A stretch of DNA of 64,000 nucleotides from Thermococcus radiotolerans (GTDB lineage: Archaea; Methanobacteriota_B; Thermococci; Thermococcales; Thermococcaceae), in contig NZ_CP015106.1 of NCBI RefSeq assembly GCF_002214565.1, positions 310,001 to 374,000 of the forward strand, written 5' to 3'. Below are positions 1 through 64,000 of this stretch, piece by piece. The notes beneath the pieces are model-generated. The model saw only the letters and a program-made list of their open reading frames with translations, did no database searches and had not been told where the DNA came from. A program made the translations under genes and the position numbers. Numbering within the stretch: position 1 is the first letter of the stretch; each line of letters opens with the position of its first letter.

Positions 1-849
1 GAGGAGATCCTGAAGTACGCTGCTGCCCTCGAGTCCCACTCAAGCCACCCGATAGCCCAGGGAATAGTCGAAAAGGCCAAGGAGCTCGGCCTTGAGCCCT
101 ACGAGGTCAGTGAGTCGAAGGTTCTTCCGGGCAAAGGTGTCCAGGGCGTTATCAACGGCAAAGAAGTCCTCGTTGTGAGCCCCGGCTTCCTGAAGGAGAA
201 CGACCTGTGGAGGGAGGACGAGCGCGTTAAGGAGGTCCTAGAGCAGGGTAAGACGGTGGTCTTCCTTGTAATCGACGGCAAGCTCGTTGGCGCTTTGGCA
301 CTGGCGGATAGGATAAGGCCCGAATCGAGGGAGGCCGTGAAGAGGCTCCACGAGATGGGTATAAAGGCCTACATGCTCACCGGCGACAACGCCAAGGTTG
401 CAAAGTGGGTTGCTGAGGAGCTCGGCCTTGACGGCTTCTTCGCCGAAGTCCTGCCCCATCAGAAGTCAGAAAAGATAGTGGAGCTTCAGAAGCAGGGATT
501 GGTCGTTGCGATGGTCGGTGACGGAATAAACGACGCCCCAGCCTTGATTCAGGCAGATGTCGGGATAGCCATTGGAGCGGGAACCGACGTGGCGATAGAG
601 AGCGCTGATATAATCCTCGTCAAGAACGACCCGAGGGACGTCATAACCGGGGTACACCTCGCCAAGGCAACCTACAGGAAGATGGTGCAGAACCTTGCCT
701 GGGCGACGGGATACAACACCTTTGCGATTCCCCTGGCGGCAGGTGTGCTATACAGCTACGGAATCCTTCTCAGCCCCGCCCTCGGTGCCCTGCTGATGAG
801 CATGAGCACCGTGATAGTGGCAATAAACGCGAGGTTCCTGAAGGTTTGA
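1..849 (+). CDS. Heavy-metal P1B-type ATPase, C-terminal part (CopB-like)
   Basis: This is the C-terminal third of a metal-pumping P-type ATPase; the 5' end lies outside the window, and the frame is open from base 1. It exports a metal ion, probably copper, across the membrane at the cost of ATP. Visible motifs are the nucleotide-domain SSHPIA (HP motif, near 49-66), MLTGDNA (hinge, near 373) and MVGDGINDAP (near 511). Two membrane segments follow, with YN in TM7 and MSxST in TM8. The MSxST pattern is typical of the P1B-3 (CopB) subgroup, whereas CopA usually has MxxSS. The copper regulator downstream supports a copper role. The phosphorylation site and metal-binding CPx motif are not in the window, so the substrate is inferred. 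Confidence 0.93.
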   Translation, partial: EEILKYAAALESHSSHPIAQGIVEKAKELGLEPYEVSESKVLPGKGVQGVINGKEVLVVSPGFLKENDLWREDERVKEVLEQGKTVVFLVIDGKLVGALALADRIRPESREAVKRLHEMGIKAYMLTGDNAKVAKWVAEELGLDGFFAEVLPHQKSEKIVELQKQGLVVAMVGDGINDAPALIQADVGIAIGAGTDVAIESADIILVKNDPRDVITGVHLAKATYRKMVQNLAWATGYNTFAIPLAAGVLYSYGILLSPALGALLMSMSTVIVAINARFLKV

Positions 850-955
850 GGCCCTTTTACTTTATTTTTTGTGAAAATTTTTGTTCGTTTCTTTTCGTTT
901 TGCTAATGATAAGCCCTATAGGCTTTACCACTGAGTAGTGTTCGAGGAGATCAAA

Positions 956-1258
956 ATGATGCTTGAAAACGTTAATCCGGACTTTCTGGTCCACATGGAA
1001 GAGGGAGAATGGGGGTGGCACGAGATGATGGGATTCGGCTGGTTTGGAATCTTTGGGGCGATATTCATGTTCCTGTTCTGGATTTTGATAATCGTTGGAG
1101 TGGTCTGGTTCATCAAATGGCTGGTGGAACAGGGCTCGGGCGGAAGCACCGGGGCTTCAAAGAAGAGCGCCATTGAGATACTCGATGAGAAGTACGCGCG
1201 GGGCGAAATAGACGACGAGGAGTACGAGAAGAGAAGGAGAAAGCTGCTTGAGGCATGA
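956..1258 (+). CDS. Single-pass membrane protein with C-terminal SHOCT domain
   Basis: This is a protein of about 100 residues with one hydrophobic membrane segment (around residues 25-50) and a C-terminal SHOCT-type helical hairpin (ILDEKYARGEIDDEEYEKRR). SHOCT domains are short C-terminal modules thought to mediate oligomerisation; the exact role is unknown. I chose ATG 956 because GAGGAGAT lies 5-12 bases upstream; an in-frame GTG at 938 is possible. It follows the metal ATPase by about 100 bases and is convergent with the CopR-like gene, so an accessory role in metal or envelope homeostasis is plausible but inferred. Confidence 0.85.
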   Translation: MMLENVNPDFLVHMEEGEWGWHEMMGFGWFGIFGAIFMFLFWILIIVGVVWFIKWLVEQGSGGSTGASKKSAIEILDEKYARGEIDDEEYEKRRRKLLEA

Positions 1259-1265
1259 CGGACCG

Positions 1266-1844
1266 TCAGCCACTTTTCTGTTTTTTGGAGGCCCTTTCCA
1301 GGTTCTCCCGCGTTTTCTTAAACTCCCTGAGGCAGGTGGGACAGCAGAAGAAGTAGACCCTGTTGTGGTACTTGTACACTATCGGCTCGTCCACAATCTC
1401 CTTGCCGCAGTAGTCGCATTTGAAGGGGACCTTTACCTTCGGCGGGTTCGCTCGCTCAAAGCTCTCCAGGATTGGCATTATCTCGATGACCTCAAAGCCG
1501 GCCCCCTCGATGACCCTTTTCAGTTCCCCCATGCTCTCGATGGCGATTTTTATGAGGTACTTTCTGCTCGTGAAGCGGTTTATCTCGATTATCTCCTGGA
1601 ACTCCTCCATTCTCTCGGGCTCGTCCGTTTTGACGATGAGCGCAACGATGTTGTGGCCCCTTATCAGCTGGGGGTTGAGCTTGATGGTGTATCCCTGTAT
1701 AACCCCCTCTTTCTCAAGCTTTTCAAGCCTAGATTTGACTGTCGGCCTGCTGACGCCGAGCCTCTCGGCAAGCTCCGAGACACTCAACCTGGAGTTGTCC
1801 ATTAGGAGGTAGATGAGCTTCAGGTCGAGGGCATCGAGTTTCAT
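1266..1844 (-). CDS. copR: CopR-like metal-responsive regulator (Lrp-type HTH plus TRASH domain)
   Basis: This is a 192-residue DNA-binding regulator. Residues 1-60 form an Lrp/AsnC winged helix-turn-helix (ALDLKLIYLLMDNSRLS...VSRPTVKSRLEKLE). The C-terminal 40 residues form a TRASH metal-binding domain with CDYC, then FFCCPTC. This architecture matches CopR of Thermococcales, which senses copper and controls the adjacent copper ATPase gene. Start ATG 1844 has GGTGA five bases upstream; an upstream TTG at 1856 is less likely. A TATA-like box (TTTTTATAG) lies at about 1875-1885 in the region shared with the divergent HTH gene. The gene is convergent with the SHOCT gene, leaving only 7 bases between stops. 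Confidence 0.9.
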   Translation of the reverse strand: MKLDALDLKLIYLLMDNSRLSVSELAERLGVSRPTVKSRLEKLEKEGVIQGYTIKLNPQLIRGHNIVALIVKTDEPERMEEFQEIIEINRFTSRKYLIKIAIESMGELKRVIEGAGFEVIEIMPILESFERANPPKVKVPFKCDYCGKEIVDEPIVYKYHNRVYFFCCPTCLREFKKTRENLERASKKQKSG

Positions 1845-2022
1845 GTATTTCACCAACCTAACTAAGCTTCCAAACTATAAAAATCCTCTGTTTTGGCCGG
1901 ATGTCTATAACAACTTGCTAGTATACAACAGGGTATTGAAACTATTCGCAACCAACGATTTGTGATGGACATGACCTTTGCTCCTCCGATAAATCAATAA
2001 GGGGAGAAGTCGTTCTAGTGTT

Positions 2023-2673
2023 ATGAAGCGCCTGAAAATCGCAATACCCTACGAAGGGGAGCTCTTCGCTGGCCTTGAATGGTTCCTCGAAGCGATAGAA
2101 TGGGCCTATGGGGACACGTACTTCACCATAGACACCGACGTCGTTAAGTTGGTGGAGATCAAGTTCAAAGATGGCGTGAACCCGGAGGAGATACTTGAAA
2201 GGCTGAGGGTTCTTCCCCATGTGAAGGACGTTAGGGCCTTTCCCCGGAATGGGGGGTATCTGCTCTACATTCGCGCTTCCTTTGAAGCCCAAAGAGAGCA
2301 GGCCGGTAGGCTCTTCGAACTCCAGAAGAAGGGCCTCGTTATTTTTGAGGGTGGAACTTTCGTCGGGAGCGAGAGCGTCCTCTCGGTCCTCTGCGAGGAG
2401 GGACTCGTTGGGAAAGTGACAAGGACATTCCGGGAAACCTACGGCGCAAGAGTTATCAGCGTTGAGGAAGCGGAAGCGGAGAAAAACCCCCTCTCAAAGC
2501 TTACGAAGAGACAGGCCGAGGTTCTTCTTCTCGCCTACAAGAGCGGCTACTTTGACGAGCCTCGGAAGGTCACCCTGCGCGAGCTGGCGGAGATGATGAA
2601 CCTAAGTCCCTCGACCGTGAGGGAGCACCTGAGAAAGGGGTTGAAGGCAATGCTCGGTGAATTGCTGGAGTAA
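2023..2673 (+). CDS. Bat-type HTH transcriptional regulator (HTH_10 domain)
   Basis: This is a 216-residue putative transcription factor. Residues 1-155 are an alpha/beta sensor-like region I do not recognise. The C-terminal 60 residues (LTKRQAEVLLLAYKSGYFD ... VTLRELAEMMNLSPSTVREHL) are a classical HTH_10 domain as in bacterio-opsin activator-like archaeal proteins. A TATA-like element (GATAAATCAATAA, about 1988-2000) sits about 25-30 bases before ATG 2023, so the message may be leaderless. It is divergent from the CopR-like gene and 12 bases upstream of a methyltransferase gene, so the two probably form an operon. The ligand is unknown. Confidence 0.83.
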   Translation: MKRLKIAIPYEGELFAGLEWFLEAIEWAYGDTYFTIDTDVVKLVEIKFKDGVNPEEILERLRVLPHVKDVRAFPRNGGYLLYIRASFEAQREQAGRLFELQKKGLVIFEGGTFVGSESVLSVLCEEGLVGKVTRTFRETYGARVISVEEAEAEKNPLSKLTKRQAEVLLLAYKSGYFDEPRKVTLRELAEMMNLSPSTVREHLRKGLKAMLGELLE

Positions 2674-2685
2674 TGGGGTGAAAGC

Positions 2686-3420
2686 ATGAAAAAGAACGTC
2701 ATGGAAGAATTTTTCAACGTGGAGGCTCCGCACTACCTGAACGAGCCGTTTACGAAGAACACAGAGGAGGAAGTGAACTTCATACTGAGCGAGCTCAAAC
2801 TTCCGAAGGGCTCGAGGATTCTGGACATTGGGTGCGGTGTCGGCAGGCACTCCATAGAGCTCGCGAAGAGGGGATACCGGGTCACGGGAATAGACATTTC
2901 GGAGGGAATGCTCGCGGAGGGCCGAAAGAGGGCCGAGAAGGAGGGGGTAAACGTCGAGTTCATCAGGGCGGACGCCACGAAATTCCAGCGTAGAAGGGAG
3001 TTCGACGCGGCCATCTGCCTCTGTGAAGGTGCTTTTTCAATTCTCAGCCACGGGGATAACCCGATAGAGCACGACCTCGCCATACTGAGGAACGTCTACG
3101 AGTCCCTGAAGCCGGGTGGAAGATTCATATTAACGGCCCTCAGCGCCCTCAGGAGGCTCAAGAACGCCACGGACAAGGACATAGAGAGCGGGCTCTTCGA
3201 TCCGGACTCGATGACGTTCCTTGAGGAACTAACCGCACCGAACGGGGAGCGGTTCACAATACGAGAGCGCGTCTACACCCCAACCGAGCTCAAACTGATG
3301 CTCATGATGCTCGGCTTTGAAGTCGAGGCAGTCTGGGGAGGCACGGCCGGAAGGTGGGGCAAGAGGAAGGTGGACTTTGAGGATATCGAGATAATGGTCA
3401 TCACAAGAAAGCCGGGATGA
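2686..3420 (+). CDS. Class I SAM-dependent methyltransferase
   Basis: This is a 244-residue soluble methyltransferase. Motif I (ILDIGCGVGRHSIELAKRG, residues about 45-63) and the following acidic strand end (VTGIDIS) form the SAM pocket; ADATKF and LKPGGRFILT match motifs II-III. Substrate residues cannot be inferred; the family acts on small molecules, tRNA or proteins. ATG 2686 is preceded by GGGGTGAAAGC. It lies 12 bases after the HTH_10 gene. An adjacent ABC exporter raises the possibility of a modified small molecule being exported, but that gene set has its own promoter. Confidence 0.88.
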   Translation: MKKNVMEEFFNVEAPHYLNEPFTKNTEEEVNFILSELKLPKGSRILDIGCGVGRHSIELAKRGYRVTGIDISEGMLAEGRKRAEKEGVNVEFIRADATKFQRRREFDAAICLCEGAFSILSHGDNPIEHDLAILRNVYESLKPGGRFILTALSALRRLKNATDKDIESGLFDPDSMTFLEELTAPNGERFTIRERVYTPTELKLMLMMLGFEVEAVWGGTAGRWGKRKVDFEDIEIMVITRKPG

Positions 3421-3424
3421 CTGA

Positions 3425-3440
3425 CCCGCACATGTGCGGG
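3425..3440. promoter_or_regulatory. 16-bp perfect palindrome upstream of ABC transporter promoter
   Basis: The sequence CCCGCACATGTGCGGG is a perfect palindrome. It ends 4 bases before a TATA-like element (CCTATAAC, 3445-3452) that would place transcription start near 3472, just before the ATP-binding gene. Its position over the BRE region fits an operator for a dimeric regulator. No T-run follows, which argues against a terminator. Confidence 0.55.
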
Positions 3441-3485
3441 GTTACCTATAACTATTCCGAATGCCTATCTTTAGCCGGTGAAAAC

Positions 3486-4337
3486 ATGCCCGTCATAGAG
3501 GTTGCGAACGTTAAGAAGTATTATGGCGATGTTAGGGGCGTGGAGAATTTAACCTTCGAAGTCAAGGAAGGAGAAATCTACGGCTTCCTCGGGCCGAACG
3601 GGGCTGGCAAGACCACGACGGTCAAAATCCTGGTGAAAATCCTGAGGGACTACGAAGGGACCGTAAAAATCCTAGGAAAAGACCTCAGGGAATGGGGGAA
3701 GGATTATTACAACAAAATCGGCGTCTCCTTCGAGTTTCCGGCCGTTTATTCAAGGCTCACCGCCTTAGAAAACCTCCAGTTCTTCGCGAGCTTCTACAAA
3801 AAGCACCTCGACCCCACCGAGGTGCTCAAGATGGTCGGCCTGGAGGAGAAGGCGGACGAACTCGTTAGTGGCTTTTCGAAGGGCATGAAGAAGAAGCTCG
3901 ACCTCGCGAGGGCTCTGCTCCCTGACCCGGAAATACTCTTCCTTGACGAGCCGCTCGAAGGCCTCGACCCGGCGAGCGCGAGGAGGATAAAGGACCTGCT
4001 CCTGGAGATGCGCGAGAGTGGAAAGACGGTCTTCCTGACCACCCACAACATGTACGTGGCCGACGAGCTCTGCGACAGAGTAGCTTTCATCGTGGACGGC
4101 TCCATAAGGCTGGTGGACAATCCCGGCGAGCTGAAGGTGAAGATGGGCAAGCGGCTCGTTAAGGTGGAATACGTCGCCAACGGCAGTGTTGCCGTGAAGG
4201 AGTTCCCGCTCGAAGGAATAGGCCAGAACGAGGAGTTCCTCAGAATCATCAGGGAGCACGAGGTGAGGAGGATAAACACAGAGGAGCCCACCCTGGAGGA
4301 GATATTCCTAAAGGTGACGGGGAGGAGGCTCGTATGA
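3486..4337 (+). CDS. ABC exporter ATP-binding protein
   Basis: This is a 283-residue nucleotide-binding subunit of an ABC-2 type exporter. The Walker A motif is GPNGAGKTT (residues about 36-44), the signature is VSGFSKGMKKKLDLARAL, Walker B is ILFLDEP and the switch His is in TTHNM. The C-terminal 80 residues are the usual regulatory extension of drug/antibiotic exporter ATPases. ATG 3486 is preceded by GGTGAAAAC; the frame is open upstream to 3417, but that stretch holds the palindrome and promoter. ATGA overlap couples it to the permease at 4334. The exported substrate is unknown. Confidence 0.92.
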   Translation: MPVIEVANVKKYYGDVRGVENLTFEVKEGEIYGFLGPNGAGKTTTVKILVKILRDYEGTVKILGKDLREWGKDYYNKIGVSFEFPAVYSRLTALENLQFFASFYKKHLDPTEVLKMVGLEEKADELVSGFSKGMKKKLDLARALLPDPEILFLDEPLEGLDPASARRIKDLLLEMRESGKTVFLTTHNMYVADELCDRVAFIVDGSIRLVDNPGELKVKMGKRLVKVEYVANGSVAVKEFPLEGIGQNEEFLRIIREHEVRRINTEEPTLEEIFLKVTGRRLV

Positions 4338-5032
4338 GGAATATCGTCAGAACGAACATTGTTCTCGGGGTGAGGAGCTACGTCTACCCTATATACCTGC
4401 TCGTGGCCTTAGCTTATGGCCTCATGCTCCTTGCCTTCCCGAAGCGCTACCTCCCGACGATGGTGCCGCTCTTCCTCCTCTTCGAGCCGGGGCTCGTTGG
4501 CTTCATGTTCGTCGGCACGGAGATATTCGCCGAAAAGAAGGACGGCGCGATAGGCGCTTTGGCGGTCACGCCGATAGACTGGAGGAGCTACATCCTGGCC
4601 AAAACACTCCTCCTGAGCCTGCTCTCAGTCATCGGGGCAGTGCTCATAATGGCAATGGGCACCCGCTCCCTCAACGGGCTTCCGTATGTGGTTGTTGGGA
4701 CCTTTCTCGTCTCCATAGTTTACACGCTCCTTGGAATAGCGGTCTCGGCCAAATACCGCGACCTCGACGACTACTTTATCCCGATACTGGGGGTTATGGT
4801 GGTCTCGCTCCTGCCCTTCGCGCACTACCATGGCTATCTGACGGGTGAAGTCTGGAAGGTCCTCTATGCAGTCCCAAGCTATCCGGTGATATACTTCTTT
4901 AAGGCCCCCTTCGAGGAGATAGCGGCGGGAACGCTGGTCTATTCAGCGGCAGCCCTGCTCGCCTGGTCTGGAATAGCCTATCAGCTCGCTAAAATCCGCT
5001 TTTACAGGTATGCTGTGGAGGGATTGAGATGA
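4334..5032 (+). CDS. ABC-2 type transporter permease (subunit 1)
   Basis: This is a 232-residue integral membrane protein with about six hydrophobic segments, resembling the permeases annotated in Thermococcus as fluoroquinolone-export type. A conserved AEKKDGAIGALAVTPI stretch follows the second segment, as in ABC-2 permeases. It overlaps the ATPase gene by ATGA and the next permease by ATGA, indicating translational coupling. It should pair with the second permease as a heterodimer. No periplasmic binding protein is present, which fits export. Confidence 0.88.
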   Translation: MRNIVRTNIVLGVRSYVYPIYLLVALAYGLMLLAFPKRYLPTMVPLFLLFEPGLVGFMFVGTEIFAEKKDGAIGALAVTPIDWRSYILAKTLLLSLLSVIGAVLIMAMGTRSLNGLPYVVVGTFLVSIVYTLLGIAVSAKYRDLDDYFIPILGVMVVSLLPFAHYHGYLTGEVWKVLYAVPSYPVIYFFKAPFEEIAAGTLVYSAAALLAWSGIAYQLAKIRFYRYAVEGLR

Positions 5033-5733
5033 GCTTTGTGAGGAAGTTCCTTTCAATCTACGAGACCGACCTTAAGCTCCTCCGTAGGGACCCCATGCTT
5101 GTCTATTCCGTGGCAATGACCCTCGTGCTCCTCCTTATCGTCCGGTACTTCAAAGACCGTATTGGAGTTTACTACCCGCTGCTCGCCCTGCTGATGATGC
5201 TGTTCATCCCCATGATATTCGGCATGGTGCCCGGTTTCATGATGGCGGACGAGAAGGAGGACAAGACCATACAGGCCCTTCAGGTGATTCCTATCTCAAG
5301 CGAGGCCTTCCTCGCCTACAGGCTTACGTGGGCCTCTGTGGTTACGGTGGTAATGACCGGCCTCGCACCCACAATCCTCGACATTGAAATCTCGCGGAAC
5401 GGCCTGCTGGCGCTCATGGCGCTCTTCGTGCTCGAGGTCTGGATTTACGGACTGCTCATCACGGTGTTCTCGGAGTCGAGGATGCAGGCGCTGACGGTAT
5501 CAAAAGTCCTCGGATGGCTCCTCTTCCTGCCGCCGCTGATAAAGCTGATCGTGGAGTGGAGGGACCTCTCAACCGACTGGAGCAAGTTCACAGCTTTCCT
5601 CCCCACCTACTGGCTCTACAGGGTCTTCGAGGGGATAACCCTCAACGATTACGGCGACTTTCCGACCGCTGTGGTTGTGCATCTGGCCTGGCTCGTTCCG
5701 CTGGTGGTGCTGTTTAGAAGGAGGGTGCTTTAG
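5029..5733 (+). CDS. ABC-2 type transporter permease (subunit 2)
   Basis: This is a 234-residue membrane protein, the second permease of the exporter. It shares with the first the cytosolic-loop pattern ADEKEDKTIQALQVIPISS after two membrane segments, typical of the ABC-2 family, so the two are probably ancient paralogues. It starts inside the previous stop (ATGA at 5029) and ends the operon; the T-rich stretch at 5734-5750 probably terminates transcription and faces the peroxiredoxin gene on the other strand. Confidence 0.87.
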   Translation: MSFVRKFLSIYETDLKLLRRDPMLVYSVAMTLVLLLIVRYFKDRIGVYYPLLALLMMLFIPMIFGMVPGFMMADEKEDKTIQALQVIPISSEAFLAYRLTWASVVTVVMTGLAPTILDIEISRNGLLALMALFVLEVWIYGLLITVFSESRMQALTVSKVLGWLLFLPPLIKLIVEWRDLSTDWSKFTAFLPTYWLYRVFEGITLNDYGDFPTAVVVHLAWLVPLVVLFRRRVL

Positions 5734-5784
5734 TCTGTTTTACTTTTGAGAACATGAAAAGAATGGCTAAGAAAGGAAAGAAGC

Positions 5785-6435
5785 TCACTCAAGCTTCTTG
5801 TGGCAGAACCACCAGTCGTAGCACTCAATCTCTCCGCGGGCCTTGGCCTCCTCGCGCTCCTTGATGGCGTCGACGGTGCCGGCCGGCGGAACGATGGCGC
5901 GGTCGCCGATGAGCTCGTTGTTGGGCCACTTGTGCGGCAGGGCAACGCCCTTCTCGGTGCTGGTCTTGAGGGCCTTGACGAGCCTGAGTATCTCGTCCCA
6001 GTCCCTGCCGACCTCGGCTGGGTAGTAGACTATCGCGCGAATGACGCCCTTGTCGTCGACGATGAAGACCGCCCTGGCGGTTATCGTGGCACCGCTCGGG
6101 ATCATGCCGAGGGTCTCGGCGAGGTCACCGCGGTCGTCGGCGATGACCGGGAAGGTTATCTCCTCACCGAGGTTCTCCTTTATCCACTCCATCCACTTCA
6201 GGTGGCTGAAGACCTGGTCAACGCTCAGCCCGATCGGCTCAACGCCGAGCTTCCTGAACTCCTCGGCGCGCTTCTGCATCGCGTAGAACTCGGTCGTACA
6301 GACCGGGGTGAAGTCGGCCGGGTGGCTGAAGAGAACGAACCACTTGCCCTTCTCAGTGAAGTAGTCGGGCAGCTTTATCCTGCCGTGGGTGGTGTTGACC
6401 TCAACTTCCGGGAACTTTTCTCCTATCACTACCAT
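5785..6435 (-). CDS. Peroxiredoxin (Prx6-type archaeal thioredoxin peroxidase)
   Basis: This is a 216-residue thiol peroxidase that reduces hydrogen peroxide and alkyl hydroperoxides in the cytosol. The peroxidatic Cys lies in [12 protein letters not shown] (about residue 46), and a C-terminal [11 protein letters not shown] arm carries two more cysteines. This is the same arrangement as the well-studied Aeropyrum and Pyrococcus decameric enzymes. ATG 6435 has GAGGTGATGG upstream. A strong BRE/TATA (GGTTTATATA on the minus strand) sits at 6491-6500, flanked by repeats described separately. Confidence 0.95.
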
Positions 6436-6482
6436 TTTCCATCACCTCATTTTTCTATGTTTTCTTCACTATAAACCTCATT

Positions 6483-6510
6483 GGTTCGGATATATAAACC
6501 TTTCGGTTCG
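6483..6510 (-). promoter_or_regulatory. Peroxiredoxin promoter with flanking CGAACC direct repeats
   Basis: On the minus strand the TATA box (GGTTTATATA, 6500-6491) is bracketed by two identical hexamers, CGAACC at 6510-6505 and 6488-6483. Their spacing is exactly 22 bp, about two helical turns. That geometry suits a regulator binding the same DNA face on both sides of TBP. The regulator is unknown. Confidence 0.5.
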
Positions 6511-6657
6511 TCTAACGGTATTAACTTTGTCGAATATCCAAGAATTTTAAGAGGTTTAAGGATAGGCGTGCAAAGAATGCCCATCATTGGTTGTCACAGT
6601 GAGAGATTGAAGGGGAAGGCATTGTCGAAAAGCTTGAAGAAAAAGCCCATTTTTGCC

Positions 6658-8574
6658 TCAAACTTTCTTAACTTCGACCCATGTTGAATGGTATGCAGAG
6701 CCGTTCCCATACTTTTCGGCGGTTTCATCTCCCGTCAGAAAGTTCGCGTTCCAGCCGAGGAGTCTAGCCCAGAATGCCTTGTAAAGCACCACGATCCCCC
6801 GCGGAACGTCCTCCGTGAGCCTGGCCTCCGTTCTGATGCTCCCGTTGTCGTTGAAGACCTTGACGGTATCTCCGTCTTCAATGTCTCTCTCTTTGGCATC
6901 AGAGGGGTTGATGTAGAGGTTCGGGTCGATCATTCCATGTGTGTTATGGTACTGGCTCGTTATCGTCATCCGGTAGGTCGGCGTGAGGAGCCGGAGTGGA
7001 TACTTCCCCTCGAACTTTCTGTACTCGGGAACCGGGCTTAGGCCCCTTCCAACAGCCCGCTGGGAGTAGAACTCGATCTTTCCGCTCGGCGTTTCCCACG
7101 TTCTCGGCTTTTTCGGGGCTTTGATGAAGCCTCTGGCCTTTAACTCTTCCCAGCTCAACCCGTTGAGTTCGAGGATTTTCCTTATCACTTCCTCGTCGCT
7201 CTCGTAGAGGTAGGGGTTGTCAATCCCGAGTGCCCTCGCGAGGAGCCGCGTAACTTCGCTGTTGCTCTTTCCGTGAAGCCTCGCGACCGGCTTGTTTAGA
7301 GCTATGTAACGGTGGTAATAGCTGTCTGCTATGTCAAGGCGCTCGAAAAAGGTGTTCGCCGGGAGGACAACGTCCGAGTACAGAGCCGTGTCGGTGAGGA
7401 AGATATCATGTGTGACCACGAAAACGTCGCTCTCCCTCAAAGCCTTCCTCAACCGGTTCTGGTTCGGCAGGCTCGCGAGGGGATTGGAGTTGTAGACGTA
7501 GAGGAACTTTATCTCGCCCCGCTCGATGTATTCGGCAAGCTTTATCTGGGGGATTCTTCTGGCCGGCCTGGTCCGTAGGAAGGCTCCCTCGGCGTAGCTT
7601 TTGTCTATGGTTTTCATGTCGTAGATGAAGCCGAAGCGGTGACCTATTAGGGCCGGAAGGATGGCTATTGCCCTCACGGCCTCACCGCCCGCCAGGGAGC
7701 GCTGAAAGCCGTAGCCTATGTGGATTACTCCCCCCTTCTCGGCGAACTTCCTCGCGAACTCCTCAATCGTCTCGCGCTTCACTCCGGTCTCGCGCTCCAC
7801 GAGGTCGAAGTCCAGTTTAATTACATAATTCTTGAATTCTTCAAAACCATAAACGTTCTCGCGGACGAAAGCTTCCTCATAGAGCCCTTCCTCGATTATA
7901 ACCTTCGCAACTCCAAGGGCAAAGAGAACGTCGGTGTCGGACCTTATCTGGAAGAACCTGTCGGAGCGCTTGGCCGTTTCGGTTCTGACGACGTCAACCG
8001 TCCAGATTTCAAGACCGTATTTCCTCGCCAGCATGAAACCGTGCAGGTTCGTCCAGAAGGCGTTTATTCCCCAGTAAACTATCAACTGCTGGTTTTTGAG
8101 CTCCTCGGGATTCATTCCGACTGCCGTTCCGTAGACGTCCCTCAAAGCCTCCTGGCCGGCCCTGTCGCAGATGCCATGGTCGAGCATCGATGTGTTCAGG
8201 TAGTGAAAGAGCCTCAGCGGAAAGGCGTAATTCACAACGCCCCTGTCACCGGCGTATTGATAGACCAGGACGCTTTCGCTTCCGTGTTCTTCAATCGTCT
8301 TCCTCAGTTTCCTGGCAACGAGTTCAATGGCTTCCTCCCAGTTTGTCTCCCTGAAGCTCCCGCTTCCCCTCTCCCCCGTCCTAACGAGCGGCCTTTTGAG
8401 CCTATCCTCAGCGTGGAACCATCGGGGGAGAAGTGCGCCCTTCGGGCAGAGAAAGCCGGCCGTTACGGGGTGCTCCGGATTGCCGCGAACGCTTAGTTTC
8501 CCGTTTTTAAGCTCGCTCACCATCGAGCATGTGTCGTAGCAGTCGCGGGTGCAGACTGAGAAAGGCATGGGCAT
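6658..8574 (-). CDS. Molybdopterin (W/Mo) oxidoreductase, formate dehydrogenase-like
   Basis: This is a protein of about 638 residues of the DMSO-reductase superfamily. An N-terminal [4Fe-4S] ligand set (CxxxCxxxC at residues about 8-16, then CPKG near 43) precedes the pterin-binding core. A Cys in ICDRAG (about 136) sits where the metal ligand is expected. The C-terminal molydop-binding domain begins near residue 510 (YRMTITSQYHNTHG). In Thermococcales such enzymes use tungsten; the substrate (formate, polysulfide or other) cannot be read from sequence. The ATG at 8574 overlaps the stop of the Gins51 gene (TGATG), so translation is coupled. It has no partner electron-transfer subunit beside it. 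Confidence 0.88.
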   Translation of the reverse strand: MPMPFSVCTRDCYDTCSMVSELKNGKLSVRGNPEHPVTAGFLCPKGALLPRWFHAEDRLKRPLVRTGERGSGSFRETNWEEAIELVARKLRKTIEEHGSESVLVYQYAGDRGVVNYAFPLRLFHYLNTSMLDHGICDRAGQEALRDVYGTAVGMNPEELKNQQLIVYWGINAFWTNLHGFMLARKYGLEIWTVDVVRTETAKRSDRFFQIRSDTDVLFALGVAKVIIEEGLYEEAFVRENVYGFEEFKNYVIKLDFDLVERETGVKRETIEEFARKFAEKGGVIHIGYGFQRSLAGGEAVRAIAILPALIGHRFGFIYDMKTIDKSYAEGAFLRTRPARRIPQIKLAEYIERGEIKFLYVYNSNPLASLPNQNRLRKALRESDVFVVTHDIFLTDTALYSDVVLPANTFFERLDIADSYYHRYIALNKPVARLHGKSNSEVTRLLARALGIDNPYLYESDEEVIRKILELNGLSWEELKARGFIKAPKKPRTWETPSGKIEFYSQRAVGRGLSPVPEYRKFEGKYPLRLLTPTYRMTITSQYHNTHGMIDPNLYINPSDAKERDIEDGDTVKVFNDNGSIRTEARLTEDVPRGIVVLYKAFWARLLGWNANFLTGDETAEKYGNGSAYHSTWVEVKKV

Positions 8575-9143
8575 CACGGGGCGATCCTTATCCTCTCGGC
8601 CGCGTCCCTCTCGACGAGAACCTTCCCGAGGCTCCGGGGGATGACGACGAGGTCGCCCGCCCTGAACGGCCCGTATTCCCTCAGCTCGGGGTCGAGTATC
8701 TTCGGCAGGTCAACCTTGATTATGTAGGCCTCCCGCGGAACCCTCTTTTTTGGGGCCTCCCTCTCTGGAACCTCCTCACTCACCTCGACGGTCTCCTCGG
8801 GAACCTCGACTGGAATCTCCTCACGCTCTATGAACGCCCTGAGTATCGTGAAAATCCGCCTCTCCTCTGAGGTCAGGCCGTAGGGGACGCCCTCAACGGC
8901 GAGGTCAACGATTTTATGGAGCCTGATTTTGATTATCTCACGCATGAGCTTTTCCGCTATGCCCAGCTGGGCGAGGTAAAGGCGCTCCTCAACGTCCTCG
9001 CCCCTCTCACGAGAGCTCTCTGCACTGAGCTTAAGTGCTTTAATGAGGCTGTCGAACTCCTCGTAGAATTCTTCATCTAGTTCCGTCAGTTCCGGCGAGG
9101 AAAGCTCCGCCTCAAGCAGTTCCCTGAGCTTGACGATGTCCAC
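8574..9143 (-). CDS. gins51: DNA replication factor Gins51 (GINS complex subunit)
   Basis: This is a 189-residue subunit of the archaeal GINS complex, which with MCM and GAN/Cdc45-like nuclease forms the replicative helicase. The N-terminal alpha-helical A domain (residues 1-110) and C-terminal beta-rich B domain (DLPKILDPELREYGPFRAGD...) appear in the Gins51/15 order, joined by an acidic linker (EVPEETVEVSEEVPE). The start is a GTG with GGTGGGAGC upstream. It lies 38 bases after PCNA in the same operon, which is consistent with replisome co-expression. Confidence 0.9.
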   Translation of the reverse strand: MDIVKLRELLEAELSSPELTELDEEFYEEFDSLIKALKLSAESSRERGEDVEERLYLAQLGIAEKLMREIIKIRLHKIVDLAVEGVPYGLTSEERRIFTILRAFIEREEIPVEVPEETVEVSEEVPEREAPKKRVPREAYIIKVDLPKILDPELREYGPFRAGDLVVIPRSLGKVLVERDAAERIRIAP

Positions 9144-9181
9144 GCTCCCACCAGCCTAGATGAAATCGAGAGAAAAAGAAA

Positions 9182-9931
9182 TCAGTCCTCGACGCGCGGA
9201 GCGAGGAGGAATATCAGCTTGCCCTCGTCCCTTATCGGGTACTCCATCTGGAGGGGCATCTCGTTGCCGAAGCGGATTATCACTTCGTCGGCCTTGCCGA
9301 TGCCCTTTATCATGTCCGCGAGGTAGCTGATTCCGTAGGCGCTCTTGGTGTCCTCCTCAACCTCGAGGTCGAGAAGTCCCTCATCCTCAAGGGTGAGCTT
9401 TATCTCGACCTCGTTCGTTTCGCCCTCGGCGCGCATTATGAACTCGTTCTCGCTGGCTATGAACTTGAGGGCGTCGCTGACGAGGGAAGCATCTTTAACG
9501 GCCTCCTTGAGGACCTCGCCGAGGACGACGACCTTGGCAGTGAACGGGAGCTCCGGAAGGTCGAGCTCGAGCTCCTCCACCTCGATGAGCGGGAGCTTGA
9601 AGGTTCTCTTGGCGGTGCCCTCGAAGATGACCTCAAGGAAGTTCTCGTCACCCTTCTTGAGGATGAGCGTGTCCTTGTTCTTGCCACGCTTGAGTATCTT
9701 CTTGAAGTGGTCCATGTTGATTCCGATGGTTTCCTCTTCCTCCACCTCGTACTTGGAGAAGATGCTCTCCGGGAGATTGAGGTCGATGAGAACGACCCTG
9801 CTCGGGTCCATAGCACGCATCCCAATTCCTTCCTCGGTTATCTTGAAGGCGGCCTCGTCTATGAGGTTGCTTGCGGTGGCTATAAGATCGGCGAAATCCT
9901 TGGCACCATCAAAAACTATCTCGAACGGCAT
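9182..9931 (-). CDS. pcn: DNA polymerase sliding clamp (PCNA)
   Basis: This is a 249-residue homotrimeric sliding clamp that tethers DNA polymerases, FEN1, ligase and other PIP-box proteins. Two repeated clamp domains are evident, from FADLIATASNLIDEAAFKI (about 12-30) to the conserved C-terminal FLLAPRVED tail. Length and sequence match Thermococcales PCNA throughout. GGAGGGG just upstream lies inside the end of the preceding 54-residue gene, only 2 bases away, so it is co-translated with that gene and TFS. Confidence 0.97.
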   Translation of the reverse strand: MPFEIVFDGAKDFADLIATASNLIDEAAFKITEEGIGMRAMDPSRVVLIDLNLPESIFSKYEVEEEETIGINMDHFKKILKRGKNKDTLILKKGDENFLEVIFEGTAKRTFKLPLIEVEELELDLPELPFTAKVVVLGEVLKEAVKDASLVSDALKFIASENEFIMRAEGETNEVEIKLTLEDEGLLDLEVEEDTKSAYGISYLADMIKGIGKADEVIIRFGNEMPLQMEYPIRDEGKLIFLLAPRVED

Positions 9932-9933
9932 CT

Positions 9934-10098
9934 TTACCCCTCCTTTAATATATCGAGCATCAGCCTAACCCTTTCTTTGCCGCGGAATAAATAAGCTTTT
10001 CCGTTGTCGGTGTCGGGTATCCTCCTGTAGGCTTCCTCAAGCTCCTTCAGGGCCTTCTCCGCGAGCTTTCTGAGGGTTTCACGTTCCAGTTCGTTCAC
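9934..10098 (-). CDS. 54-residue conserved-looking protein between TFS and PCNA
   Basis: This is a tiny acidic/basic helical protein (starting VNELERETLRKLAEKA). GTG 10098 overlaps the TFS stop (GTGA), and its own TAA ends 2 bases before the PCNA ATG. The body is predicted to be one long helix followed by GKAYLFRGKERVRLMLDIL. The tight overlap on both sides argues it is translated. I recognise no family. An in-frame extension to 10134 exists but would lie inside TFS. A role with PCNA or RNA polymerase is only suggested by position. Confidence 0.75.
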   Translation of the reverse strand: MNELERETLRKLAEKALKELEEAYRRIPDTDNGKAYLFRGKERVRLMLDILKEG

Positions 10099-10427
10099 TC
10101 GTACGACCTCCAGACATAGCCGCACTTGGTGCACTTGTAGAATATCGTGCTCGGCTCATCGCCGGCCCTCGTCTGGAGCTCCCACCAGTAGGCCGTGTCG
10201 TTGCCGCACTTCGGACAGGTGATCTTCGTCGTCGGCAGGGTCTTGACGTCCTGCTCAACGACGATGATTCCCTCGTCCGGCTTGTGTTCGACCTTCTGCT
10301 TTATGACTGTCTTCTCCCTGTCCTTCTGCTCGTCGAAGGGCTCCTCGTAACCACATGAGCGGCAGACCCAGACCTTCCGTTTCCTGTCCGGAAGCATGAG
10401 GTTACCGCACTTTGGACAGAACTTCAT
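10095..10427 (-). CDS. tfs: Transcription factor S (TFS, archaeal TFIIS/RPB9-like)
   Basis: This is a 110-residue transcript-cleavage factor that rescues backtracked RNA polymerase. It has an N-terminal zinc ribbon with C4, C7, C22 and C25. The C-terminal zinc ribbon (CPKCGND ... CTKCGYVW) carries the acidic GDEPST hairpin, whose Asp-Glu pair drives cleavage in the polymerase active site. ATG 10427 has GGGGTGAGAAAG upstream. A minus-strand TATA-like box (CTTTTTATT) lies at about 10475-10486. It leads the TFS-54aa-PCNA-Gins51-oxidoreductase operon. Confidence 0.96.
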   Translation of the reverse strand: MKFCPKCGNLMLPDRKRKVWVCRSCGYEEPFDEQKDREKTVIKQKVEHKPDEGIIVVEQDVKTLPTTKITCPKCGNDTAYWWELQTRAGDEPSTIFYKCTKCGYVWRSYE

Positions 10428-10489
10428 CTTTCTCACCCCTTTAGCCGAGGGTTCGGTATGTGGGAGGAGAATAAAAAGTTTTGCCAAGC

Positions 10490-10924
10490 TCAGCCGGTTA
10501 TCTCAAACTCTACGCTCGCGTTCCTGCAGCCGAGGGGCAGGCCGCAGATTCTCTTTACGAGCCTGTATCTCCCTGGAGGAAGGTCCGGATAGGGGTAGGG
10601 AATGGGCTCTCCAGGGGATTCGTTTTCCGGCAGGTATTTCAGGGCAACACTCTGCCTCCAGGAATGGAATGGCGGCAGGTCGTAGAGTATGTCAAAAAAG
10701 ATAAACGGGGTTCTTACTCCAACCCAGCTCCCGTTCTCCCACCGGTAGAGGAGGTAGCCCTGGCCGAAGTAGATGGGCGTTAAACCGACGTTACTTATCG
10801 TCAGTTCCGGCTCTTCCCCGGCTGAATACGTGCGCTTATCGAGGCTTATCATGAAGTGCGGCCCGGTCAGGTTCCAGAGGAGGAGTATCAGGAGGACGAT
10901 TCCGGCGTTCCTCTTCCACCTCAT
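10490..10924 (-). CDS. Membrane-anchored Ig-like domain protein, copy 3 of a tandem triplet
   Basis: This is a 144-residue secreted or membrane-anchored protein with an N-terminal hydrophobic segment (residues 7-18) and one beta-sandwich-like domain. Shared triplet landmarks are DKRTYSAGEEPELTISNVG, a LYRWENGSW strand and LPPGRYRLVKRI near the end. Two Cys near the C-terminus (CGLPLGC) could form a disulfide. It overlaps the upstream copy by ATGA. It resembles bacterial Ig-like domains found in surface proteins; partner and function are unknown. Confidence 0.78.
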   Translation of the reverse strand: MRWKRNAGIVLLILLLWNLTGPHFMISLDKRTYSAGEEPELTISNVGLTPIYFGQGYLLYRWENGSWVGVRTPFIFFDILYDLPPFHSWRQSVALKYLPENESPGEPIPYPYPDLPPGRYRLVKRICGLPLGCRNASVEFEITG

Positions 10925-11397
10925 CCAACCACCTCAAACTCGGCTGAGAGCCTTATCTCGTCACTCCTGCCCCCGCAGCGCCCTCTGTCGATGATGACGG
11001 TTTTCTCTATCCGGTACTTCCCTGGAGGGATGGGCTCGAGGGTTCCAAAGGCACTCTTTCCCTTCACGAGGATAACCAGCGGTATCCTCTGAGTCCAGTT
11101 GCCGCCGGGCGGTATAGTGTAACCGATCATCGTGAACGTGAAGCCCGGAGAGATTTCCTCCCACTTGTCATCCTCGAGCCGGTAGAGCCTGTACGAGGCA
11201 CCCACGAGTAAGGTCTCGCTCCCGGTGTTGATTATCGTGAGGGTGAGGTCCTCACCCACGCGATATGTACCTTTGTCGAGCCTCATGAGGGCGGTTCCGG
11301 CATCGGAATGTGTGTTTTTGGCTGTCTCACGTGTTCCAACATAAAGAATTCCAAGAAGGAGAACGAAGACGGCGAAAACGACCAGGGTCCGATTCAC
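10921..11397 (-). CDS. Membrane-anchored Ig-like domain protein, copy 2 of a tandem triplet
   Basis: This is a 158-residue paralogue of its two neighbours. It has an N-terminal membrane/signal segment (residues 4-20), then an Ig-like domain with DKGTYRVGEDLTLTIINTG, YRLYRLEDDKWEE, a GGNWTQRIPL strand and PPGKYRIEKTV. It starts 13 bases after copy 1 and overlaps copy 3 by 4 bases, so the three are one transcription unit. No lipobox Cys is seen, so anchoring is probably by the uncleaved hydrophobic segment. Confidence 0.8.
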   Translation of the reverse strand: MNRTLVVFAVFVLLLGILYVGTRETAKNTHSDAGTALMRLDKGTYRVGEDLTLTIINTGSETLLVGASYRLYRLEDDKWEEISPGFTFTMIGYTIPPGGNWTQRIPLVILVKGKSAFGTLEPIPPGKYRIEKTVIIDRGRCGGRSDEIRLSAEFEVVG

Positions 11398-11410
11398 CGG
11401 CCCACCCCCA

Positions 11411-11923
11411 TCAGCCCCTCACGTCGAACTCGGTCCACGCTTCAATCCCCATGCTCATCTTGTTCACCGGGTCGGTAACCACTACGGTTTTCTCTATCCT
11501 GTAGTGGCCCGGCTTGAGGTTGAGGTGGGCCAGGTTCACCCGTTGCTCCCAGCTCTTCCCGGGCTCGATTACGACCGCAACCTCAATGAAAGCCAGATTA
11601 ACGGGAACCTCCTTCCACGTCCCGTTCTCCAGCCTGTAGAGCTTGAAATGGTAGCCCGTCGTGAAGTTGGCGTTTCCGTTGTTGGTTATCGAAATGACCA
11701 TTGTGTCGGTTGGGGAGTAGACGGTCTTGTCGAGCTTCATGAAGTCGTTCATCGGCCGGCATTCCGGTGTGGAGTTCTCGATTATCGGGCAGCCTCCGGT
11801 AGGAGCGTGAGTGATGTTCTTCCCGTCGGAGGAGCCGTTGGATGAGCCGCCCCAGTATGAAGTGATGTAATAGCCGGCAGGGATCAGCAGGATTAGCAGC
11901 AGAACGGGAATACTCTTCCTCAT
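11411..11923 (-). CDS. Membrane-anchored Ig-like domain protein, copy 1 of a tandem triplet
   Basis: This is a 170-residue protein and the promoter-proximal member of the triplet. The N-terminal hydrophobic segment (residues 5-22) is followed by a Ser/Gly/Asn-rich linker and a Cys-containing stretch (GGCPIIENSTPEC). The shared domain then follows (DKTVYSPTDTMVISITNNG, FKLYRLENGTWKE, PGHYRIEKTV). Several N-x-S/T sequons suggest glycosylation by AglB. ATG 11923 follows GGGGTGTGGG. Confidence 0.8.
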   Translation of the reverse strand: MRKSIPVLLLILLIPAGYYITSYWGGSSNGSSDGKNITHAPTGGCPIIENSTPECRPMNDFMKLDKTVYSPTDTMVISITNNGNANFTTGYHFKLYRLENGTWKEVPVNLAFIEVAVVIEPGKSWEQRVNLAHLNLKPGHYRIEKTVVVTDPVNKMSMGIEAWTEFDVRG

Positions 11924-11925
11924 CC

Positions 11926-11967
11926 CACACCCCTAACTGGGAGTGTGCAAAAATCCTTTTAATCCTT
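11926..11967 (-). promoter_or_regulatory. Promoter and inverted repeat of the Ig-like triplet operon
   Basis: The minus-strand TATA-like box GGATTAAAAGG (11967-11957) should start transcription near 11935. An 8-bp imperfect inverted repeat (CACACTCC / GGGGTGTG, 11947-11926) spans that start and includes the ribosome binding site. Because half of it lies upstream of the expected start, a DNA operator is more likely than an RNA hairpin. Confidence 0.45.
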
Positions 11968-12005
11968 CCCAACGCTTCAAAAGGGGTTGAAATGAAGAAA
12001 AGAAA

Positions 12006-13295
12006 TCACTCCCTGAGCGGGAGTCCGTAGTCGAAGGAGTAGTAGACCTTCTGGAAGTTCTGCCTGAAGTAGAAGACGTCGCGCTCGACCTTCTTCGGGT
12101 CCTCCTTGTCTATGAGGACGCGCCTGATGAAGTGGGCGATCTCCTTCATGTCGTCCTCCATCATTCCAACGCGGGTCATCTCCTGGACGCCTATGCGAAG
12201 GCCGCTCGGCTCGTTGACCTTCTCAAGCGGGTCCCAGGGCAGGAGGTTCTTGTTGAGGATTATGCCGGCCTCCTCGAGGAGGGGAGCCGCCCAACCGCCG
12301 GCCGCTGGATGAAGGTCGCTGACGTCGACGATGACCTGGTGGCTCTCGGTGTAGCCCTTGTCCTCACCGATGACCTTGAAGCCCTCCTCGGCCATAGCCT
12401 CGGCCAGGGCCTTGGCGTTCTTGACGATCTGGGCAGCGTACTTCTCACCGTACTCAAGCATCTCCGCGGCGGTGACCACCTTTCCTGCCATGTGGTGGAG
12501 GTGGTGGTTGCTCAGAACACCCGGGAAGATGGCCCACTGGAGCCTGGCTATCTCCTCGGTCTCTCCGAACCTCTTGTAGATTATGACACCACCCTGGGGT
12601 CCGGGGAAGGTCTTGTGGGTCGAGGAGGTGATTATGTCTGCCCCCTCGCGGAGCGGGTCCTGGAACTGCTTTCCGGCGATGAGGCCGAGAACGTGTGCTG
12701 CATCGTACATTACGTAGGCGCCAACTTCCTTGGCGACCGGGGCGAGCTCCTTGACCGGGTGCGGGAACGGGAAGAGCGAGCCGCCGAAGACGACTATCTT
12801 GGGCTCGAGCTCGCGGATGAGCTGGGCGGCCTTGTCAACGTCGATGTTGAACTCTTCGTTGTCGAAGGGCCAGGTGTGGACGTCAAGGCCCCTCATTCCG
12901 GCGGCACCGAAGGACATGTGGCTTATGTGGCCGCCGTGGCTGGTGTGGAGAACGATGGCCTTGTCGCCAGCGTTGGTGAGTCCGAAGAAAGCGGCCTGGT
13001 TGGCGTTGGTTCCGGAAATCGGTCTGAGGTCAGCAAAATCACTCTGGAAGAGCTTGGTGAACAGCTCGACACCGATGAGCTCAACCTCGTCAACGTACTT
13101 GCAGCCCTGGTAGTAGCGCTGCCTCGGCCAGCCCTCGGCGTACTTATGCATGAACCCGCTCGCAACGGCGCGGGTGACACTTGGGGAAGTTATGTTCTCA
13201 CTTGCGATGAGGTTTATGGTGTGGCTCCTCCACTTTTCGTGCTCCTCAACAAAATTCAGAACCCTGTCGCGATAGTCTTTGTATCCATCAGCCAT
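12006..13295 (-). CDS. glyA: Serine hydroxymethyltransferase
   Basis: This is a 429-residue PLP enzyme interconverting serine and glycine with transfer of a one-carbon unit to a pterin carrier. In Thermococcales this is probably a tetrahydromethanopterin-type carrier, which fits the MptA gene later in the window. The PLP lysine lies in STHKTFPGPQGG, and SGTNANQAAFFGL and HTSHGGHISHMSFGA are conserved active-site segments. The chosen ATG 13295 has GAGGTG upstream; an in-frame GTG at 13304 is less likely. A minus-strand TATA box (GGTTTATATTC) lies at about 13331-13342. Confidence 0.97.
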   Translation of the reverse strand: MADGYKDYRDRVLNFVEEHEKWRSHTINLIASENITSPSVTRAVASGFMHKYAEGWPRQRYYQGCKYVDEVELIGVELFTKLFQSDFADLRPISGTNANQAAFFGLTNAGDKAIVLHTSHGGHISHMSFGAAGMRGLDVHTWPFDNEEFNIDVDKAAQLIRELEPKIVVFGGSLFPFPHPVKELAPVAKEVGAYVMYDAAHVLGLIAGKQFQDPLREGADIITSSTHKTFPGPQGGVIIYKRFGETEEIARLQWAIFPGVLSNHHLHHMAGKVVTAAEMLEYGEKYAAQIVKNAKALAEAMAEEGFKVIGEDKGYTESHQVIVDVSDLHPAAGGWAAPLLEEAGIILNKNLLPWDPLEKVNEPSGLRIGVQEMTRVGMMEDDMKEIAHFIRRVLIDKEDPKKVERDVFYFRQNFQKVYYSFDYGLPLRE

Positions 13296-13365
13296 GGGAA
13301 ACACCTCGATGGGGATTTGAACGCGGGGAATATAAACCTTACCGAAGGAGGGGAAAATCGGAGGG

Positions 13366-14562
13366 TCAGCGGCGGAGCTTCGCCGCTAGCCACATCAGGA
13401 TTGGGAGCACTATGAAGGCCAGCATGTCTCCAGTGTCGCCCGCGAACGCCAGCACATCGGCGAAGTTCCTGATGCCCGCGAAGTATAGAGCCGCCGGTGG
13501 AACCACTGTGAGCGCCCAGGCGACCTTCCTGTCAAGCCTCACGAACTCCTCGCTGTTGCTCTGCTGTGCAAGCGCGATGCCTATGTAGCTCGTGGTTATT
13601 GCCAGGAGCGGGATGAGGTTGCCGACGATTCTGCCGAGGTGGCCGTAGAGCAGTTCGAGCCCCTGCGTGGCTATCTCAGGCGTTCCCCTTCCGAAGACGA
13701 GCAGGAACGCCGCCATGAAGACCGCGTAGATGACCGTCGGGATGAGGAAGGCAAGCACGATGACCTTCTTGGTCTCCTCGTAGCTTCCAAGCCCCTTGTA
13801 GACGTCGGGGATTATGGTGTGGCAGCCGAGAGCGAAGATGGCGACGCCGGTTATGCTCAGTATTCCGCCCAGCTCCGTGTAGAGGCCGTTGCTGAGTTTC
13901 GCGTGGGGAACGAGCATCAGGGTGACACCGATGAAGAGGGCCAGCATGACGTAGCTCATTATCAGTTCGGTCTTTCCGCTCGCCTCAAGCCCACGGTAGA
14001 CGACGAAGGAAGCCAGTACCCAGAATATCGCCGCCCCCACTGTATCGCTGACGCCGAAGAGGCTCGCGAAGACGCTTCCCATTCCGGCTATGTACGCTAG
14101 AAGCGCCCCAAAGCTCATTATGAATATGCTCAGGTACATCAGCCAGCCGCCGGCCTTTCCGAGGGTCCTGTTGGCGATGGTGCTCATCTGCGCCCCGCCC
14201 ATCTCCGCGGAGAACTTCAGCACTATGAACGCCGTCGTGAGCATGAGGAGCATGACCCCGAAGAGAACCGCCATTGCCGGAACCAGGCCAACTTTGCTAG
14301 CCGCGTACGGCAGGCCCAGTACTCCGGCGCCGATCTGGGTTCCCACCAGTATTGCCAGCGCCTCGTTCTTCGAGATGTGGGCCTTTTCAACCCGTATCAT
14401 GCTCGTCCTTATCGCCGCGACGCCCTTTCGCTTCCTCATGAGCTGAATCAGCGCGGCTTTCCTTCTGAGCTTCTTCCTCCTCGCGAGTGCCACCCTCTCG
14501 GCGTAATAACGCCCGTGTGAAGTGGTGACCTTTCTCCTCGGTGTTCCATCGGTCACTGGCAT
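13366..14562 (-). CDS. Aromatic-type amino acid permease (APC superfamily)
   Basis: This is a 398-residue membrane transporter with a basic N-terminal tail of about 70 residues and about 11 membrane segments. The first segment (EALAILVGTQIGAGVLGLP) is the helix-breaking substrate/ion site typical of the tryptophan/tyrosine permease family. ATG 14562 is preceded by GGGGGTGAGAGA; an upstream ATG at 14595 gives 11 more residues but lacks a site. The long Arg/Lys-rich N-terminus is unusual for this family. Substrate specificity cannot be read from sequence. Confidence 0.85.
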   Translation of the reverse strand: MPVTDGTPRRKVTTSHGRYYAERVALARRKKLRRKAALIQLMRKRKGVAAIRTSMIRVEKAHISKNEALAILVGTQIGAGVLGLPYAASKVGLVPAMAVLFGVMLLMLTTAFIVLKFSAEMGGAQMSTIANRTLGKAGGWLMYLSIFIMSFGALLAYIAGMGSVFASLFGVSDTVGAAIFWVLASFVVYRGLEASGKTELIMSYVMLALFIGVTLMLVPHAKLSNGLYTELGGILSITGVAIFALGCHTIIPDVYKGLGSYEETKKVIVLAFLIPTVIYAVFMAAFLLVFGRGTPEIATQGLELLYGHLGRIVGNLIPLLAITTSYIGIALAQQSNSEEFVRLDRKVAWALTVVPPAALYFAGIRNFADVLAFAGDTGDMLAFIVLPILMWLAAKLRR

Positions 14563-14714
14563 TCTCTCACCCCCTGTTTCCGCGGATGTGTTCATGGATA
14601 CAATTTAAACCCTCGCACGGAAACATGAAGGGTATTTCAAAGATTATTCGGACGGCGGCGGGAGGGCCCTAAACGGTGGGGAGAATTTTTAAGGATACCC
14701 GAGTAGGTTGGAAC

Positions 14715-15470
14715 ATGATAGAGGAGGCAGCCAAACTGCTGGCCCGGTCAAGGTTTGCGATTGCTTTTACGGGTGCTGGAATAAGCGCCGAGAGCGGCGT
14801 TCCTACGTTCAGAGGATTTAACGGGCTGTGGAAGAAGCACCGACCCGAGGAGCTTGCGACGCCCGAAGCCTTCCGGAGGGACCCCCGCCTCGTCTGGGAG
14901 TTCTACAAGTGGCGCATGGACCTGATATGGAAGGCTAGGCCAAACAGGGCGCATTACGCGCTGGCAGAGCTTGAGGAGATGGGTATCTTGAAGGCCGTCA
15001 TCACCCAGAACGTTGACGACCTCCACCGGGAGGCTGGAACGAGGAACCTCGTCGAGCTTCACGGCAACATCTTCAGGGTCAGGTGCACCTCGTGCGGTTA
15101 CGGTGAGTACCTCAAGGAGAGCGGAAGGCTGGAGGAGTTTCTCCGGGAGAAGGACCTCCCCAAGTGTCCGGACTGCGGCTCCCTCCTGCGGCCGGACGTC
15201 GTGTGGTTTGGGGAACCCCTTCCGAGGAGCGCCCTCGACGAGGCCTTCAGGCTCGCCGAGAGGGCCGACCTCGTTCTGGTCATAGGTACCAGCGGCGTCG
15301 TCTATCCGGCCGCGTACGTTCCGCAGATAGTCAAGGAAACTGGCGGAAAGGTTATTGAAATCAACCCGGAGGAGAGCGGGATAACACCCATAGCCGACGT
15401 TTTCCTGCGCTGTCCTGCAGGAGAGGCCATGGGGAAGCTGATGACTAGGGTTAAGGGGCTGATAGGATGA
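14715..15470 (+). CDS. NAD-dependent protein deacylase (sirtuin, class III/V type)
   Basis: This is a 251-residue Sir2 enzyme removing acyl groups from lysines using NAD. It has [15 protein letters not shown] (residues about 20-34), TQNVDDLH, catalytic His116 in ELHGN, and a zinc ribbon beginning C124-x-x-C127 and closing with CPDC. Tyr64 and Arg67 (YKWR) match the Tyr-x-x-Arg pair that lets SIRT5 and CobB accept succinyl/malonyl groups, so desuccinylase activity is inferred. ATG 14715 follows AGGTTGG. It overlaps the DUF3783 gene by ATGA. Confidence 0.93.
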
Positions 15471-15877
15471 GCAGAAAGGTTCTGCTGGTGGGATTCCTGC
15501 CCGATGAAGTCGAGAGACTGCGGGAGGTACTTTCGGTTCCGGTTTTTGAGGTTCCCGGGTACTGCAGGGACTGGGTCGTGAGCGAGGTGGTTGATAAGGC
15601 GGAGGGGCTGAGCGGCTCGAGCTACTGGCACCTCAGGAAGTTCGTGATAATGCACGACGTTGGCAACGAGACGCTGAAGGAGGTAATCCGCTCCGTCAAA
15701 TCCCTCAACCTGGGCAGGGTTATCTTCGCCACGACCACCGAGACCTCGCTGACCTGGAAGCTTGAGGACCTGCTCAACGAGCTGATGGCCGAGGACGAGT
15801 ACTTCAAGGCCGCGCGCTGGGCTCGTGAGGAGGCGGAAAAGAGGAAGGGCCCTTTCCTCGACATCGGGAAGGGTTAA
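15467..15877 (+). CDS. DUF3783-type protein of unknown function
   Basis: This is a 136-residue alpha/beta protein translationally coupled (ATGA) to the sirtuin. It opens with a Rossmann-like strand ([19 protein letters not shown]) and ends in charged helices; the middle contains [20 protein letters not shown], typical of the DUF3783 family. No catalytic motif is evident. Coupling to a deacylase hints at a shared function, but this is inference. Confidence 0.75.
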
Positions 15878-15912
15878 ATATCTTGAACGAGTAGACTGCG
15901 GTGGGTGAAGGG

Positions 15913-16644
15913 ATGATAAAGGTCGTGTTCTTTGACCTGGACGACACGCTCGTGGACACGAGCAGGCTGGCGGAGATGGCGAGAAAGAACGCGATAGAGA
16001 ACATGATACGGCACGGTCTCCCCGTTGACTTTGATACCGCCTACCACGAGCTCCTTGAGCTGATAAACGAGTACGGGAGCAACTTCGGCAGGCACTTCGA
16101 CTACCTGCTCAGGCGCCTCGACCTGCCCAGCAACCCCAAATGGATAGCCGCCGGCGTCATAGCGTACCACAACACGAAGTTCGCCTACCTGAAGAGCGTC
16201 CGCGGTGCCAGGCGGCTCCTGCTTGAGCTGAAGAAGTCGGGCTATAAGCTCGGCATAATCACCGACGGCGACCCGATAAAGCAGTGGGAGAAGATAATCC
16301 GCCTTGAACTGGACGACTACTTCGACGGCGTCTTCATCTCCGACTACCTCGGCGTCAAGAAGCCCCACCCGAAGATATTCGAAAAAGCACTGCGCAAGAT
16401 GGGGGTCGAGCCTGGAGAGGCGCTGATGGTGGGCGACAGGCTGTACTCCGACATCTACGGTGCCAAGCAGGTTGGCATGAAGACCGCCTGGTTCAAATAC
16501 GGCAAGTACGCCAACAGGGAGCTCGAGTACCTCGAGTACGCTGACTTCACTGTGGGCTCTCTGGAGGAGATTCTGGATATAGTCAGGGGGTTGAACCTTG
16601 AGGAGAGGGAAGAGCGTCCAGATAAGGAAGTTCATGCTGATTGA
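15913..16644 (+). CDS. HAD-superfamily Mg-dependent phosphatase (TIGR02253-like)
   Basis: This is a 243-residue haloacid-dehalogenase phosphatase. The nucleophile motif is [11 protein letters not shown] (Asp at about 8), motif II ITDGD, motif III a Lys near VKKPHPKIF and motif [15 protein letters not shown]. The helical cap inserted after motif I matches the archaeal subfamily to which the Pyrococcus PH1421 phosphatase belongs. ATG 15913 has GGTGAAGGG immediately upstream. Its physiological sugar-phosphate or nucleotide substrate is unknown. It overlaps the next gene by up to 47 bases depending on that gene's start. Confidence 0.9.
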
Positions 16645-17182
16645 CTCCTCATACAAGTCAAGGATTCTCAGGGGCGACAAGGTCACCACGATACGCTACG
16701 GCGACTACGAGGCCAAGCCGGGGAGCGAGGTTTACCTCGTCATAACGCCGAGTGACACGGCCATAGCGAAGGTCAGGATAACCCGCGTTGAGAAGAAGAA
16801 GGTAAGGGCGCTTACCAACCAGGATGCAAAACTCGACGGCTTCTCCGACGTCAGAGAGCTTCTCAGAGAGCTGAATAAAATCTACGGCGAGCTCTACGGT
16901 GATGACGAGGTCACGATAATCGGCTTCGAGGTTCTCAAGAGATTCGACGACGGGATTCCGCTCAAGTGGCTTAAAGGCCTGAATTACCGCGAGCCGACGG
17001 AGATAGCGCGCCTCTACCTCGAGAACCAGGAAAAACTGAACCTCAACCGCGAGACGGACTTTATAATGCGGCGCATCTACAACGAGGGGCTCGGAAGGGC
17101 CGTGAGAACCTTCGGGCCGAAGAAGGTTCAGGGAGCTCTCCTCAAGACCTACCACGCCCTCTACGCGGCGGGGGTAATCTGA
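16598..17182 (+). CDS. ASCH-domain protein, putative RNA-binding
   Basis: The first half is an ASCH domain ([20 protein letters not shown] through VTIIGFEVL), a PUA-like fold that binds RNA or modified nucleosides. The second half is helical and basic. The start is uncertain. A TTG at 16598 with GGGGGTTG upstream keeps the first beta strand intact. ATG 16634 gives a shorter protein with a weaker site and would still overlap the HAD gene by 11 bases. The gene follows the phosphatase in the same unit. The substrate is unknown. Confidence 0.8.
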
Positions 17183-17230
17183 GTCCGGGAGAGAAAAGCT
17201 TTTTTACGGCTTCGTCTTTCTTTAAACGCC

Positions 17231-17797
17231 ATGGATGAGGTTAAGTTCGACGCCAAATTCACCGCGCTCACGGCCGGAGTTTTCATCGTTCTGATTCTCC
17301 AGGCTACAGGTTTAATCTACGGAATAAACGAGTGGGTTAATTCGCAGCTTCCCCTCGTGGATACACCCCTGATGAACCTTCTCACGCGGCTTGGTGGCGA
17401 CATATTTCTCGCGCTGTTTGGGGCATTTGCCGTAATAGCCGACTGGAGGGAGAAGGGTAGGGTCTCCCGGAACACGCTGCTTTTCATTCTCGCCGTCGCG
17501 ATTGGTCTCGCTGCCGTTGGGGCACTCAAGCTCATCTTTGCAGAACCTAGGCCGAGGCCGGGCTACGGAACCTACGCCTTCCCCTCGGGCCACACCTTCC
17601 GTGCTGCGGTGATAGCGGCCTACGGCGCGGACAGGTGGGAAAAGTATGCCCCAGCCTTCTGGGCGTACGCCGTTGGAATAGCCCTCACGAGGCTCCTCCT
17701 CCACGTTCACTGGTTCGGCGACGTGCTCTTCAGCCTTTTCTTTGCCCCCTGGCTCTACTTACTGCTCAAATCACTCCTCGGAGGGAAGTTTGAATGA
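17231..17797 (+). CDS. PAP2-family membrane phosphatase
   Basis: This is a 188-residue integral membrane phosphatase of the PAP2 superfamily, probably acting on a polyprenyl pyrophosphate or phosphatidate at the outer face. The three signature blocks are present: KLIFAEPRPRPG, PSGHT and RLLLHVHWFGD. About five to six membrane segments are visible. A BRE/TATA-like element (GAAAAGCTTTTTTAC, about 17191-17205) sits so close to ATG 17231 that the message is likely leaderless. It overlaps the next gene by ATGA. An undecaprenyl- or dolichyl-type recycling role is inference. Confidence 0.88.
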   Translation: MDEVKFDAKFTALTAGVFIVLILQATGLIYGINEWVNSQLPLVDTPLMNLLTRLGGDIFLALFGAFAVIADWREKGRVSRNTLLFILAVAIGLAAVGALKLIFAEPRPRPGYGTYAFPSGHTFRAAVIAAYGADRWEKYAPAFWAYAVGIALTRLLLHVHWFGDVLFSLFFAPWLYLLLKSLLGGKFE

Positions 17798-18255
17798 ACG
17801 GCTTCCTTGAGGTGTTCCTCCTCTCGCTGATTCCAACCTTTGAGGGGCGCTATGCGATAGTTTATGGCATCGGCATGGGCTACCCCCTGTGGGAGACGCT
17901 TTTGGCCGCTTCCCTTGGTGTCCTGCTCCTCTCGCTGGTTCTTCCGGCGGCCCTTCCCTACATAGACAGGCTGATGCTCTGGCTTGAGGGGACCTTTTTG
18001 AGAAAGGTGGCCCACCTCTACCTCTACTACGTCGAGCGCGTGAGGAAGAAGGCCCACCCCTACGTGGAGAAGTGGGGCTTCATCGGGCTGACGATATTCG
18101 TGGCGATACCGCTCCCCGGGACGGGCGTCTGGACCGGAGCTCTGGCGGCATACCTGCTCGCCATCGAGAAGAGGCAGACGGTCCCGGCTTTAATCCTCGG
18201 CGGGCTTTTGAGCATGGCGATAACGCTGCTGCCGGCTCTGGGGCTGTTTGGATAA
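17794..18255 (+). CDS. COG2426 / small multidrug export-like membrane protein
   Basis: This is a 153-residue membrane protein with about four hydrophobic segments and the family landmarks LIPTFEGRYAIVYGIGMG near the N-terminus and VAIPLPGTGVWTGAL in the second half. The family is annotated as putative small multidrug exporters, and its real function is uncertain. It is translationally coupled to the PAP2 phosphatase. The Pro-Gly helix-break motif is reminiscent of DedA-like lipid scramblases, so a lipid-carrier role with PAP2 is possible. Confidence 0.8.
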   Translation: MNGFLEVFLLSLIPTFEGRYAIVYGIGMGYPLWETLLAASLGVLLLSLVLPAALPYIDRLMLWLEGTFLRKVAHLYLYYVERVRKKAHPYVEKWGFIGLTIFVAIPLPGTGVWTGALAAYLLAIEKRQTVPALILGGLLSMAITLLPALGLFG

Positions 18256-18266
18256 AAAGGAGAAGC

Positions 18267-19547
18267 TCAGGTAAGGCTTTTCCCCATCGTTTCTTCTCCC
18301 AGCGCCAGGACGTCCAGCGCACCGATTATCGCCACCACCGCAATCACAAGTACCGCCAAGGCGCCCCCGCTCAGCTCCATTATCCTGCCGGCCAGGATCG
18401 GTGCGATTCCCCCACCTATCCTCGCCATGGCTCCGGCCCAGCCGGTCCCCGTGCCCCTGACGGCCGTCGGGTAGAGCTCCGGCGTGTAGGCATATATCGC
18501 TCCCCAGGCACCGAGGTTGAAGAAGCTGAAGGCTATCGCACTCGCGATGATCGCCGCCTCGTTCCCCGAGCTGGCCGCGAAGTAGAAGCCGACTCCGGCT
18601 ATTCCAGAAAGCAGGAGGTAGTAGGAGAGGGTCTTCTTTCGACCGATTCTCTCAAGCAGATAGGCGGCGCTCCAGTAGCCGGGCAGCTGGGCTATGGCGG
18701 TGATGATGAAGTACTGGAAGCTCCTGAAGACGGTGATTCCCAGCGTTGCCGAGAGGAACTTCGGAAGCCAGATGAAGAAGCCGTAGTAGGCAAAGGCTAT
18801 GCTGAACCAGGCTATCGTGAGCATAAGTGTAACCCTTCCGTACTTTCTCCAGAGGTCCATGACAGAGGCTTTCTTCGTCTCCTTTGGAATCTCAAGCTTA
18901 ACACTTACTCCGAGGGCCCTCCTTATGGTCTCCTCGGCCTCCTTAACGCGCCCCCTGATGAGCAGGTAGCGGGGTGATTCGGGGAGCGTGAGGAGTAGCG
19001 GGAGGATGAGTATTATCGCGCCGCCGAAGAGCAGTATGCTCCTCCAGTCGGCCTTCACGAGGATAGCGACCACTCCTATGATTATCGTTCCTATCGCCCA
19101 GAAGCTCTCGAGGATTGAAATCATCGCACCCCTTATCGAGCGGGGCATGAACTCGGCGAAGTAGGAGCTTGCGACGGGCAATGAGCCGCCGAGGCCGAGG
19201 CCGACGATGAAGCGCAGGGCTATGAGGGTGTCGAGATTTCCGGCGAAGGAGCTGACTATCGAACCGATGGAAAAGGTGGCAACCGCGAGGGTGAGTGTTT
19301 TCTTCCGTCCAATCCTGTCGGCTAGATAGCCAAAGAGCCACGCGCCGAAGAGCATACCGAAGAGCGCCGCCGAGCCGAGAGAGCCGAGCTTTGTCAGGCT
19401 CCCCTGGAAGGCCGGGTCGTTCTTGAGCAGGGCTATGACGAATCCGGCCGAGATGGTGTTCACGGCTATGAACGCCCATACGGTTCCAAGGATGGCTAAA
19501 AGCGTGTAGTGGAACTTATTCAACCGGGAGTTTTCGATGGCCTCCAC
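18267..19547 (-). CDS. Major facilitator superfamily transporter
   Basis: This is a 426-residue 12-helix transporter with duplicated MFS A-motifs: GYLADRIGRKK after TM2 and LERIGRKK after TM8. RFIVGLGLGGSLP in TM4 and PELYPTAVRGTGTG point to the sugar/organic-acid (SP/AAHS-like) branch. The start is GTG 19547 with GGTGGTGAAAG upstream. It is convergent with the COG2426 gene (11-base gap) and stands alone. The substrate is unassigned. Confidence 0.88.
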   Translation of the reverse strand: MEAIENSRLNKFHYTLLAILGTVWAFIAVNTISAGFVIALLKNDPAFQGSLTKLGSLGSAALFGMLFGAWLFGYLADRIGRKKTLTLAVATFSIGSIVSSFAGNLDTLIALRFIVGLGLGGSLPVASSYFAEFMPRSIRGAMISILESFWAIGTIIIGVVAILVKADWRSILLFGGAIILILPLLLTLPESPRYLLIRGRVKEAEETIRRALGVSVKLEIPKETKKASVMDLWRKYGRVTLMLTIAWFSIAFAYYGFFIWLPKFLSATLGITVFRSFQYFIITAIAQLPGYWSAAYLLERIGRKKTLSYYLLLSGIAGVGFYFAASSGNEAAIIASAIAFSFFNLGAWGAIYAYTPELYPTAVRGTGTGWAGAMARIGGGIAPILAGRIMELSGGALAVLVIAVVAIIGALDVLALGEETMGKSLT

Positions 19548-19703
19548 CTTTCACCACCCGATTTCATTTGCATGAAGAAGTTTTAAGTGTTTTTCACGTA
19601 TTGCGCGGCTTGATTCGGCCCGCTCTCTTTGTTCCGTTCCAAATTCAAGGTTCACGGATTGAGATATTGCGGAGGTGCCCCTAATGGCTTGTGGGGGTTG
19701 ACG

Positions 19704-20780
19704 TTAGAATTCCAACTTATTCAGTTCCCTCTTCATGATTTTCCACTGCTTTTCTGAGTACGCGGAGGGATCCGTGGCCACTATGAGGGTGCCCCCAAAC
19801 TTAATAACGTGGTCTTTCAGTGAGAGTAGGAATTTGAAGGCTTTTTCGAAGCCGTTTTCCAAGGCAAGGTATTCAAAGCAATCGAGAACAACGATGGAGT
19901 GCCCCTTCTCAAGATGCTTTTTCACCAGATCTACAAGAATCCCTATGTCAGTCGGCCGTATCGTTAAGACGTCTTTCCAAGACGAAGTTGGGGAGAGTGT
20001 AGTAATCCAGAAGACTGGAAATGCAGGCACTTTCCTGTCAGGAAGGCTCCTTGTTATGAGGATACCGTTTCCTGCGGAGTTCATCTTCTGGAGAATCACC
20101 TCGAGATTCCTTTTCTCCTCCACGTAAAACGCGCCGTGAGGTATGTCCACACTCGGGGCTTTGGGGTGTGTGATCTGGAAAAGTGCATATTTTGCCATCC
20201 CTACGAACATCATGACCCTAAACACTGCCCCTGCACCGTAGAGATACGAGGCAAGTTCGGTTGTTATGGTCACGGGGTAGGTAAGGTTAATGACTCCAAG
20301 GAGAAATGCACCAATGGGGAAGAGTGTGGCGGTACTTTTTACTCCCACTTCCCTTTTGATAAGGGTGTATCCTGTAACCATGAGGGACAGCCCTAAGAAA
20401 GGCAGAGGGAACGCCATGAGGAGCAGAAGGGACGTGTTGAAGAGTGTTGCGAGCAGAACGTACGCCGAGCCCCCAACTGCCGTGAGGATGATTAAAAGCT
20501 GACCTCTCATTGTCTTGAGGCGTCCATGAAGGTAAAGGGACGTGGCCAGTAGGAGTATCCCTTCAATCACTGCGAACAGGGCGAGAAGGGGCGTCAGGAC
20601 CTTCGGCTCTGGATGAACTCCGAGGTCTTCAAGTATCGGCTTTTGGGTGAGGGCTGCGAGGGAATCTATCCACAGTGCCAGACTCAGAAAGAGAAGGAAT
20701 TCCTCGCATTTTCGTGTCCACCTGTAGAGGGCGAATCCCCACGTGGAGAACCTCATAATTACATTCAGGATTTCCAACAC
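19704..20780 (-). CDS. Multi-pass membrane protein with C-terminal DUF835 domain
   Basis: This protein of about 358 residues has six or seven N-terminal membrane segments (about residues 1-210) followed by a cytosolic DUF835 domain. That domain includes ILITRSLPDRK, a TDIGILVDLVKKHLEKG helix, SIVVLDCFEYLALENGF and GGTLIVATDPSAYSE. DUF835 proteins are abundant in Thermococcales and look like degenerate signalling ATPases. I chose GTG 20780, preceded by GGGTGAGGTGC; other starts at 20813 (TTG) or ATG 20756 are possible. TTTTAATAG at about 20817-20826 is a likely TATA box. AT content is higher than in neighbours, hinting at looser constraint or transfer. Confidence 0.8.
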   Translation of the reverse strand: MLEILNVIMRFSTWGFALYRWTRKCEEFLLFLSLALWIDSLAALTQKPILEDLGVHPEPKVLTPLLALFAVIEGILLLATSLYLHGRLKTMRGQLLIILTAVGGSAYVLLATLFNTSLLLLMAFPLPFLGLSLMVTGYTLIKREVGVKSTATLFPIGAFLLGVINLTYPVTITTELASYLYGAGAVFRVMMFVGMAKYALFQITHPKAPSVDIPHGAFYVEEKRNLEVILQKMNSAGNGILITRSLPDRKVPAFPVFWITTLSPTSSWKDVLTIRPTDIGILVDLVKKHLEKGHSIVVLDCFEYLALENGFEKAFKFLLSLKDHVIKFGGTLIVATDPSAYSEKQWKIMKRELNKLEF

Positions 20781-20901
20781 GCACCTCACCCATCGCTTTA
20801 GAATTCTGTGCAATAACTATTAAAACTTTAGTTCATTTAACGTTGTTCCACAGGACACTTCGATAGAATTTGAAAAATTATTGAAAAGATAAGAGAAGGG
20901 G

Positions 20902-22224
20902 CTACTTCGTCGCCCTCGTTATTCCAACGTCCTCCACGAGAACGTAGGGCGTTGAAACCGGCGTGCTGACCTCCCACCAGTGGATGTGGTAGCTCTCCTT
21001 TCCGAGCGCCTTGATTCCCTCGAGGATCCTCTGGAAGTTGTCGCTGACGCGGATGTTCCTTATCTGCCTCAGCTCGCCGTTCTCGACGAGGAATATTCCG
21101 TCCCTCGGGATGGTCGAGAAGTCCCCTGCAACGTAGTTCTGGAAGCGGGTGTACCAGACGTTGGTGATGTAGATTCCCCTCTTGACCTCGCTGAACAGCT
21201 CCTCCCTGGAGTAGTCGCCCGGTTCGAGGACGATGTTCCACGCGTGGGGCATTATGAGGCCCGCGTTGGCCGTTGTCTCGGTTCCATATTTCTTCGCCAT
21301 GCTCGTGTTGAGCAGGAACGTCTTGAAGGTTCCATTCTCGATTATCGTTGTTTCCCTCGTGGGCACCCCTTCGTCGTCGAACTTCCTCGTTCCGTAGCCG
21401 TTGGGCATGTTGCCGACGTCCTTTATCGTGACGATTTCGTTGGCAACCTTCTGGCCGAGCTTGTTCACCAGGAAGGAGAAGCCCGCCTCTGCCGCGTAAG
21501 CCGAGGTCATGAAGCTCATGTAGCTCAGCAGGTTCGCAAACGCTAACGGGTCGAAGATTACGTCGAACTTCCCCTCTGGCCCCTGCTCAGGGTTCTGCGC
21601 CATCTTAGCTATCTCACCGGCCTTCCTTCCGGCGCTTTCGGGGTCGAACTTCTTGAGAACCCTCACGGAGTTCGTTCCGTGGCCGCTCTCAAGGTCTCCG
21701 ATGAAGGCCCTAACGCTTATCTCTATCCCACTGCCCTCGTCAAAGGCCTCAACGCCGTTGCTCGTGGTCAGGTAAAGCCTATTGTGGTCGGTGTAGAGAA
21801 CACCTGCTACCCTCTTAGCTCCCTCTTCAAGGGCGGCGTTGATGGCCCTTTCCACGTACTCGTTCGGCTCGTCGAGTTCGACTATGGCTTTATCGAAGGT
21901 TTCCGGAATATCCCTGTACTGGAACGGGCCTTCAGCGATTCCGTAGTAGTCCTCCTTCGGCGCCATGCCCTTCATGTTGCTCAGGAGGGTTTTCAGAGTC
22001 CTCTCGATGTTCTCCTCGCTCAGCTCGGTGATGCTCGTTCCGGCAACGCGTTTCTCAAGCTCGACGAACAGCTCCACCTTCCTCTCGTGCCAGTTCTTGG
22101 CGACGGTTATCTCGTTGTTGGCGAAGCGAACCTGGCGCCTGTCCATCTCGTAGCCCAGAACGACGACGTCGCCAAATCCAAGCTCCTTGGCCTTCTTCAG
22201 GATGAACTCGTTAACGTCGAACAT
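20902..22224 (-). CDS. tldE: TldE/PmbA-family metalloprotease partner subunit
   Basis: This is a 440-residue partner of TldD in the TldD/TldE heterodimer, which degrades unfolded or leader peptides. It shows the family's GSGIEISVRAF, YGTRKFDDEGVPTRETTII and GDYSREELFSEVKRGIYI segments but lacks the HExxxH zinc motif, as expected for the E subunit. ATG 22224 is preceded by GAGGTGGTGGAG, and the gene follows the TldD stop by 10 bases. In archaea the natural substrates are largely unknown. Confidence 0.93.
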   Translation of the reverse strand: MFDVNEFILKKAKELGFGDVVVLGYEMDRRQVRFANNEITVAKNWHERKVELFVELEKRVAGTSITELSEENIERTLKTLLSNMKGMAPKEDYYGIAEGPFQYRDIPETFDKAIVELDEPNEYVERAINAALEEGAKRVAGVLYTDHNRLYLTTSNGVEAFDEGSGIEISVRAFIGDLESGHGTNSVRVLKKFDPESAGRKAGEIAKMAQNPEQGPEGKFDVIFDPLAFANLLSYMSFMTSAYAAEAGFSFLVNKLGQKVANEIVTIKDVGNMPNGYGTRKFDDEGVPTRETTIIENGTFKTFLLNTSMAKKYGTETTANAGLIMPHAWNIVLEPGDYSREELFSEVKRGIYITNVWYTRFQNYVAGDFSTIPRDGIFLVENGELRQIRNIRVSDNFQRILEGIKALGKESYHIHWWEVSTPVSTPYVLVEDVGITRATK

Positions 22225-22234
22225 CTCCACCACC

Positions 22235-23656
22235 TCACGGCCTCCTCAGCGGTATATCCCTGAGCCTCGCGTGGGCTCCGCCCATCCAGACGGGGACGCC
22301 CTGTCCAGGTTCGCCCTTCCCGCAGGTTCCAGGGAACATCTCGACATCCGTTCCAACGGCATCGACGCTGCTCCACAACGCTCTGGTGGTTATCTCAAGG
22401 ATAGGCCTCTTGACTGGGTGCTTTATCTCACCGTTCTCGATGAGGTAGGCCTCCCTGCCGATGTATCTCTGCTGATAGCGCCTGTCGTCGATGTTCCACT
22501 CGTTGAACGAGACCATGTAAACACCGAGCTTGATGTCCTCAATCAGCTCCTCGAATGAGTAATCCCCGGGTGCTAGGTAGGTGTTGGCCATCCTGACTAT
22601 CGGTTCGCGGTTGTAGTTTATCGCCCTCGCGGCCGCGTTGGAGCGCTGGCCGAGCTTATAGGCATACTCCCTGTTGGTGAGGAACTCGGTGATTATTCCG
22701 TCCTTGATAAGGTAGCGCGGCCTCGCTTTGACGCCCTCGTCGTCGTAGAGGTAGAAGCCCCAGCTGTTCGGCAGGGTCGGGTCCTCTATGACGGTGACGG
22801 CTTCACTTCCGATTCTCTCGCCGAGCATGTCTGGCTTGACGAAGCTCTCTCCGGCCTGCGCCGCTTCCCTGCCGAAAATCCTGTCCGACTCGTAGGGGTG
22901 CCCGACGCTCTCGTGAACGGCTATGCCTGCCACCTCAGGGCTTATGACCAAGTCAACCTTGCCTTCGGGAGCCTTCTGACCTTCATAAATCAGCTTCTTG
23001 AGGGCCTGGACGTCCTTAACCGCCCAATTCCACGGCTCGTCCTTTTCGATGAGCTCCAATCCGCCGGAGAACGCCCTCTGGACGAAGGGAGCCTGCTCCA
23101 TCTGGCCGTTCTCAAAAACGACGAGGTTGTACATCACCGAGACCCTCGGTATGACGCTCTCGATGAAGGCCCCGTCGCTGTTGGATATTATCTTGTGCCA
23201 CACCTGATCGGAGTAGCCGAGGTAGCGCATGGGCACGTTTACCCCGGTTGCATTTACCTCCTCCTCGACCTTCCTGAGGAGCTCCATCTTCTCCTCCGGG
23301 GAGACGTCCCTGAAGTCCTTGCGCATCTTGACCTCGTAATAAACCTCGTGGAAGTCCTCATCGCTGAACCTTATGGGCTCGTTTCTCACCTTGGAGGCCG
23401 CTCTGGCTAGTTTGACGGCCTTCTTGACGGCCTCGCTCACGCTCTCCTTCGTGAGGACGTTGGTGCTTGCGAAGCCCATTCCTCCATCGACCAGAACCCT
23501 TATCCCCATTCCCCTGTCGGCGAGTATCTCAAGGCCTTCGGGATTGCCGTTCTTCATAGCCAGAGAAGTGCCGTTCTTCTCCTCAAAGCGGGCCTCGGCA
23601 TAGCTTGCCCCCAGTTCGAGGGCCTTCTCAACCGCGAACTCTACGAGTTCATGCAT
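22235..23656 (-). CDS. tldD: TldD-family zinc metalloprotease
   Basis: This is the 473-residue catalytic subunit of the TldD/TldE peptidase. The zinc motif HESVGHPYESD (HExxxH) lies in GIAVHESVGHP, and the downstream Cys in FPGTCGKGEPGQG is the third expected metal ligand. GDYSFEELIEDIKLGVYM parallels the same segment in TldE, showing common ancestry. ATG 23656 follows GAGGTGATGTGC; an upstream GTG-ATG pair is inside that site. A TATA-like element near 23698-23708 on the minus strand could drive both genes. Confidence 0.94.
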   Translation of the reverse strand: MHELVEFAVEKALELGASYAEARFEEKNGTSLAMKNGNPEGLEILADRGMGIRVLVDGGMGFASTNVLTKESVSEAVKKAVKLARAASKVRNEPIRFSDEDFHEVYYEVKMRKDFRDVSPEEKMELLRKVEEEVNATGVNVPMRYLGYSDQVWHKIISNSDGAFIESVIPRVSVMYNLVVFENGQMEQAPFVQRAFSGGLELIEKDEPWNWAVKDVQALKKLIYEGQKAPEGKVDLVISPEVAGIAVHESVGHPYESDRIFGREAAQAGESFVKPDMLGERIGSEAVTVIEDPTLPNSWGFYLYDDEGVKARPRYLIKDGIITEFLTNREYAYKLGQRSNAAARAINYNREPIVRMANTYLAPGDYSFEELIEDIKLGVYMVSFNEWNIDDRRYQQRYIGREAYLIENGEIKHPVKRPILEITTRALWSSVDAVGTDVEMFPGTCGKGEPGQGVPVWMGGAHARLRDIPLRRP

Positions 23657-23832
23657 GCACATCACCTCGGTTTACTGCATAGAATAGTGCGTCCGGAAGT
23701 ATAAAAGTCTTTCCGTTAAGATGGCGGTCGAAAAGAGGGCACCTAAACTTTTAGACAAGTTGAAATCAACGGACAAGAGGCTCAAAATTAAACCCTATTG
23801 GAAGAAGAGGAGAACTGGAACCTCCAGAAGTT

Positions 23833-24126
23833 TTAAAACTTCTCCTCGCATTCACACGGCTTCTTTCCGCAGTAGGGGCAGACGCCGGGATATTTCTTCT
23901 TCGCCGCTTCCTCAATATCGATATCGAGTAGGTTGGCCAAGCTGGCGAGCCACGCTAAAACGTCGGCGAACTCCTCCTCCATGGCCTCGCGGTCGTTTTT
24001 CCTTATCGCCTCGCTCAGCTCGCCAACTTCCTCTACGAACCAGAGAAAGGTTCTCTCCACTCCCCTCTTCGAGTCCTTGTGGAAGTAGATCTCCCTAATC
24101 ATCTCCTGAAACTCACGTATCTCCAT
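23833..24126 (-). CDS. MazG-like nucleotide pyrophosphohydrolase
   Basis: This is a 97-residue all-alpha NTP pyrophosphatase of the MazG/dUTPase-like family, which hydrolyses non-canonical NTPs to NMP and PPi. The metal ligands are in FVEEVGELSEAIR and EEFADVLAW, the ExxE...ExxD arrangement. A C-terminal CPYCGKKPCEC knuckle is likely a structural zinc site, common in the archaeal short MazG group. ATG 24126 has AGGTGAGAAC upstream. Confidence 0.92.
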   Translation of the reverse strand: MEIREFQEMIREIYFHKDSKRGVERTFLWFVEEVGELSEAIRKNDREAMEEEFADVLAWLASLANLLDIDIEEAAKKKYPGVCPYCGKKPCECEEKF

Positions 24127-24165
24127 GTTCTCACCTGAGGAAAGGGGAAGAAAAGGGCTTAAAAA

Positions 24166-24846
24166 TCACTCGCTAGCTACCTCGATGAGCTTCCTCATGT
24201 GGATCTCAACGGTGTCAAAGACCTCGGCCTCAACGTCCCCCTGCTTCACTATCAGCGGGAGCTCGGTGCAACCGAGGATGACGCCTTCGATTCCTTCCTT
24301 CTCTATGTAGCGGTTGATGAGGTCGATCACCCAGTCCCTGCTGGCGAAGTTCTCGAACATAAGCTCCTCGGTGATGATTCTGTTCAACTCGTCCATCTCC
24401 CCCTCGTTCGGCGTGATGACATCGAAACCGGCCTCGCGGAGGGCGTTCTTGTAGAAGTCGGCGGTCATGGTTGTCTTCGTCCCAAGGAGGAGAACCCGCC
24501 TAACGCCTCTCCTCTTCATTTCCTCGATGAGCGCGTCGATTATGCTCACCATCGGGACGCTCACGGCTTCCTGAACGTCCGGGAAGACGATGTGCGGCGT
24601 GTTGGCCGAGAGCGATATTATCTCCGCTCCAGCATTCTCAAGGGCCTTGGCGGCCTTTATGAGTATCTCCTTCCTCCCCTCCCAGCCGTTCGGGTTGTGG
24701 ATGAACTCCTTGAAGTTTATCGAGTAGATTATCAGCTCGGGAAAGACGTAGGGCTCGAACTTTTCGCGGCTTATCTCCAGGTATTTCTTGTAGTAATAAC
24801 ACGTCGCCTCAGGGCTGGTTCCGCCTATTATTCCTATCTTCCTCAT
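24166..24846 (-). CDS. Aspartate/glutamate racemase-family protein lacking one catalytic Cys
   Basis: This is a 226-residue member of the Asp/Glu/hydantoin racemase superfamily. The second catalytic cysteine is intact in ILGCTELPLIVKQ. The first, normally in a CNTxH motif, is replaced by Ala81 (SLSANTPH). With only one thiol base, standard two-base racemisation is not expected; a stereospecific or different activity is likely. The N-terminal loop GIIGGTSPEAT also deviates from the usual GGMGP. ATG 24846 follows TTGGTGATTCTC. Assignment to the superfamily is firm, the reaction is not. Confidence 0.85.
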   Translation of the reverse strand: MRKIGIIGGTSPEATCYYYKKYLEISREKFEPYVFPELIIYSINFKEFIHNPNGWEGRKEILIKAAKALENAGAEIISLSANTPHIVFPDVQEAVSVPMVSIIDALIEEMKRRGVRRVLLLGTKTTMTADFYKNALREAGFDVITPNEGEMDELNRIITEELMFENFASRDWVIDLINRYIEKEGIEGVILGCTELPLIVKQGDVEAEVFDTVEIHMRKLIEVASE

Positions 24847-24897
24847 GAGAATCACCAAGAAACGGGACATCCCAGGGTTTATGAGCCTTTTGGAGCA

Positions 24898-25620
24898 TTA
24901 GAAGAAAATTTCTTCAAACGTGTAAGAAAGCTTGGTTATCACACCCAGCTCGTCATTCCACGCGCAAAGCGGTGTGCCGTTGTAGGTTCCCTCCAGTATC
25001 AGCGGGTCGTACGGTACCGTGCCGAGAAGGGGAACCTCCAGTTCCTCGGAGACGAACTTTTCAAGGGCCTCCAGATTCTTTTCTGGTATGAGCGGCTTGT
25101 TGAGAATCACCCAGAAGTCCTCGATTCCCAGGTGGAGGAACTTCCTGATCGCCGAGTCCACCCAGTCGTGAAGGTTCCTCAGGGGCACGGTGCTGGGGTC
25201 TATGACGAGCACCTGATAATCGAGCTCCGGGATGAGTGGATGGGCGTCTATCGGAAGGCCCGAGGGAAAATCTATGAGAACGGCGCCGTATGCAGGTTTG
25301 AAGTACTCGATAAGAGTCGTGAGGTTTTTGAAGGATAGTCTGTGCCGTATTGGGGCGTTGGGGTCACCCAGGAGGAGGTGCAGGTTCTTTATCTCCATGT
25401 ACGGATACGTTAACCACTCCAGGTCCATCCTTGGGTTCTCTAGGTAGGCGTGAATCGTGTATTTGGGTGCAATCCCGAACTGGAACGCCAGGTTGGGGAA
25501 GTACAGGTCGGCGTCGACGAGAAGGGTTCTGATGCCTCTCATGGCTAGGCAGGCCCCTATGTTCGCAGTTAGGGCGGTCTTACCGCTGCCTTCAAAGCCG
25601 GTTATTCCTATGACCACCAT
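24898..25620 (-). CDS. MinD/ParA-like P-loop ATPase with atypical Walker A
   Basis: This is a 240-residue SIMIBI-class ATPase. The P-loop is GFEGSGKTAL (residues about 8-17), keeping the catalytic-loop GSGKT but lacking the signature lysine of the deviant Walker A (KGGxGKT). Switch regions LLVDADLYFPNLA and VLIDFPSG are present. It may position cargo or deliver metal as other MinD-like proteins do. ATG 25620 follows GTGAGCAGGG. No partner gene is adjacent, so the role is open. Confidence 0.83.
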   Translation of the reverse strand: MVVIGITGFEGSGKTALTANIGACLAMRGIRTLLVDADLYFPNLAFQFGIAPKYTIHAYLENPRMDLEWLTYPYMEIKNLHLLLGDPNAPIRHRLSFKNLTTLIEYFKPAYGAVLIDFPSGLPIDAHPLIPELDYQVLVIDPSTVPLRNLHDWVDSAIRKFLHLGIEDFWVILNKPLIPEKNLEALEKFVSEELEVPLLGTVPYDPLILEGTYNGTPLCAWNDELGVITKLSYTFEEIFF

Positions 25621-25713
25621 CCCTGCTCACTTTGTAATGGCTTCTGACAATAATAAAACTGGGCGGCAAGGTTCAAAAATCTTTTCTTGAAAGTTAAAAA
25701 GAGGGAAGAGGCA

Positions 25714-26526
25714 TCACTTGGGCATCTCCCTGACGTGAACATCGAGCTGCGGGAACGGTATCTCTATGCCCTCCTTTGTGTAGAGCTCGTAGATGCCCTT
25801 CGTCAGGTCCCCCTTGACTGCCCAGTAGTCCTCGGTCTTGGTCCAAGCGCGAAGTTGTAGGTTGATGGAGGAATCCGCGAGTGCCGTTATAGCAACGGCC
25901 GGCTCTGGGTCGCTCAAAACCTTTGGATGGCTCTGGATCAGATCCATGGCAAGCTTTATGGCCCTGTCGAGGTCCGTGCCGTAGGCGACGCCTATGTCAA
26001 CATTAACCCTTCTCGTTGGCATGCGGGTGTAGTTCACGATTATGCTTCCCCACACGAGCTTGTTGGGTATCGTGATTACCTTGTTGTCGGGGGTTTTGAG
26101 CTCGGTGCTCATAAGTCCGATGCCGCTGACGCTTCCTGTCTGACCCGAGACCTCAACGACCTCCCCTAGGTCTATGGGCCTAAGGGCGGTGATCCAGACG
26201 CCCGCGGCGAGGTTGGTGAGCGTATCCTGCAGACCAAAGCCCAAGATCAAGCCTATGACGGCCGATAGGCCGAGGATGAGCGGGGACACGGAGATACCGA
26301 CTGCCCCCAACGCCACTATTATGATGACGACGTAGAGCAGTACCGCCAGAAACCTCCCCAGGAACTCAACGACCAGAGGGGGGAGCTTCGTCTTCCTCAT
26401 ACTCTTCTTGAAGAGCGCGACCAGAATCTTTGCCACAATGTAGCCCACTATCAGGATTATCAGTGCCGATACTAGCTGGAACGGCGTAGCCCCTATGTAG
26501 GGCAGGGGCTCATCGAAGGCTACCAT
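25714..26526 (-). CDS. MscS-type mechanosensitive channel
   Basis: This is a 270-residue small-conductance mechanosensitive channel relieving osmotic downshock. Three membrane segments are followed by the pore-lining helix and beta domain (GLQDTLTNLAAGVWI, DLGEVVEVSGQTGSV, IPNKLVWGSIIVNYTR), the hallmark MscS core. A C-terminal alpha/beta vestibule ends in LDVHVREMPK. ATG 26526 has GAGGTGATAGT upstream. It is a single-gene unit. Confidence 0.93.
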   Translation of the reverse strand: MVAFDEPLPYIGATPFQLVSALIILIVGYIVAKILVALFKKSMRKTKLPPLVVEFLGRFLAVLLYVVIIIVALGAVGISVSPLILGLSAVIGLILGFGLQDTLTNLAAGVWITALRPIDLGEVVEVSGQTGSVSGIGLMSTELKTPDNKVITIPNKLVWGSIIVNYTRMPTRRVNVDIGVAYGTDLDRAIKLAMDLIQSHPKVLSDPEPAVAITALADSSINLQLRAWTKTEDYWAVKGDLTKGIYELYTKEGIEIPFPQLDVHVREMPK

Positions 26527-26583
26527 ACTATCACCTCGAATGGTTTTAGAAGAATTGGTTAAGAAGGTAAAAAAGTTTTCCCT

Positions 26584-27801
26584 TCATCGACCGAGAATCG
26601 AAGTTATTTCGTCCCAGAGCCTTTCGGCGAGTTCTCTTTTACTCATCCTCGGAATCTTTCGTACCGACTTCTCCGTCACTAGCAGAACCTCGTTCTCCTC
26701 ACTACCGAAGGCCTTTAGCGTGTTTGCCACGACGAGATCGCTCCCTGCCCTTTTGATCTGCTTTCTCGCCGCTTCGATGAGCTCCTCCTCGCTGAGGCCG
26801 GTTTCGGCTTTGAAACCGACGAGGAAGGTATCGGGCTGAAGTTCCTTAACCCTGTCTATTATCTTCGGCGTTGGCTCAAGCTCAAGCGTTAAGGCCTTTC
26901 CGCTCTTTATCTTTACGCTGGCCTTCTCCTTAACGCGGAAGTCGCTCACCGCGGCGGCGAGGATGACAATGTCATATTTCTTGGCCTTTAACTCGTTCTC
27001 TATCGCCCGGAGCATTTCTTCAACGGTTTCGACCTCAACCTGGTTCTCTACGAAGCTGGGAACGCTCCCCCTCGTCCTGATGAGCGTGACCTCCGCTCCC
27101 CTGAATTCCGCCTCCTCCGCTATGGCGATCCCCATCCTGCCGCTGCTCGCGTTGGTTATGTACCTTATCGGGTCGATGTACTCCCTCGTGGCACCGGCCG
27201 TTACGAGAACGCGCTTTCCTTCGAGGGTCTTTGGATGGAGCTTTTTAATGACGCGGTAGACTATCTCGTCTATCGAGGCGACCTTCGCCTTGCCCTCCTC
27301 GAATCTTGGGCCTATGAACTCGACGCCGAGCCTCTTGAGTTTCTCGATGTTCTCGACGACTATCGGATGCTCGTACATGGTGGAGTGCATCGCAGGGGCA
27401 ATCATTATCGGTGTGTGGGCGAAGGCCGTCGTCACAACGGTTGTAACGGGTGTGTCGTCTATACCGCAGGCGATTTTCCCTATCGTGTTTGCAGTTGCCG
27501 GGCAGACGAGGATCAGGTCGGCCTTGTTCTCGTGCTCTCCAGCTAACTCGACGTGCTCTATGAAGCCGGTGATTTCCGTCACGACCGGATTTCCGGTGGC
27601 GAACTCCATCGCGTAGGGATGGATGATCTTTTGAGCATTCTCGCTCATGACGGCGTGGACTTCCGCGCCGTGTCGAATAAGCTCCCTGGCAAGTTTTACA
27701 CACTCAACCGCCGCTATGCTGCCGGGGATTGCAAGAACGATTTTCTTCCCTAGAAGCTTCCGGCTCTTGGTGGCGTGAATAAGCTTAACGTGGTGAAGCA
27801 T
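26584..27801 (-). CDS. coaBC: CoaBC bifunctional phosphopantothenoylcysteine synthetase/decarboxylase
   Basis: This is a 405-residue bifunctional coenzyme A enzyme. Residues 1-180 are the FMN-dependent decarboxylase (GKKIVLAIPGSIAAVECVKLA, PAMHSTMYEHP). Residues 180-405 are the phosphopantothenate-cysteine ligase (VLVTAGATREYIDPIRYITN, LVGFKAETG). It couples cysteine to phosphopantothenate and decarboxylates the product. ATG 27801 is preceded by GGAGGTGTCATC. In archaea the upstream phosphopantothenate is made by the PoK/PPS route, whose genes are not here. Confidence 0.95.
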   Translation of the reverse strand: MLHHVKLIHATKSRKLLGKKIVLAIPGSIAAVECVKLARELIRHGAEVHAVMSENAQKIIHPYAMEFATGNPVVTEITGFIEHVELAGEHENKADLILVCPATANTIGKIACGIDDTPVTTVVTTAFAHTPIMIAPAMHSTMYEHPIVVENIEKLKRLGVEFIGPRFEEGKAKVASIDEIVYRVIKKLHPKTLEGKRVLVTAGATREYIDPIRYITNASSGRMGIAIAEEAEFRGAEVTLIRTRGSVPSFVENQVEVETVEEMLRAIENELKAKKYDIVILAAAVSDFRVKEKASVKIKSGKALTLELEPTPKIIDRVKELQPDTFLVGFKAETGLSEEELIEAARKQIKRAGSDLVVANTLKAFGSEENEVLLVTEKSVRKIPRMSKRELAERLWDEITSILGR

Positions 27802-27855
27802 GATGACACCTCCAGAAGGGGTTGCACTAACTCATATATAATACTTAGGAGGGAC

Positions 27856-28612
<757 letters not shown>

Positions 28613-28757
28613 CTTCCCACCCCTGGATTCGCGGCCTTCTGCCTTCTCCCAGCATGCATCCCGAGATCCCTACTTAAGATTTTGGGAGGCTTCTCATCGG
28701 AGGATTCCCCTGGATGGTGACAATACCCTTAAATAATTCCCCGCCGCCCTATGTGAT

Positions 28758-30047
28758 GTGGCTACTATGCCTGGCATCCCGAGCTTTGAGTTTGGAATAG
28801 AGACAATCGCCCTCGCCTCGCTGATGGTTCTCCTCTCGGGCATACTGGCGATGCTCATCAGCCGGAAGACGAAGTTTCCATACACACCTCTCCTCGTTCT
28901 CCTCGGTGTTCTCGTGGGCCCTGTTCTGACCCTGATACTTCCCCAGACCGCCAGGATGCTCTTCTACTACGTCCGCGCCTTTGGACTCTTCTTGGTTCTC
29001 TTCGCGGCGGGGTTCAGCCTCAGACTCGCTGTTCTCAAGGAGCACAAGCTCGTCATAACTCTGCTCGACACGATTGGCCTTCTGGGAACTGCCATCTTAG
29101 CCGGCTGGTTCTTCTCGTGGGCCTTCGGCGTTCCCTTCCCTGTTGGCTTCCTCTTCGGGGCGGTGGTTTCTGGCACCGACCCCGCGACGCTGATACCGCT
29201 CTTTCAGGAGCACAAGGTCCCGGAGGACGTCGAGACGGTAATCATCACCGAAGCCATATTCAACGGTCCCCTCGCGATAATTCTCACGATGGTGGCCCTG
29301 TTCCTCATAATCCCGGAGATTCCCGGCTACGCCCCGGTCGAACCGGTCTTGGAGGGTGCCGGCCTCTACGTTGCAGCTATCGTCTACTTCCTCTACCAGA
29401 TATTCGTCTCTGCCATCATTGGGGCAGTTATAGCCTACATAGCATACCAGGCCATAGTGCGGCTCGGCCTCTACAGAAGCCCTTACACACAGATACTCGG
29501 CCTGGCGATGGCCTTCGGGGGCTACGTTGTTGGAGAGTTCGTCGGTGCCTCGGGATTCCTCGTCGTTACAATAATCGGCCTCATCCTCGGAAACCACCGC
29601 GATTTCTTCAAGAGGAAAAGCAGTAAGGTGGACGATGCCGTGGAGAGAAACATGGAGTTCAACGACGTCCTCTCGACCTTCTCGGTTATATTCATCTTCG
29701 TGCTCCTCGGCGCGAGCCTTGATCTCACGGACCTGCAGTGGGGGACGATAGCCACATCGCTCATGGTGGCGCTGTTCGTGATATTCGTCGCCAGACCGCT
29801 GGCCTCCCTCGTTGTCCTGCCCTTCACTGGCTTCAAGCGGTTCCTCTTCATCTCCCTTGAGGGGCCGAAGGGTGCCGTTGCCGCGAGCATGGCGATACTG
29901 CCTGTCGTCCTTGGCAGGGCCTACAACAGTCCCGAGATGATCGCGTGGGGAGAGCTGATACTGAGCGCCGGGCTTATGACGGTTCTGCTCTCGATGCTGC
30001 TGGAGTCGGCGTGGGTTTCGCTTCTCAGGGAGAGGCTCCTGGATTAG
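28758..30047 (+). CDS. CPA-type cation/proton antiporter, transport-site Asp replaced
   Basis: This is a protein of about 429 residues with 12-13 membrane segments of the monovalent cation:proton antiporter family. GAVVSGTDPATLIPLF (the unwound TM4 motif) is typical of NhaP-like CPA1 proteins. The next motif reads TEAIFNGPLAI instead of the usual ESxxND, so the essential Asp is Gly. A TATA-like element (CCTTAAATAAT, about 28728-28738) puts transcription start at about the GTG 28758 or ATG 28767, so it is probably leaderless and the first codon is uncertain. The 3' end overlaps the convergent gene by 4 bases. Its ion is uncertain. Confidence 0.86.
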   Translation: MATMPGIPSFEFGIETIALASLMVLLSGILAMLISRKTKFPYTPLLVLLGVLVGPVLTLILPQTARMLFYYVRAFGLFLVLFAAGFSLRLAVLKEHKLVITLLDTIGLLGTAILAGWFFSWAFGVPFPVGFLFGAVVSGTDPATLIPLFQEHKVPEDVETVIITEAIFNGPLAIILTMVALFLIIPEIPGYAPVEPVLEGAGLYVAAIVYFLYQIFVSAIIGAVIAYIAYQAIVRLGLYRSPYTQILGLAMAFGGYVVGEFVGASGFLVVTIIGLILGNHRDFFKRKSSKVDDAVERNMEFNDVLSTFSVIFIFVLLGASLDLTDLQWGTIATSLMVALFVIFVARPLASLVVLPFTGFKRFLFISLEGPKGAVAASMAILPVVLGRAYNSPEMIAWGELILSAGLMTVLLSMLLESAWVSLLRERLLD

Positions 30048-30466
30048 TCTGTCCCGAAGTTCAGGTAGTAGTGTATCTTCTCCTCAACTTCACCGTAGTC
30101 CCTCTTCGGAAGTCCCAGCCGCTCTCGGAGCCTCTTGTTCTCGGCTATCATTGCCGAAAGCTGTATGGCGAGGTTCTGGTTGTCCATGGCGATGTAGTAG
30201 GAGCGGAACTTCAGGGGAGACCACTTGCCCTCCAGCTCGTAGAGTTCCTTTTCAAGCCGGGATATCTCTTCCTTGAGTCTTTCGAACGTTTCCTCGTTGG
30301 CTTCTGGGTCGTCGTCGAGGTAGCCGTGAAGAAAGATTATCCTGATTGCCTCCTCCACCCGGAAGTCGTAGCGTTCGCAGAGCTCCCTAATTCTCTCCAT
30401 AGTTTCGTCCGGAATCTTGAATGTTACCCTCCGCCAGCCCCTCTTTGGTCTCACGGTAAGCTTCAT
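30044..30466 (-). CDS. Ribbon-helix-helix-like protein with coiled coil, third gene of riboswitch operon
   Basis: This is a 140-residue protein. Residues 1-50 look like a ribbon-helix-helix DNA-binding unit: a basic N-terminus, a strand RRVTFKIPDE, then two helices (TMERIRELCERYDF, VEEAIRIIFLHGYL). Residues 60-125 are strongly heptad-like coiled coil. ATG 30466 overlaps the previous stop (ATGA). It ends the operon that begins with the fluoride riboswitch and could be an autoregulator or DNA-bound scaffold; no family is recognised. Confidence 0.72.
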   Translation of the reverse strand: MKLTVRPKRGWRRVTFKIPDETMERIRELCERYDFRVEEAIRIIFLHGYLDDDPEANEETFERLKEEISRLEKELYELEGKWSPLKFRSYYIAMDNQNLAIQLSAMIAENKRLRERLGLPKRDYGEVEEKIHYYLNFGTD

Positions 30467-30765
30467 CTCCTCCTGGCCTCCAGCTCCGCCCTAAGCTTCT
30501 TGTTTTCCTCGCTGAGCTCTTTTCGAAACGCCATCAGGAACTCCTTGTCGCGCTTTGCAGTCTCCTCGAATTCGGTTAGTTCTATATAACTCGCCTTCAT
30601 CTCGATGAACCTCTTCTCGACCCTCTCCCTCTGCTCGATGAGGAAACGCAGCTTTAGAACCCTCAAAGTCCTCTCAAGCCCCTCCAAATCCCGAAATCTC
30701 TCCGTTATCTCGCGTTTGTTCTTCCTTATCCTGGCCAGTTCGTCGTTCGTGACCTCTATCTCCAC
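30463..30765 (-). CDS. Coiled-coil protein, second gene of riboswitch operon
   Basis: This is a 100-residue, almost wholly helical, highly charged protein (RIRKNKREITERF ... EELSEENKKLRAELEARR-like heptads) with no membrane segment or catalytic motif. The start is GTG 30765 with GGAGGGG upstream, 18 bases after the toroid gene's stop; it overlaps the following gene by 4 bases. It likely heterodimerises with the third gene product, whose coiled coil is similar in length. No family is recognised. Confidence 0.7.
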   Translation of the reverse strand: MEIEVTNDELARIRKNKREITERFRDLEGLERTLRVLKLRFLIEQRERVEKRFIEMKASYIELTEFEETAKRDKEFLMAFRKELSEENKKLRAELEARRR

Positions 30766-30783
30766 GGGAAGCCCCTCCGAACT

Positions 30784-31650
30784 TCAGAGGAACCGCTCCA
30801 TGAAATCCAGCACTGCCAGGGCCCTGTACGTGTTCTGGAAGTTCGAGATGCCCAGCTCCAGAGAGCGTCTGAAGCCGCCGTTGGGATTCTGTAGCTGGCG
30901 TATGAACCAGACGTGCCGCCTTGGGCAGCTTGGGGCCTCGCCCTGAAGTTCCAGCCCCCTGGCCGCGTAGAAGGTCGGCTCAAGGTACGGGGGTAGGCTG
31001 TAGGGAACCTCGGTGAAGCCGCCCCAGTCGCCGCAGAGCTCGCAGTTCTCGAAGTGCGGACTCCTTGGTGGCCTGTAGCCCAGGGTGCGGAGCGTGTAGA
31101 GTGCTTGGTAGGTCATCGTCGTCGTGGGGCTCTTGACGCCGTAACCGTTGCCGTTTCTGAACTTCATAACGAAGGCCCTTATAGATTCCTTTTCGTCGGT
31201 GCTGAACTCATAGCCTATGGCTTTGAACGCCTTGACCACCCAGTAGGTTGCCTCCAGTGGCGTCGCCGTTCCAAACTCCTCGCTCCCACCTAGGCCGACG
31301 GCGAATTTGTCCTCCAGCGGATTGTACTTGGTGAAAACGATGTCGCTTTTCTCCCTCGCAAGGTCCCTGGCCTCAAGCAGGGCAAGGCCCTCGAGGACCA
31401 TCGCTATCGCCACCACCGCCGTCTGGGGCTGTACTGCCTTCTCCAGGAATTCGATGGTCTTTTCCCTCTCCGGAATCTCGAGCCCGAGGAGGTCGTGAAT
31501 CTTGACCGCGTAGTAAGTATCGTTGACGTTGGTATCGTTGAGGACGCTGACGAAGCAGTAGCCACCGTCCTCGTGGCGTCTCTCCTCGATGTACCTGATG
31601 AGCGAATCAGCGTTAATGAATCGTCCAATTTCATAAAGCTTCGAGCCCAT
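30784..31650 (-). CDS. Prenyltransferase/squalene-cyclase repeat (alpha/alpha-toroid) protein
   Basis: This is a 288-residue protein built of repeated alpha-hairpins of the protein-prenyltransferase beta / squalene oxidase type. Examples are HEDGGYCFVSVLNDTNVNDTYYAV, TTTMTYQALYTLRTLGY, and LQNPNGGFRRSLELG followed by NTYRALAVLDF. An ENCELCGDWGGF segment has two Cys, but the canonical zinc ligands of prenyltransferases are not obvious, so catalysis is doubtful. ATG 31650 has GGAGG at 31662-31658. It is the first gene downstream of the fluoride riboswitch and leads a three-gene operon of unknown function. Confidence 0.82.
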   Translation of the reverse strand: MGSKLYEIGRFINADSLIRYIEERRHEDGGYCFVSVLNDTNVNDTYYAVKIHDLLGLEIPEREKTIEFLEKAVQPQTAVVAIAMVLEGLALLEARDLAREKSDIVFTKYNPLEDKFAVGLGGSEEFGTATPLEATYWVVKAFKAIGYEFSTDEKESIRAFVMKFRNGNGYGVKSPTTTMTYQALYTLRTLGYRPPRSPHFENCELCGDWGGFTEVPYSLPPYLEPTFYAARGLELQGEAPSCPRRHVWFIRQLQNPNGGFRRSLELGISNFQNTYRALAVLDFMERFL

Positions 31651-31655
31651 TCTAC

Positions 31656-31741
31656 CGCCTCCTTAAGGTTTTGACGGAGAACAGGCGTCATCAGCCCTCG
31701 ACGGGCGGTTCGGCTCGAAGCCCGGGCGGACGCCATCGCCC
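31656..31741 (-). promoter_or_regulatory. Fluoride riboswitch (crcB motif) with translational expression platform
   Basis: Aptamer 31741-31684 reads GGGCGATG-GCGTC-CGCCC, an inserted hairpin (GGCTTCGAGCC), GAACC, GCCC-GTCGA-GGGC, then TGAT-GACGC. P1 is GGGCG/CGCCC, P2 is GCCC/GGGC and the pseudoknot helix is GCGTC/GACGC. The order and conserved GATG, AAC and TGAT elements match known fluoride aptamers closely. Downstream, CGCCT (31687-31683) can instead pair with AGGCG (31660-31656) overlapping the Shine-Dalgarno, giving an off state without fluoride. The aptamer fold is directly visible; ligand and switching are inferred from the class. Confidence 0.92.
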
Positions 31742-31760
31742 GAAAGACCATCTGAACGGC

Positions 31761-31770
31761 GTTTAAAAAC
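31761..31770 (-). promoter_or_regulatory. TATA box of the fluoride-riboswitch operon
   Basis: GTTTTTAAAC on the minus strand is preceded by an A-rich BRE-like stretch. Its centre is about 25 bases upstream of 31741, so transcription should begin within a few bases of the first G of the aptamer. The site is near-palindromic, so weak plus-strand activity cannot be excluded. Confidence 0.7.
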
Positions 31771-31842
31771 GTTTGTGGTGCAATTACCTAATAACCTAAA
31801 AATTTAATAAGCATAAAACGGCCTTTCATTTGTGATGAAATC

Positions 31843-32532
31843 ATGGAATTCATAGCCTTCACATACGTCGGGAACTTCGTGAAGGAGGAGGTCATAAGGG
31901 AGGTCGTGTTCAACGTATTTGACGAGGCCAATCATTTCTTCGAGGAGAGCGATATCCCCCTGCGGTTTCTGTACATCGGGAAGCTTAAGCTTGAGCCCGG
32001 GTACCTGATAAGCCTGAACACCCCCGAAGGCAAGGTCAGGGTTTATCCCCTCGAGGCTCTGGTCGACGTCCTCCACGCCAAGCTTCTCAACGAGATAGAG
32101 GAGCGGCCAGACATCAAGATGAACAAGATATTCGCCCTGACGACCTTCCCGCTAGTCTCTCGCAATCCCTACTTCGATTTCTTCGAAAAGTTTCTTGGGA
32201 TACACGAAACGCGGATCGGCCTCAGGATTATGGTGCTCTCGATGAGGCCATTTGAACCCCCTGAGCTCTCAGAACTCCTGAAGAAGCCCGGAGAGAATGG
32301 AGATAGAGAGCTTCTGAGGTCCAAGCTTGAGCTCTTCAAGAACCGCCTCCTCAAGGGGGTTCTCCACGAGGTCGGCCACAGCTTTGGCCTCGACCACTGC
32401 ACCAACAACTGCGTCATGAACTCGCCATCGAGCATGGAGGAATGGGACTCCAGGATGCTCGGCTACTGCGATTCCTGCTTCATCAGCCTCAAGAGGGCCG
32501 TTGAATGGTCCGACCTCAACCTCAGGGATTGA
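31843..32532 (+). CDS. amzA: Archaemetzincin-family zinc metalloprotease (M54)
   Basis: This is a 229-residue metzincin peptidase. The catalytic site HEVGHSFGLDHC gives the three zinc His and general-base Glu. It is followed by a Cys and Met turn (NNCVMNSP) and CDSC, the four-Cys second zinc site diagnostic of archaemetzincins. It is somewhat longer than typical archaeal members, with an extra charged stretch around residues 145-165. A TATA box (AATTTAATAA, 31801-31810) and GTGATGAAATC lie upstream of ATG 31843. Substrates are unknown for the family. Confidence 0.92.
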   Translation: MEFIAFTYVGNFVKEEVIREVVFNVFDEANHFFEESDIPLRFLYIGKLKLEPGYLISLNTPEGKVRVYPLEALVDVLHAKLLNEIEERPDIKMNKIFALTTFPLVSRNPYFDFFEKFLGIHETRIGLRIMVLSMRPFEPPELSELLKKPGENGDRELLRSKLELFKNRLLKGVLHEVGHSFGLDHCTNNCVMNSPSSMEEWDSRMLGYCDSCFISLKRAVEWSDLNLRD

Positions 32533-32576
32533 GCGATGAGGCAAACGTTTTAGGGGTTTGAACGTACAGCATCGTG

Positions 32577-33623
32577 ATGTGGCGCAGGAGATTTTACAGG
32601 TACGGACCCGAGGGCGCGAGGAGGGCCCTACCCCGCTACTTCTCGATCCTCGATGGGGAGGCCGAGCCGGTATTTTTCAATGCAAGAAAGGTTGCGGTGA
32701 GCTTTAGCGAGGATGTCCCTCTCGACGAGCTCTGGAACGAGCACGCCGATGGTATGGACAGACTGAGGGACAACGACCTCACCGAGGCCCCGGGGAAGAG
32801 CCTTCTCGACCTCAAGGCGCTCATCGCCAACAGGATTCTGGAATCGTGCACCCTCTGCGAGATAAAGTGTCGCGTTGACAGGAGGAAGAGCATCGGATAC
32901 TGCCGCGTTCGAGAGAGTCTCGTTGCGAGCGACTTCCTCCACTATGGGGAGGAACCCGAGCTGGTGCCGTCTTACACCGTCTTCTTCTCCGGCTGCAACT
33001 TCCGGTGCGTTTTCTGCCAGAACTGGGACATCAGCCAGTATCGCGTTGGGGTGGAACACGTTCCCGAGTTCATGGCACTGAAAATTGGGGAGGCGTTCAA
33101 ACGGGGCGCCAGGAACGTTAACTTCGTCGGCGGCGAGCCGACGCCCAACCTGCCATTCATTCTGGAAACCCTGAGGCACGTGACCGTTCCGATTCCCATC
33201 GTCTGGAACTCCAACATGTACATGAGCGAGGAGGCCATGAGACTCCTCGATGGCGTGGTTGACGTTTATCTCGCAGATTTTAAGTGGGGAAACAACGTCT
33301 GCGCCAGGAAGTACTCGAGGGTTCCGAGGTACTGGGAGATCGTGACGAGGAATTTCCTCCTCGCTAGGAAGCACCTTGGGGCGGAGTTCCTCATACGGCA
33401 TCTGGTCGTTCCGGGACACCTCGAATGCTGCACGAGACCTGTGCTCGAGTGGATATCCAAGAACCTCGGGCGTGACGTGCGCCTCAATGTGATGTTTCAG
33501 TACCGGCCGGAATACAGGGCGGATGAGCATCCTGAGATCAACAGGGGGCTTAACGCGGATGAAATGCAGAAAGCCGCCGAGATGGTTGAGAAGTTCGGCT
33601 TCAGAAACGCCCTAGTGGGCTAA
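32577..33623 (+). CDS. Radical SAM protein, PflA-like (COG1313)
   Basis: This is a 348-residue radical SAM enzyme. The [4Fe-4S] cluster motif CNFRCVFC (CxxxCxxC) lies at about residues 141-148, followed by NFVGGEPTPN and ADFKWGN, as in glycyl-radical activase-like proteins of the COG1313 group. An N-terminal Cys cluster (CTLCEIKC ... YC, about 95-115) probably binds zinc or another cluster. A TATA-like ACGTTTTAGG about 30 bases upstream suggests a leaderless ATG at 32577 (or GTG 32574). The target protein is unknown; no glycyl-radical enzyme lies nearby. Confidence 0.88.
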   Translation: MWRRRFYRYGPEGARRALPRYFSILDGEAEPVFFNARKVAVSFSEDVPLDELWNEHADGMDRLRDNDLTEAPGKSLLDLKALIANRILESCTLCEIKCRVDRRKSIGYCRVRESLVASDFLHYGEEPELVPSYTVFFSGCNFRCVFCQNWDISQYRVGVEHVPEFMALKIGEAFKRGARNVNFVGGEPTPNLPFILETLRHVTVPIPIVWNSNMYMSEEAMRLLDGVVDVYLADFKWGNNVCARKYSRVPRYWEIVTRNFLLARKHLGAEFLIRHLVVPGHLECCTRPVLEWISKNLGRDVRLNVMFQYRPEYRADEHPEINRGLNADEMQKAAEMVEKFGFRNALVG

Positions 33624-33829
33624 CCCCCTGCCCTAGCGAGTCTGAGAGTCTCCATGAAGCGCTCCACTTCGTCCTCGGTTCCCTCAACGGTCACGTTCCA
33701 TCGGGGCATACCGTGGAATGGCTCTGCGTCTTTTACCGTGATGGAAACCCCCGCCCCGGATTTTTTGAGTATCTCCTCCAGCTCGTGAGGTGGTATCGCG
33801 GTCGTTATCTGCAGTCTCATGGTGGTCAT
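33620..33829 (-). CDS. Small conserved-looking alpha/beta protein
   Basis: This is a 69-residue protein (MTTMRLQITTAIPPHELEEI...) with a strand-helix-strand-strand-helix pattern. PHELEEILKKSGAGVSITV and PRWNVTVEGTEDEVERFMETL resemble a small ferredoxin-like fold. The start is uncertain between ATG 33829 and 33820. A minus-strand TATA-like CGATAAAAC about 25 bases upstream suggests a leaderless message. It overlaps the radical SAM stop by 4 bases on the opposite strand. The family is not recognised. Confidence 0.68.
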   Translation of the reverse strand: MTTMRLQITTAIPPHELEEILKKSGAGVSITVKDAEPFHGMPRWNVTVEGTEDEVERFMETLRLARAGG

Positions 33830-33868
33830 GCTCGACGCGGAGGGTTTTATCGTTTCCGGAACCGTAAA

Positions 33869-33878
33869 GTTTATAAAG
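33869..33878 (+). promoter_or_regulatory. TATA box for the secreted Met/His/Gly-rich protein gene
   Basis: GTTTATAAAG preceded by CCGTAAA forms a strong BRE/TATA. Transcription would start near 33900, giving a leader of about 27 bases with GGAGAGGTGAAG before ATG 33927. Confidence 0.6.
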
Positions 33879-33926
33879 AATCTCACATATGCAATATTAC
33901 AATTACACATGGAGAGGTGAAGTGAC

Positions 33927-34385
33927 ATGAAGAAGTTGCTGGCTGGATTTATGGCTTTGGCCGTCTTCGGCCTCGTGTTTGGGGCCGTTGCGGCCTATCA
34001 GGGCACTCCAGGACCGAACCCGGAAGTTGAGAGAAGCACGGCTATGGCCTACGCCAAGGGCATGGGACACGGAAACGGCGGCATGATGGCCGGAGAGGGG
34101 ACTCCCTACATGGGCCTCGGTGTGAAGTCGGCCAACCTAACCGAGGTGAGCGTTGACCCTGCCGAGGTAACCGACTATCTTGCCCAGGTCTCGGTTGAGG
34201 AGTTCACGAACAACCGCGGCATAACCGTCCAGAAACTCGTCTACGAGGGCGATCACGTCGGGAAGGTCGTTGGCGATTACGACCTCACCCAGCTGAGCGT
34301 TTACGCCGCCTACGAAACCTCCAACGGCGTTAAGGTTTTCCTAGCCTACGACGGGGACATAGTGGGCTTCGTTTTCATGAGGTGA
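33927..34385 (+). CDS. Secreted protein with Gly/Met/His-rich segment
   Basis: This is a 152-residue protein with a clear signal peptide (MKKLLAGFMALAVFGLVFGA, likely cleaved after AVAA or nearby). After the signal comes a segment AYAKGMGHGNGGMMAGEG rich in Gly, Met and His, which could coordinate a soft metal such as copper. A beta-rich domain then ends in VKVFLAYDGDIVGFVFMR. It has its own strong promoter and is followed by a T-rich terminator at about 34400-34415. The family is not recognised, and metal binding is inference. Confidence 0.75.
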   Translation: MKKLLAGFMALAVFGLVFGAVAAYQGTPGPNPEVERSTAMAYAKGMGHGNGGMMAGEGTPYMGLGVKSANLTEVSVDPAEVTDYLAQVSVEEFTNNRGITVQKLVYEGDHVGKVVGDYDLTQLSVYAAYETSNGVKVFLAYDGDIVGFVFMR

Positions 34386-34399
34386 GCCCACTGCCTCCT

Positions 34400-34421
34400 T
34401 CACTTTTTTTGATTTTTAAGC
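34400..34421 (+). terminator. T-rich bidirectional terminator region
   Basis: CACTTTTTTTGATTTTTAAG lies between convergent genes. The T7 and T5 runs terminate plus-strand transcription. The complementary A-rich strand is less favourable for the opposite direction. Confidence 0.5.
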
Positions 34422-34436
34422 CAGAGAACGTCCGTT

Positions 34437-34898
34437 CTATGGGCTTTCCACAAGCTTTCTCGCTTCCTCGAGAACCTTCGCCGCGTGGCCCTTCGCCCGG
34501 ACGTTGAGTTTCTTCCAGACGATTTCGCCGTTCGGGTCGAATATGAACGTGCTCCTTATCACTCCCTCGTACTCTTTCCCGTAGCGCTTCTTCTTGCCCC
34601 ACGCTCCGAGGGCCTTTATCAGCTTTACCTCTGGGTCGCTGAGTAGCCTGACTTTCAGCCCGTGCTTCTCCTTGAATTTCATGTGGCTCTTCACGGAGTC
34701 CTTTGAGACGCCTATAACCTGAAAGCCGAGCCGTTCAAATTCGGGGAGAAGCTCCGTGAACTCCTTCGCCTCGGTGGTGCAGCCCGGTGTGTTGTCCTTG
34801 GGATAGACGTAGAGAACGGTCCATTTGCCACCCAGAACTTCGAGGAGTGAAACTTCCTTCCCCTCTTCATCAAAAACCATGACTTCCAGTGGGTTCAT
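34437..34898 (-). CDS. bcp: Peroxiredoxin Q/BCP, single-cysteine form
   Basis: This is a 153-residue thiol peroxidase of the BCP family. The peroxidatic Cys is in DNTPGCTTEAKEF (residue about 39). In two-Cys members a resolving Cys sits five residues later; here that position is Lys and no other Cys exists in the protein. It must therefore be resolved by an external thiol such as a protein disulfide oxidoreductase. ATG 34898 is preceded by GGGTGATGGA. Together with the Prx6-type gene at 5.8 kb it covers peroxide defence. Confidence 0.93.
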   Translation of the reverse strand: MNPLEVMVFDEEGKEVSLLEVLGGKWTVLYVYPKDNTPGCTTEAKEFTELLPEFERLGFQVIGVSKDSVKSHMKFKEKHGLKVRLLSDPEVKLIKALGAWGKKKRYGKEYEGVIRSTFIFDPNGEIVWKKLNVRAKGHAAKVLEEARKLVESP

Positions 34899-34996
34899 TC
34901 CATCACCCTCCCCAATTAGGAGATCCTAACTCATAAACGTTTTGCGTGGGATAAGATTATTTAGGAATGGATTGAATTGTTCCATTAGGTGGGAAC

Positions 34997-36433
34997 ATGA
35001 AGCTTCCGTCTCACAAAACTAAGATAGTTGCCACGATAGGCCCTGCCTCGATGAACAGGAAGACCATCGAGGCCATGATAAGGGCCGGGTTGAGCGTCGC
35101 GAGGATAAACTTCGCCCACGGTGACCTTGAGCAGCATGCTAAGACGATCGAGACCGTGAGGGAAGCCTCTGAGAGGCTCAACCGTCCGGTGGCGATCCTC
35201 GGAGACCTCCCCGGGGTCAAAATCCGAGTTGGGGAGATACTCAACGGTTCCGTAACGCTGAGACGATGGCAGACGGTGGTTCTGACGACGAGGGACGTCG
35301 CCGGAACCGAGGGCGAGATACCAGTGGAGTTCAAGGAGTTTCCAAAAATGGTGTCCAAGGGGGACGTCATATACCTGAGTGACGGATTCATAGCTTTGCG
35401 CGTTGAGGACGTTCGCGGTCCGGATGTTGTCTGCAAGGTTCTCGTGGGAGGGACCCTCTTCTCCCACAAGGGCATCAACGTGCCGAAGGCGAGGATGGCG
35501 ATAGATGCCGTGACCGACAGGGATTTGGAGTTCATAGAATTCGCGATTGAACACGGCATTGACGCCGTAGGTATAAGCTTCGTCGGCTCGGCCTACGATG
35601 TTCTCAAGGTCCGGAGATTCGTGGAGGAGCGGAAGGGGAGTCTCTTCATAATCGCGAAGATAGAAAGGCCGGACGCCGTGAAGAACTTCGACGACATACT
35701 CTGCGCCGCCGATGGAATAATGATAGCCAGGGGCGACCTCGGTGTTGAAATGCCCATCGAGAAGCTCCCCGTCCTTCAGAAGAAGCTCATACACAAGGCC
35801 AACGTTGCCGGAAAACCCGTGATAACCGCCACGCAGATGCTGGAGAGCATGACCGAGGAGAAGTTGCCCACTAGGGCGGAGGTCACGGATGTGGCGAACG
35901 CTATCTTGGACGGCACCGACGCGGTTATGCTCTCTGAAGAAACTGCCGTTGGGAAGTATCCCGTCGATGCGGTTAGAATGATGGCGAGGATAGCCAAGAC
36001 GATAGAGGCATACAGGGACTCCCAGTGGTCCGCGCGCATCATCGAATGGAAGATGACCCGCTGGAGTGAGAAGGGCCCGAAGAAGGGCACGATAAAGGAC
36101 ACGATAGCCAGGAGCATCATAGAGGCGCTTAACTCGATGGACATCAAGTACATACTCACCCCAACGAGAACTGGAGAGACGGCAAGGCTCATATCGCGCT
36201 TCAAGCCGAAGCAGTGGGTTCTGGCATTCGCCACCGACGAGCACGTTGCCAGGAGTCTGATGTTCTCGTACGGTGTCTACCCATTCGTCGTCACCGAGAC
36301 CAGCGAGGAGGAGATACTGCGTCTCATACGGGGGCTGGGACTGGTCAAAGAGAACGACCCGGTTCTCCTGACCAAGGGGACGCCGATAGGAAAGACGGTC
36401 GGCACGAACACCATCCGGATATTCACGGTTTGA
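34997..36433 (+). CDS. pyk: Pyruvate kinase
   Basis: This is a 478-residue glycolytic enzyme converting phosphoenolpyruvate and ADP to pyruvate and ATP. It shows [11 protein letters not shown] at the N-terminus, the metal/PEP site [29 protein letters not shown], and [12 protein letters not shown]; the C-terminal domain ends in TNTIRIF. Length and motifs match archaeal pyruvate kinases. ATG 34997 has AGGTGGGAAC upstream. An AATGGA/TCCATT inverted repeat lies just before it (34968-34988 region), but I see no TATCAC-N5-GTGATA glycolytic-regulator site. Confidence 0.97.
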
Positions 36434-36458
36434 TGTTTTTTATTTTCAGGTGATTGGA

Positions 36459-37070
36459 GTGAGGACGTTCATAGTCAAGGCCAACAAAGCTCACACCGCC
36501 CCGGATTTCAAACTCAAGGACCTCCCGGGCACAAGCGGCAGAATAGACCTTCTGTGTAGGTTCTTAAACTCCGCTTTTCTCCTGTCCCACGGCTTCAGAA
36601 AAAACGTCAGGGTGTGGCTGAGTCTCTACGGTCCGCCAAACCCGCCGAAGGCGATAAGGTTCGAGGGCCAGGAGATGAAGCCAAAGACCCTCAACCCAGA
36701 TGAGCTCAGCACCGCTAAGCTTATAATCCGCGCCCTTAAGGCCGCCGAAGGCTTGAAGGGACCGAGCAAAGAGGTCGAGGTTCTACCGGGCATCTACGTG
36801 AGCAACATGACCTTTGAGGATATCGTTAGGAGAGCCCTCAGGGGCTCCACCCTCTACTACCTCCACGAGGAGGGGAGGCCGATAACCGACGTGAGTTTCC
36901 CCCAGAACGTGGCCTTCGTTCTCGGCGACCATGAAGGGTTAAGAAAAGAAGACGAGGCCTTTCTAGCGGGAATAGCGCAAAAAATAAGCGTTGGGAGGAA
37001 GAGTTACCTTGCATCCCACGTGGTCGCCTACGTGAACATATTCCTTGACTCCCTCACTCCTCCGCCCTGA
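36459..37070 (+). CDS. trmY: tRNA pseudouridine(54) N1-methyltransferase TrmY
   Basis: This is a 203-residue SPOUT methyltransferase converting Psi54 of archaeal tRNA to 1-methylpseudouridine. Family marks are [31 protein letters not shown] at the start, [23 protein letters not shown] and the knot segment FVLGDHEGL. The start is GTG 36459 with AGGTGATTGGA upstream; the longer frame from 36450 overlaps that site. It follows pyruvate kinase by 25 bases with a T-run between. Its end overlaps a convergent gene by 17 bases. Confidence 0.94.
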
Positions 37071-37500
37071 GCTTCAGCGAGGTGTGCTCCTGCTTGAGCT
37101 CCTCCAGCTTCTCCAGTATCTTTTCGCTGGTCTCCCTGAGCTGCAGTGCCAGCTCCTCGAGCTCCTTTATCTGCTCCTCGAGGGCCTTCTCGCGCTCCTC
37201 GATTTCCTCCATGGCCATCGCGAGCTTCTCTTCCTCGTTCTTTCTGTAAACCTCGATGTTCAGTCCCTCGTAGTCCCATTTGATGGTCCCATCTTCAATA
37301 CTGAACGGCACTGTTATCCTGACGACGTCGCTCTTCTCAACGCCGAGCTCCTGGAGCTTCTCGAAGATTTTCTGGTTCAGCTCTCCCGCCGCCCTGACGA
37401 CCTCTCTTGGATCGACTTTCTTCCGCGTCAGTGCGAAGAGAACGCGTCTCACCTTGTAGGCGTAGCCAGAGGCACGAACGAATCCCGTACTCAGCCTCAT
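37054..37500 (-). CDS. DUF2258-type coiled-coil protein
   Basis: This is a 148-residue protein. Residues 1-90 form a conserved domain ([23 protein letters not shown] ... [18 protein letters not shown]) belonging to the archaeal DUF2258 group. Residues 90-148 are a long charged coiled coil. ATG 37500 follows GGTGGTGACC. The 3' end overlaps trmY on the opposite strand by 17 bases. DUF2258 proteins occur widely in Thermococcales and Crenarchaeota; the function is not established. Confidence 0.8.
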
Positions 37501-37556
37501 GGTCACCACCATAAGTGTTTTATCCCTTGGGAAATAAATAACTAACGGTGAGAAAA

Positions 37557-38240
37557 ATGAACATCCTCATATTCGGCCCTCCGGGAAGCGGCAAGTCCAC
37601 CCACTCAAGGACCATAACCGAGCGCTATGACCTGACGTACGTCTCCTCCGGCGATATGATACGTGCCGAGATAGAGCGCGGAAGCTCCCTCGGCAGGGAG
37701 CTACAGAAGTACCTTGCGCGCGGGGAGCTGATACCGGACACCGTTGTGAACACACTGATAATCTCTCGGCTGAGGCGCGACAGGAGGAACTTCATCATAG
37801 ACGGCTACCCAAGAACCGCGGAGCAGGTTCTGGCCCTGGAGAACTACCTCTACGACCACGGCATGAGCATAGACGTCGCCATAGAGATATCCATATCCAG
37901 GGAGGAAAGCATCGAGAGAATCTCCGGAAGGAGGATATGCTCGAAGTGCGGTGCCGTGTACCACCTGAGGTATAGGCCCCCTAAAATTCCCGGAAAATGC
38001 GACATCTGCGGTGGAAAACTGGTGCAGAGGGAGGACGACCGGCCGGAGATAGTTGGAAGGCGCTACGACCTCTACGTGCGGAACATGGAGCCGATCATCA
38101 AGTTCTACAAAAAGCAGGGCGTGTACGTTAGAATAGACGGGCACGGTGGAATAAACGAGGTCTGGGAGAGGATAAGACCCCTCCTGGACTACATCAGGAA
38201 CCGGGAGTCTCCTTCCCCAGGAGGCTCATCAGCTCCCTGA
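37557..38240 (+). CDS. adk: Adenylate kinase, long zinc-LID form
   Basis: This is a 227-residue nucleotide kinase interconverting ATP + AMP and 2 ADP. The P-loop is FGPPGSGKST (residues 5-14), then the AMP-binding VSSGDMIR and IIDGYPRT. The LID domain carries a four-Cys zinc site (ICSKCGAV ... CDICGGK). ATG 37557 follows GGTGAGAAAA. The last 47 bases overlap the convergent gene at 38194, and the C-terminal tail rich in Pro, Ser and Gly is probably disordered. Confidence 0.95.
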   Translation: MNILIFGPPGSGKSTHSRTITERYDLTYVSSGDMIRAEIERGSSLGRELQKYLARGELIPDTVVNTLIISRLRRDRRNFIIDGYPRTAEQVLALENYLYDHGMSIDVAIEISISREESIERISGRRICSKCGAVYHLRYRPPKIPGKCDICGGKLVQREDDRPEIVGRRYDLYVRNMEPIIKFYKKQGVYVRIDGHGGINEVWERIRPLLDYIRNRESPSPGGSSAP

Positions 38241-38952
38241 CCTCATCGCTTTCTGCCAGCTCCTCGGCTTCCTTCTCGATCTCGACCTTTCTCTTTAGGA
38301 TCGACGCGAGGGTTTTATCCTCCGGGTCGAGTATCTTGACCTCAACGGGGATGACCCTCTTTGTCAGGGTTTTGAGGTAGGTCCTCGTCTTGTGCCTCAG
38401 CTTCTTTTCCAGCCCTCCCTTCTCCTCAGGAGGAACGGGGTGTTCCATCTTAAGGACTATCGTGAGGATGTGGGGCTCCTCAATGGGCACAGTCACCGCG
38501 AGGGCAGAGAAGCGCACGTTCCACTCACGCAGGGTTATCATGAGGCCCTTTCCGAGGCGTTCTAGAACGTCCCTCATCTCATCCGGGCCGTTGACTACGA
38601 GCTTGGCGGCCCTCTCCGGGTGCTCCTCCCTGGGATGTTCGTCCACTACCTTGAAGCCAGATATCGCAAACCTGACCCCGTAGACCTTCCCGAAGGTTTC
38701 CGTGGCGTCGGAGGCAAGTTTCTCAAGGAGGCCGTAGACGAAGGGGTCCACCTCCATGGAGAGGAACCTCTGGAGCCCCCGGACCTTCAGGAAGAATATG
38801 AGGTTCAGAATCCTATCCTCCGGCTGGACGAAGACGGTGAGCTCCTCCAGCGATGCCCCAAAGGCCTCAACTGCTTCCCTAATCCTTCCCGCGAATAGTT
38901 TGTCAATGATTGGGTAGTACTCTGGTGGTTTAACGGTCAGCAATTCCAACAC
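38194..38952 (-). CDS. Uncharacterised soluble protein of 252 residues
   Basis: This is an acidic/basic soluble protein beginning MLELLTVKPPEYYPIIDKL. The middle (FAISGFKVVDEHPREEHPERAAKLVVNG) and the following GLMITLREWNVRFSALAVTVP suggest beta strands. The C-terminal 60 residues are a charged helix (ILKRKVEIEKEAEELAES). Signal peptide and membrane segments are absent. I recognise no family. It overlaps the adenylate kinase gene by 47 bases tail-to-tail, unusual in length for this genome. Confidence 0.78.
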   Translation of the reverse strand: MLELLTVKPPEYYPIIDKLFAGRIREAVEAFGASLEELTVFVQPEDRILNLIFFLKVRGLQRFLSMEVDPFVYGLLEKLASDATETFGKVYGVRFAISGFKVVDEHPREEHPERAAKLVVNGPDEMRDVLERLGKGLMITLREWNVRFSALAVTVPIEEPHILTIVLKMEHPVPPEEKGGLEKKLRHKTRTYLKTLTKRVIPVEVKILDPEDKTLASILKRKVEIEKEAEELAESDEVRELMSLLGKETPGS

Positions 38953-39015
38953 TCCGTTACTAAATACGACGAAATCACTTTAAGGGTTTTCCATACAGAG
39001 ATACTTGGTGGTTCC

Positions 39016-39297
39016 ATGCGGATTAAATTCTACGCCACGTTTAGAGAGCTGGTCGGGAGGAAGGAGGTGGAGGTTCACGGTGTAAAAACCGTGCGCGAGC
39101 TCATTGAGTATCTCTCGGAACACTACAGCCCTGAGATTAAAAAACAGCTCATTGAAACGGAGCGCATTAACGAGGACAAGCCGGTTGATGGGATGATACT
39201 CGTCAACGGTCACAACGTTCTTCACCTGAACGGGCTCGACACCGAACTTAAAGAAGATGATGAGGTTCACATATTCCCGCCGGCGGGGGGAGGATGA
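39016..39297 (+). CDS. Ubiquitin-like small archaeal modifier / MoaD-family protein
   Basis: This is a 93-residue beta-grasp protein ending in the diGly tail PAGGG. The motif IKFYATFRELVGRKEVEV is typical of SAMP1/MoaD proteins. It can be adenylated by an E1-like enzyme to act as a sulfur carrier (molybdopterin or thiamine-type) or be conjugated to lysines. Its final codons overlap the next gene (ATGA). The E1 gene is not in the window. The tungstopterin enzyme at 6.7 kb implies a need for MoaD function. Confidence 0.92.
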   Translation: MRIKFYATFRELVGRKEVEVHGVKTVRELIEYLSEHYSPEIKKQLIETERINEDKPVDGMILVNGHNVLHLNGLDTELKEDDEVHIFPPAGGG

Positions 39298-39578
39298 TGG
39301 CGGTTGCCGAGCTGTGCCTGTTCCCACTGGGGACGGAAACGCCGAGCGTGGGAAAGTACCTGGAGCCCGTACTGGAGGTCATCAGGGCGAGCGGCCTCAA
39401 GTACAAGCTCTGTCCGATGGGTACGGTCGTTGAAGGCTCGGTGGAGGAAATCCTCGACCTTGTGAAGGCCTGCCATGAGGCCATCTTCAGGGCAGGGGCC
39501 GAGAGGGTCGTCATAAGCCTGAGGATAGACGACAGGATTGATAAACCCCTGACGATAGAGGGCAAGATGAGGGTGTGA
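39294..39578 (+). CDS. MTH1187-family thiamine-binding protein
   Basis: This is a 94-residue ferredoxin-like protein of the UPF0045/YqgV family, members of which bind thiamine pyrimidine moieties. Landmarks are AVAELCLFPLGTETPSVGKYL at the N-terminus and KYKLCPMGTVVEGS in the middle. It overlaps the SAMP1-like gene by 4 bases; ATG 39294 or 39297 may start. Linkage to a sulfur-carrier protein fits a thiamine-related role, as inference. Confidence 0.9.
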   Translation: MMAVAELCLFPLGTETPSVGKYLEPVLEVIRASGLKYKLCPMGTVVEGSVEEILDLVKACHEAIFRAGAERVVISLRIDDRIDKPLTIEGKMRV

Positions 39579-39579
39579 T

Positions 39580-40251
39580 ATGGCCGAGTACTTCGACAGG
39601 ATAGCGGACAGGTACGACGAATGGTATCGGACGAAGACGGGCAGCTACGTTGACAGAATCGAGAAGTGGCTCGTCTTCTCAATGCTGCGGTCGAAGTCCG
39701 GAAAGGCGCTTGATCTCGGCTGTGGGACGGGCAACTATACCCTTGAGCTGAAGAAGAGGGGCTTCGACGTGGTTGGGCTGGACGCCAGCGAAGGTATGCT
39801 AGAGGTGGCGCGGAAGAAAGGTCTGGAATGCATAAAAGGAGACGCCTACAGCCTGCCGTTTCCAGAGGGGAGCTTTGATTTGGTTTTGAGCGTCACGATG
39901 TTCGAGTTCCTCCATGAGCCTGAGAAAGTAGTGGCCGAGATAAACCGCGTCCTGAAGCCCGGCGGCGAGGTTCTCATAGCCACGATGAACGGACGGAGCG
40001 CGTGGTTCTTCTTCAAAATGCTGAAGAGCCTGTTCGTGGAGACCGCTTACAGATACGCCCGCTTTTACACTCCTGCCGAGCTTGAGGGCCTGCTCAGGGA
40101 CGCGGGATTCGTTGAGGTGGAGAGCGCTGGGGTGATATACTTCCCTTCATTCTGGCCCTTCCTCGGCCTGGCCGAGGGGGTTGACAGGAAGTTTCACAGG
40201 CGCTGCAAGGGCTTGGCCGCCTTCATAGCCGTCCGGGGAGTGAAGCCTTGA
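39580..40251 (+). CDS. Class I SAM-dependent methyltransferase
   Basis: This is a 223-residue methyltransferase of the UbiE/COQ5-like type. SAM binding is by ALDLGCGTGNYTLELKKRG (residues about 43-61) and VVGLDASEGML, with SLPFPEGSFDLVLS and LKPGGEVLIATM further on. ATG 39580 starts one base after the thiamine-binding gene stop, and the stop overlaps the TTG of the next gene. The methyl acceptor is unknown. Confidence 0.9.
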   Translation: MAEYFDRIADRYDEWYRTKTGSYVDRIEKWLVFSMLRSKSGKALDLGCGTGNYTLELKKRGFDVVGLDASEGMLEVARKKGLECIKGDAYSLPFPEGSFDLVLSVTMFEFLHEPEKVVAEINRVLKPGGEVLIATMNGRSAWFFFKMLKSLFVETAYRYARFYTPAELEGLLRDAGFVEVESAGVIYFPSFWPFLGLAEGVDRKFHRRCKGLAAFIAVRGVKP

Positions 40252-40652
40252 GAAGGATAAGGCTGATAACCCGTGAGGAGGCATGGAAACGGGCCGAGAG
40301 GATAAAACGGGAGTACGAGGCTATGCACGGCATTGAATTCGAACTTGAGTCGGCGTTTATCCCCCTGGATGACGTCGTACCGACCCAGGCGGCACTGAGC
40401 GAGGTCAAGCTCTTGGTCGTTCTCCAGGAGATAAAGCACGGCTACGACGCGCCGATCATAGTCATACCTCATAAGGACAAGTACTACCTCCTAGATGGCC
40501 ATCACAGGGCCTTTGCCCTGAAGAAGCTGGGATTTGAGAGCGTTGAGGCGATTATAATCCGACCCAGGGGCAGTTTTGTGCCGGGCGTTATCAAAACGAC
40601 GGAAAAAGAGGGGCTAAAAAGGCTCGAAGATGTGAAAATAGTGAGGGATTAA
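40248..40652 (+). CDS. ParB/sulfiredoxin-like domain protein
   Basis: This is a 134-residue protein with a ParB N-terminal-type fold: LSEVKLLVVLQEIKHGYDAPIIVI, then DKYYLLDGHHRAFALKKLG. The DGHHR motif is where ParB and the related archaeal serine kinase SerK bind nucleotide, so CTP/ADP binding or kinase activity is possible. The start is TTG 40248 overlapping the upstream stop (TTGA) with GGGGAGTGA upstream. No DNA-binding domain follows, so it is not a partition ParB. Confidence 0.82.
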   Translation: MRRIRLITREEAWKRAERIKREYEAMHGIEFELESAFIPLDDVVPTQAALSEVKLLVVLQEIKHGYDAPIIVIPHKDKYYLLDGHHRAFALKKLGFESVEAIIIRPRGSFVPGVIKTTEKEGLKRLEDVKIVRD

Positions 40653-43513
40653 CCCTCCCACACCACGTACTCCTTCTTCGTGATGAAGATTGGCTCCACC
40701 CTCTTCCTGACCACGACGACTTTGTCCTCACCGTACTTCTGGTAGAGCTTCTGGATGTAGCCCTCAAAGACGCCGTCGGGCATTGATGCCTGGGCAGGTA
40801 TATCATTGTCCCCCGCGGTGACGCTTATTCCTTCTTTGACCGGCACATAGGTTATGATGTCCTGGTGGGGTTCGAGGTAGAACTTCTCCTGGTAGATGTC
40901 CTTGCCGTTGGGTGCAACGTAATAGACGATGCTCGCCCTGAGGTACAGGTCAACCGTACGCTCCTCCCTGAACGCGGCGGTGAGTTTAAGCTCTCCGCTC
41001 TGTCCTTCACCGAGAACGTAGCTCGGGTTGACCTCCTTTCCATTGACGTAAACCGGTCCGTCGAGGACTCCGACCGGACCGTCCTGAACCAGAACGAAGC
41101 GGTACTTGGTGGCGTTGGGTATCGTCAGGTTCACCTCGAGCGGGGTCTCGTTGAGGTGGTCCATGTTGATGTTCTCTGCCAATACCTCCCTCTTCACGAG
41201 CACGCTGCCGTTGTAGGCCTCGAAGATGAGAGTGGCGTCCTTGGCGTCCCTTCCGAAGGCAGATATCCAGAGCCGCAGCTTCTGATCCCCGAGCGGGAGC
41301 TTTCCACCACCGAGCGTGCTGTAGAAGGCCTTCCACGTACCGTTCTCGAATTTGTCGATCCTGTAAACCGCGAAGGGCCTGAACTCATAGGTCGAAACGC
41401 CACCGTCCCTGTGAACGGGCTTGAAGTTGGCGAAGAGCATCTGGGCGTCCCACGGTTCGAAGGAGAAGGGTATCTGGAACGCCAGCCTCACGAAGTTGCT
41501 GAAGGCTATCTTCTGGTACGCCAGAAGTCCGTAGCCCTGGAAGACGTAGAGGACGTAGGGTATGTCACCCCTTCCCTGTATGACCATTCCCTTGGTGAGG
41601 TCTATGGTGAAAACCGGCTGGTAGGAGTACTTTCCAGTGTTGATGTACACCACGGTCTTTCCGCTCTCGTTGACGTACTGTATGTACTGCATTGGAATGA
41701 CCTGGAACATCGGGCTCTTCCTGTATTCACCGTAGGTTATCGCACCACCGAGGTAGCTTATGGCGTTGAACTTATAGATGTCCTGCTGCCAGACGATGAG
41801 GTAGTTCAGCTCCCAGGCTTCGAAATCTTGCTCGCTCTCGTTTCCGTAGTGGGAGAAGAAGTCCGCCACGATGTAACGCCTGTCGTAGGCGTGACCACCG
41901 TCCGTGGCGGAGCGTCTGTGGCTGAGCAGGCTGGACTCAATCCAGTAGCCGTAGTCCCACCAGCTCGTGGCGCTGTCGAGGGGATTGCTGTTCTCCTTGA
42001 GCCAGGTGAGGGAGTTGACCCAGTCCGCCGGAACTGAGCCCTGGCTCTTCGCGGTGTTGGTGGCTATGCTGTTCATATACTGGGCTCCGATGACGGGTAA
42101 CGGCAGGAATAGGAGCATCAGAAGAACGGCGTAGAGTGCCTTGGTAGTCATGCTCTCCTTCATCTCTTCGACGAAGAGGAAGATCTCCCCTATGGCAACG
42201 CCGGCCAGCAGGAGTATGGCTCCCGAGGCCTGGAACACAAAACGAACCGCCAGGAGAAGCAGATAGAGAGAGCCGATGTAGTAAGTGACGAGGAATATCT
42301 CCTTGTGGCCGGTCAGGTCGTTCCTGGCGAGCTTCCTAACGAACCTCGCGGCGACTATGAGGAACCCCACGGCGGAGAGGATGAATATTATCGCGTCCTT
42401 GGTTTTGACACTGTAGTAGGCCTTTATGGTGTCCCAGTCCGTCTTTGCGAGCTCCGCAACCGTCTGGTAGAGGGGGTTTGACTGTGTGGCGCTTCCAAGG
42501 AACTTGAGGAGGTCCCTACCAAAGTAGCCGTAGAATGCTAGAATTCCGAGAACTGCAATAACTGCGACGGTGCCAAATCTGTGCTTCTTGTCCGAATAGT
42601 TGAGTCCTGTCCGTTCTCCATAGAGCATTATTCCTGCAAGAATACTCAGGGCGATAAGTCCCTCTATTGAGAAGATTATGAAGCTTCTTATCCCGATGAG
42701 TCCTGTGTGGGAGAACGCTAGTCCAAGAACGAGTGAGAGACCGTAAATTGGATAGAAGTCCCTCACGAACCTCTTTAGAGGGTCCATCATCCCAAAGATG
42801 AAGAACACGACTGTGGTAACACCTGCAAAGAGGAGCAGGATTCCAAGACCAAATTGGCTTCCGGTCCACGCGGCCATGTACAGGACGCTCATCAGAAGGA
42901 ACAGGCTCCCCGAGAGGATTTTCCTCCAGTTCCACTCTTTCTCATCGAGGTACACCATGAGAAGGAACACAGCGTAGAGGAAGAACATCATGAACGGGCC
43001 TTCTCCACGGTTGTTGCCGGAGTATGTCTTGCTGAAGTTGGCGTAGGAGAACATCATGAACGCTGCCGTCCAGAGGCCGGCCCAGTTGGAGTGGAGCTTC
43101 CTTCCGAGGAGATACGCCGCTATGATGGTCATTGCTCCAACGAATGGTGGCCAGAGCTTGAACGCTCCCAGCGTATCGTAGCCGAAGACCGAGACGATTT
43201 TATAGAATACCGCTTGGATTGTGTAGAGGCCCAAATAGCCACCCGCCTTTATTCCCGTTGGGGGATCCGCGTAGGCGAAGTACTTGGGAATCCATTCGTG
43301 AATGGCTATCCTGTACATCTCGTAGTGGAAGAAGGTGTCCGGGTCAAGGAAGGTCTTGTAGTTGGAAGTGATGTTCCTTATCCTGAAGCCAACGTAGGCC
43401 AGTATGAGGACTATCAGGGGGATTCCATAGGCCTTGAACTTCTGATAGTACTCAGGGAGGGAGGTTTTCTCTCCCTTCTTCTTTCGTTTTTCCTTAACTT
43501 TCGTTTTTACCAT
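40649..43513 (-). CDS. aglB: Dolichyl-phosphooligosaccharide-protein glycotransferase AglB (STT3)
   Basis: This is a 954-residue oligosaccharyltransferase that transfers the lipid-linked glycan to Asn in N-x-S/T sequons on the outer face. The first catalytic Asp is in the extracellular loop FLDPDTFFHYEM, about 13 membrane segments follow, and the WWDYGYWI signature opens the globular C-terminal domain (about 490 onward). Length fits the long AglB-L form of Thermococcales. ATG 43513 has GAGGTGGTTTGG upstream. It follows glmS by 10 bases, linking glycan transfer to amino-sugar supply. Confidence 0.96.
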   Translation of the reverse strand: MVKTKVKEKRKKKGEKTSLPEYYQKFKAYGIPLIVLILAYVGFRIRNITSNYKTFLDPDTFFHYEMYRIAIHEWIPKYFAYADPPTGIKAGGYLGLYTIQAVFYKIVSVFGYDTLGAFKLWPPFVGAMTIIAAYLLGRKLHSNWAGLWTAAFMMFSYANFSKTYSGNNRGEGPFMMFFLYAVFLLMVYLDEKEWNWRKILSGSLFLLMSVLYMAAWTGSQFGLGILLLFAGVTTVVFFIFGMMDPLKRFVRDFYPIYGLSLVLGLAFSHTGLIGIRSFIIFSIEGLIALSILAGIMLYGERTGLNYSDKKHRFGTVAVIAVLGILAFYGYFGRDLLKFLGSATQSNPLYQTVAELAKTDWDTIKAYYSVKTKDAIIFILSAVGFLIVAARFVRKLARNDLTGHKEIFLVTYYIGSLYLLLLAVRFVFQASGAILLLAGVAIGEIFLFVEEMKESMTTKALYAVLLMLLFLPLPVIGAQYMNSIATNTAKSQGSVPADWVNSLTWLKENSNPLDSATSWWDYGYWIESSLLSHRRSATDGGHAYDRRYIVADFFSHYGNESEQDFEAWELNYLIVWQQDIYKFNAISYLGGAITYGEYRKSPMFQVIPMQYIQYVNESGKTVVYINTGKYSYQPVFTIDLTKGMVIQGRGDIPYVLYVFQGYGLLAYQKIAFSNFVRLAFQIPFSFEPWDAQMLFANFKPVHRDGGVSTYEFRPFAVYRIDKFENGTWKAFYSTLGGGKLPLGDQKLRLWISAFGRDAKDATLIFEAYNGSVLVKREVLAENINMDHLNETPLEVNLTIPNATKYRFVLVQDGPVGVLDGPVYVNGKEVNPSYVLGEGQSGELKLTAAFREERTVDLYLRASIVYYVAPNGKDIYQEKFYLEPHQDIITYVPVKEGISVTAGDNDIPAQASMPDGVFEGYIQKLYQKYGEDKVVVVRKRVEPIFITKKEYVVWEG

Positions 43514-43523
43514 CCAAACCACC

Positions 43524-45332
43524 TCATTCAACGGTGACTGACTTGGCCAGATTTCTCGGCTTGTCGGGGTCGTTGCCCCTCAAGACCGCCAGGTGATACG
43601 CGAGTATCTGAAGGGGAACAACGTAAACTATTGGAGTGAGGAGTTCGTCCATCCGGGGCATCTCAAGGAAAACGTCCGAGACCCTCATCAGCTCGGCCCG
43701 GTCCCCAACGCTTATTATGTACGCCCCCCTCGCTTTGGACTCCTCGATGTTTGAGACGACCTTGTCGAATGTCTTTCCGCTCGGGGCTATGGCCACAACT
43801 GGAACACCGTCCTCGAGGAGTGCCAGGGGGCCATGCTTCAGTTCGCCGGCGCTCAGACCTTCCGCGTGGATGTAGCTTATCTCCTTGAGCTTGAGTGCCC
43901 CCTCAAGGGCCGTTGGAACGCTTATGCCCCTGCCGATGTAGAAGAAGTCCCTCTTTTCCTTGAGCCCCTCGGCCAGCTCTCTCAGTGACTCATCATGCTT
44001 GAGAACGTCCTCTACAAGTTCTGGGACAGTGTTGAGTTCCTTCTCCAGTCTCTTAAGGTACTCATCTTCAGCGGTTCCGAGGACCCTCGCCAGCTCGAGG
44101 GCGAGCATCGTGAGAACCGTCAGCTGGGTCGTGTAGGTTTTGGTGGCAGCGACGCCTATCTCGGGCCCGGCGTGGGTGTAGAGTGTGAAGTCGGCTATTC
44201 TGGTCGCCATGCTCCCCACAACGTTGACTATCGCGAGAACCTTCGCTCCCTTCCTCTTGGCCAGCTTCATGGCGGCTAAGGTATCGGCGGTTTCCCCGCT
44301 CTGTGTTATCGCTATGACGAGGGTGTTTTCATCTATAACATCCTCAAGCTCGTAGCGGAACTCGCTCGCGTCCTCAACTATGGGAACCCTCTTAGCCAGT
44401 CTCTGGAAGAGGTACTTGCCGACCAGGCCCGCGTGGTATGAGGTTCCCATCGCCACGATGAATATCCTGTCGTACTTGGCTATCTCTTCCGCCACCGAGT
44501 GAATTATCTCTGCATTTCCATGGAGGGCGTCCCTTATGGCCTTTGGCTGTTCGTGTATCTCTTTGAGCATGAAGTGGGGATAGCCAGCCTTTTCTGCCAT
44601 CTCAAGGCTCCACTCTATCTCGTGGACGGGCTTTTCGATCCTCTCCCCGGTGTCGAGGTTCTTGACGGTCCACGAGTCCTTTGTGAGGACGGCGTATTCC
44701 CTGTCGTCCAGAAACACGACGCGGTTCGTGTACTCAAGGAAGGCCGGGACGTCGCTGGCGGCGAAGTTCTCCCCCTCCCCGATTCCAAGGACGAGGGGAC
44801 TCTCGTTTCTCACGAAGTACAGCCTGTCCGGTTCTTCGGTGTATATTATGCCGAGCGCGAATGAGCCTTTGAGCCTGAGGAGTGCCCTCCTCATTGCCTC
44901 CTCAAAGCTCCCCCCTGATTTGAGCTCCTCCTCGATGAGATGGGCTATAACCTCGGTGTCAGTATCGCTATCGAAGCGATGACCCCGTTTGAGGAGCTCC
45001 TCACGGAGCTCGCGGTAGTTCTCGATTATACCGTTGTGGACGAGGGCGATCTTGCCGGTGCAGTCGGTCTGGGGATGGGCGTTGATATCGTTCGGAATCC
45101 CGTGGGTGGCCCAGCGGGTGTGTCCGATTCCCCTCTCGCCGGGCATTTCGAGAAAGCCGAGCTTCTCAGCGAGTTCGTCTATTCTCCCGGCGCCCTTCTT
45201 TATGTGAAGCCGTCCGCCCTCGGCCGTGACGATTCCGGCCGAATCGTACCCGCGGTATTCGAGTCTTTTCAGACCTTTAACAATGACTTTGCAGGCCTGC
45301 CTGTCTCCGATGTAGCCGATTATACCGCACAT
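43524..45332 (-). CDS. glmS: Glutamine-fructose-6-phosphate aminotransferase (isomerizing)
   Basis: This 602-residue enzyme makes glucosamine-6-phosphate, the entry to UDP-GlcNAc used for N-glycans. The N-terminal glutaminase (Cys2 nucleophile, CGIIGYIG, then RWATHG) is followed by two SIS sugar-isomerase domains ([19 protein letters not shown]). The C-terminus KSVTVE is the expected ending. A minus-strand TATA-like element (CGCTTTTAAC, about 45382-45394) serves glmS-aglB. I see no ribozyme or riboswitch in the leader. Confidence 0.97.
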
Positions 45333-45448
45333 TACCTTCCACCCGCCTCGCTTACTCTTTCCCTAAATAAATGCCGGAAGTTAAAAGCGTTTCTCAACGG
45401 TGGTTTTCTGGTGGGTTCATATGGCCTTTGGTTCAACCCTCGATGGGA

Positions 45449-45465
45449 GGAAAAGCCTTTATACC
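45449..45465 (+). promoter_or_regulatory. BRE/TATA promoter of the 67-residue protein gene
   Basis: GGAAAAGCCTTTATACC is a near-consensus Thermococcales BRE/TATA, centred about 34 bases before ATG 45494. Confidence 0.65.
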
Positions 45466-45493
45466 CTGCGGTCTATCCAATCTGGGTGTGCCG

Positions 45494-45697
45494 ATGAACA
45501 GGAAGCTCGACGAGTTCCTTGAGGCGGTCTCACCGAAGACCACAGCGGACACGGAGGACGGCGGGGGGAGGAGAAAGAAGAAACGCCTGAAATCAACCAG
45601 TCTGGAGTCTTTTCTCCCTGAGGAGCACGTGAATTACTTCAAGCGGCTCCGCATAGGGTCAAAGAAGATAAGGAACGCTAAAATAGAGGAGCTATAG
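45494..45697 (+). CDS. Small basic protein of unknown function
   Basis: This is a 67-residue, Lys/Arg-rich protein ([15 protein letters not shown], a [11 protein letters not shown] stretch, then [28 protein letters not shown]). The promoter upstream is strong and GGGTGTG precedes the ATG, so expression is likely. The basic patch suggests nucleic acid or ribosome contact. It overlaps the convergent methyltransferase gene by 6 bases. No family is recognised. Confidence 0.72.
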
Positions 45698-46837
45698 CCC
45701 CTCCGCTATTATCGCCTTCTTTCCGAACTGGAAGACGAATGCCCTTCTATCGCCCTTTAGGTTCGCCTCTATCCTTCTCCTGACCTTCCAGTACTCCCCC
45801 TCCGGCACGCTTATCCTGAGGGTTGCTCTTCCAAAGCCTTCCTTCCTGAGAAAGTCGTTTATCCTGACCGGATGGAAAGGTAGGACACCCACAACGACGT
45901 ACGTCCTCTTGAGGTATGAGCTCTTGATTTCCTCCTCTCCGGTTGCTAAAACGCGCCTTTTCTCGCGGAGGAGCATCTTGACATCTGCGTTTAAGGCATG
46001 GAACAGCTCATTTATTAAATCGGCGTAGTCAACGCTCTGGGGGATCTCGTAGAGGTATTGGCAGGGCCTTTCTGTCCACTCGACTACCTTCTCCAGATTG
46101 GGGTCACTCTCAAGCCTTGCCCCCGCCGGCAGGATGACGGCGCTCCTCTCGACCCTCGCCAGGGGCTCGGTGTAAAAGGTCAGCCTGTTGAGTGCGCCGA
46201 AGAGGTCTATGTATTCGAACTCTCCCCTCCAAGGAACCCTCTCGCGCCTCATCTGGGGCGGCAGGTCGAAGATGAACGCGTCCGTTTTGGATTTGTATGC
46301 TTCATGCACCTCCAGGGGGCTTGGCAGAAGGTCTTCCAGCCTCCTCTCGGGCATTTCGGGCGGCCGAGCTGGGTCTGAGAATATTACCTCAGCGTCTATC
46401 CTCTCGATGGTATCCCTGCTGAGTGAATCGGCGTTTATGAACTCGATGTTGTGGACGCCATAGCGTTCGGCGTTCCTCCGCGCGAACTCGACTTTTAGGG
46501 GGTCGATGTCGATTCCATAGGCCCTCTCGACCTTCATCGCGTAGAAGATCAGCTGGATGCCGATCCCGCAGGAGACGTCTGCTATGCTCTTGATTCCAAG
46601 CTCCCTCAAGCGTTCGGCACGGTATTTAGCTACGACCTCGTGGGTGGCGTAGCGGAGGCCCTCCAGATCCATCCAGAGGTCGTTCCGGGAGAACTTGTCC
46701 TTTGCCCGTATTCTGGCCCTCGCTATCTCGGCTATGAGCTCCCACTCCTCACCGAGCTTGGCGCGGAGCTTCCTCTCGTCGAGGCCCCTGCGTATCATCT
46801 CCACCGCGAGTTGAACCTGCTCCTCGGTTATCATCAT
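45692..46837 (-). CDS. SAM-dependent methyltransferase with C-terminal THUMP-like domain
   Basis: This is a 381-residue protein. A helical N-terminus (1-75) precedes a Rossmann core with [19 protein letters not shown] (about 82-100) and [19 protein letters not shown], where the usual Gly-rich loop is [17 protein letters not shown] resembles the DPP-type catalytic loop. The last 75 residues ([33 protein letters not shown]) form a THUMP-like domain, so RNA is the probable target. ATG 46837 or 46834 starts. The exact nucleotide target is unknown. Confidence 0.83.
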
Positions 46838-46895
46838 GTTCGAACCTTGGGGAGAGGCTTAAAAACGTTGCCGCGCTAATCTACCCGGTGGTAAA

Positions 46896-48281
46896 ATGGA
46901 CTGGAAGAGGGTCCTCTTCATTGCGATTTCGGCCGTTATACTGATCGGTTCATTCTGGTATCTCTACGATTTCGCCTCCCGTTCCGATCTCAGGGATTAC
47001 ATCGGGGACGAGGTCTGGTACGTTCCCGCCAGCAGAAACGTTCTCTACAGGCTTGGGGTTAATCTTCACTACGTGAACGAAACGACGAACTCGGCTGGAA
47101 TAAACGTCATCTTCTCAAACACGAGCGTTCGGATAAAATACCAGTACGACGTCGAGAAGATTGCCCTCCGATACAATGCAACCTACGAGATGGAGTACCT
47201 CAAGTTTCCGGGCGTTTACTTCGAGATACCCGTGGACAACGTGGAAGACTTTCTCAACGCCCTGTCCGCAGAAATACCGGCGGATGCCTACTACGTAGTC
47301 CCGGGCTACAGGTATCCCGACAAGGAGAACATCCAGAACTACCTCAACACCGAGCACCCCTTCTTAGGAAAGGACCTCATAATGCTCGGCATGCTCGCCG
47401 AGGACAAGCCCATAAACTGGCGCCTGCCCGGAATAATTGCCTTCGTTCTGATAGGCGTCCTGGTTGTTCTCGCAACGTACAGGATAAGCGGCAGCTACCT
47501 CGCGGCGCTTATAGCTCTCATCTTTGCCGTCGCAGACCCAACCCTAGAAGCCACCGCCGTAACTGCCATGCTGGACATCCACGTGGCACTCTTCGTGGCG
47601 CTGTTCACGATGCTGCTGGTCTACGAGCGGAGGAAGTCTTCCGCCTTTGCAGTAGGCCTCGCTGCCGCCGCCAAGCTCAGTGGAGCGTTCGGCTACCCCG
47701 TGCTCCTCATAAGGGCTTTTAAGGGCGAACGGAAGCTGACGAGCTTTCTGCTTACCATAGCAATCCTTCCTGCACTGGGATTTCTCATCCCCAACCTGGT
47801 GGCTATAAGGGCGGTGGGCTTCGAGCAGTGGGTGGACGACATACTGGGCAGCTTCCGCTGGCACCTCTCGAACAAGGGCGGCCATCCCGCGGCTTCGCCG
47901 GTTTGGGAGTGGTTCATAAACAAGAAGGCCTTTCCCTTCCACTACAACCCCAACATATTCGCCCAGACAGACCCGTTCCTGCTCCTCAGCATGGTTCTGT
48001 TCATACTCGCCCTTCCCTGGCTGTACCGGAGAAAGGGGAAGCTTCTGATACCGTACGGTGTGTTCTGGAGCACGGTTGGGTTCTTCGTCCTCCAGTACCT
48101 CCTCGGGGGAACGACCCAGTTCAGCTTCTACGCGACCGTCCTTATCCCGCCGGCCGCCATCGTCATGGGAGTTGCGTTGAAGGAGCTCCTGCGGTGGGAG
48201 GCCTTCACGGATTCCCTGTGGCTGTACCTGGAGTGGCTGTTCGAGATAAGGGACAGAATAAGGCTGAGGCTGGGGAGGTAG
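46896..48281 (+). CDS. GT39/PMT-like membrane glycosyltransferase
   Basis: This is a 461-residue polytopic membrane protein resembling dolichyl-phosphate-mannose-protein mannosyltransferases. It has a first membrane segment (residues 6-25) and the acidic loop ELR-like DYIGDEVWYVPASRNVLYRLG (the DE motif expected for the catalytic base). A large extracellular loop and about nine further segments follow, including AVADPTLEATAVTAMLD. ATG 46896 follows CGGTGG. The donor is probably a polyprenyl-phosphate sugar; the acceptor (lipid-linked glycan or protein) is unknown. Confidence 0.85.
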   Translation: MDWKRVLFIAISAVILIGSFWYLYDFASRSDLRDYIGDEVWYVPASRNVLYRLGVNLHYVNETTNSAGINVIFSNTSVRIKYQYDVEKIALRYNATYEMEYLKFPGVYFEIPVDNVEDFLNALSAEIPADAYYVVPGYRYPDKENIQNYLNTEHPFLGKDLIMLGMLAEDKPINWRLPGIIAFVLIGVLVVLATYRISGSYLAALIALIFAVADPTLEATAVTAMLDIHVALFVALFTMLLVYERRKSSAFAVGLAAAAKLSGAFGYPVLLIRAFKGERKLTSFLLTIAILPALGFLIPNLVAIRAVGFEQWVDDILGSFRWHLSNKGGHPAASPVWEWFINKKAFPFHYNPNIFAQTDPFLLLSMVLFILALPWLYRRKGKLLIPYGVFWSTVGFFVLQYLLGGTTQFSFYATVLIPPAAIVMGVALKELLRWEAFTDSLWLYLEWLFEIRDRIRLRLGR

Positions 48282-48980
48282 CTATCTCAGAAACTCGTCC
48301 AGGCTGACCTGTCCTTTCCTCTTCGGTTTTTCGGCCTCTCCCTCTGCCCTCAGCTTCTCCTCTATCTTCCTCAGCGTCTTCCAGCTCCGCCTGACTATCG
48401 GTGGGAACTCGCCGTGCCCCTTGTAATACTCCTCGAGGAACTTCCTTGTCCTCGGATCGCTAGGATAGCCGCTCCCGATCTCGCCGTACTCCTCCTTCAG
48501 CTTCTCTATTGCCCTGTCGCGGGCCACCTTCGCTAGGATTGAGGCCGCCGAGACCGGCACGAACTTGTCGTCGGCCTTGTGCTCCGCCACTATCTCGGCC
48601 TCAAAGTTCAGCTTTGCCTTTATCTCCTCGCCGAAGCGGGCCTCCTTCACGTCGGCGGCGTCAATGTATATCACGTCAGGCGTCACTTTGAGCGAGTTGA
48701 GGGCCTTAACGAAGTTCTCCACCTCGAACTCGTTTAAAGTTCCCTCGCGGGAGTCTATCTCCTCTGGCGGGAGCTCCAGAATCACGTAGTCGTCCAGAAG
48801 CGCGATTATTTCGTCGAAGAGCTTCCCACGCCTCTTTGGAGTCAGCTTTTTTGAGTCCTTGACTCCCATCTCTCCGAGCCTGGGAACGTTTTTCTCATCC
48901 ACCACAACGGCCGCTATCGCCATAGGGCCTATCACTGGCCCTCTTCCAGCCTCGTCGATTCCAGCAAGCTTTCTGCCCAA
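48282..48980 (-). CDS. rnhB: Ribonuclease HII
   Basis: This is a 232-residue enzyme cutting RNA in RNA-DNA hybrids, acting on Okazaki primers and embedded ribonucleotides. The DEAGRGPVIGP motif near the N-terminus carries the DE pair; the other acidic residues lie in VIYIDAADV and the downstream AEHKADDKF segment. The start is TTG 48980 with AGGTGAAACC upstream, inside the end of the Zn-permease gene. The C-terminus ends in a basic tail and VSLDEFLR, a likely PCNA-interacting peptide. Confidence 0.95.
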   Translation of the reverse strand: MGRKLAGIDEAGRGPVIGPMAIAAVVVDEKNVPRLGEMGVKDSKKLTPKRRGKLFDEIIALLDDYVILELPPEEIDSREGTLNEFEVENFVKALNSLKVTPDVIYIDAADVKEARFGEEIKAKLNFEAEIVAEHKADDKFVPVSAASILAKVARDRAIEKLKEEYGEIGSGYPSDPRTRKFLEEYYKGHGEFPPIVRRSWKTLRKIEEKLRAEGEAEKPKRKGQVSLDEFLR

Positions 48981-48984
48981 GGTT

Positions 48985-49806
48985 TCACCTCCTGAAGAGA
49001 AGGACGCCGTAGATGACTCCGAGCATTATCGTTGCCAGACCGCTCGGTGGTATGTCCGTGAAGTACGCGAGGATTACGGAGGATAGCTGTATCCCCAGGG
49101 TCAGGAAGAGGCTGACGCCTATGACCTTCCGGAGGTCGCTCCTCACCATAAGGGCTATCGCTCCCGGAAGGACGGCGACCACCTGGAGCGTTATCAGGCC
49201 AACGGTCTGGACTATCAGCGCTCCAATCGCGCCGACGAGGACGTAGAGGATCATCAGGTACGCACGGGTGTTGCCGCCGTAGCTCTCCAGCCCATCGGGG
49301 TCGAAGCTCAGGTAGAGGAAGTCGCGGTAGAGGAAGAGCATGACGAAGAAGAGAAGCGCTCCCCCGAACACGAGGACGGTGAGGTCGTTGAGGGTTATCA
49401 GAAATATCTCGCCGGTGAGGTACGATACTATGCTCTGGCTGAGCGGGAAGTAGGGCTTTCCGGCCATGACCTTGTACAGAACGCCGAATCCCAGAACGGT
49501 GAGTCCCGCCACAAAGCTTGCCACTATTCCAACGGCGGAATCTGAGGAGAAGCCGAGCTTCTCGAGGTGGGCTATAATGAGTACCACGGCGACCGTGACG
49601 ACGAGGGCGACGAGCATCACCAGGGAGAGGTTGTCGAGCAGGAGGCCGAATATCATCCCCAGAACCGCACCGAGGAGGAGGGCGTGGAAAATGGCATGAG
49701 TCAGAAACGCCAGTCCCTTGGTGTTGATGAGTGGACTGAGCATTCCGAGGAGGACGCTGACCATGACGCTGGCCAGGAGGGCCCGTATTAGGTACTCCGG
49801 AATCAT
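48985..49806 (-). CDS. Zn/Mn-type ABC transporter permease
   Basis: This is a 273-residue permease of the ZnuB/MntB (ABC-3) family with about eight membrane segments. ALLASVMVSVLLGMLSPLINTKGLAFLTHA at the start is the family hallmark, with VGLITLQVVAVLPGAIALM later. It overlaps the ATPase gene by ATGA. No metal-binding lipoprotein is encoded alongside, so the receptor must be elsewhere on the chromosome. Zn versus Mn cannot be told from sequence. Confidence 0.93.
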   Translation of the reverse strand: MIPEYLIRALLASVMVSVLLGMLSPLINTKGLAFLTHAIFHALLLGAVLGMIFGLLLDNLSLVMLVALVVTVAVVLIIAHLEKLGFSSDSAVGIVASFVAGLTVLGFGVLYKVMAGKPYFPLSQSIVSYLTGEIFLITLNDLTVLVFGGALLFFVMLFLYRDFLYLSFDPDGLESYGGNTRAYLMILYVLVGAIGALIVQTVGLITLQVVAVLPGAIALMVRSDLRKVIGVSLFLTLGIQLSSVILAYFTDIPPSGLATIMLGVIYGVLLFRR

Positions 49807-50597
49807 CTGCCCCCACCCCCGTGCCTGTGGAGGTGAGTGTCGCCGGTTATGCAGAACAGCTTATCCTCAACCGGCACGACCCTCGCCAGGGGGCCGTAGA
49901 CGGACTTGATTACGCTGTCCCTCAGGACTTCTTCGGGTTTTCCAAAGGCAACCAGCTTTTTGTTGAGGAGCATCACCTTGTCCCCGACCTCGAGCAGGGG
50001 GTTTATGTCGTGGGTGGTTATCACCATGGTTATGCCCCGCTCCCTCTTTATCTTGCCTAGAACAGCCGCCACCTCTGCTCTGGCACTGGGGTCGAGGGCG
50101 GATAATGGTTCGTCCAGGATGAGAATCTCCGGATCGCTGATGAGCGCCCGGGCGAGCAGAACGCGCTGCTTCTGGCCGCCACTGAGCTCGCGGAAGAGCC
50201 TGCCGGATAAACCTGCGAGACCAACGAAGTTGAGGACCTCCTCGGCTTTCTCGAGGATTTCGGGGGCTATCTTGAAGTGAACGAAGCCCCTCCTGTAGAC
50301 CCCGCCCATGGCGACGACCTCGAGGGCAGTCAGCGGAACCCTCTCGTTCAGGTTGTGGCTCTGGGGTACGTAGCCTATAAGCTCCCTCGCCTCGCAGGGC
50401 GGTCTGTCAAAAACCCTGAGCTCCCCGGAGTACTCCCTGTGGAAGCAGGCTATCGTCTTGATGAGGGTCGTCTTTCCCGCACCGTTGGGGCCGAGCAGGA
50501 GTAGAGTCTCACCCCTCTCTATCTCGAACGTGACCCCCTCTACAGCGGGTACTCCATCGTAGGTTATGGTGAGGTTCTCGGCGGTTATCGCTGCCAT
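49803..50597 (-). CDS. Zn/Mn-type ABC transporter ATP-binding protein
   Basis: This is a 264-residue ATPase of the metal uptake system. It has Walker A LLGPNGAGKTTLIK, the signature FRELSGGQKQRVLLARAL, Walker B ILILDEPLSALDP and TTHDINP. The C-terminal GDTHLHRHGGGG His-rich tail could bind metal. ATG 50597 has GGAGATGCCC upstream; ATG 50603 overlaps that site. A minus-strand TATA (GTTTAAAAAC, about 50628-50637) is close upstream. Confidence 0.93.
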   Translation of the reverse strand: MAAITAENLTITYDGVPAVEGVTFEIERGETLLLLGPNGAGKTTLIKTIACFHREYSGELRVFDRPPCEARELIGYVPQSHNLNERVPLTALEVVAMGGVYRRGFVHFKIAPEILEKAEEVLNFVGLAGLSGRLFRELSGGQKQRVLLARALISDPEILILDEPLSALDPSARAEVAAVLGKIKRERGITMVITTHDINPLLEVGDKVMLLNKKLVAFGKPEEVLRDSVIKSVYGPLARVVPVEDKLFCITGDTHLHRHGGGGR

Positions 50598-50686
50598 GGG
50601 CATCTCCGAACTTCAATTTAAGCGGTGCGTTTTTAAACTTTCATGTGCCCATACTGGACAGAGATGGGTAGCCGCGTGGGTGGCAG

Positions 50687-50737
50687 TGCAAAAATTTTAA
50701 AAGCACAGACCTGTACTCTCATTAGAAAATTTTTGCA
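50687..50737. repeat. 12-bp perfect inverted repeat in divergent promoter region
   Basis: TGCAAAAATTTT (50687-50698) and AAAATTTTTGCA (50726-50737) are exact inverted copies 27 bases apart. They lie between the metal transporter and aIF1A, just upstream of the aIF1A TATA box. They could be paired operator half-sites or a second promoter; the region between the arms has no ORF. Confidence 0.55.
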
Positions 50738-50745
50738 AGGCTCAG

Positions 50746-50755
50746 GTTTATAAGG
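50746..50755 (+). promoter_or_regulatory. TATA box of the aIF1A-topoisomerase VI cluster
   Basis: GTTTATAAGG is a near-consensus TATA about 30 bases before a start near 50776 and 40 bases before ATG 50786. It is the only good promoter seen for the following eight-gene cluster. Confidence 0.65.
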
Positions 50756-50785
50756 GCCGGAGCCTACTCGCTGGAGGTGATTATC

Positions 50786-51151
50786 ATGGCGTACCACAGA
50801 GGTGGAAGAAGTGGAAAGAAAAAGAACCGTCAGGTTCAGGGTGACGAGGTCATTAGGGTTCCCCTTCCAAGGAACGGGCAGCTCTTCGGAGTGATAGAAC
50901 AGGCCCTCGGCTCGGGATGGATGGACGTCCGCTGCGAGGACGGCAAGCTCAGGAGATGCAGAATCCCGGGCAAGCTGAAGAGGCGCATGTGGATGCGCGT
51001 TGGCGATGTGGTCATCGTTCAGCCCTGGCCGGTTCAGACCGACGAGAGGGGCGATATCGTCTACCGCTACACCAGAACCCAGGTTGACTGGCTCCTCAGG
51101 AAGGGCAAGATAAGCCAGGACTTCCTCACCGGCGGAGATATGCTCTTCTGA
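50786..51151 (+). CDS. eif1A: Translation initiation factor aIF1A
   Basis: This is a 121-residue OB-fold initiation factor that binds the A site of the small subunit. [19 protein letters not shown] and the RNA-binding [20 protein letters not shown] strands match the S1-like domain of aIF1A, with a basic N-terminal tail ([15 protein letters not shown]). ATG 50786 follows GGAGGTGATTATC. It leads the cluster with RIO1, KH protein and topoisomerase VI. Confidence 0.97.
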
Positions 51152-51172
51152 GCGTAATCCCGAGTGATAGCG

Positions 51173-51949
51173 ATGCGCGAGGAGTTCATCGAGCGAGAGA
51201 TCGAGGACATGCTCGGCCTCAGGGAGAGGCGCGAGAAGGACAGCGAACTCTACAAGATAGTCAACGAGGTCTTTGACAGGACGACGAAGGAAACCCTCGC
51301 CTATCTGCACAGGAGAGGTAAAATAGAGGCCCTGTACGGTGTAATAAGCACGGGAAAGGAGGCCAACGTCTTCGCCGGCGTGGACGCCGAGGGAAAGAGG
51401 GTGGCCGTTAAGATATACCGCACATACACCACTGAATTCCGCAGGATATGGGAGTACCTTGCCGCCGATCCTAGAATCGGCTACCTGCCCAAGGATATGC
51501 GCAAGCTCGTCTTCGTGTGGACGAGAAGGGAGTTCAAGAACCTCCAGCGGGCGATTAAGTACGCGGTTCGGGTCCCCGAGCCGGTAATCTTCCGAAACAA
51601 CATCCTGGTGATGGAGTTCGTGGGCGATGAAATGCCCGCCCCGAGGCTCAAGGACGTGGAGCGCGAACTTGAGCTCAGCGATTTCGAGGAACTCTACGAC
51701 TTCACGATGCGGGTCATTGAGAGGCTCTGGAAACGCGGCGACATGGTTCACGGTGACCTCAGCGAGTACAACATACTGCTCCACGACGGGCCGGTGGTTA
51801 TAGACTGGTCTCAGGCGACCGTGAAGAGAAACCGTATGAGCCTGGAGCTGCTCAAGCGTGACCTGCGCAACGTCATCAATTACTTCGGTAGGAAAGGCGT
51901 CGATGTTGATGATTTCGATGATAAGTTCCGTGAGTTGGTTGGGGTTTAG
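51173..51949 (+). CDS. rio1: RIO1-family serine protein kinase
   Basis: This is a 258-residue atypical kinase required for late maturation of the small ribosomal subunit. STGKEANVF (the ATP-loop of RIO1), VAVKIYRTYTTEFR with the catalytic Lys, the catalytic loop VHGDLSEYNILL and metal-binding VIDWSQAT are all intact. ATG 51173 follows GAGTGATAGCG. It lies 21 bases after aIF1A and 11 before the KH protein, so the three make a small-subunit assembly module. Confidence 0.95.
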   Translation: MREEFIEREIEDMLGLRERREKDSELYKIVNEVFDRTTKETLAYLHRRGKIEALYGVISTGKEANVFAGVDAEGKRVAVKIYRTYTTEFRRIWEYLAADPRIGYLPKDMRKLVFVWTRREFKNLQRAIKYAVRVPEPVIFRNNILVMEFVGDEMPAPRLKDVERELELSDFEELYDFTMRVIERLWKRGDMVHGDLSEYNILLHDGPVVIDWSQATVKRNRMSLELLKRDLRNVINYFGRKGVDVDDFDDKFRELVGV

Positions 51950-51960
51950 AGGGTGAGATT

Positions 51961-52659
51961 ATGGACGAGTTCGAGAGGCTCCTTAAGAAGTACGAGCGCC
52001 TTGACAAGGACGGTCGGCCGCTGAGGGAGGAGCACGAGGAGGAGATAACCTACGCGGCCGAGGGTGAGCAGGAGGAGTTCGTAAGGATTCCCAAGGAGAG
52101 GGTGGCGGTCGTCATAGGAAAGAAAGGGCAGACCAAGAGGGAAATCGAGAGGAGAACCAAGACCAAGATAGAGATAGACAGCGAAACTGGGGAGGTCTTC
52201 ATCGCCGCCACGAAGGAGACCGACGATCCGCTTGCCGTTTGGAAGGCGAGGGACGTTGTCATGGCAATCGGAAGGGGTTTCTCGCCCGAGAGGGCCTTCC
52301 GGCTCTTCAACGAGGGCGAGGTCCTTGAGGTCGTCAACCTCACCGACGTCCTCATCGGCAACGACAAGAACGCCCTTCCGCGCGTTAGGGGAAGGATAAT
52401 AGGCAGGAAGGGTAGAACCCGCGAGATAATCGAGGAGATGAGCGGGGCAGACGTGAGCGTCTACGGTAAGACCGTCGCGATAATCGGCAACCCGATTCAG
52501 GTCGAGGTTGCCAAGACCGCCATAGAGAAGCTCGCCAAGGGCTCCCCGCACGGTGTTGTCTACAAGTACCTTGAGCGCAGGAAGAAGGACCTCGAGCTGG
52601 AGAGCATGAGCTATTACGAGGCCCTTGGCGAAGAAGTTGAGAAGAACGAGGAGGAATGA
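51961..52659 (+). CDS. KH-domain ribosome assembly protein (Pno1/Dim2-like)
   Basis: This is a 232-residue protein with two KH domains: VIGKKGQTKREIERRTKTKIEID (about 48-70) and GRIIGRKGRTREIIEEMSG (about 142-160). It is the archaeal counterpart of Pno1/Dim2/Krr1, which binds the 3' end of pre-16S rRNA with Nob1 and RIO kinases. The GRKGRT loop binds RNA. It overlaps the start region of Top6B (ATG 52656/52662). Its position after RIO1 agrees with the known partnership. Confidence 0.94.
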   Translation: MDEFERLLKKYERLDKDGRPLREEHEEEITYAAEGEQEEFVRIPKERVAVVIGKKGQTKREIERRTKTKIEIDSETGEVFIAATKETDDPLAVWKARDVVMAIGRGFSPERAFRLFNEGEVLEVVNLTDVLIGNDKNALPRVRGRIIGRKGRTREIIEEMSGADVSVYGKTVAIIGNPIQVEVAKTAIEKLAKGSPHGVVYKYLERRKKDLELESMSYYEALGEEVEKNEEE

Positions 52660-52661
52660 AG

Positions 52662-54356
52662 ATGGCCGAAGCAAGTCAGCTGTTTAAGGAATTCAAGATT
52701 CAGAGCGTCAGTGAGTTCTTCAGACGAAACGCGGCCATGCTTGGCTACACGGGCAAGATACGCTCCCTCACCACAGTCGTTCACGAAGCAGTTACGAACT
52801 CCCTAGATGCCTGCGAGGAGGCTGGGATAGCGCCGTACATCCGCGTCGAGATAGAGGAGCTCGGAAGGGAGCACTACAAGGTAATCGTTGAGGACAACGG
52901 TCCGGGAATACCCGAGAAGTACATAACCCACGTTTTCGGCAAGATGCTCGCCGGTACCAAGGCCCACAGGAACATACAGAGCCGCGGTCAGCAGGGTATC
53001 GGTATAAGCGGTGCCGTCATGTTCGCTCAGATAACTAGCGGAAAGGCAACGCGCGTCATAACTTCAACCGGCGGCGATAAAACCATCGAGGCCTGGGTTA
53101 AGATAGACGTTGACAAGAACGAGGGTAAAATCGTCAAGAAGGAGAAGCACCCCAATCCCAAGGGCTGGCGTGGGACGAGGATAGAGCTTGAGGTGAAAAA
53201 CGTCCGTTACATACGCTCAAAGCAGGGCGTCTACTGGTATCTAAAGCTCACCGCTATAGCGAACCCGCACGCCCACATCGAGCTCATAGAGCCGGACGGG
53301 AAGCTCATAGTCTTCCCGAGGTCGAGCGAAGAGGTGCCAAAGCCGCCGGTTGAGATGAAGCCCCACCCGAGGGGGGTTCTCACCGACGACGTTTACAGGA
53401 TGGCCAAGAAGACCCGGAGGAACACGGTGAAGCGCTTCCTCGTCGGCGAGTTCTCGAGGATAAGCGACAAGAAGATAGACGAGCTGATAGAGTACATCGC
53501 GGCGCTGAGGCTGATAAAGACGGAGGAGGACAAGAACGTTCAGGAGCAGCTCTACGAGAGACTCATGAAGGGAGAGGTTAAGGCCGTCCTCCGCTCCTTC
53601 AGGGGATACACCAAGGTGGTCAAGCAGGTTGCAAAGCTCATGGAGAAGCCGCCCGAGAAGCTCACCTGGCACGAGGCGGAGGAGATAGTCGAGGCCTTCA
53701 AGTACATGAAGTTTCTGGCCCCGCCGACCCACGGCCTCAGGCCGATAGGCGAGGAGAACATCGAGAAGGGCCTCAGGGGAATCCTCAAGCCGGAATTCGT
53801 GACGGCCGTGACGAGACCGCCGAAGGTCTACTCCGGTGGTATTCCCTTCCAGGTTGAAGTCGGCCTCGCCTACGGCGGTGAGATTCCCGCAGGCTTTGAG
53901 CTTCTCCGCTACGCCAACAGAGTTCCGCTCCTCTTCGACGCCGGTTCCTGTGTGACGACCCTCGCTGCGCGCTCCATAGACTGGAAGCGCTACAAGGTTG
54001 ACGACCTCGACCGCGCGCCGGTGGTGCTCATGATAAACGTCATCAGCGTCCACGTGCCCTACACCGGCACCGGAAAGCAGAGCATCGCCAACGTTGAGGA
54101 GATTCAGAACGAGATAAGGCTGGCCATAATGGACGCCGCCAGGAGGCTTCAGACCTACCTGAGCGGCAAGCACAGGAAGCTCTATCAGGTTAAGAGGAAG
54201 AAGACCTTCGAGAAGTACGTACCGGAGATAGCGAAGGCCCTGAGCGTTCTGACCGGAGAGGAGGAGGACGCGGTCAAGACCTACTTCCTGACCTTCATAG
54301 AGAGCCACTTTAAGGCCAAAGAGAGTGAGCTTAGCGAGGTGAGCGAGAATGCCTAA
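52662..54356 (+). CDS. top6B: DNA topoisomerase VI subunit B
   Basis: This is a 564-residue ATPase subunit of type IIB topoisomerase. The GHKL fold shows [14 protein letters not shown] (Mg-binding Asn), EDNGPGIP and [16 protein letters not shown]; the transducer Lys is in [13 protein letters not shown] 52662 has AGGAGGAATGAAG upstream; an ATG at 52656 overlaps the KH stop. It pairs with subunit A encoded 8 bases inside its end. The enzyme decatenates and relaxes DNA during replication. Confidence 0.96.
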
Positions 54357-55506
54357 ATCCAAGGTGAAGAGGGAGAAACCCAGGGAGCGCTTTTCCTACG
54401 ACCCGACCAGGGTGCTCACCAAGCTTGAGGAGTACGGAAAGCGCGTCCTCGAGGACATAAAGAGCGGAAAGAACCCCTACTTCGACATCCCCATGCGCGG
54501 GCTCAACAACGTCTACTTCGATGAAAAGAGGCGCGTCATCAGGATGGGCGACAAGCTCTCAAGGCGCTACTTCCTCAACGTGGCTCATGCCAGAAAGTTC
54601 ATGCAGACTCTCCTCATCATGGCCTACGTGAAGCGCCTGGTGAGCGAGGGCAAGCACGCGAGCCTTCGTGAAGCCTACTACGCCAACAAGCACACCATTC
54701 CGGGAACGAAGGAGAACACCTTCGAGGACCAGCGCGAGAGCGACCCGATCATCGAAGACCTCGAGAGAATGCTCGGCGTTCTGCGTGAGGAGATGCACCT
54801 CACTGCCGACAGGCGCGGCTACATCTACGGCGACATAGTCATACGCGACGGCGAGGACGAGTTCAACACGAGCAAGCTCGGTATGGGTGGCTGGGCAGTT
54901 CCAGGAACGGTTGAGCACCTGCACTTCGTGGAGGTCAACGTTGACTACGCTCTGGTCGTCGAGACCGCCGCTATGGCCGACAGGCTGATTGAGGAAAAAT
55001 TCCCGAAGAAGGAGAAGGCCCTCATCATAGCGACGCAGGGTCAGGCGTCCCGTGGCGTAAGGAGGCTCATCCACAGGCTCCACTACGAGGAGGGGCTGCC
55101 GATAATAGTCTTCACGGATGGCGACCCCTACGGTTGGTACATATACTCCACCATAAAGCAGGGTTCCATCAACCTCGCCTACCTCAGCGACAAGCTGGCG
55201 ACGCCGGAGGCGAAGTTCGTGGGAATGACCATGGACGACATAAAGCGCTACGGTCTCGAGAACGTCACTGAAAAGCTCAAGGGAATCCCGCCCAACAAGA
55301 AGGGCGGCCCAACCGGCGATTACAAGAGAATCCTGGAGGAGATGGAGTATCCCTGGTTCCAGAACAAGGAGTGGCAGAGGCAGCTCAAGATGGCCGTTAA
55401 GATGGGAGTCAGGATAGAGCAGCAGGCCCTCGCCAACAAGAGCCTTGAGTTCGTGGCCAAGAGGTACCTTCCGGAAAAGATAAACAGCGGTGATCTGCTG
55501 CCATGA
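54349..55506 (+). CDS. top6A: DNA topoisomerase VI subunit A (Spo11-like)
   Basis: This is a 385-residue DNA-cleaving subunit, homologous to Spo11. The catalytic tyrosine is in [11 protein letters not shown] (residue 110 or 111). The Toprim domain has the acidic metal-binding [10 protein letters not shown]. The N-terminus is basic ([14 protein letters not shown]). It starts 8 bases before the Top6B stop, ensuring stoichiometric synthesis, and overlaps the next gene by ATGA. Confidence 0.96.
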
Positions 55507-56750
55507 CGACCACCGAGGAACTGGTGGCCCAGGTAAACAAGATACTGGACGACATTGGGATAGACATGGACGGGTTATTCGAGACTTTCGACATCCCGTC
55601 CATCTCCTATCGCCTCAGAGAGAACCTCTCCCTCCTGCAGGAGCTTGAAGAGGACCTCTCGAGGCGCGTGGGTGAAACGACCCCCGCGGTGCGGGGTATG
55701 GGCAAGCGCGACCGCGATCCCCACATTCAGTGGATTTACAAGAAGAAGCGCAACAGGGTTCTCGCCCTCGAAAGGCTCCGCGCGGCGATAACCGCTCACA
55801 AGATGGCCCTTGCCCTCATCTCCGCCAACTACACCTTCTTCCTTGGAAAGAAGCCGGTAACCCTCAAGGAGCTCACGAGGGAGAACGTCGAGGACGTTGA
55901 GGCCGTTCCGAGGAACGTTCAGATAGGCAGGGTTGAGGTGCTGCCGTACATGGCCTACTCCGGCGACGTTCTGAGGCTCCTTGCCAGGGAGAGTATAGCC
56001 GTCAGGGAGTCGTTCAAGTTCATAAAGGGCAAGCTCCGCGAGAAAGGAACCGTAAGAACTCGCGGCCTGCGCATAGAGGTCGAGTACTGGGAGAACAACC
56101 GCCTGAAGAAGTCCAGGCTGGACCTCCCCGCGGACTCAGACATAGAGGGCGAGCTGAGAAAGCGCTACGGAAGGCGCTTCCGCTGGCGCGTGCTGAGCTT
56201 TGTCAAGACCAAGGGAGTGCTCATAAACAACCACTACACCGTTGATAACCTCTCTCTTGCATACTCCGTTCTCGACCCTGAGAAGGGCGCTGAAAAACTC
56301 GGCCTCGACCTCTTCCGCTACTACTTCCTCACCTCCGAGAACGAGAGAGAGGGGCTCGGTCTCTACCCGGACATAAAGCTCTGCATAGACTGCCACTACT
56401 CGATATTCGACCTTCCCTTCCGAAACGAGCCGGGCTTCAGAACCGGTCACGGGAGTATGCTCATCATAAGGAAGTGCGAGATGGAGAGCGCCCTCGTGGG
56501 GAAGAGGAAGGATATAACTAACGTTCCCAACTACCTGCTCGGCGCGGTTCTCCTCTACGGGATGAGTGAGTACAGCGAGGATAAAGTCGCCGAGCTCCTC
56601 GGCGTTCCAAGGGACGAGCTTGAGGAGGCCATCCGGAAGTTCGTGATTTCCGGTCTCCACAAGACCCTTTTCGCCGACACGAAGAAGTTTGAGAAGTTCA
56701 TGCCTAAGAGCGATAAGGCCAAGCAGTTTTTGGCCCTCCTCCAGGGGTGA
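55503..56750 (+). CDS. DUF530-type protein downstream of topoisomerase VI
   Basis: This is a 415-residue soluble archaeal protein that I assign to DUF530. An N-terminal coiled-coil/helix region ([20 protein letters not shown]) precedes a central basic domain. A putative metal-binding stretch ([25 protein letters not shown]) is followed by a C-terminal HTH-like segment ([20 protein letters not shown]). ATGA overlap with Top6A implies co-translation. The function is unknown; a DNA-transaction role is suggested only by context. Confidence 0.8.
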
Positions 56751-56754
56751 GTTT

Positions 56755-57165
56755 ATGAGGGTGGAGGTTAAGGCGCGGAACAATTCCGAGCTCATAAGGA
56801 AGCTCAGCGAGGTTCTGAACGACGAGGTTACGGAGGTCTACATAAACCTCCGCCCGACGAAGGAAATACTCGTGAGAATCCTTGAGCGCGCCCCCAACGT
56901 CAGGCGCATAAGCTGTCCCCCGAGCCTCTACCCGAAGGTCTCCAAAAAGGCCATCAACGCCCTCGCCCAGATGGGCATAGAACTCGTTCCCGAGGGTTAC
57001 CCCCGCGGAAGGCCGCGGAAATACGATGAGAGCACCATACGGGAGGTTCAGGACCTCCTGATGAACGGCGTTCCCCCCAAGGAGATAAGCGCCAGGATGG
57101 GCATCCCGCTCCGGACGGTTTACTACATGATCGAGCAGCTGGGTGTCCGGTCATGGAGAGAATAA
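56755..57165 (+). CDS. DUF1699-like protein with C-terminal HTH
   Basis: This is a 136-residue protein. The N-terminal 85 residues (KARNNSELIRKLSEVLNDEVTEVYINLRPT, SCPPSLYPKVSKKAINAL) fit the archaeal DUF1699 family. The GRPRKYDES linker leads to a compact helix-turn-helix (PPKEISARMGIPLRTVYYMI) resembling resolvase-type HTHs. ATG 56755 follows GGGGTGAGTTT and lies 4 bases after the DUF530 stop. It is a probable DNA-binding protein. Confidence 0.78.
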   Translation: MRVEVKARNNSELIRKLSEVLNDEVTEVYINLRPTKEILVRILERAPNVRRISCPPSLYPKVSKKAINALAQMGIELVPEGYPRGRPRKYDESTIREVQDLLMNGVPPKEISARMGIPLRTVYYMIEQLGVRSWRE

Positions 57166-57923
57166 AGAGCCTGTACTGGGCTCTCTTCGCCTCTTTCATC
57201 ATCGTCTCCATGCTCTTGGGTAGGACGGCCGTCCATGGCGGGACGACGGTCTTCAACTTCGAGTGGGTGTTCTTCTTCGCGAACCTCTTCCTCTTCGCGG
57301 CCGCGGGCTACGTTCTGAAGATGCTCCTCGAGGGGAAGTTTGAGAGGGGAATGCGTAGAACCAAGAGGGGCAACGTTCTTGCCGGCGCGATAACGCTCCT
57401 GGCGATTTTCGTCGCCCTCAAACTGCTCTTCGAGAAGAAGCCGGAGAGCCTCGTGAACGGGGGCAAGGTGGGGGAAACCCTCTCCGGGGTTTGGTACAAC
57501 GTCACCTCAGGCAACTTCGTCGTCACCCTCCGCGAGCTCCCGGGGATATTCTATTTCATCCCCTTCATTGTCTTCGTTCTGTTCCTCCTCACGGTGAAGA
57601 GGCGGAAGAGAGGCGTTACGCCCTTTGAGGTCAGGTTCGAGCCGGAGATGACCTACGATTCCATAGAGGGCACTCCCGCGGAGAGGGTCATAAAGATGTA
57701 CAAAAACGTTGTCGCAGGCCTCGTGATGAAGGGCTATCCATATCAGAAGAGCTGGACCCACTGGGAGCACGAGGCGAAGCTGCGGGAGATATTTCCCGAC
57801 TTGGAAGACCTCGACGTCCTCACGAGGATATTCGAGAAGGCCAAGTACGCGGAGAGGCTCAGAGAGGATGACGTTAAACTCGCACGGGAGAGCTATGAGA
57901 GGCTTATGACGTTTCTGAGGTAG
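57153..57923 (+). CDS. Membrane protein with C-terminal DUF4129 domain
   Basis: This is a 256-residue protein with four membrane segments (about residues 8-25, 33-55, 70-90, 125-145) followed by a cytosolic DUF4129 domain (GTPAERVIKMYKNVVAGLVMKG, then RIFEKAKYAERL). It overlaps the previous gene by 13 bases. DUF4129 often accompanies transglutaminase and AAA/MoxR systems, but none is adjacent here. The function is unknown. Confidence 0.82.
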   Translation: MERIKSLYWALFASFIIVSMLLGRTAVHGGTTVFNFEWVFFFANLFLFAAAGYVLKMLLEGKFERGMRRTKRGNVLAGAITLLAIFVALKLLFEKKPESLVNGGKVGETLSGVWYNVTSGNFVVTLRELPGIFYFIPFIVFVLFLLTVKRRKRGVTPFEVRFEPEMTYDSIEGTPAERVIKMYKNVVAGLVMKGYPYQKSWTHWEHEAKLREIFPDLEDLDVLTRIFEKAKYAERLREDDVKLARESYERLMTFLR

Positions 57924-57978
57924 GTTTAAAAAGCGGTCGAATTAGAAGCCCCTAAACACAAGATGAAAGGTGATGCTC

Positions 57979-58782
57979 ATGCTCGTTGAGACCCAGGAAG
58001 AGACCCCTGAGATAAGGGAGCGCCTTCACCGCGTCGGAATCACCAACCTGCGCACCGTGGCGAGAATAAACTGGAAGGGGAGGGTGTACACCTTCCTGCC
58101 CGTCTTCGAGATAACCATCGACGTCCCCGAGGAGAAGAAGGGAATACACATGAGCAGGCTCGTGGAGAGCATAACCGAGGCCATGAGCGAGGCGGTCGAG
58201 GAGGAGGTCATGCAGGCCCACACCTCCCTTGAGGAGCTCGGCAGGTGTGTTATACGCCGCCTTGAGGGCAAGCATCCGCACAGGCGTGCCGAGGTCTGGA
58301 TAAAGACCCACCTCATAATACCTCGCCAGACCCCCGCGAGCGGAAAGACGACCTACGAGCCCTACGACGTCGAGGTGGGCGTGATAAAAAACGAGGACGG
58401 CTCCTTTGGAAAGGTTCTCCGCGTCAAGGTGATAGGCAACACGGCCTGCCCGCACGCGATGGCGAACAACGATGGGAAGACCCACATCCAGAGGGCGATA
58501 GGCGAGCTTGAGGTAAGGACGGCCTTCGACGAGGAGATAGCCCTTGAGGACATGATAGACGTCGTCGAGAGCTCCTTCAGCCACCCGACCTACACGCTGC
58601 TCAAGACCATAGACGAGAACGCCGTCGTCCAGGGGATGCACCGCAACCCGAAGTTCGTTGAGGATGTGGCGCGCGAGATATTCGCCAAGGCCAAGGAGCG
58701 CTTTAACGGCAAAATCCACGTGCGCGTAATCAGCAACGAGAGCATCCACAAGCACGACGTCATAGCGGAGACGTGGAGCTGA
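57979..58782 (+). CDS. mptA: GTP cyclohydrolase MptA (FolE2-type)
   Basis: This is a 267-residue type IB GTP cyclohydrolase making 7,8-dihydro-D-neopterin 2',3'-cyclic phosphate. That is the first step to methanopterin-type pterins and, in archaea, also a source for archaeosine precursors. [21 protein letters not shown] starts the family consensus; NTACPHAM contains the metal-binding Cys/His; [19 protein letters not shown] is conserved. ATG 57979 has GGTGATGCTC upstream. A TATA-like GGTTTAAAAAG lies at about 57923-57933. Confidence 0.95.
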
Positions 58783-58808
58783 TTTTCCACAACTTTTTGG
58801 TGGCGGAG

Positions 58809-59885
58809 ATGAAGCTCGTCCACGACCCCATACACGGCCACATCGAGCTCGATGACTTCGCCCTCAGGCTCGTGGACACGCCCGAGTTTCAGAGACTCAG
58901 GAGGATAACCCAGCTGGGCCTGGCTTTTCTCGCATATCCCTCTGCTAAGCACACGCGCTTCGAGCACTCCCTCGGAACTTTCTATCTGGCGAAGAGAATA
59001 GCTGGATACAACCCCGGAATTGAGGAGGGTGCCGTTTACGCGGCTCTGCTTCACGACCTCGGTCACTATCCCTTCAGCCACACGCTTGAGGTTCTCTACC
59101 AAAGGCACGAGGAAAACACGAAGTGGTTCATAAAGCACGGTGAAATCGGGGACGTTATACGGGAGCGCTACTCCCTCGGAGAGTTCCTCAGACTTCTCAA
59201 ACACCCCCTCGTGAGCGGCGACATAGACGCGGACAGGATGGATTACCTCGTGCGCGATGCGTACTATACGGGCGCCGCCTACGGTCTCGTTGACCTTGAC
59301 AGGCTCGTGAGGAACCTACACTACGATGGTGAGAGGTTGATAATCGGGGAGAAGGGTGTAATGGCCGCACAGAGCCTCCTCCTCGCGAGGAGCATGATGT
59401 ATCCCACCGTTTACCAGCACCACGTTTCGAAAATAGCCAGCTCGATGCTCGTAAAGGCGGTTGAGCTAGAGGGAATTCCGCTCGAGGAGATTCGCCTCAT
59501 GGACGAGGTCGACCTGATCGCCCGGCTTAGGAGGAGCGAGAATGGCGAAGTTCGCGAACTCATTGCGGCCATAGACGACAGGAGGCTCTACAAGCGTGTT
59601 CTGTACAGCGGCGATGACCCGGGCGAGAAGGTCATCTTCGAACTCAAGAATGAGCTGGAAGGCGAGTTTGGCCATCTGGCTACGGTTGATTACCCTCCGA
59701 AGCCCAAGTTCGAGGAGAAGAACGCCTTCGTGGCCGTGGGCGATGGGCTTAAACGGCTGAGTGATGTCTCCCCGCTGGTTCGCTCCCTCGTCGAGCTGAA
59801 GGACACCCACTGGCGCTGGGGTGTCTACGCTAGGGAGGACGTGATGGAGCGGATTGAAAGGTTCCTGAGGACTTTCCTCGGTTGA
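58809..59885 (+). CDS. HD-domain phosphohydrolase (dGTPase-like)
   Basis: This is a 358-residue metal-dependent phosphohydrolase. The HD motif is split as HTRFEHSLG (first His) and LLHDLGHYPFSH, with the final Asp near DIDADRMDYL. IHGHIELDDFALRLVDTPEFQRLRRI is the standard N-terminus of the SAMHD1/dGTPase branch. ATG 58809 follows GGTGGCGGAG and lies 26 bases after mptA. Predicted substrates are nucleotides such as dNTPs; no experimental specificity can be read. Confidence 0.9.
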   Translation: MKLVHDPIHGHIELDDFALRLVDTPEFQRLRRITQLGLAFLAYPSAKHTRFEHSLGTFYLAKRIAGYNPGIEEGAVYAALLHDLGHYPFSHTLEVLYQRHEENTKWFIKHGEIGDVIRERYSLGEFLRLLKHPLVSGDIDADRMDYLVRDAYYTGAAYGLVDLDRLVRNLHYDGERLIIGEKGVMAAQSLLLARSMMYPTVYQHHVSKIASSMLVKAVELEGIPLEEIRLMDEVDLIARLRRSENGEVRELIAAIDDRRLYKRVLYSGDDPGEKVIFELKNELEGEFGHLATVDYPPKPKFEEKNAFVAVGDGLKRLSDVSPLVRSLVELKDTHWRWGVYAREDVMERIERFLRTFLG

Positions 59886-59955
59886 GGGCGATGGCCTTTC
59901 CCCTCCAAAAACCTTAAGTAGTTTGAACGTCTGAAGCCCCGGGCATTTCTCCACT

Positions 59956-59970
59956 GGGAAAGATTTATAA
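59956..59970 (+). promoter_or_regulatory. Strong BRE/TATA promoter of the aEF-2 gene
   Basis: GGGAAAGATTTATAA matches the Thermococcales BRE/TATA consensus. Transcription should start near 59995, leaving a leader of about 30 bases with GAAGGTGGTGTAA before ATG 60025. Confidence 0.75.
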
Positions 59971-60024
59971 CCGGCCTTCTTAAGTGAGTGGTGAACAAGC
60001 TCATCAGGTTAGAAGGTGGTGTAA

Positions 60025-62223
60025 ATGGGAAGAAGGGAAGAGATGGTTGCGAAGATCAAAGAGCTCATGACCCAGCCCGAGAGGATCAGGAACATGGGTA
60101 TTGCCGCTCATATTGACCACGGTAAGACGACGCTGAGCGACAACCTGCTCGCCGGCGCTGGAATGATTAGCGAGGAGCTCGCCGGAAAGCAGCTCGTCCT
60201 CGACTTCGACGAGCAGGAGCAGGCGAGAGGTATCACCATCAACGCGGCCAACGTTTCGATGGTTCACAACTACGAGGGCCAGGACTACCTCATCAACCTC
60301 ATCGACACCCCGGGTCACGTTGACTTCGGTGGTGACGTCACGAGAGCCATGCGTGCCATAGACGGTGCGATCATCGTCGTTGACGCCGTTGAGGGAGTCA
60401 TGCCCCAGACCGAGACCGTTCTCAGGCAGGCCCTGAGGGAGTACGTCAAGCCGGTTCTCTTCATCAACAAGGTTGACAGGCTCATCAAGGAGCTCAAGCT
60501 CGGCCCGAACGAGATACTCCAGAGGTTCGCCAAGATAATCACCGACGTCAACAGGCTCATCAAGAAGTACGCCCCGGACGAGTTTAAGAGCCAGTGGATG
60601 GTCAAGGTCGAGGACGGTAGCGTCGCCTTCGGTTCAGCTTACTACAACTGGGCCCTCAGCGTTCCGTACATGAAGAAGACCGGCGTTTCCTTCAAGGACA
60701 TCGTCGAGCTCACCAACAGCGGGGACCTTAAGACCCTCAGGCAGAAAGCCCCGCTCCACGTCGTCGTTCTCGATATGGTCGTCAAGCACCTGCCGAACCC
60801 GCTCGAGGCCCAGAAGTACAGGATCCCGCACCTCTGGAGGGGTGAGGTCGAGAGCGACATCGGCCAGGCCATGATGCGCTGCGACCCGAAGGGCAAGATG
60901 GTCATGGTCGTTACCAAGATCATCCTCGACAAGCACGCCGGTGAGGTTTCAACCGGCCGTGTCTGGAGCGGTACCGTGAAGACCGGCCAGGAGGTCTACC
61001 TCATCAACGCCAAGAGGAAGGCCAGGATCCAGCAGGTCGGTATCTACATGGGTCCCGAGAGGGTCAACATGGAGGCCGTTCCGGCCGGTAACATCGTCGC
61101 CGTCACCGGACTGCGCGATGCCATGGCCGGTGAGACCGTCTCCCAGGAGCAGATCGAGCCGTTCGAGGCCCTCCACTACACCAGCGAGCCGGTCGTTACC
61201 GTTGCCATTGAGGCCAAGAACGTTAAGGACCTTCCGAAGCTCATCGAGGCTCTCCGCCAGCTCGCCAAGGAGGACCCGACGCTCCACGTCAAGATCGACG
61301 AGGAAACCGGCCAGCACCTCCTCAGCGGTATGGGTGAGCTCCACCTCGAGGTCAAGCTCGTCAAGCTCAAGGAAGACTGGAAGCTCGACGTCGACGTTTC
61401 CCCGCCGATCGTCGTCTACCGCGAGAGCGTCAGCAAGATGAGCCCGATAGTCGAAGGAAAGAGCCCGAACAAGCACAACAGGTTCTACATCACCGTGGAG
61501 CCGCTTCCGGACGAGATATACCAGGCCATCCGCGAGGGCCTCATCCCCGAGGGCAGGCCCAAGAACCCGAAGGAGGTCGCCAAGAAGCTCGCCGAGCTCG
61601 GCATGGACTACGAGGTCGCCAAGGGCATCGTCGACATCTACCAGGGCAACATGTTCCTCGACAACACCAAGGGTATCCAGTACCTCAACGAGGTCATGGA
61701 CCTCCTCGTCGACGGATTCCACCAGGCCATGGACGAGGGCCCGCTCGCCAGGGAGCCCGTCATGAAGGTCATGGTTCGCCTGCACGACGCCAAGATCCAC
61801 GAGGACAACGTCCACCGCGGTCCGGCCCAGATCTACCCGGCCATCAGGGGCGCCATCCAGTGCGCCATGATGAAGGCCCAGCCGATCCTCTACGAGCCGT
61901 ACCAGAAGGTCATCATCAACGTGCCCTACGAGTACATGGGTGCCGTCAGCAGGGAGATCAACCAGAGGCGCGGCCAGCTCATCGACATGCGCCAGGAGGG
62001 CGAGGTCATGATCATCATCGCCGAGGCCCCGGTTGCGGAGATGTTCGGATTCGCCGGAGCCATCCGTGGTGCCACCAGCGGAAGGGCCCTCTGGAGCACC
62101 GAGCACGCGGGCTTCAAGCGCGTTCCGGGAGAGCTCGCTGTGAACATCATCAGGCAGATCAGGCAGAGGAAGGGCCTCGACCCGAACCCGCCGAAGGAGC
62201 AGGACGTCTGCCCGCAGCAGTGA
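60025..62223 (+). CDS. fusA: Translation elongation factor aEF-2
   Basis: This is the 732-residue GTPase driving ribosomal translocation. G1 is [16 protein letters not shown]3 [11 protein letters not shown]4 INKVDR. The C-terminal segment [17 protein letters not shown] contains the His modified to diphthamide. Codon use is strongly biased to GAC, AAG, AAC and CTC, as expected of a highly expressed gene. It is monocistronic between its own promoter and a hairpin-plus-T terminator. Confidence 0.98.
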
Positions 62224-62248
62224 GGGCTTTCCGCCCTCCGAGCTTTTC
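62222..62248 (+). terminator. Hairpin and T-rich terminator after aEF-2
   Basis: GAGGGC-TTTCC-GCCCTC (62222-62238) forms a 6-bp stem beginning at the stop codon, followed within a few bases by GAGCTTTTCTATTC. This resembles an intrinsic terminator and probably ends the aEF-2 transcript. Confidence 0.55.
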
Positions 62249-62566
62249 TATTCTAGCTTTATCCTTTCACCCGTTCATTCTCGCCGGAGAAAGGCTTTGT
62301 AAGTTGACACGAGGCACTGGCGATGTGGTCTCTGAGGGGCGGATATTGACCATGAAGGCTGAACCTGCGAGTTTGCCCTGAAAATTGACAGATTCCTGCC
62401 AACTCCAATTAGTTAACTTTTTAAACCCGCTTCGTAACTTAGGGACGGAACTCATGAGGCCTCCCCGAGAAAAGGCGGGTTTCCCGCCCGAGGGGGCCGA
62501 GGTTCGAAAGATTTAAAAAGCCATCCTAGTCAACGAGACTAGACCAAAATATGGAGGTGTATGAAA
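62249..62566 (+). other. Long intergenic region upstream of aEF-1alpha, tandem promoters and structure
   Basis: This is the largest gap in the window. It holds a first TATA (CTTTTTAAACCC, 62417-62428) and a 41-base nested hairpin: outer GGCCTCC 62458-62464 with GGGGGCC 62492-62498, inner GGCGGG-TTT-CCCGCC 62474-62488. A 20-codon reading frame (62454-62516), a second strong BRE/TATA (CGAAAGATTTAAAAAG, 62505-62520) and a CTAGTC/GACTAG inverted repeat (62526-62542) at the expected start follow. Bases 62250-62410 show no clear feature. Confidence 0.6.
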
Positions 62567-63853
62567 ATGGCTAAGGAGAAGCCGCACGTTAACATCGTCT
62601 TTATAGGCCACGTCGACCACGGAAAGAGCACCACCATCGGAAGGCTGCTCTTCGACACCGCCAACATACCGGAGAACATCATCAAGAAGTTCGAGGAGAT
62701 GGGTGAGAAGGGTAAGTCCTTCAAGTTCGCTTGGGTCATGGACAGGCTCAAGGAGGAGCGCGAGAGGGGTATCACCATTGACGTCGCCCACACCAAGTTC
62801 GAGACCCCGCACAAGTACATCACCATCATCGACGCTCCGGGCCACAGAGACTTCGTTAAGAACATGATCACCGGTGCCAGCCAGGCCGACGCCGCCGTTC
62901 TCGTCGTCGCCGCCACCGACGGTGTCATGCCGCAGACCAAGGAGCACGCCTTCCTTGCCAGGACCCTTGGTATCAACCACATCATCGTCGCCATCAACAA
63001 GATGGACATGGTCAACTACGACGAGAAGAAGTTCAAGGCCGTCGCTGACCAGGTCAAGAAGCTCCTCATGATGCTCGGCTACAAGGACTTCCCGATCATC
63101 CCGATCAGCGCTTGGGAGGGCGACAACGTCGTTAAGAAGAGCGACAACATGCCCTGGTACAACGGCCCGACCCTCATCGACGCTCTCGACCAGATACCCG
63201 AGCCGCCGAAGCCCACCGACAAGCCGCTCCGCATCCCGATCCAGGACGTCTACTCCATCAAGGGTGTCGGTACCGTCCCGGTCGGCCGTGTCGAGACCGG
63301 TGTCCTCCGCGTCGGCGACGTCGTCATCTTCGAGCCGGCCAGCACCATCTTCCACAAGGCCATCCAGGGTGAGGTCAAGAGCATCGAGATGCACCACGAG
63401 GCCATGCAGGAGGCCCTTCCGGGTGACAACATCGGATTCAACGTCCGTGGCGTTGGTAAGAACGACATAAAGCGCGGTGACGTTGCTGGTCACACCACCA
63501 ACCCGCCGACCGTTGTCAGGCCGAAGGACACCTTCAAGGCCCAGATCATCGTCCTCAACCACCCGACCGCCATCACCGTCGGCTACACCCCGGTCCTCCA
63601 CGCGCACACCCTCCAGGTCGCCGTCAGGTTCGAGCAGCTCCTCGCCAAGCTCGACCCAAGGACCGGTAACATCGTCGAGGAGAACCCACAGTTCATCAAG
63701 ACCGGTGACTCGGCCATCGTCGTCCTCAGGCCGACCAAGCCGATGGTCATCGAGCCGGTCAAGGAGATACCGCAGATGGGCAGGTTCGCCATCCGTGACA
63801 TGGGCCAGACCGTCGCTGCCGGTATGGTTATCTCCATCCAGAAGGCCGAGTGA
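62567..63853 (+). CDS. tuf: Translation elongation factor aEF-1alpha
   Basis: This is a 428-residue GTPase delivering aminoacyl-tRNA to the ribosome. G1 is [16 protein letters not shown] (residues about 12-27), then [24 protein letters not shown] and INKMD. Domains II and III ([20 protein letters not shown] ...) are complete. ATG 62567 has GGAGGTG 7 bases upstream; ATG 62561 is too close to it. Codon bias is extreme, as for aEF-2. It is followed 52 bases later by S10, an arrangement common in archaea. Confidence 0.98.
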
Positions 63854-63905
63854 AGGCCTTCTCTGACCTTTCCTTTACTTCCTTGAACTCTTAGGAGGGA
63901 CTGAA

Positions 63906-64000
63906 ATGCAGAAGGCAAGGATTAAGCTCGCAAGCACCAACATTAAGGCCCTCAACGAGGTCACCGACCAGATCAAGCAGATAGCCGAGAGGACCGGCGT
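63906..64000 (+). CDS. rps10: Small ribosomal subunit protein S10, N-terminal part
   Basis: This frame is cut by the window end; the first 31 residues ([20 protein letters not shown], then [10 protein letters not shown]) match archaeal uS10. ATG 63906 follows AGGAGGGACTGAA. It is probably cotranscribed with aEF-1alpha. Confidence 0.95.

Follow-up and report, generated by a model that had tools for sequence, protein, structure and literature searches.

The 2014 transcript map of Thermococcus kodakarensis contains an 86-nt crcB RNA located upstream of TK0513 and not of TK0514, which is the crcB gene; this placement was called surprising, and TK0514 has its own separate start site (PMC4247193). 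A translational fluoride-responsive riboswitch was shown in vivo in a Thermococcus relative (Speed et al. 2018, as cited in PMC11077080 and PMC8241225). Known partners of the fluoride riboswitch class include formate hydrogen lyase (PMC2864571; PMC11139923) and, frequently in bacteria, Na+/H+ antiporters (PMC11139923). The leader described here belongs to Thermococcus radiotolerans and lies in the window, the whole stretch of 64 kb that was analysed and within which all positions are numbered.

The fluoride aptamer and the toroid gene

On the minus strand of the window, the Rfam covariance model RF01734 (cmscan, gathering score 34 bits) matches 31749..31675 with 48.5 bits and E 2.3e-10, aligned over model positions 1-64 of 64; the element is a fluoride riboswitch aptamer, an ordinary member of the known class, and the same search finds only this copy in the genome of 1.87 Mb. 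In the model alignment the P1 hairpin spans 31724..31741 (31741-31737 with 31728-31724) and holds in its loop the 5' strand of the pseudoknot GGCGU/ACGCC (31734-31730 with 31688-31684, seen also in the pair counts), and P2, GCCC/GGGC, spans 31694..31706 (31706-31703 with 31697-31694). The P1 and pseudoknot pairs are standard in 74/74 orthologous loci, with a pseudoknot U-A replaced by C-G in 7 of them. Between P1 and J1/2 the aptamer carries an additional hairpin, the insert GGGCTTCGAGCC (31712..31723). Transcription could start at about 31741, a position that fits a TATA-like box, TTTTTAAA, at 31769-31762, about 24 nt upstream; the box was called by eye, a sigma-70 scan being inapplicable to archaea, and most orthologous leaders have comparable AT boxes about as far upstream. 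Whereas many crcB RNAs overlap terminators (PMC2864571), no intrinsic terminator that could act as expression platform was found from 31640 to 31860, and a search for a second fluoride aptamer serving crcB in the window gave none even at E 5. A preliminary description had proposed, on this strand, the same riboswitch with P1, P2, the pseudoknot and the conserved letters, as well as a TATA box set for a start at the first aptamer base, and the alignment and the box bear all of this out; it had also placed the extra hairpin correctly between P1 and P2, missing its complementarity to the beginning of the coding sequence.

Immediately 5' of the aptamer, the Pyrococcus-like loci L072, L075, L077, L080, L082, L083, and L084 show a conserved hairpin RNA of about 60 nt, GGAACC...ATGAGCCGAAACCGGCAACGGGAGTAGG...GGTTCC, with two-sided changes in 5/16 predicted pairs and no Rfam match found there. 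Elsewhere in the window, SscA RNA (RF00063) is matched at 62447-62543(+) with 92 bits.

The aptamer sits in a 5' leader whose start codon lies 25 nt past the aptamer end. The gene that follows (30784..31650, minus strand) encodes an alpha/alpha-toroid protein of 288 aa (TOR; PF00432, E 5.3e-12), and after it come, on the same strand, the genes P100 (30463..30765, 100 aa), conserved in the operon of relatives, and P140 (30044..30466, 140 aa), which has a weak ribbon-helix-helix match below the cut-off and, in most genomes, a diverged paralogue elsewhere. The Fluc fluoride channel gene crcB (28241..28612; PF02537 2.2e-28, TIGR00494 above cut-off) and the gene of its partner DUF190 (27856..28254; PF02641 5.1e-38) lie 3 kb further downstream, also on the minus strand; they are split from P140 by a Na+/H+ exchanger-family gene in opposite orientation (28758..30047, plus strand; PF00999 E 4.4e-44), an arrangement present in some relatives only. 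In many relatives toroid, DUF6062 (PF19538), P100, P140, crcB, and DUF190 stand head to tail on one strand, and in several genomes of one genus crcB and DUF190 directly follow the toroid gene; DUF6062, which in relatives is placed between the toroid gene and P100/P140, is absent from the window locus.

The covariance search recovers the aptamer in 88/94 Thermococcaceae genomes, directly upstream of a toroid orthologue in essentially all of the ~90 loci read, and toroid orthologues were found neither in other genomes of the phylum nor in a GTDB contig scan at E 1e-3. In Pyrococcus-like genomes (g3), tens to hundreds of kb separate crcB, which has no riboswitch, from the sole riboswitch, which precedes the toroid gene; the latter gene is therefore regarded as the direct and constant target; crcB was rejected in this role, as the riboswitch does not follow it across genomes. 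The preliminary description is thus supported in naming the toroid gene as the next gene and as the target. Its term "non-channel operon" holds here to the extent that the antiporter separates crcB, but it had overlooked crcB and DUF190, which are encoded downstream on the same strand and, in many relatives, come after the toroid gene. Its statement that such a target was of a kind it did not know does not stand, the arrangement having been published for T. kodakarensis TK0513 (PMC4247193).

Two genomes depart from the general layout: G080 (L122) has a disrupted toroid gene, has lost the riboswitch, and keeps crcB close by on the downstream side, and in G012 (L121) the aptamer is degraded, crcB was not found in the 99% complete genome, and the toroid gene persists with its GGGCTCGAAG start.

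The AlphaFold model of the toroid protein is a confident toroid (pLDDT 89, pTM 0.90), and its closest Foldseek matches are squalene-hopene cyclases and RabGGTase beta (TM ~0.65, E ~1e-5), which share with it the alpha-alpha toroid fold and PF00432 at 15-18% identity. Protein prenyltransferases are marked by the zinc ligands Asp, Cys, and His (motifs DxC and His) and squalene-hopene cyclases by DXDD; when the toroid alignment is compared by eye, at the level of the alignment, with these motifs, no conserved DxC or His is seen where it would be expected, nor is DXDD, and for this reason the protein is not called a prenyltransferase. It is proposed to act as a fluoride-stress protein.

The insert and the first codons of its target

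Within the insert, GCUUCGAGCC is the exact complement of toroid codons 2-5 (GGCUCGAAGC): the strand 31721-31712, the proposed anti-start strand, forms 10/10 pairs with 31647-31638, within the start region ATG GGC TCG AAG C (start codon and codons 2-5, 31638..31650). Of the two exact copies of GGCTCGAAGC in the window, one lies at the toroid start, 31647-31638(-), and the other is the insert read in reverse complement, 31721-31712; the 11-mer target GGGCTCGAAGC has 2 occurrences in the 1.87-Mb genome, one of them at the toroid start. The ten insert-CDS pairs (helix A) are standard in 74/74 loci, with 15 wobble cells and 0 mismatches; the changes are one-sided wobbles only, with no two-sided covariation.

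The codons facing the insert are under synonymous constraint. Among 78 aligned orthologues codon 2 is GGC in 76/76, codon 3 is TCG in 75/77, and codon 4 is AAG in 72/72, and these are the three most synonymously conserved of 138 columns; for the 83 columns with at least four synonymous codons the median share of the top codon is 0.45 and the best value after codons 2 and 3 is 0.72, and TCG accounts for only 11% of the serine codons of the toroid genes. The third base of codon 5, a leucine codon, is free to vary, and the synonymous constraint ends where the complementarity of the insert ends. Where the insert is complementary, its helix with the coding sequence measures 11-16 bp and GGCTCG(A/G)AG (codons GGC TCG AAG/GAG) is retained in 75/75 loci, whereas the codons are changed in 7/13 loci devoid of insert complementarity (Fisher 2.7e-7 vs the 75 intact loci). 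Since the species are related, insert and codon states were also mapped onto the protein tree, where the changes in the coding sequence need at least 5 events, all on insert-minus branches that make up 17% of the tree length; by branch length alone this corresponds to (0.17)^5, about 1.6e-4. The codons are retained in six insert-minus genomes and in L121, which lost the whole aptamer. Computation thus shows that nucleotide-level selection on codons 2-5 tracks the insert.

The complementarity extends to the ribosome-binding region, which could be masked by aptamer strands, as the insert and the P2 5' strand complement codons 2-5 and the Shine-Dalgarno. In particular ACCGCC (31709-31704, formed by J1/2 and the P2 5' strand) is the second proposed masking strand and can pair with GGCGGT (31659-31654), which overlaps the Shine-Dalgarno GGAGG (31662-31658) as read from the sequence, in the same antiparallel register as the insert-CDS helix. 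The outer pairs of this helix (helix C) are broken in roughly 10/74 loci and are kept by G-U in others, and the combined helix of insert and ACCGCC appears in the MFE folds of several loci, including that of the window. The insert is paired with the coding sequence in the MFE of 73/75 native leaders vs 138/750 synonymous recodings of codons 2-5.

Folding under constraint gives the cost of the opposite state. When P1, the insert hairpin, and P2 are imposed and the pseudoknot strands kept free, the aptamer fold is less stable by ~16 kcal/mol (37 °C) or ~12 kcal/mol (85 °C), with pseudoknot and ligand energy left out of the sum. At 85 °C the start region then goes from an unpaired fraction of 0.32 to one of 0.89; at 37 °C the change is only from 0.17 to 0.31, a rival local hairpin being formed. 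When P1, P2, and the pseudoknot strands alone are reserved, the insert still pairs with the coding sequence and the start codon is not released; release occurs only if closure of the insert hairpin is imposed as well and is clear only at 85 °C, a temperature at which the unassisted insert hairpin is unstable. When increasingly long prefixes of the window leader are folded at 37 °C, some lengths have the insert in its own hairpin, and it moves to the coding sequence only once nucleotide +11 has been made.

In 10 of the loci read (L001, L003, L019, L053, L073, L081, L085, L086, L087, and L089) a second copy of the aptamer, lacking the insert, precedes a NuoH/HycD-like gene (PF00146) that belongs to a membrane hydrogenase cluster and is followed by a small membrane-protein gene; these copies form a second class. 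In 10/10 of these loci the P1 5' strand and its flank, UUCCGGG, face CCCGGAA in codons 2-4 (69/70 cells paired), the conserved UUCC flank lying outside the aptamer core. Between Shine-Dalgarno and start codon lies GACGCC, which repeats the pseudoknot 3' strand and is paired by the pseudoknot 5' strand GGCGUC (60/60), and the whole mask is the MFE in 9/10. The start is masked by different aptamer strands in the two classes, which supports the masking principle.

The proposed switch and its alternatives

The reading we favour, and consider likely, is a fluoride-ON translation switch of the toroid gene, with part of its OFF state written into the coding sequence. In the absence of fluoride, the nascent 5' region would refold: codons 2-5 would be taken up by the insert strand 31721-31712, and the GGCGGT at the Shine-Dalgarno by ACCGCC; start codon and ribosome-binding site would be buried, and the insert hairpin and P2 destroyed. 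Fluoride and Mg bound during transcription would instead lock P1, P2, the pseudoknot, and the insert hairpin in its closed form ahead of the synthesis of codon 5, so that the masking strands would be unavailable and the start codon free. Because in the folds the insert pairs with the coding sequence unless its hairpin is forced closed, and the prefixes switch only at +11, the control exerted by fluoride on the nascent aptamer is probably kinetic. Geometry and folding order suggest that the bound aptamer excludes the insert-CDS duplex, as the closed hairpin keeps its flanking strands together and the ten-pair duplex would hold them apart.

The masking could be organized differently. In an ordinary translational switch, GCCUGUUCU, located 3' of the pseudoknot, would mask the start codon AGAAUGGGC (helix B) and release it when the pseudoknot takes GCC, the insert being only a stable capping hairpin; this helix of nine pairs has standard pairing in 67-74 of 74 loci, depending on the position, and overlaps a pseudoknot strand, with which it would compete. 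It leaves unexplained, however, the synonymous fixation of CTCGAAG (codons 3-4) and its change only upon loss of the insert, and UGUUCU is conserved also in the hydrogenase class, whose start region offers it no partner. Helix B was rejected as the sole mask on account of codons 3-4 and is treated as a secondary or rival mask, and the reading built on it alone has a small but appreciable chance of being correct. The insert-CDS helix might also coexist with the bound aptamer and repress, giving a fluoride-OFF switch or a constitutive damper, and folding of secondary structure alone does permit it alongside P1 and P2; this seems very unlikely, since the ten-pair duplex would part the two aptamer strands that the closed hairpin joins and the Thermococcus switch is described, in the papers that cite it, as an inducible, fluoride-responsive expression system (PMC8241225, PMC11077080).

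The target itself could be another. That crcB is the real one, with the toroid gene a passenger of a transcript that formerly extended to crcB, would agree with the position of crcB and DUF190, which in most Thermococcus genomes lie further along the same strand and in one genus have no gene between them and the toroid gene, but is improbable given the distant crcB of the Pyrococcus-like genomes, the start site of its own that crcB has in T. kodakarensis (PMC4247193), and a masking element that reads on the toroid start codon. The discrete 86-nt RNA reported in T. kodakarensis (PMC4247193) would fit a short leader RNA that acts in trans by pairing with a start region; the only other exact genomic copy of the target 11-mer is, however, internal to an ORF and not at a start, a trans target of the insert was rejected on this basis, and such action is extremely improbable. 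Taken over the whole family, it seems somewhat better than an even chance that the OFF mask of the Thermococcaceae switch is an inserted hairpin, antisense to the first codons of its target and fixing their synonymous choice, and that the hydrogenase sister class uses the P1 5' and pseudoknot 5' strands instead.

Relation to known fluoride riboswitches

The mechanism read from the sequences is specific enough to be probed with synonymous mutations in an archaeon amenable to genetics, and leaving the native first codons out of an expression construct may cost it the OFF state. What stays with the riboswitch is a toroid protein restricted to Thermococcaceae and not the fluoride channel, which marks an unstudied gene of the fluoride response.

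The placement of the riboswitch before a non-channel gene is already published (PMC4247193), and judging from the layout TK0513 would be the toroid gene. The T. kodakarensis crcB RNA and the Thermococcus switch belong to the same family, occupy the same place before a non-crcB gene that precedes crcB and, as far as the citing papers report, act by translational control; the texts consulted, which cover the work of 2018 through citing papers, assign no role to either the coding sequence or the insert. With the crcB motif of RF01734 the window element has in common the complete aptamer, comprising P1, P2, the pseudoknot, GATG, AAC, and TGAT; unlike the members of RF01734 in general, it contains in J1/2 a structured insert complementary to the downstream coding sequence. 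An insert that is an antisense copy of the first codons, matched by synonymous constraint on these codons, seems to be a new form of expression platform, depending on the content of Speed et al. 2018.
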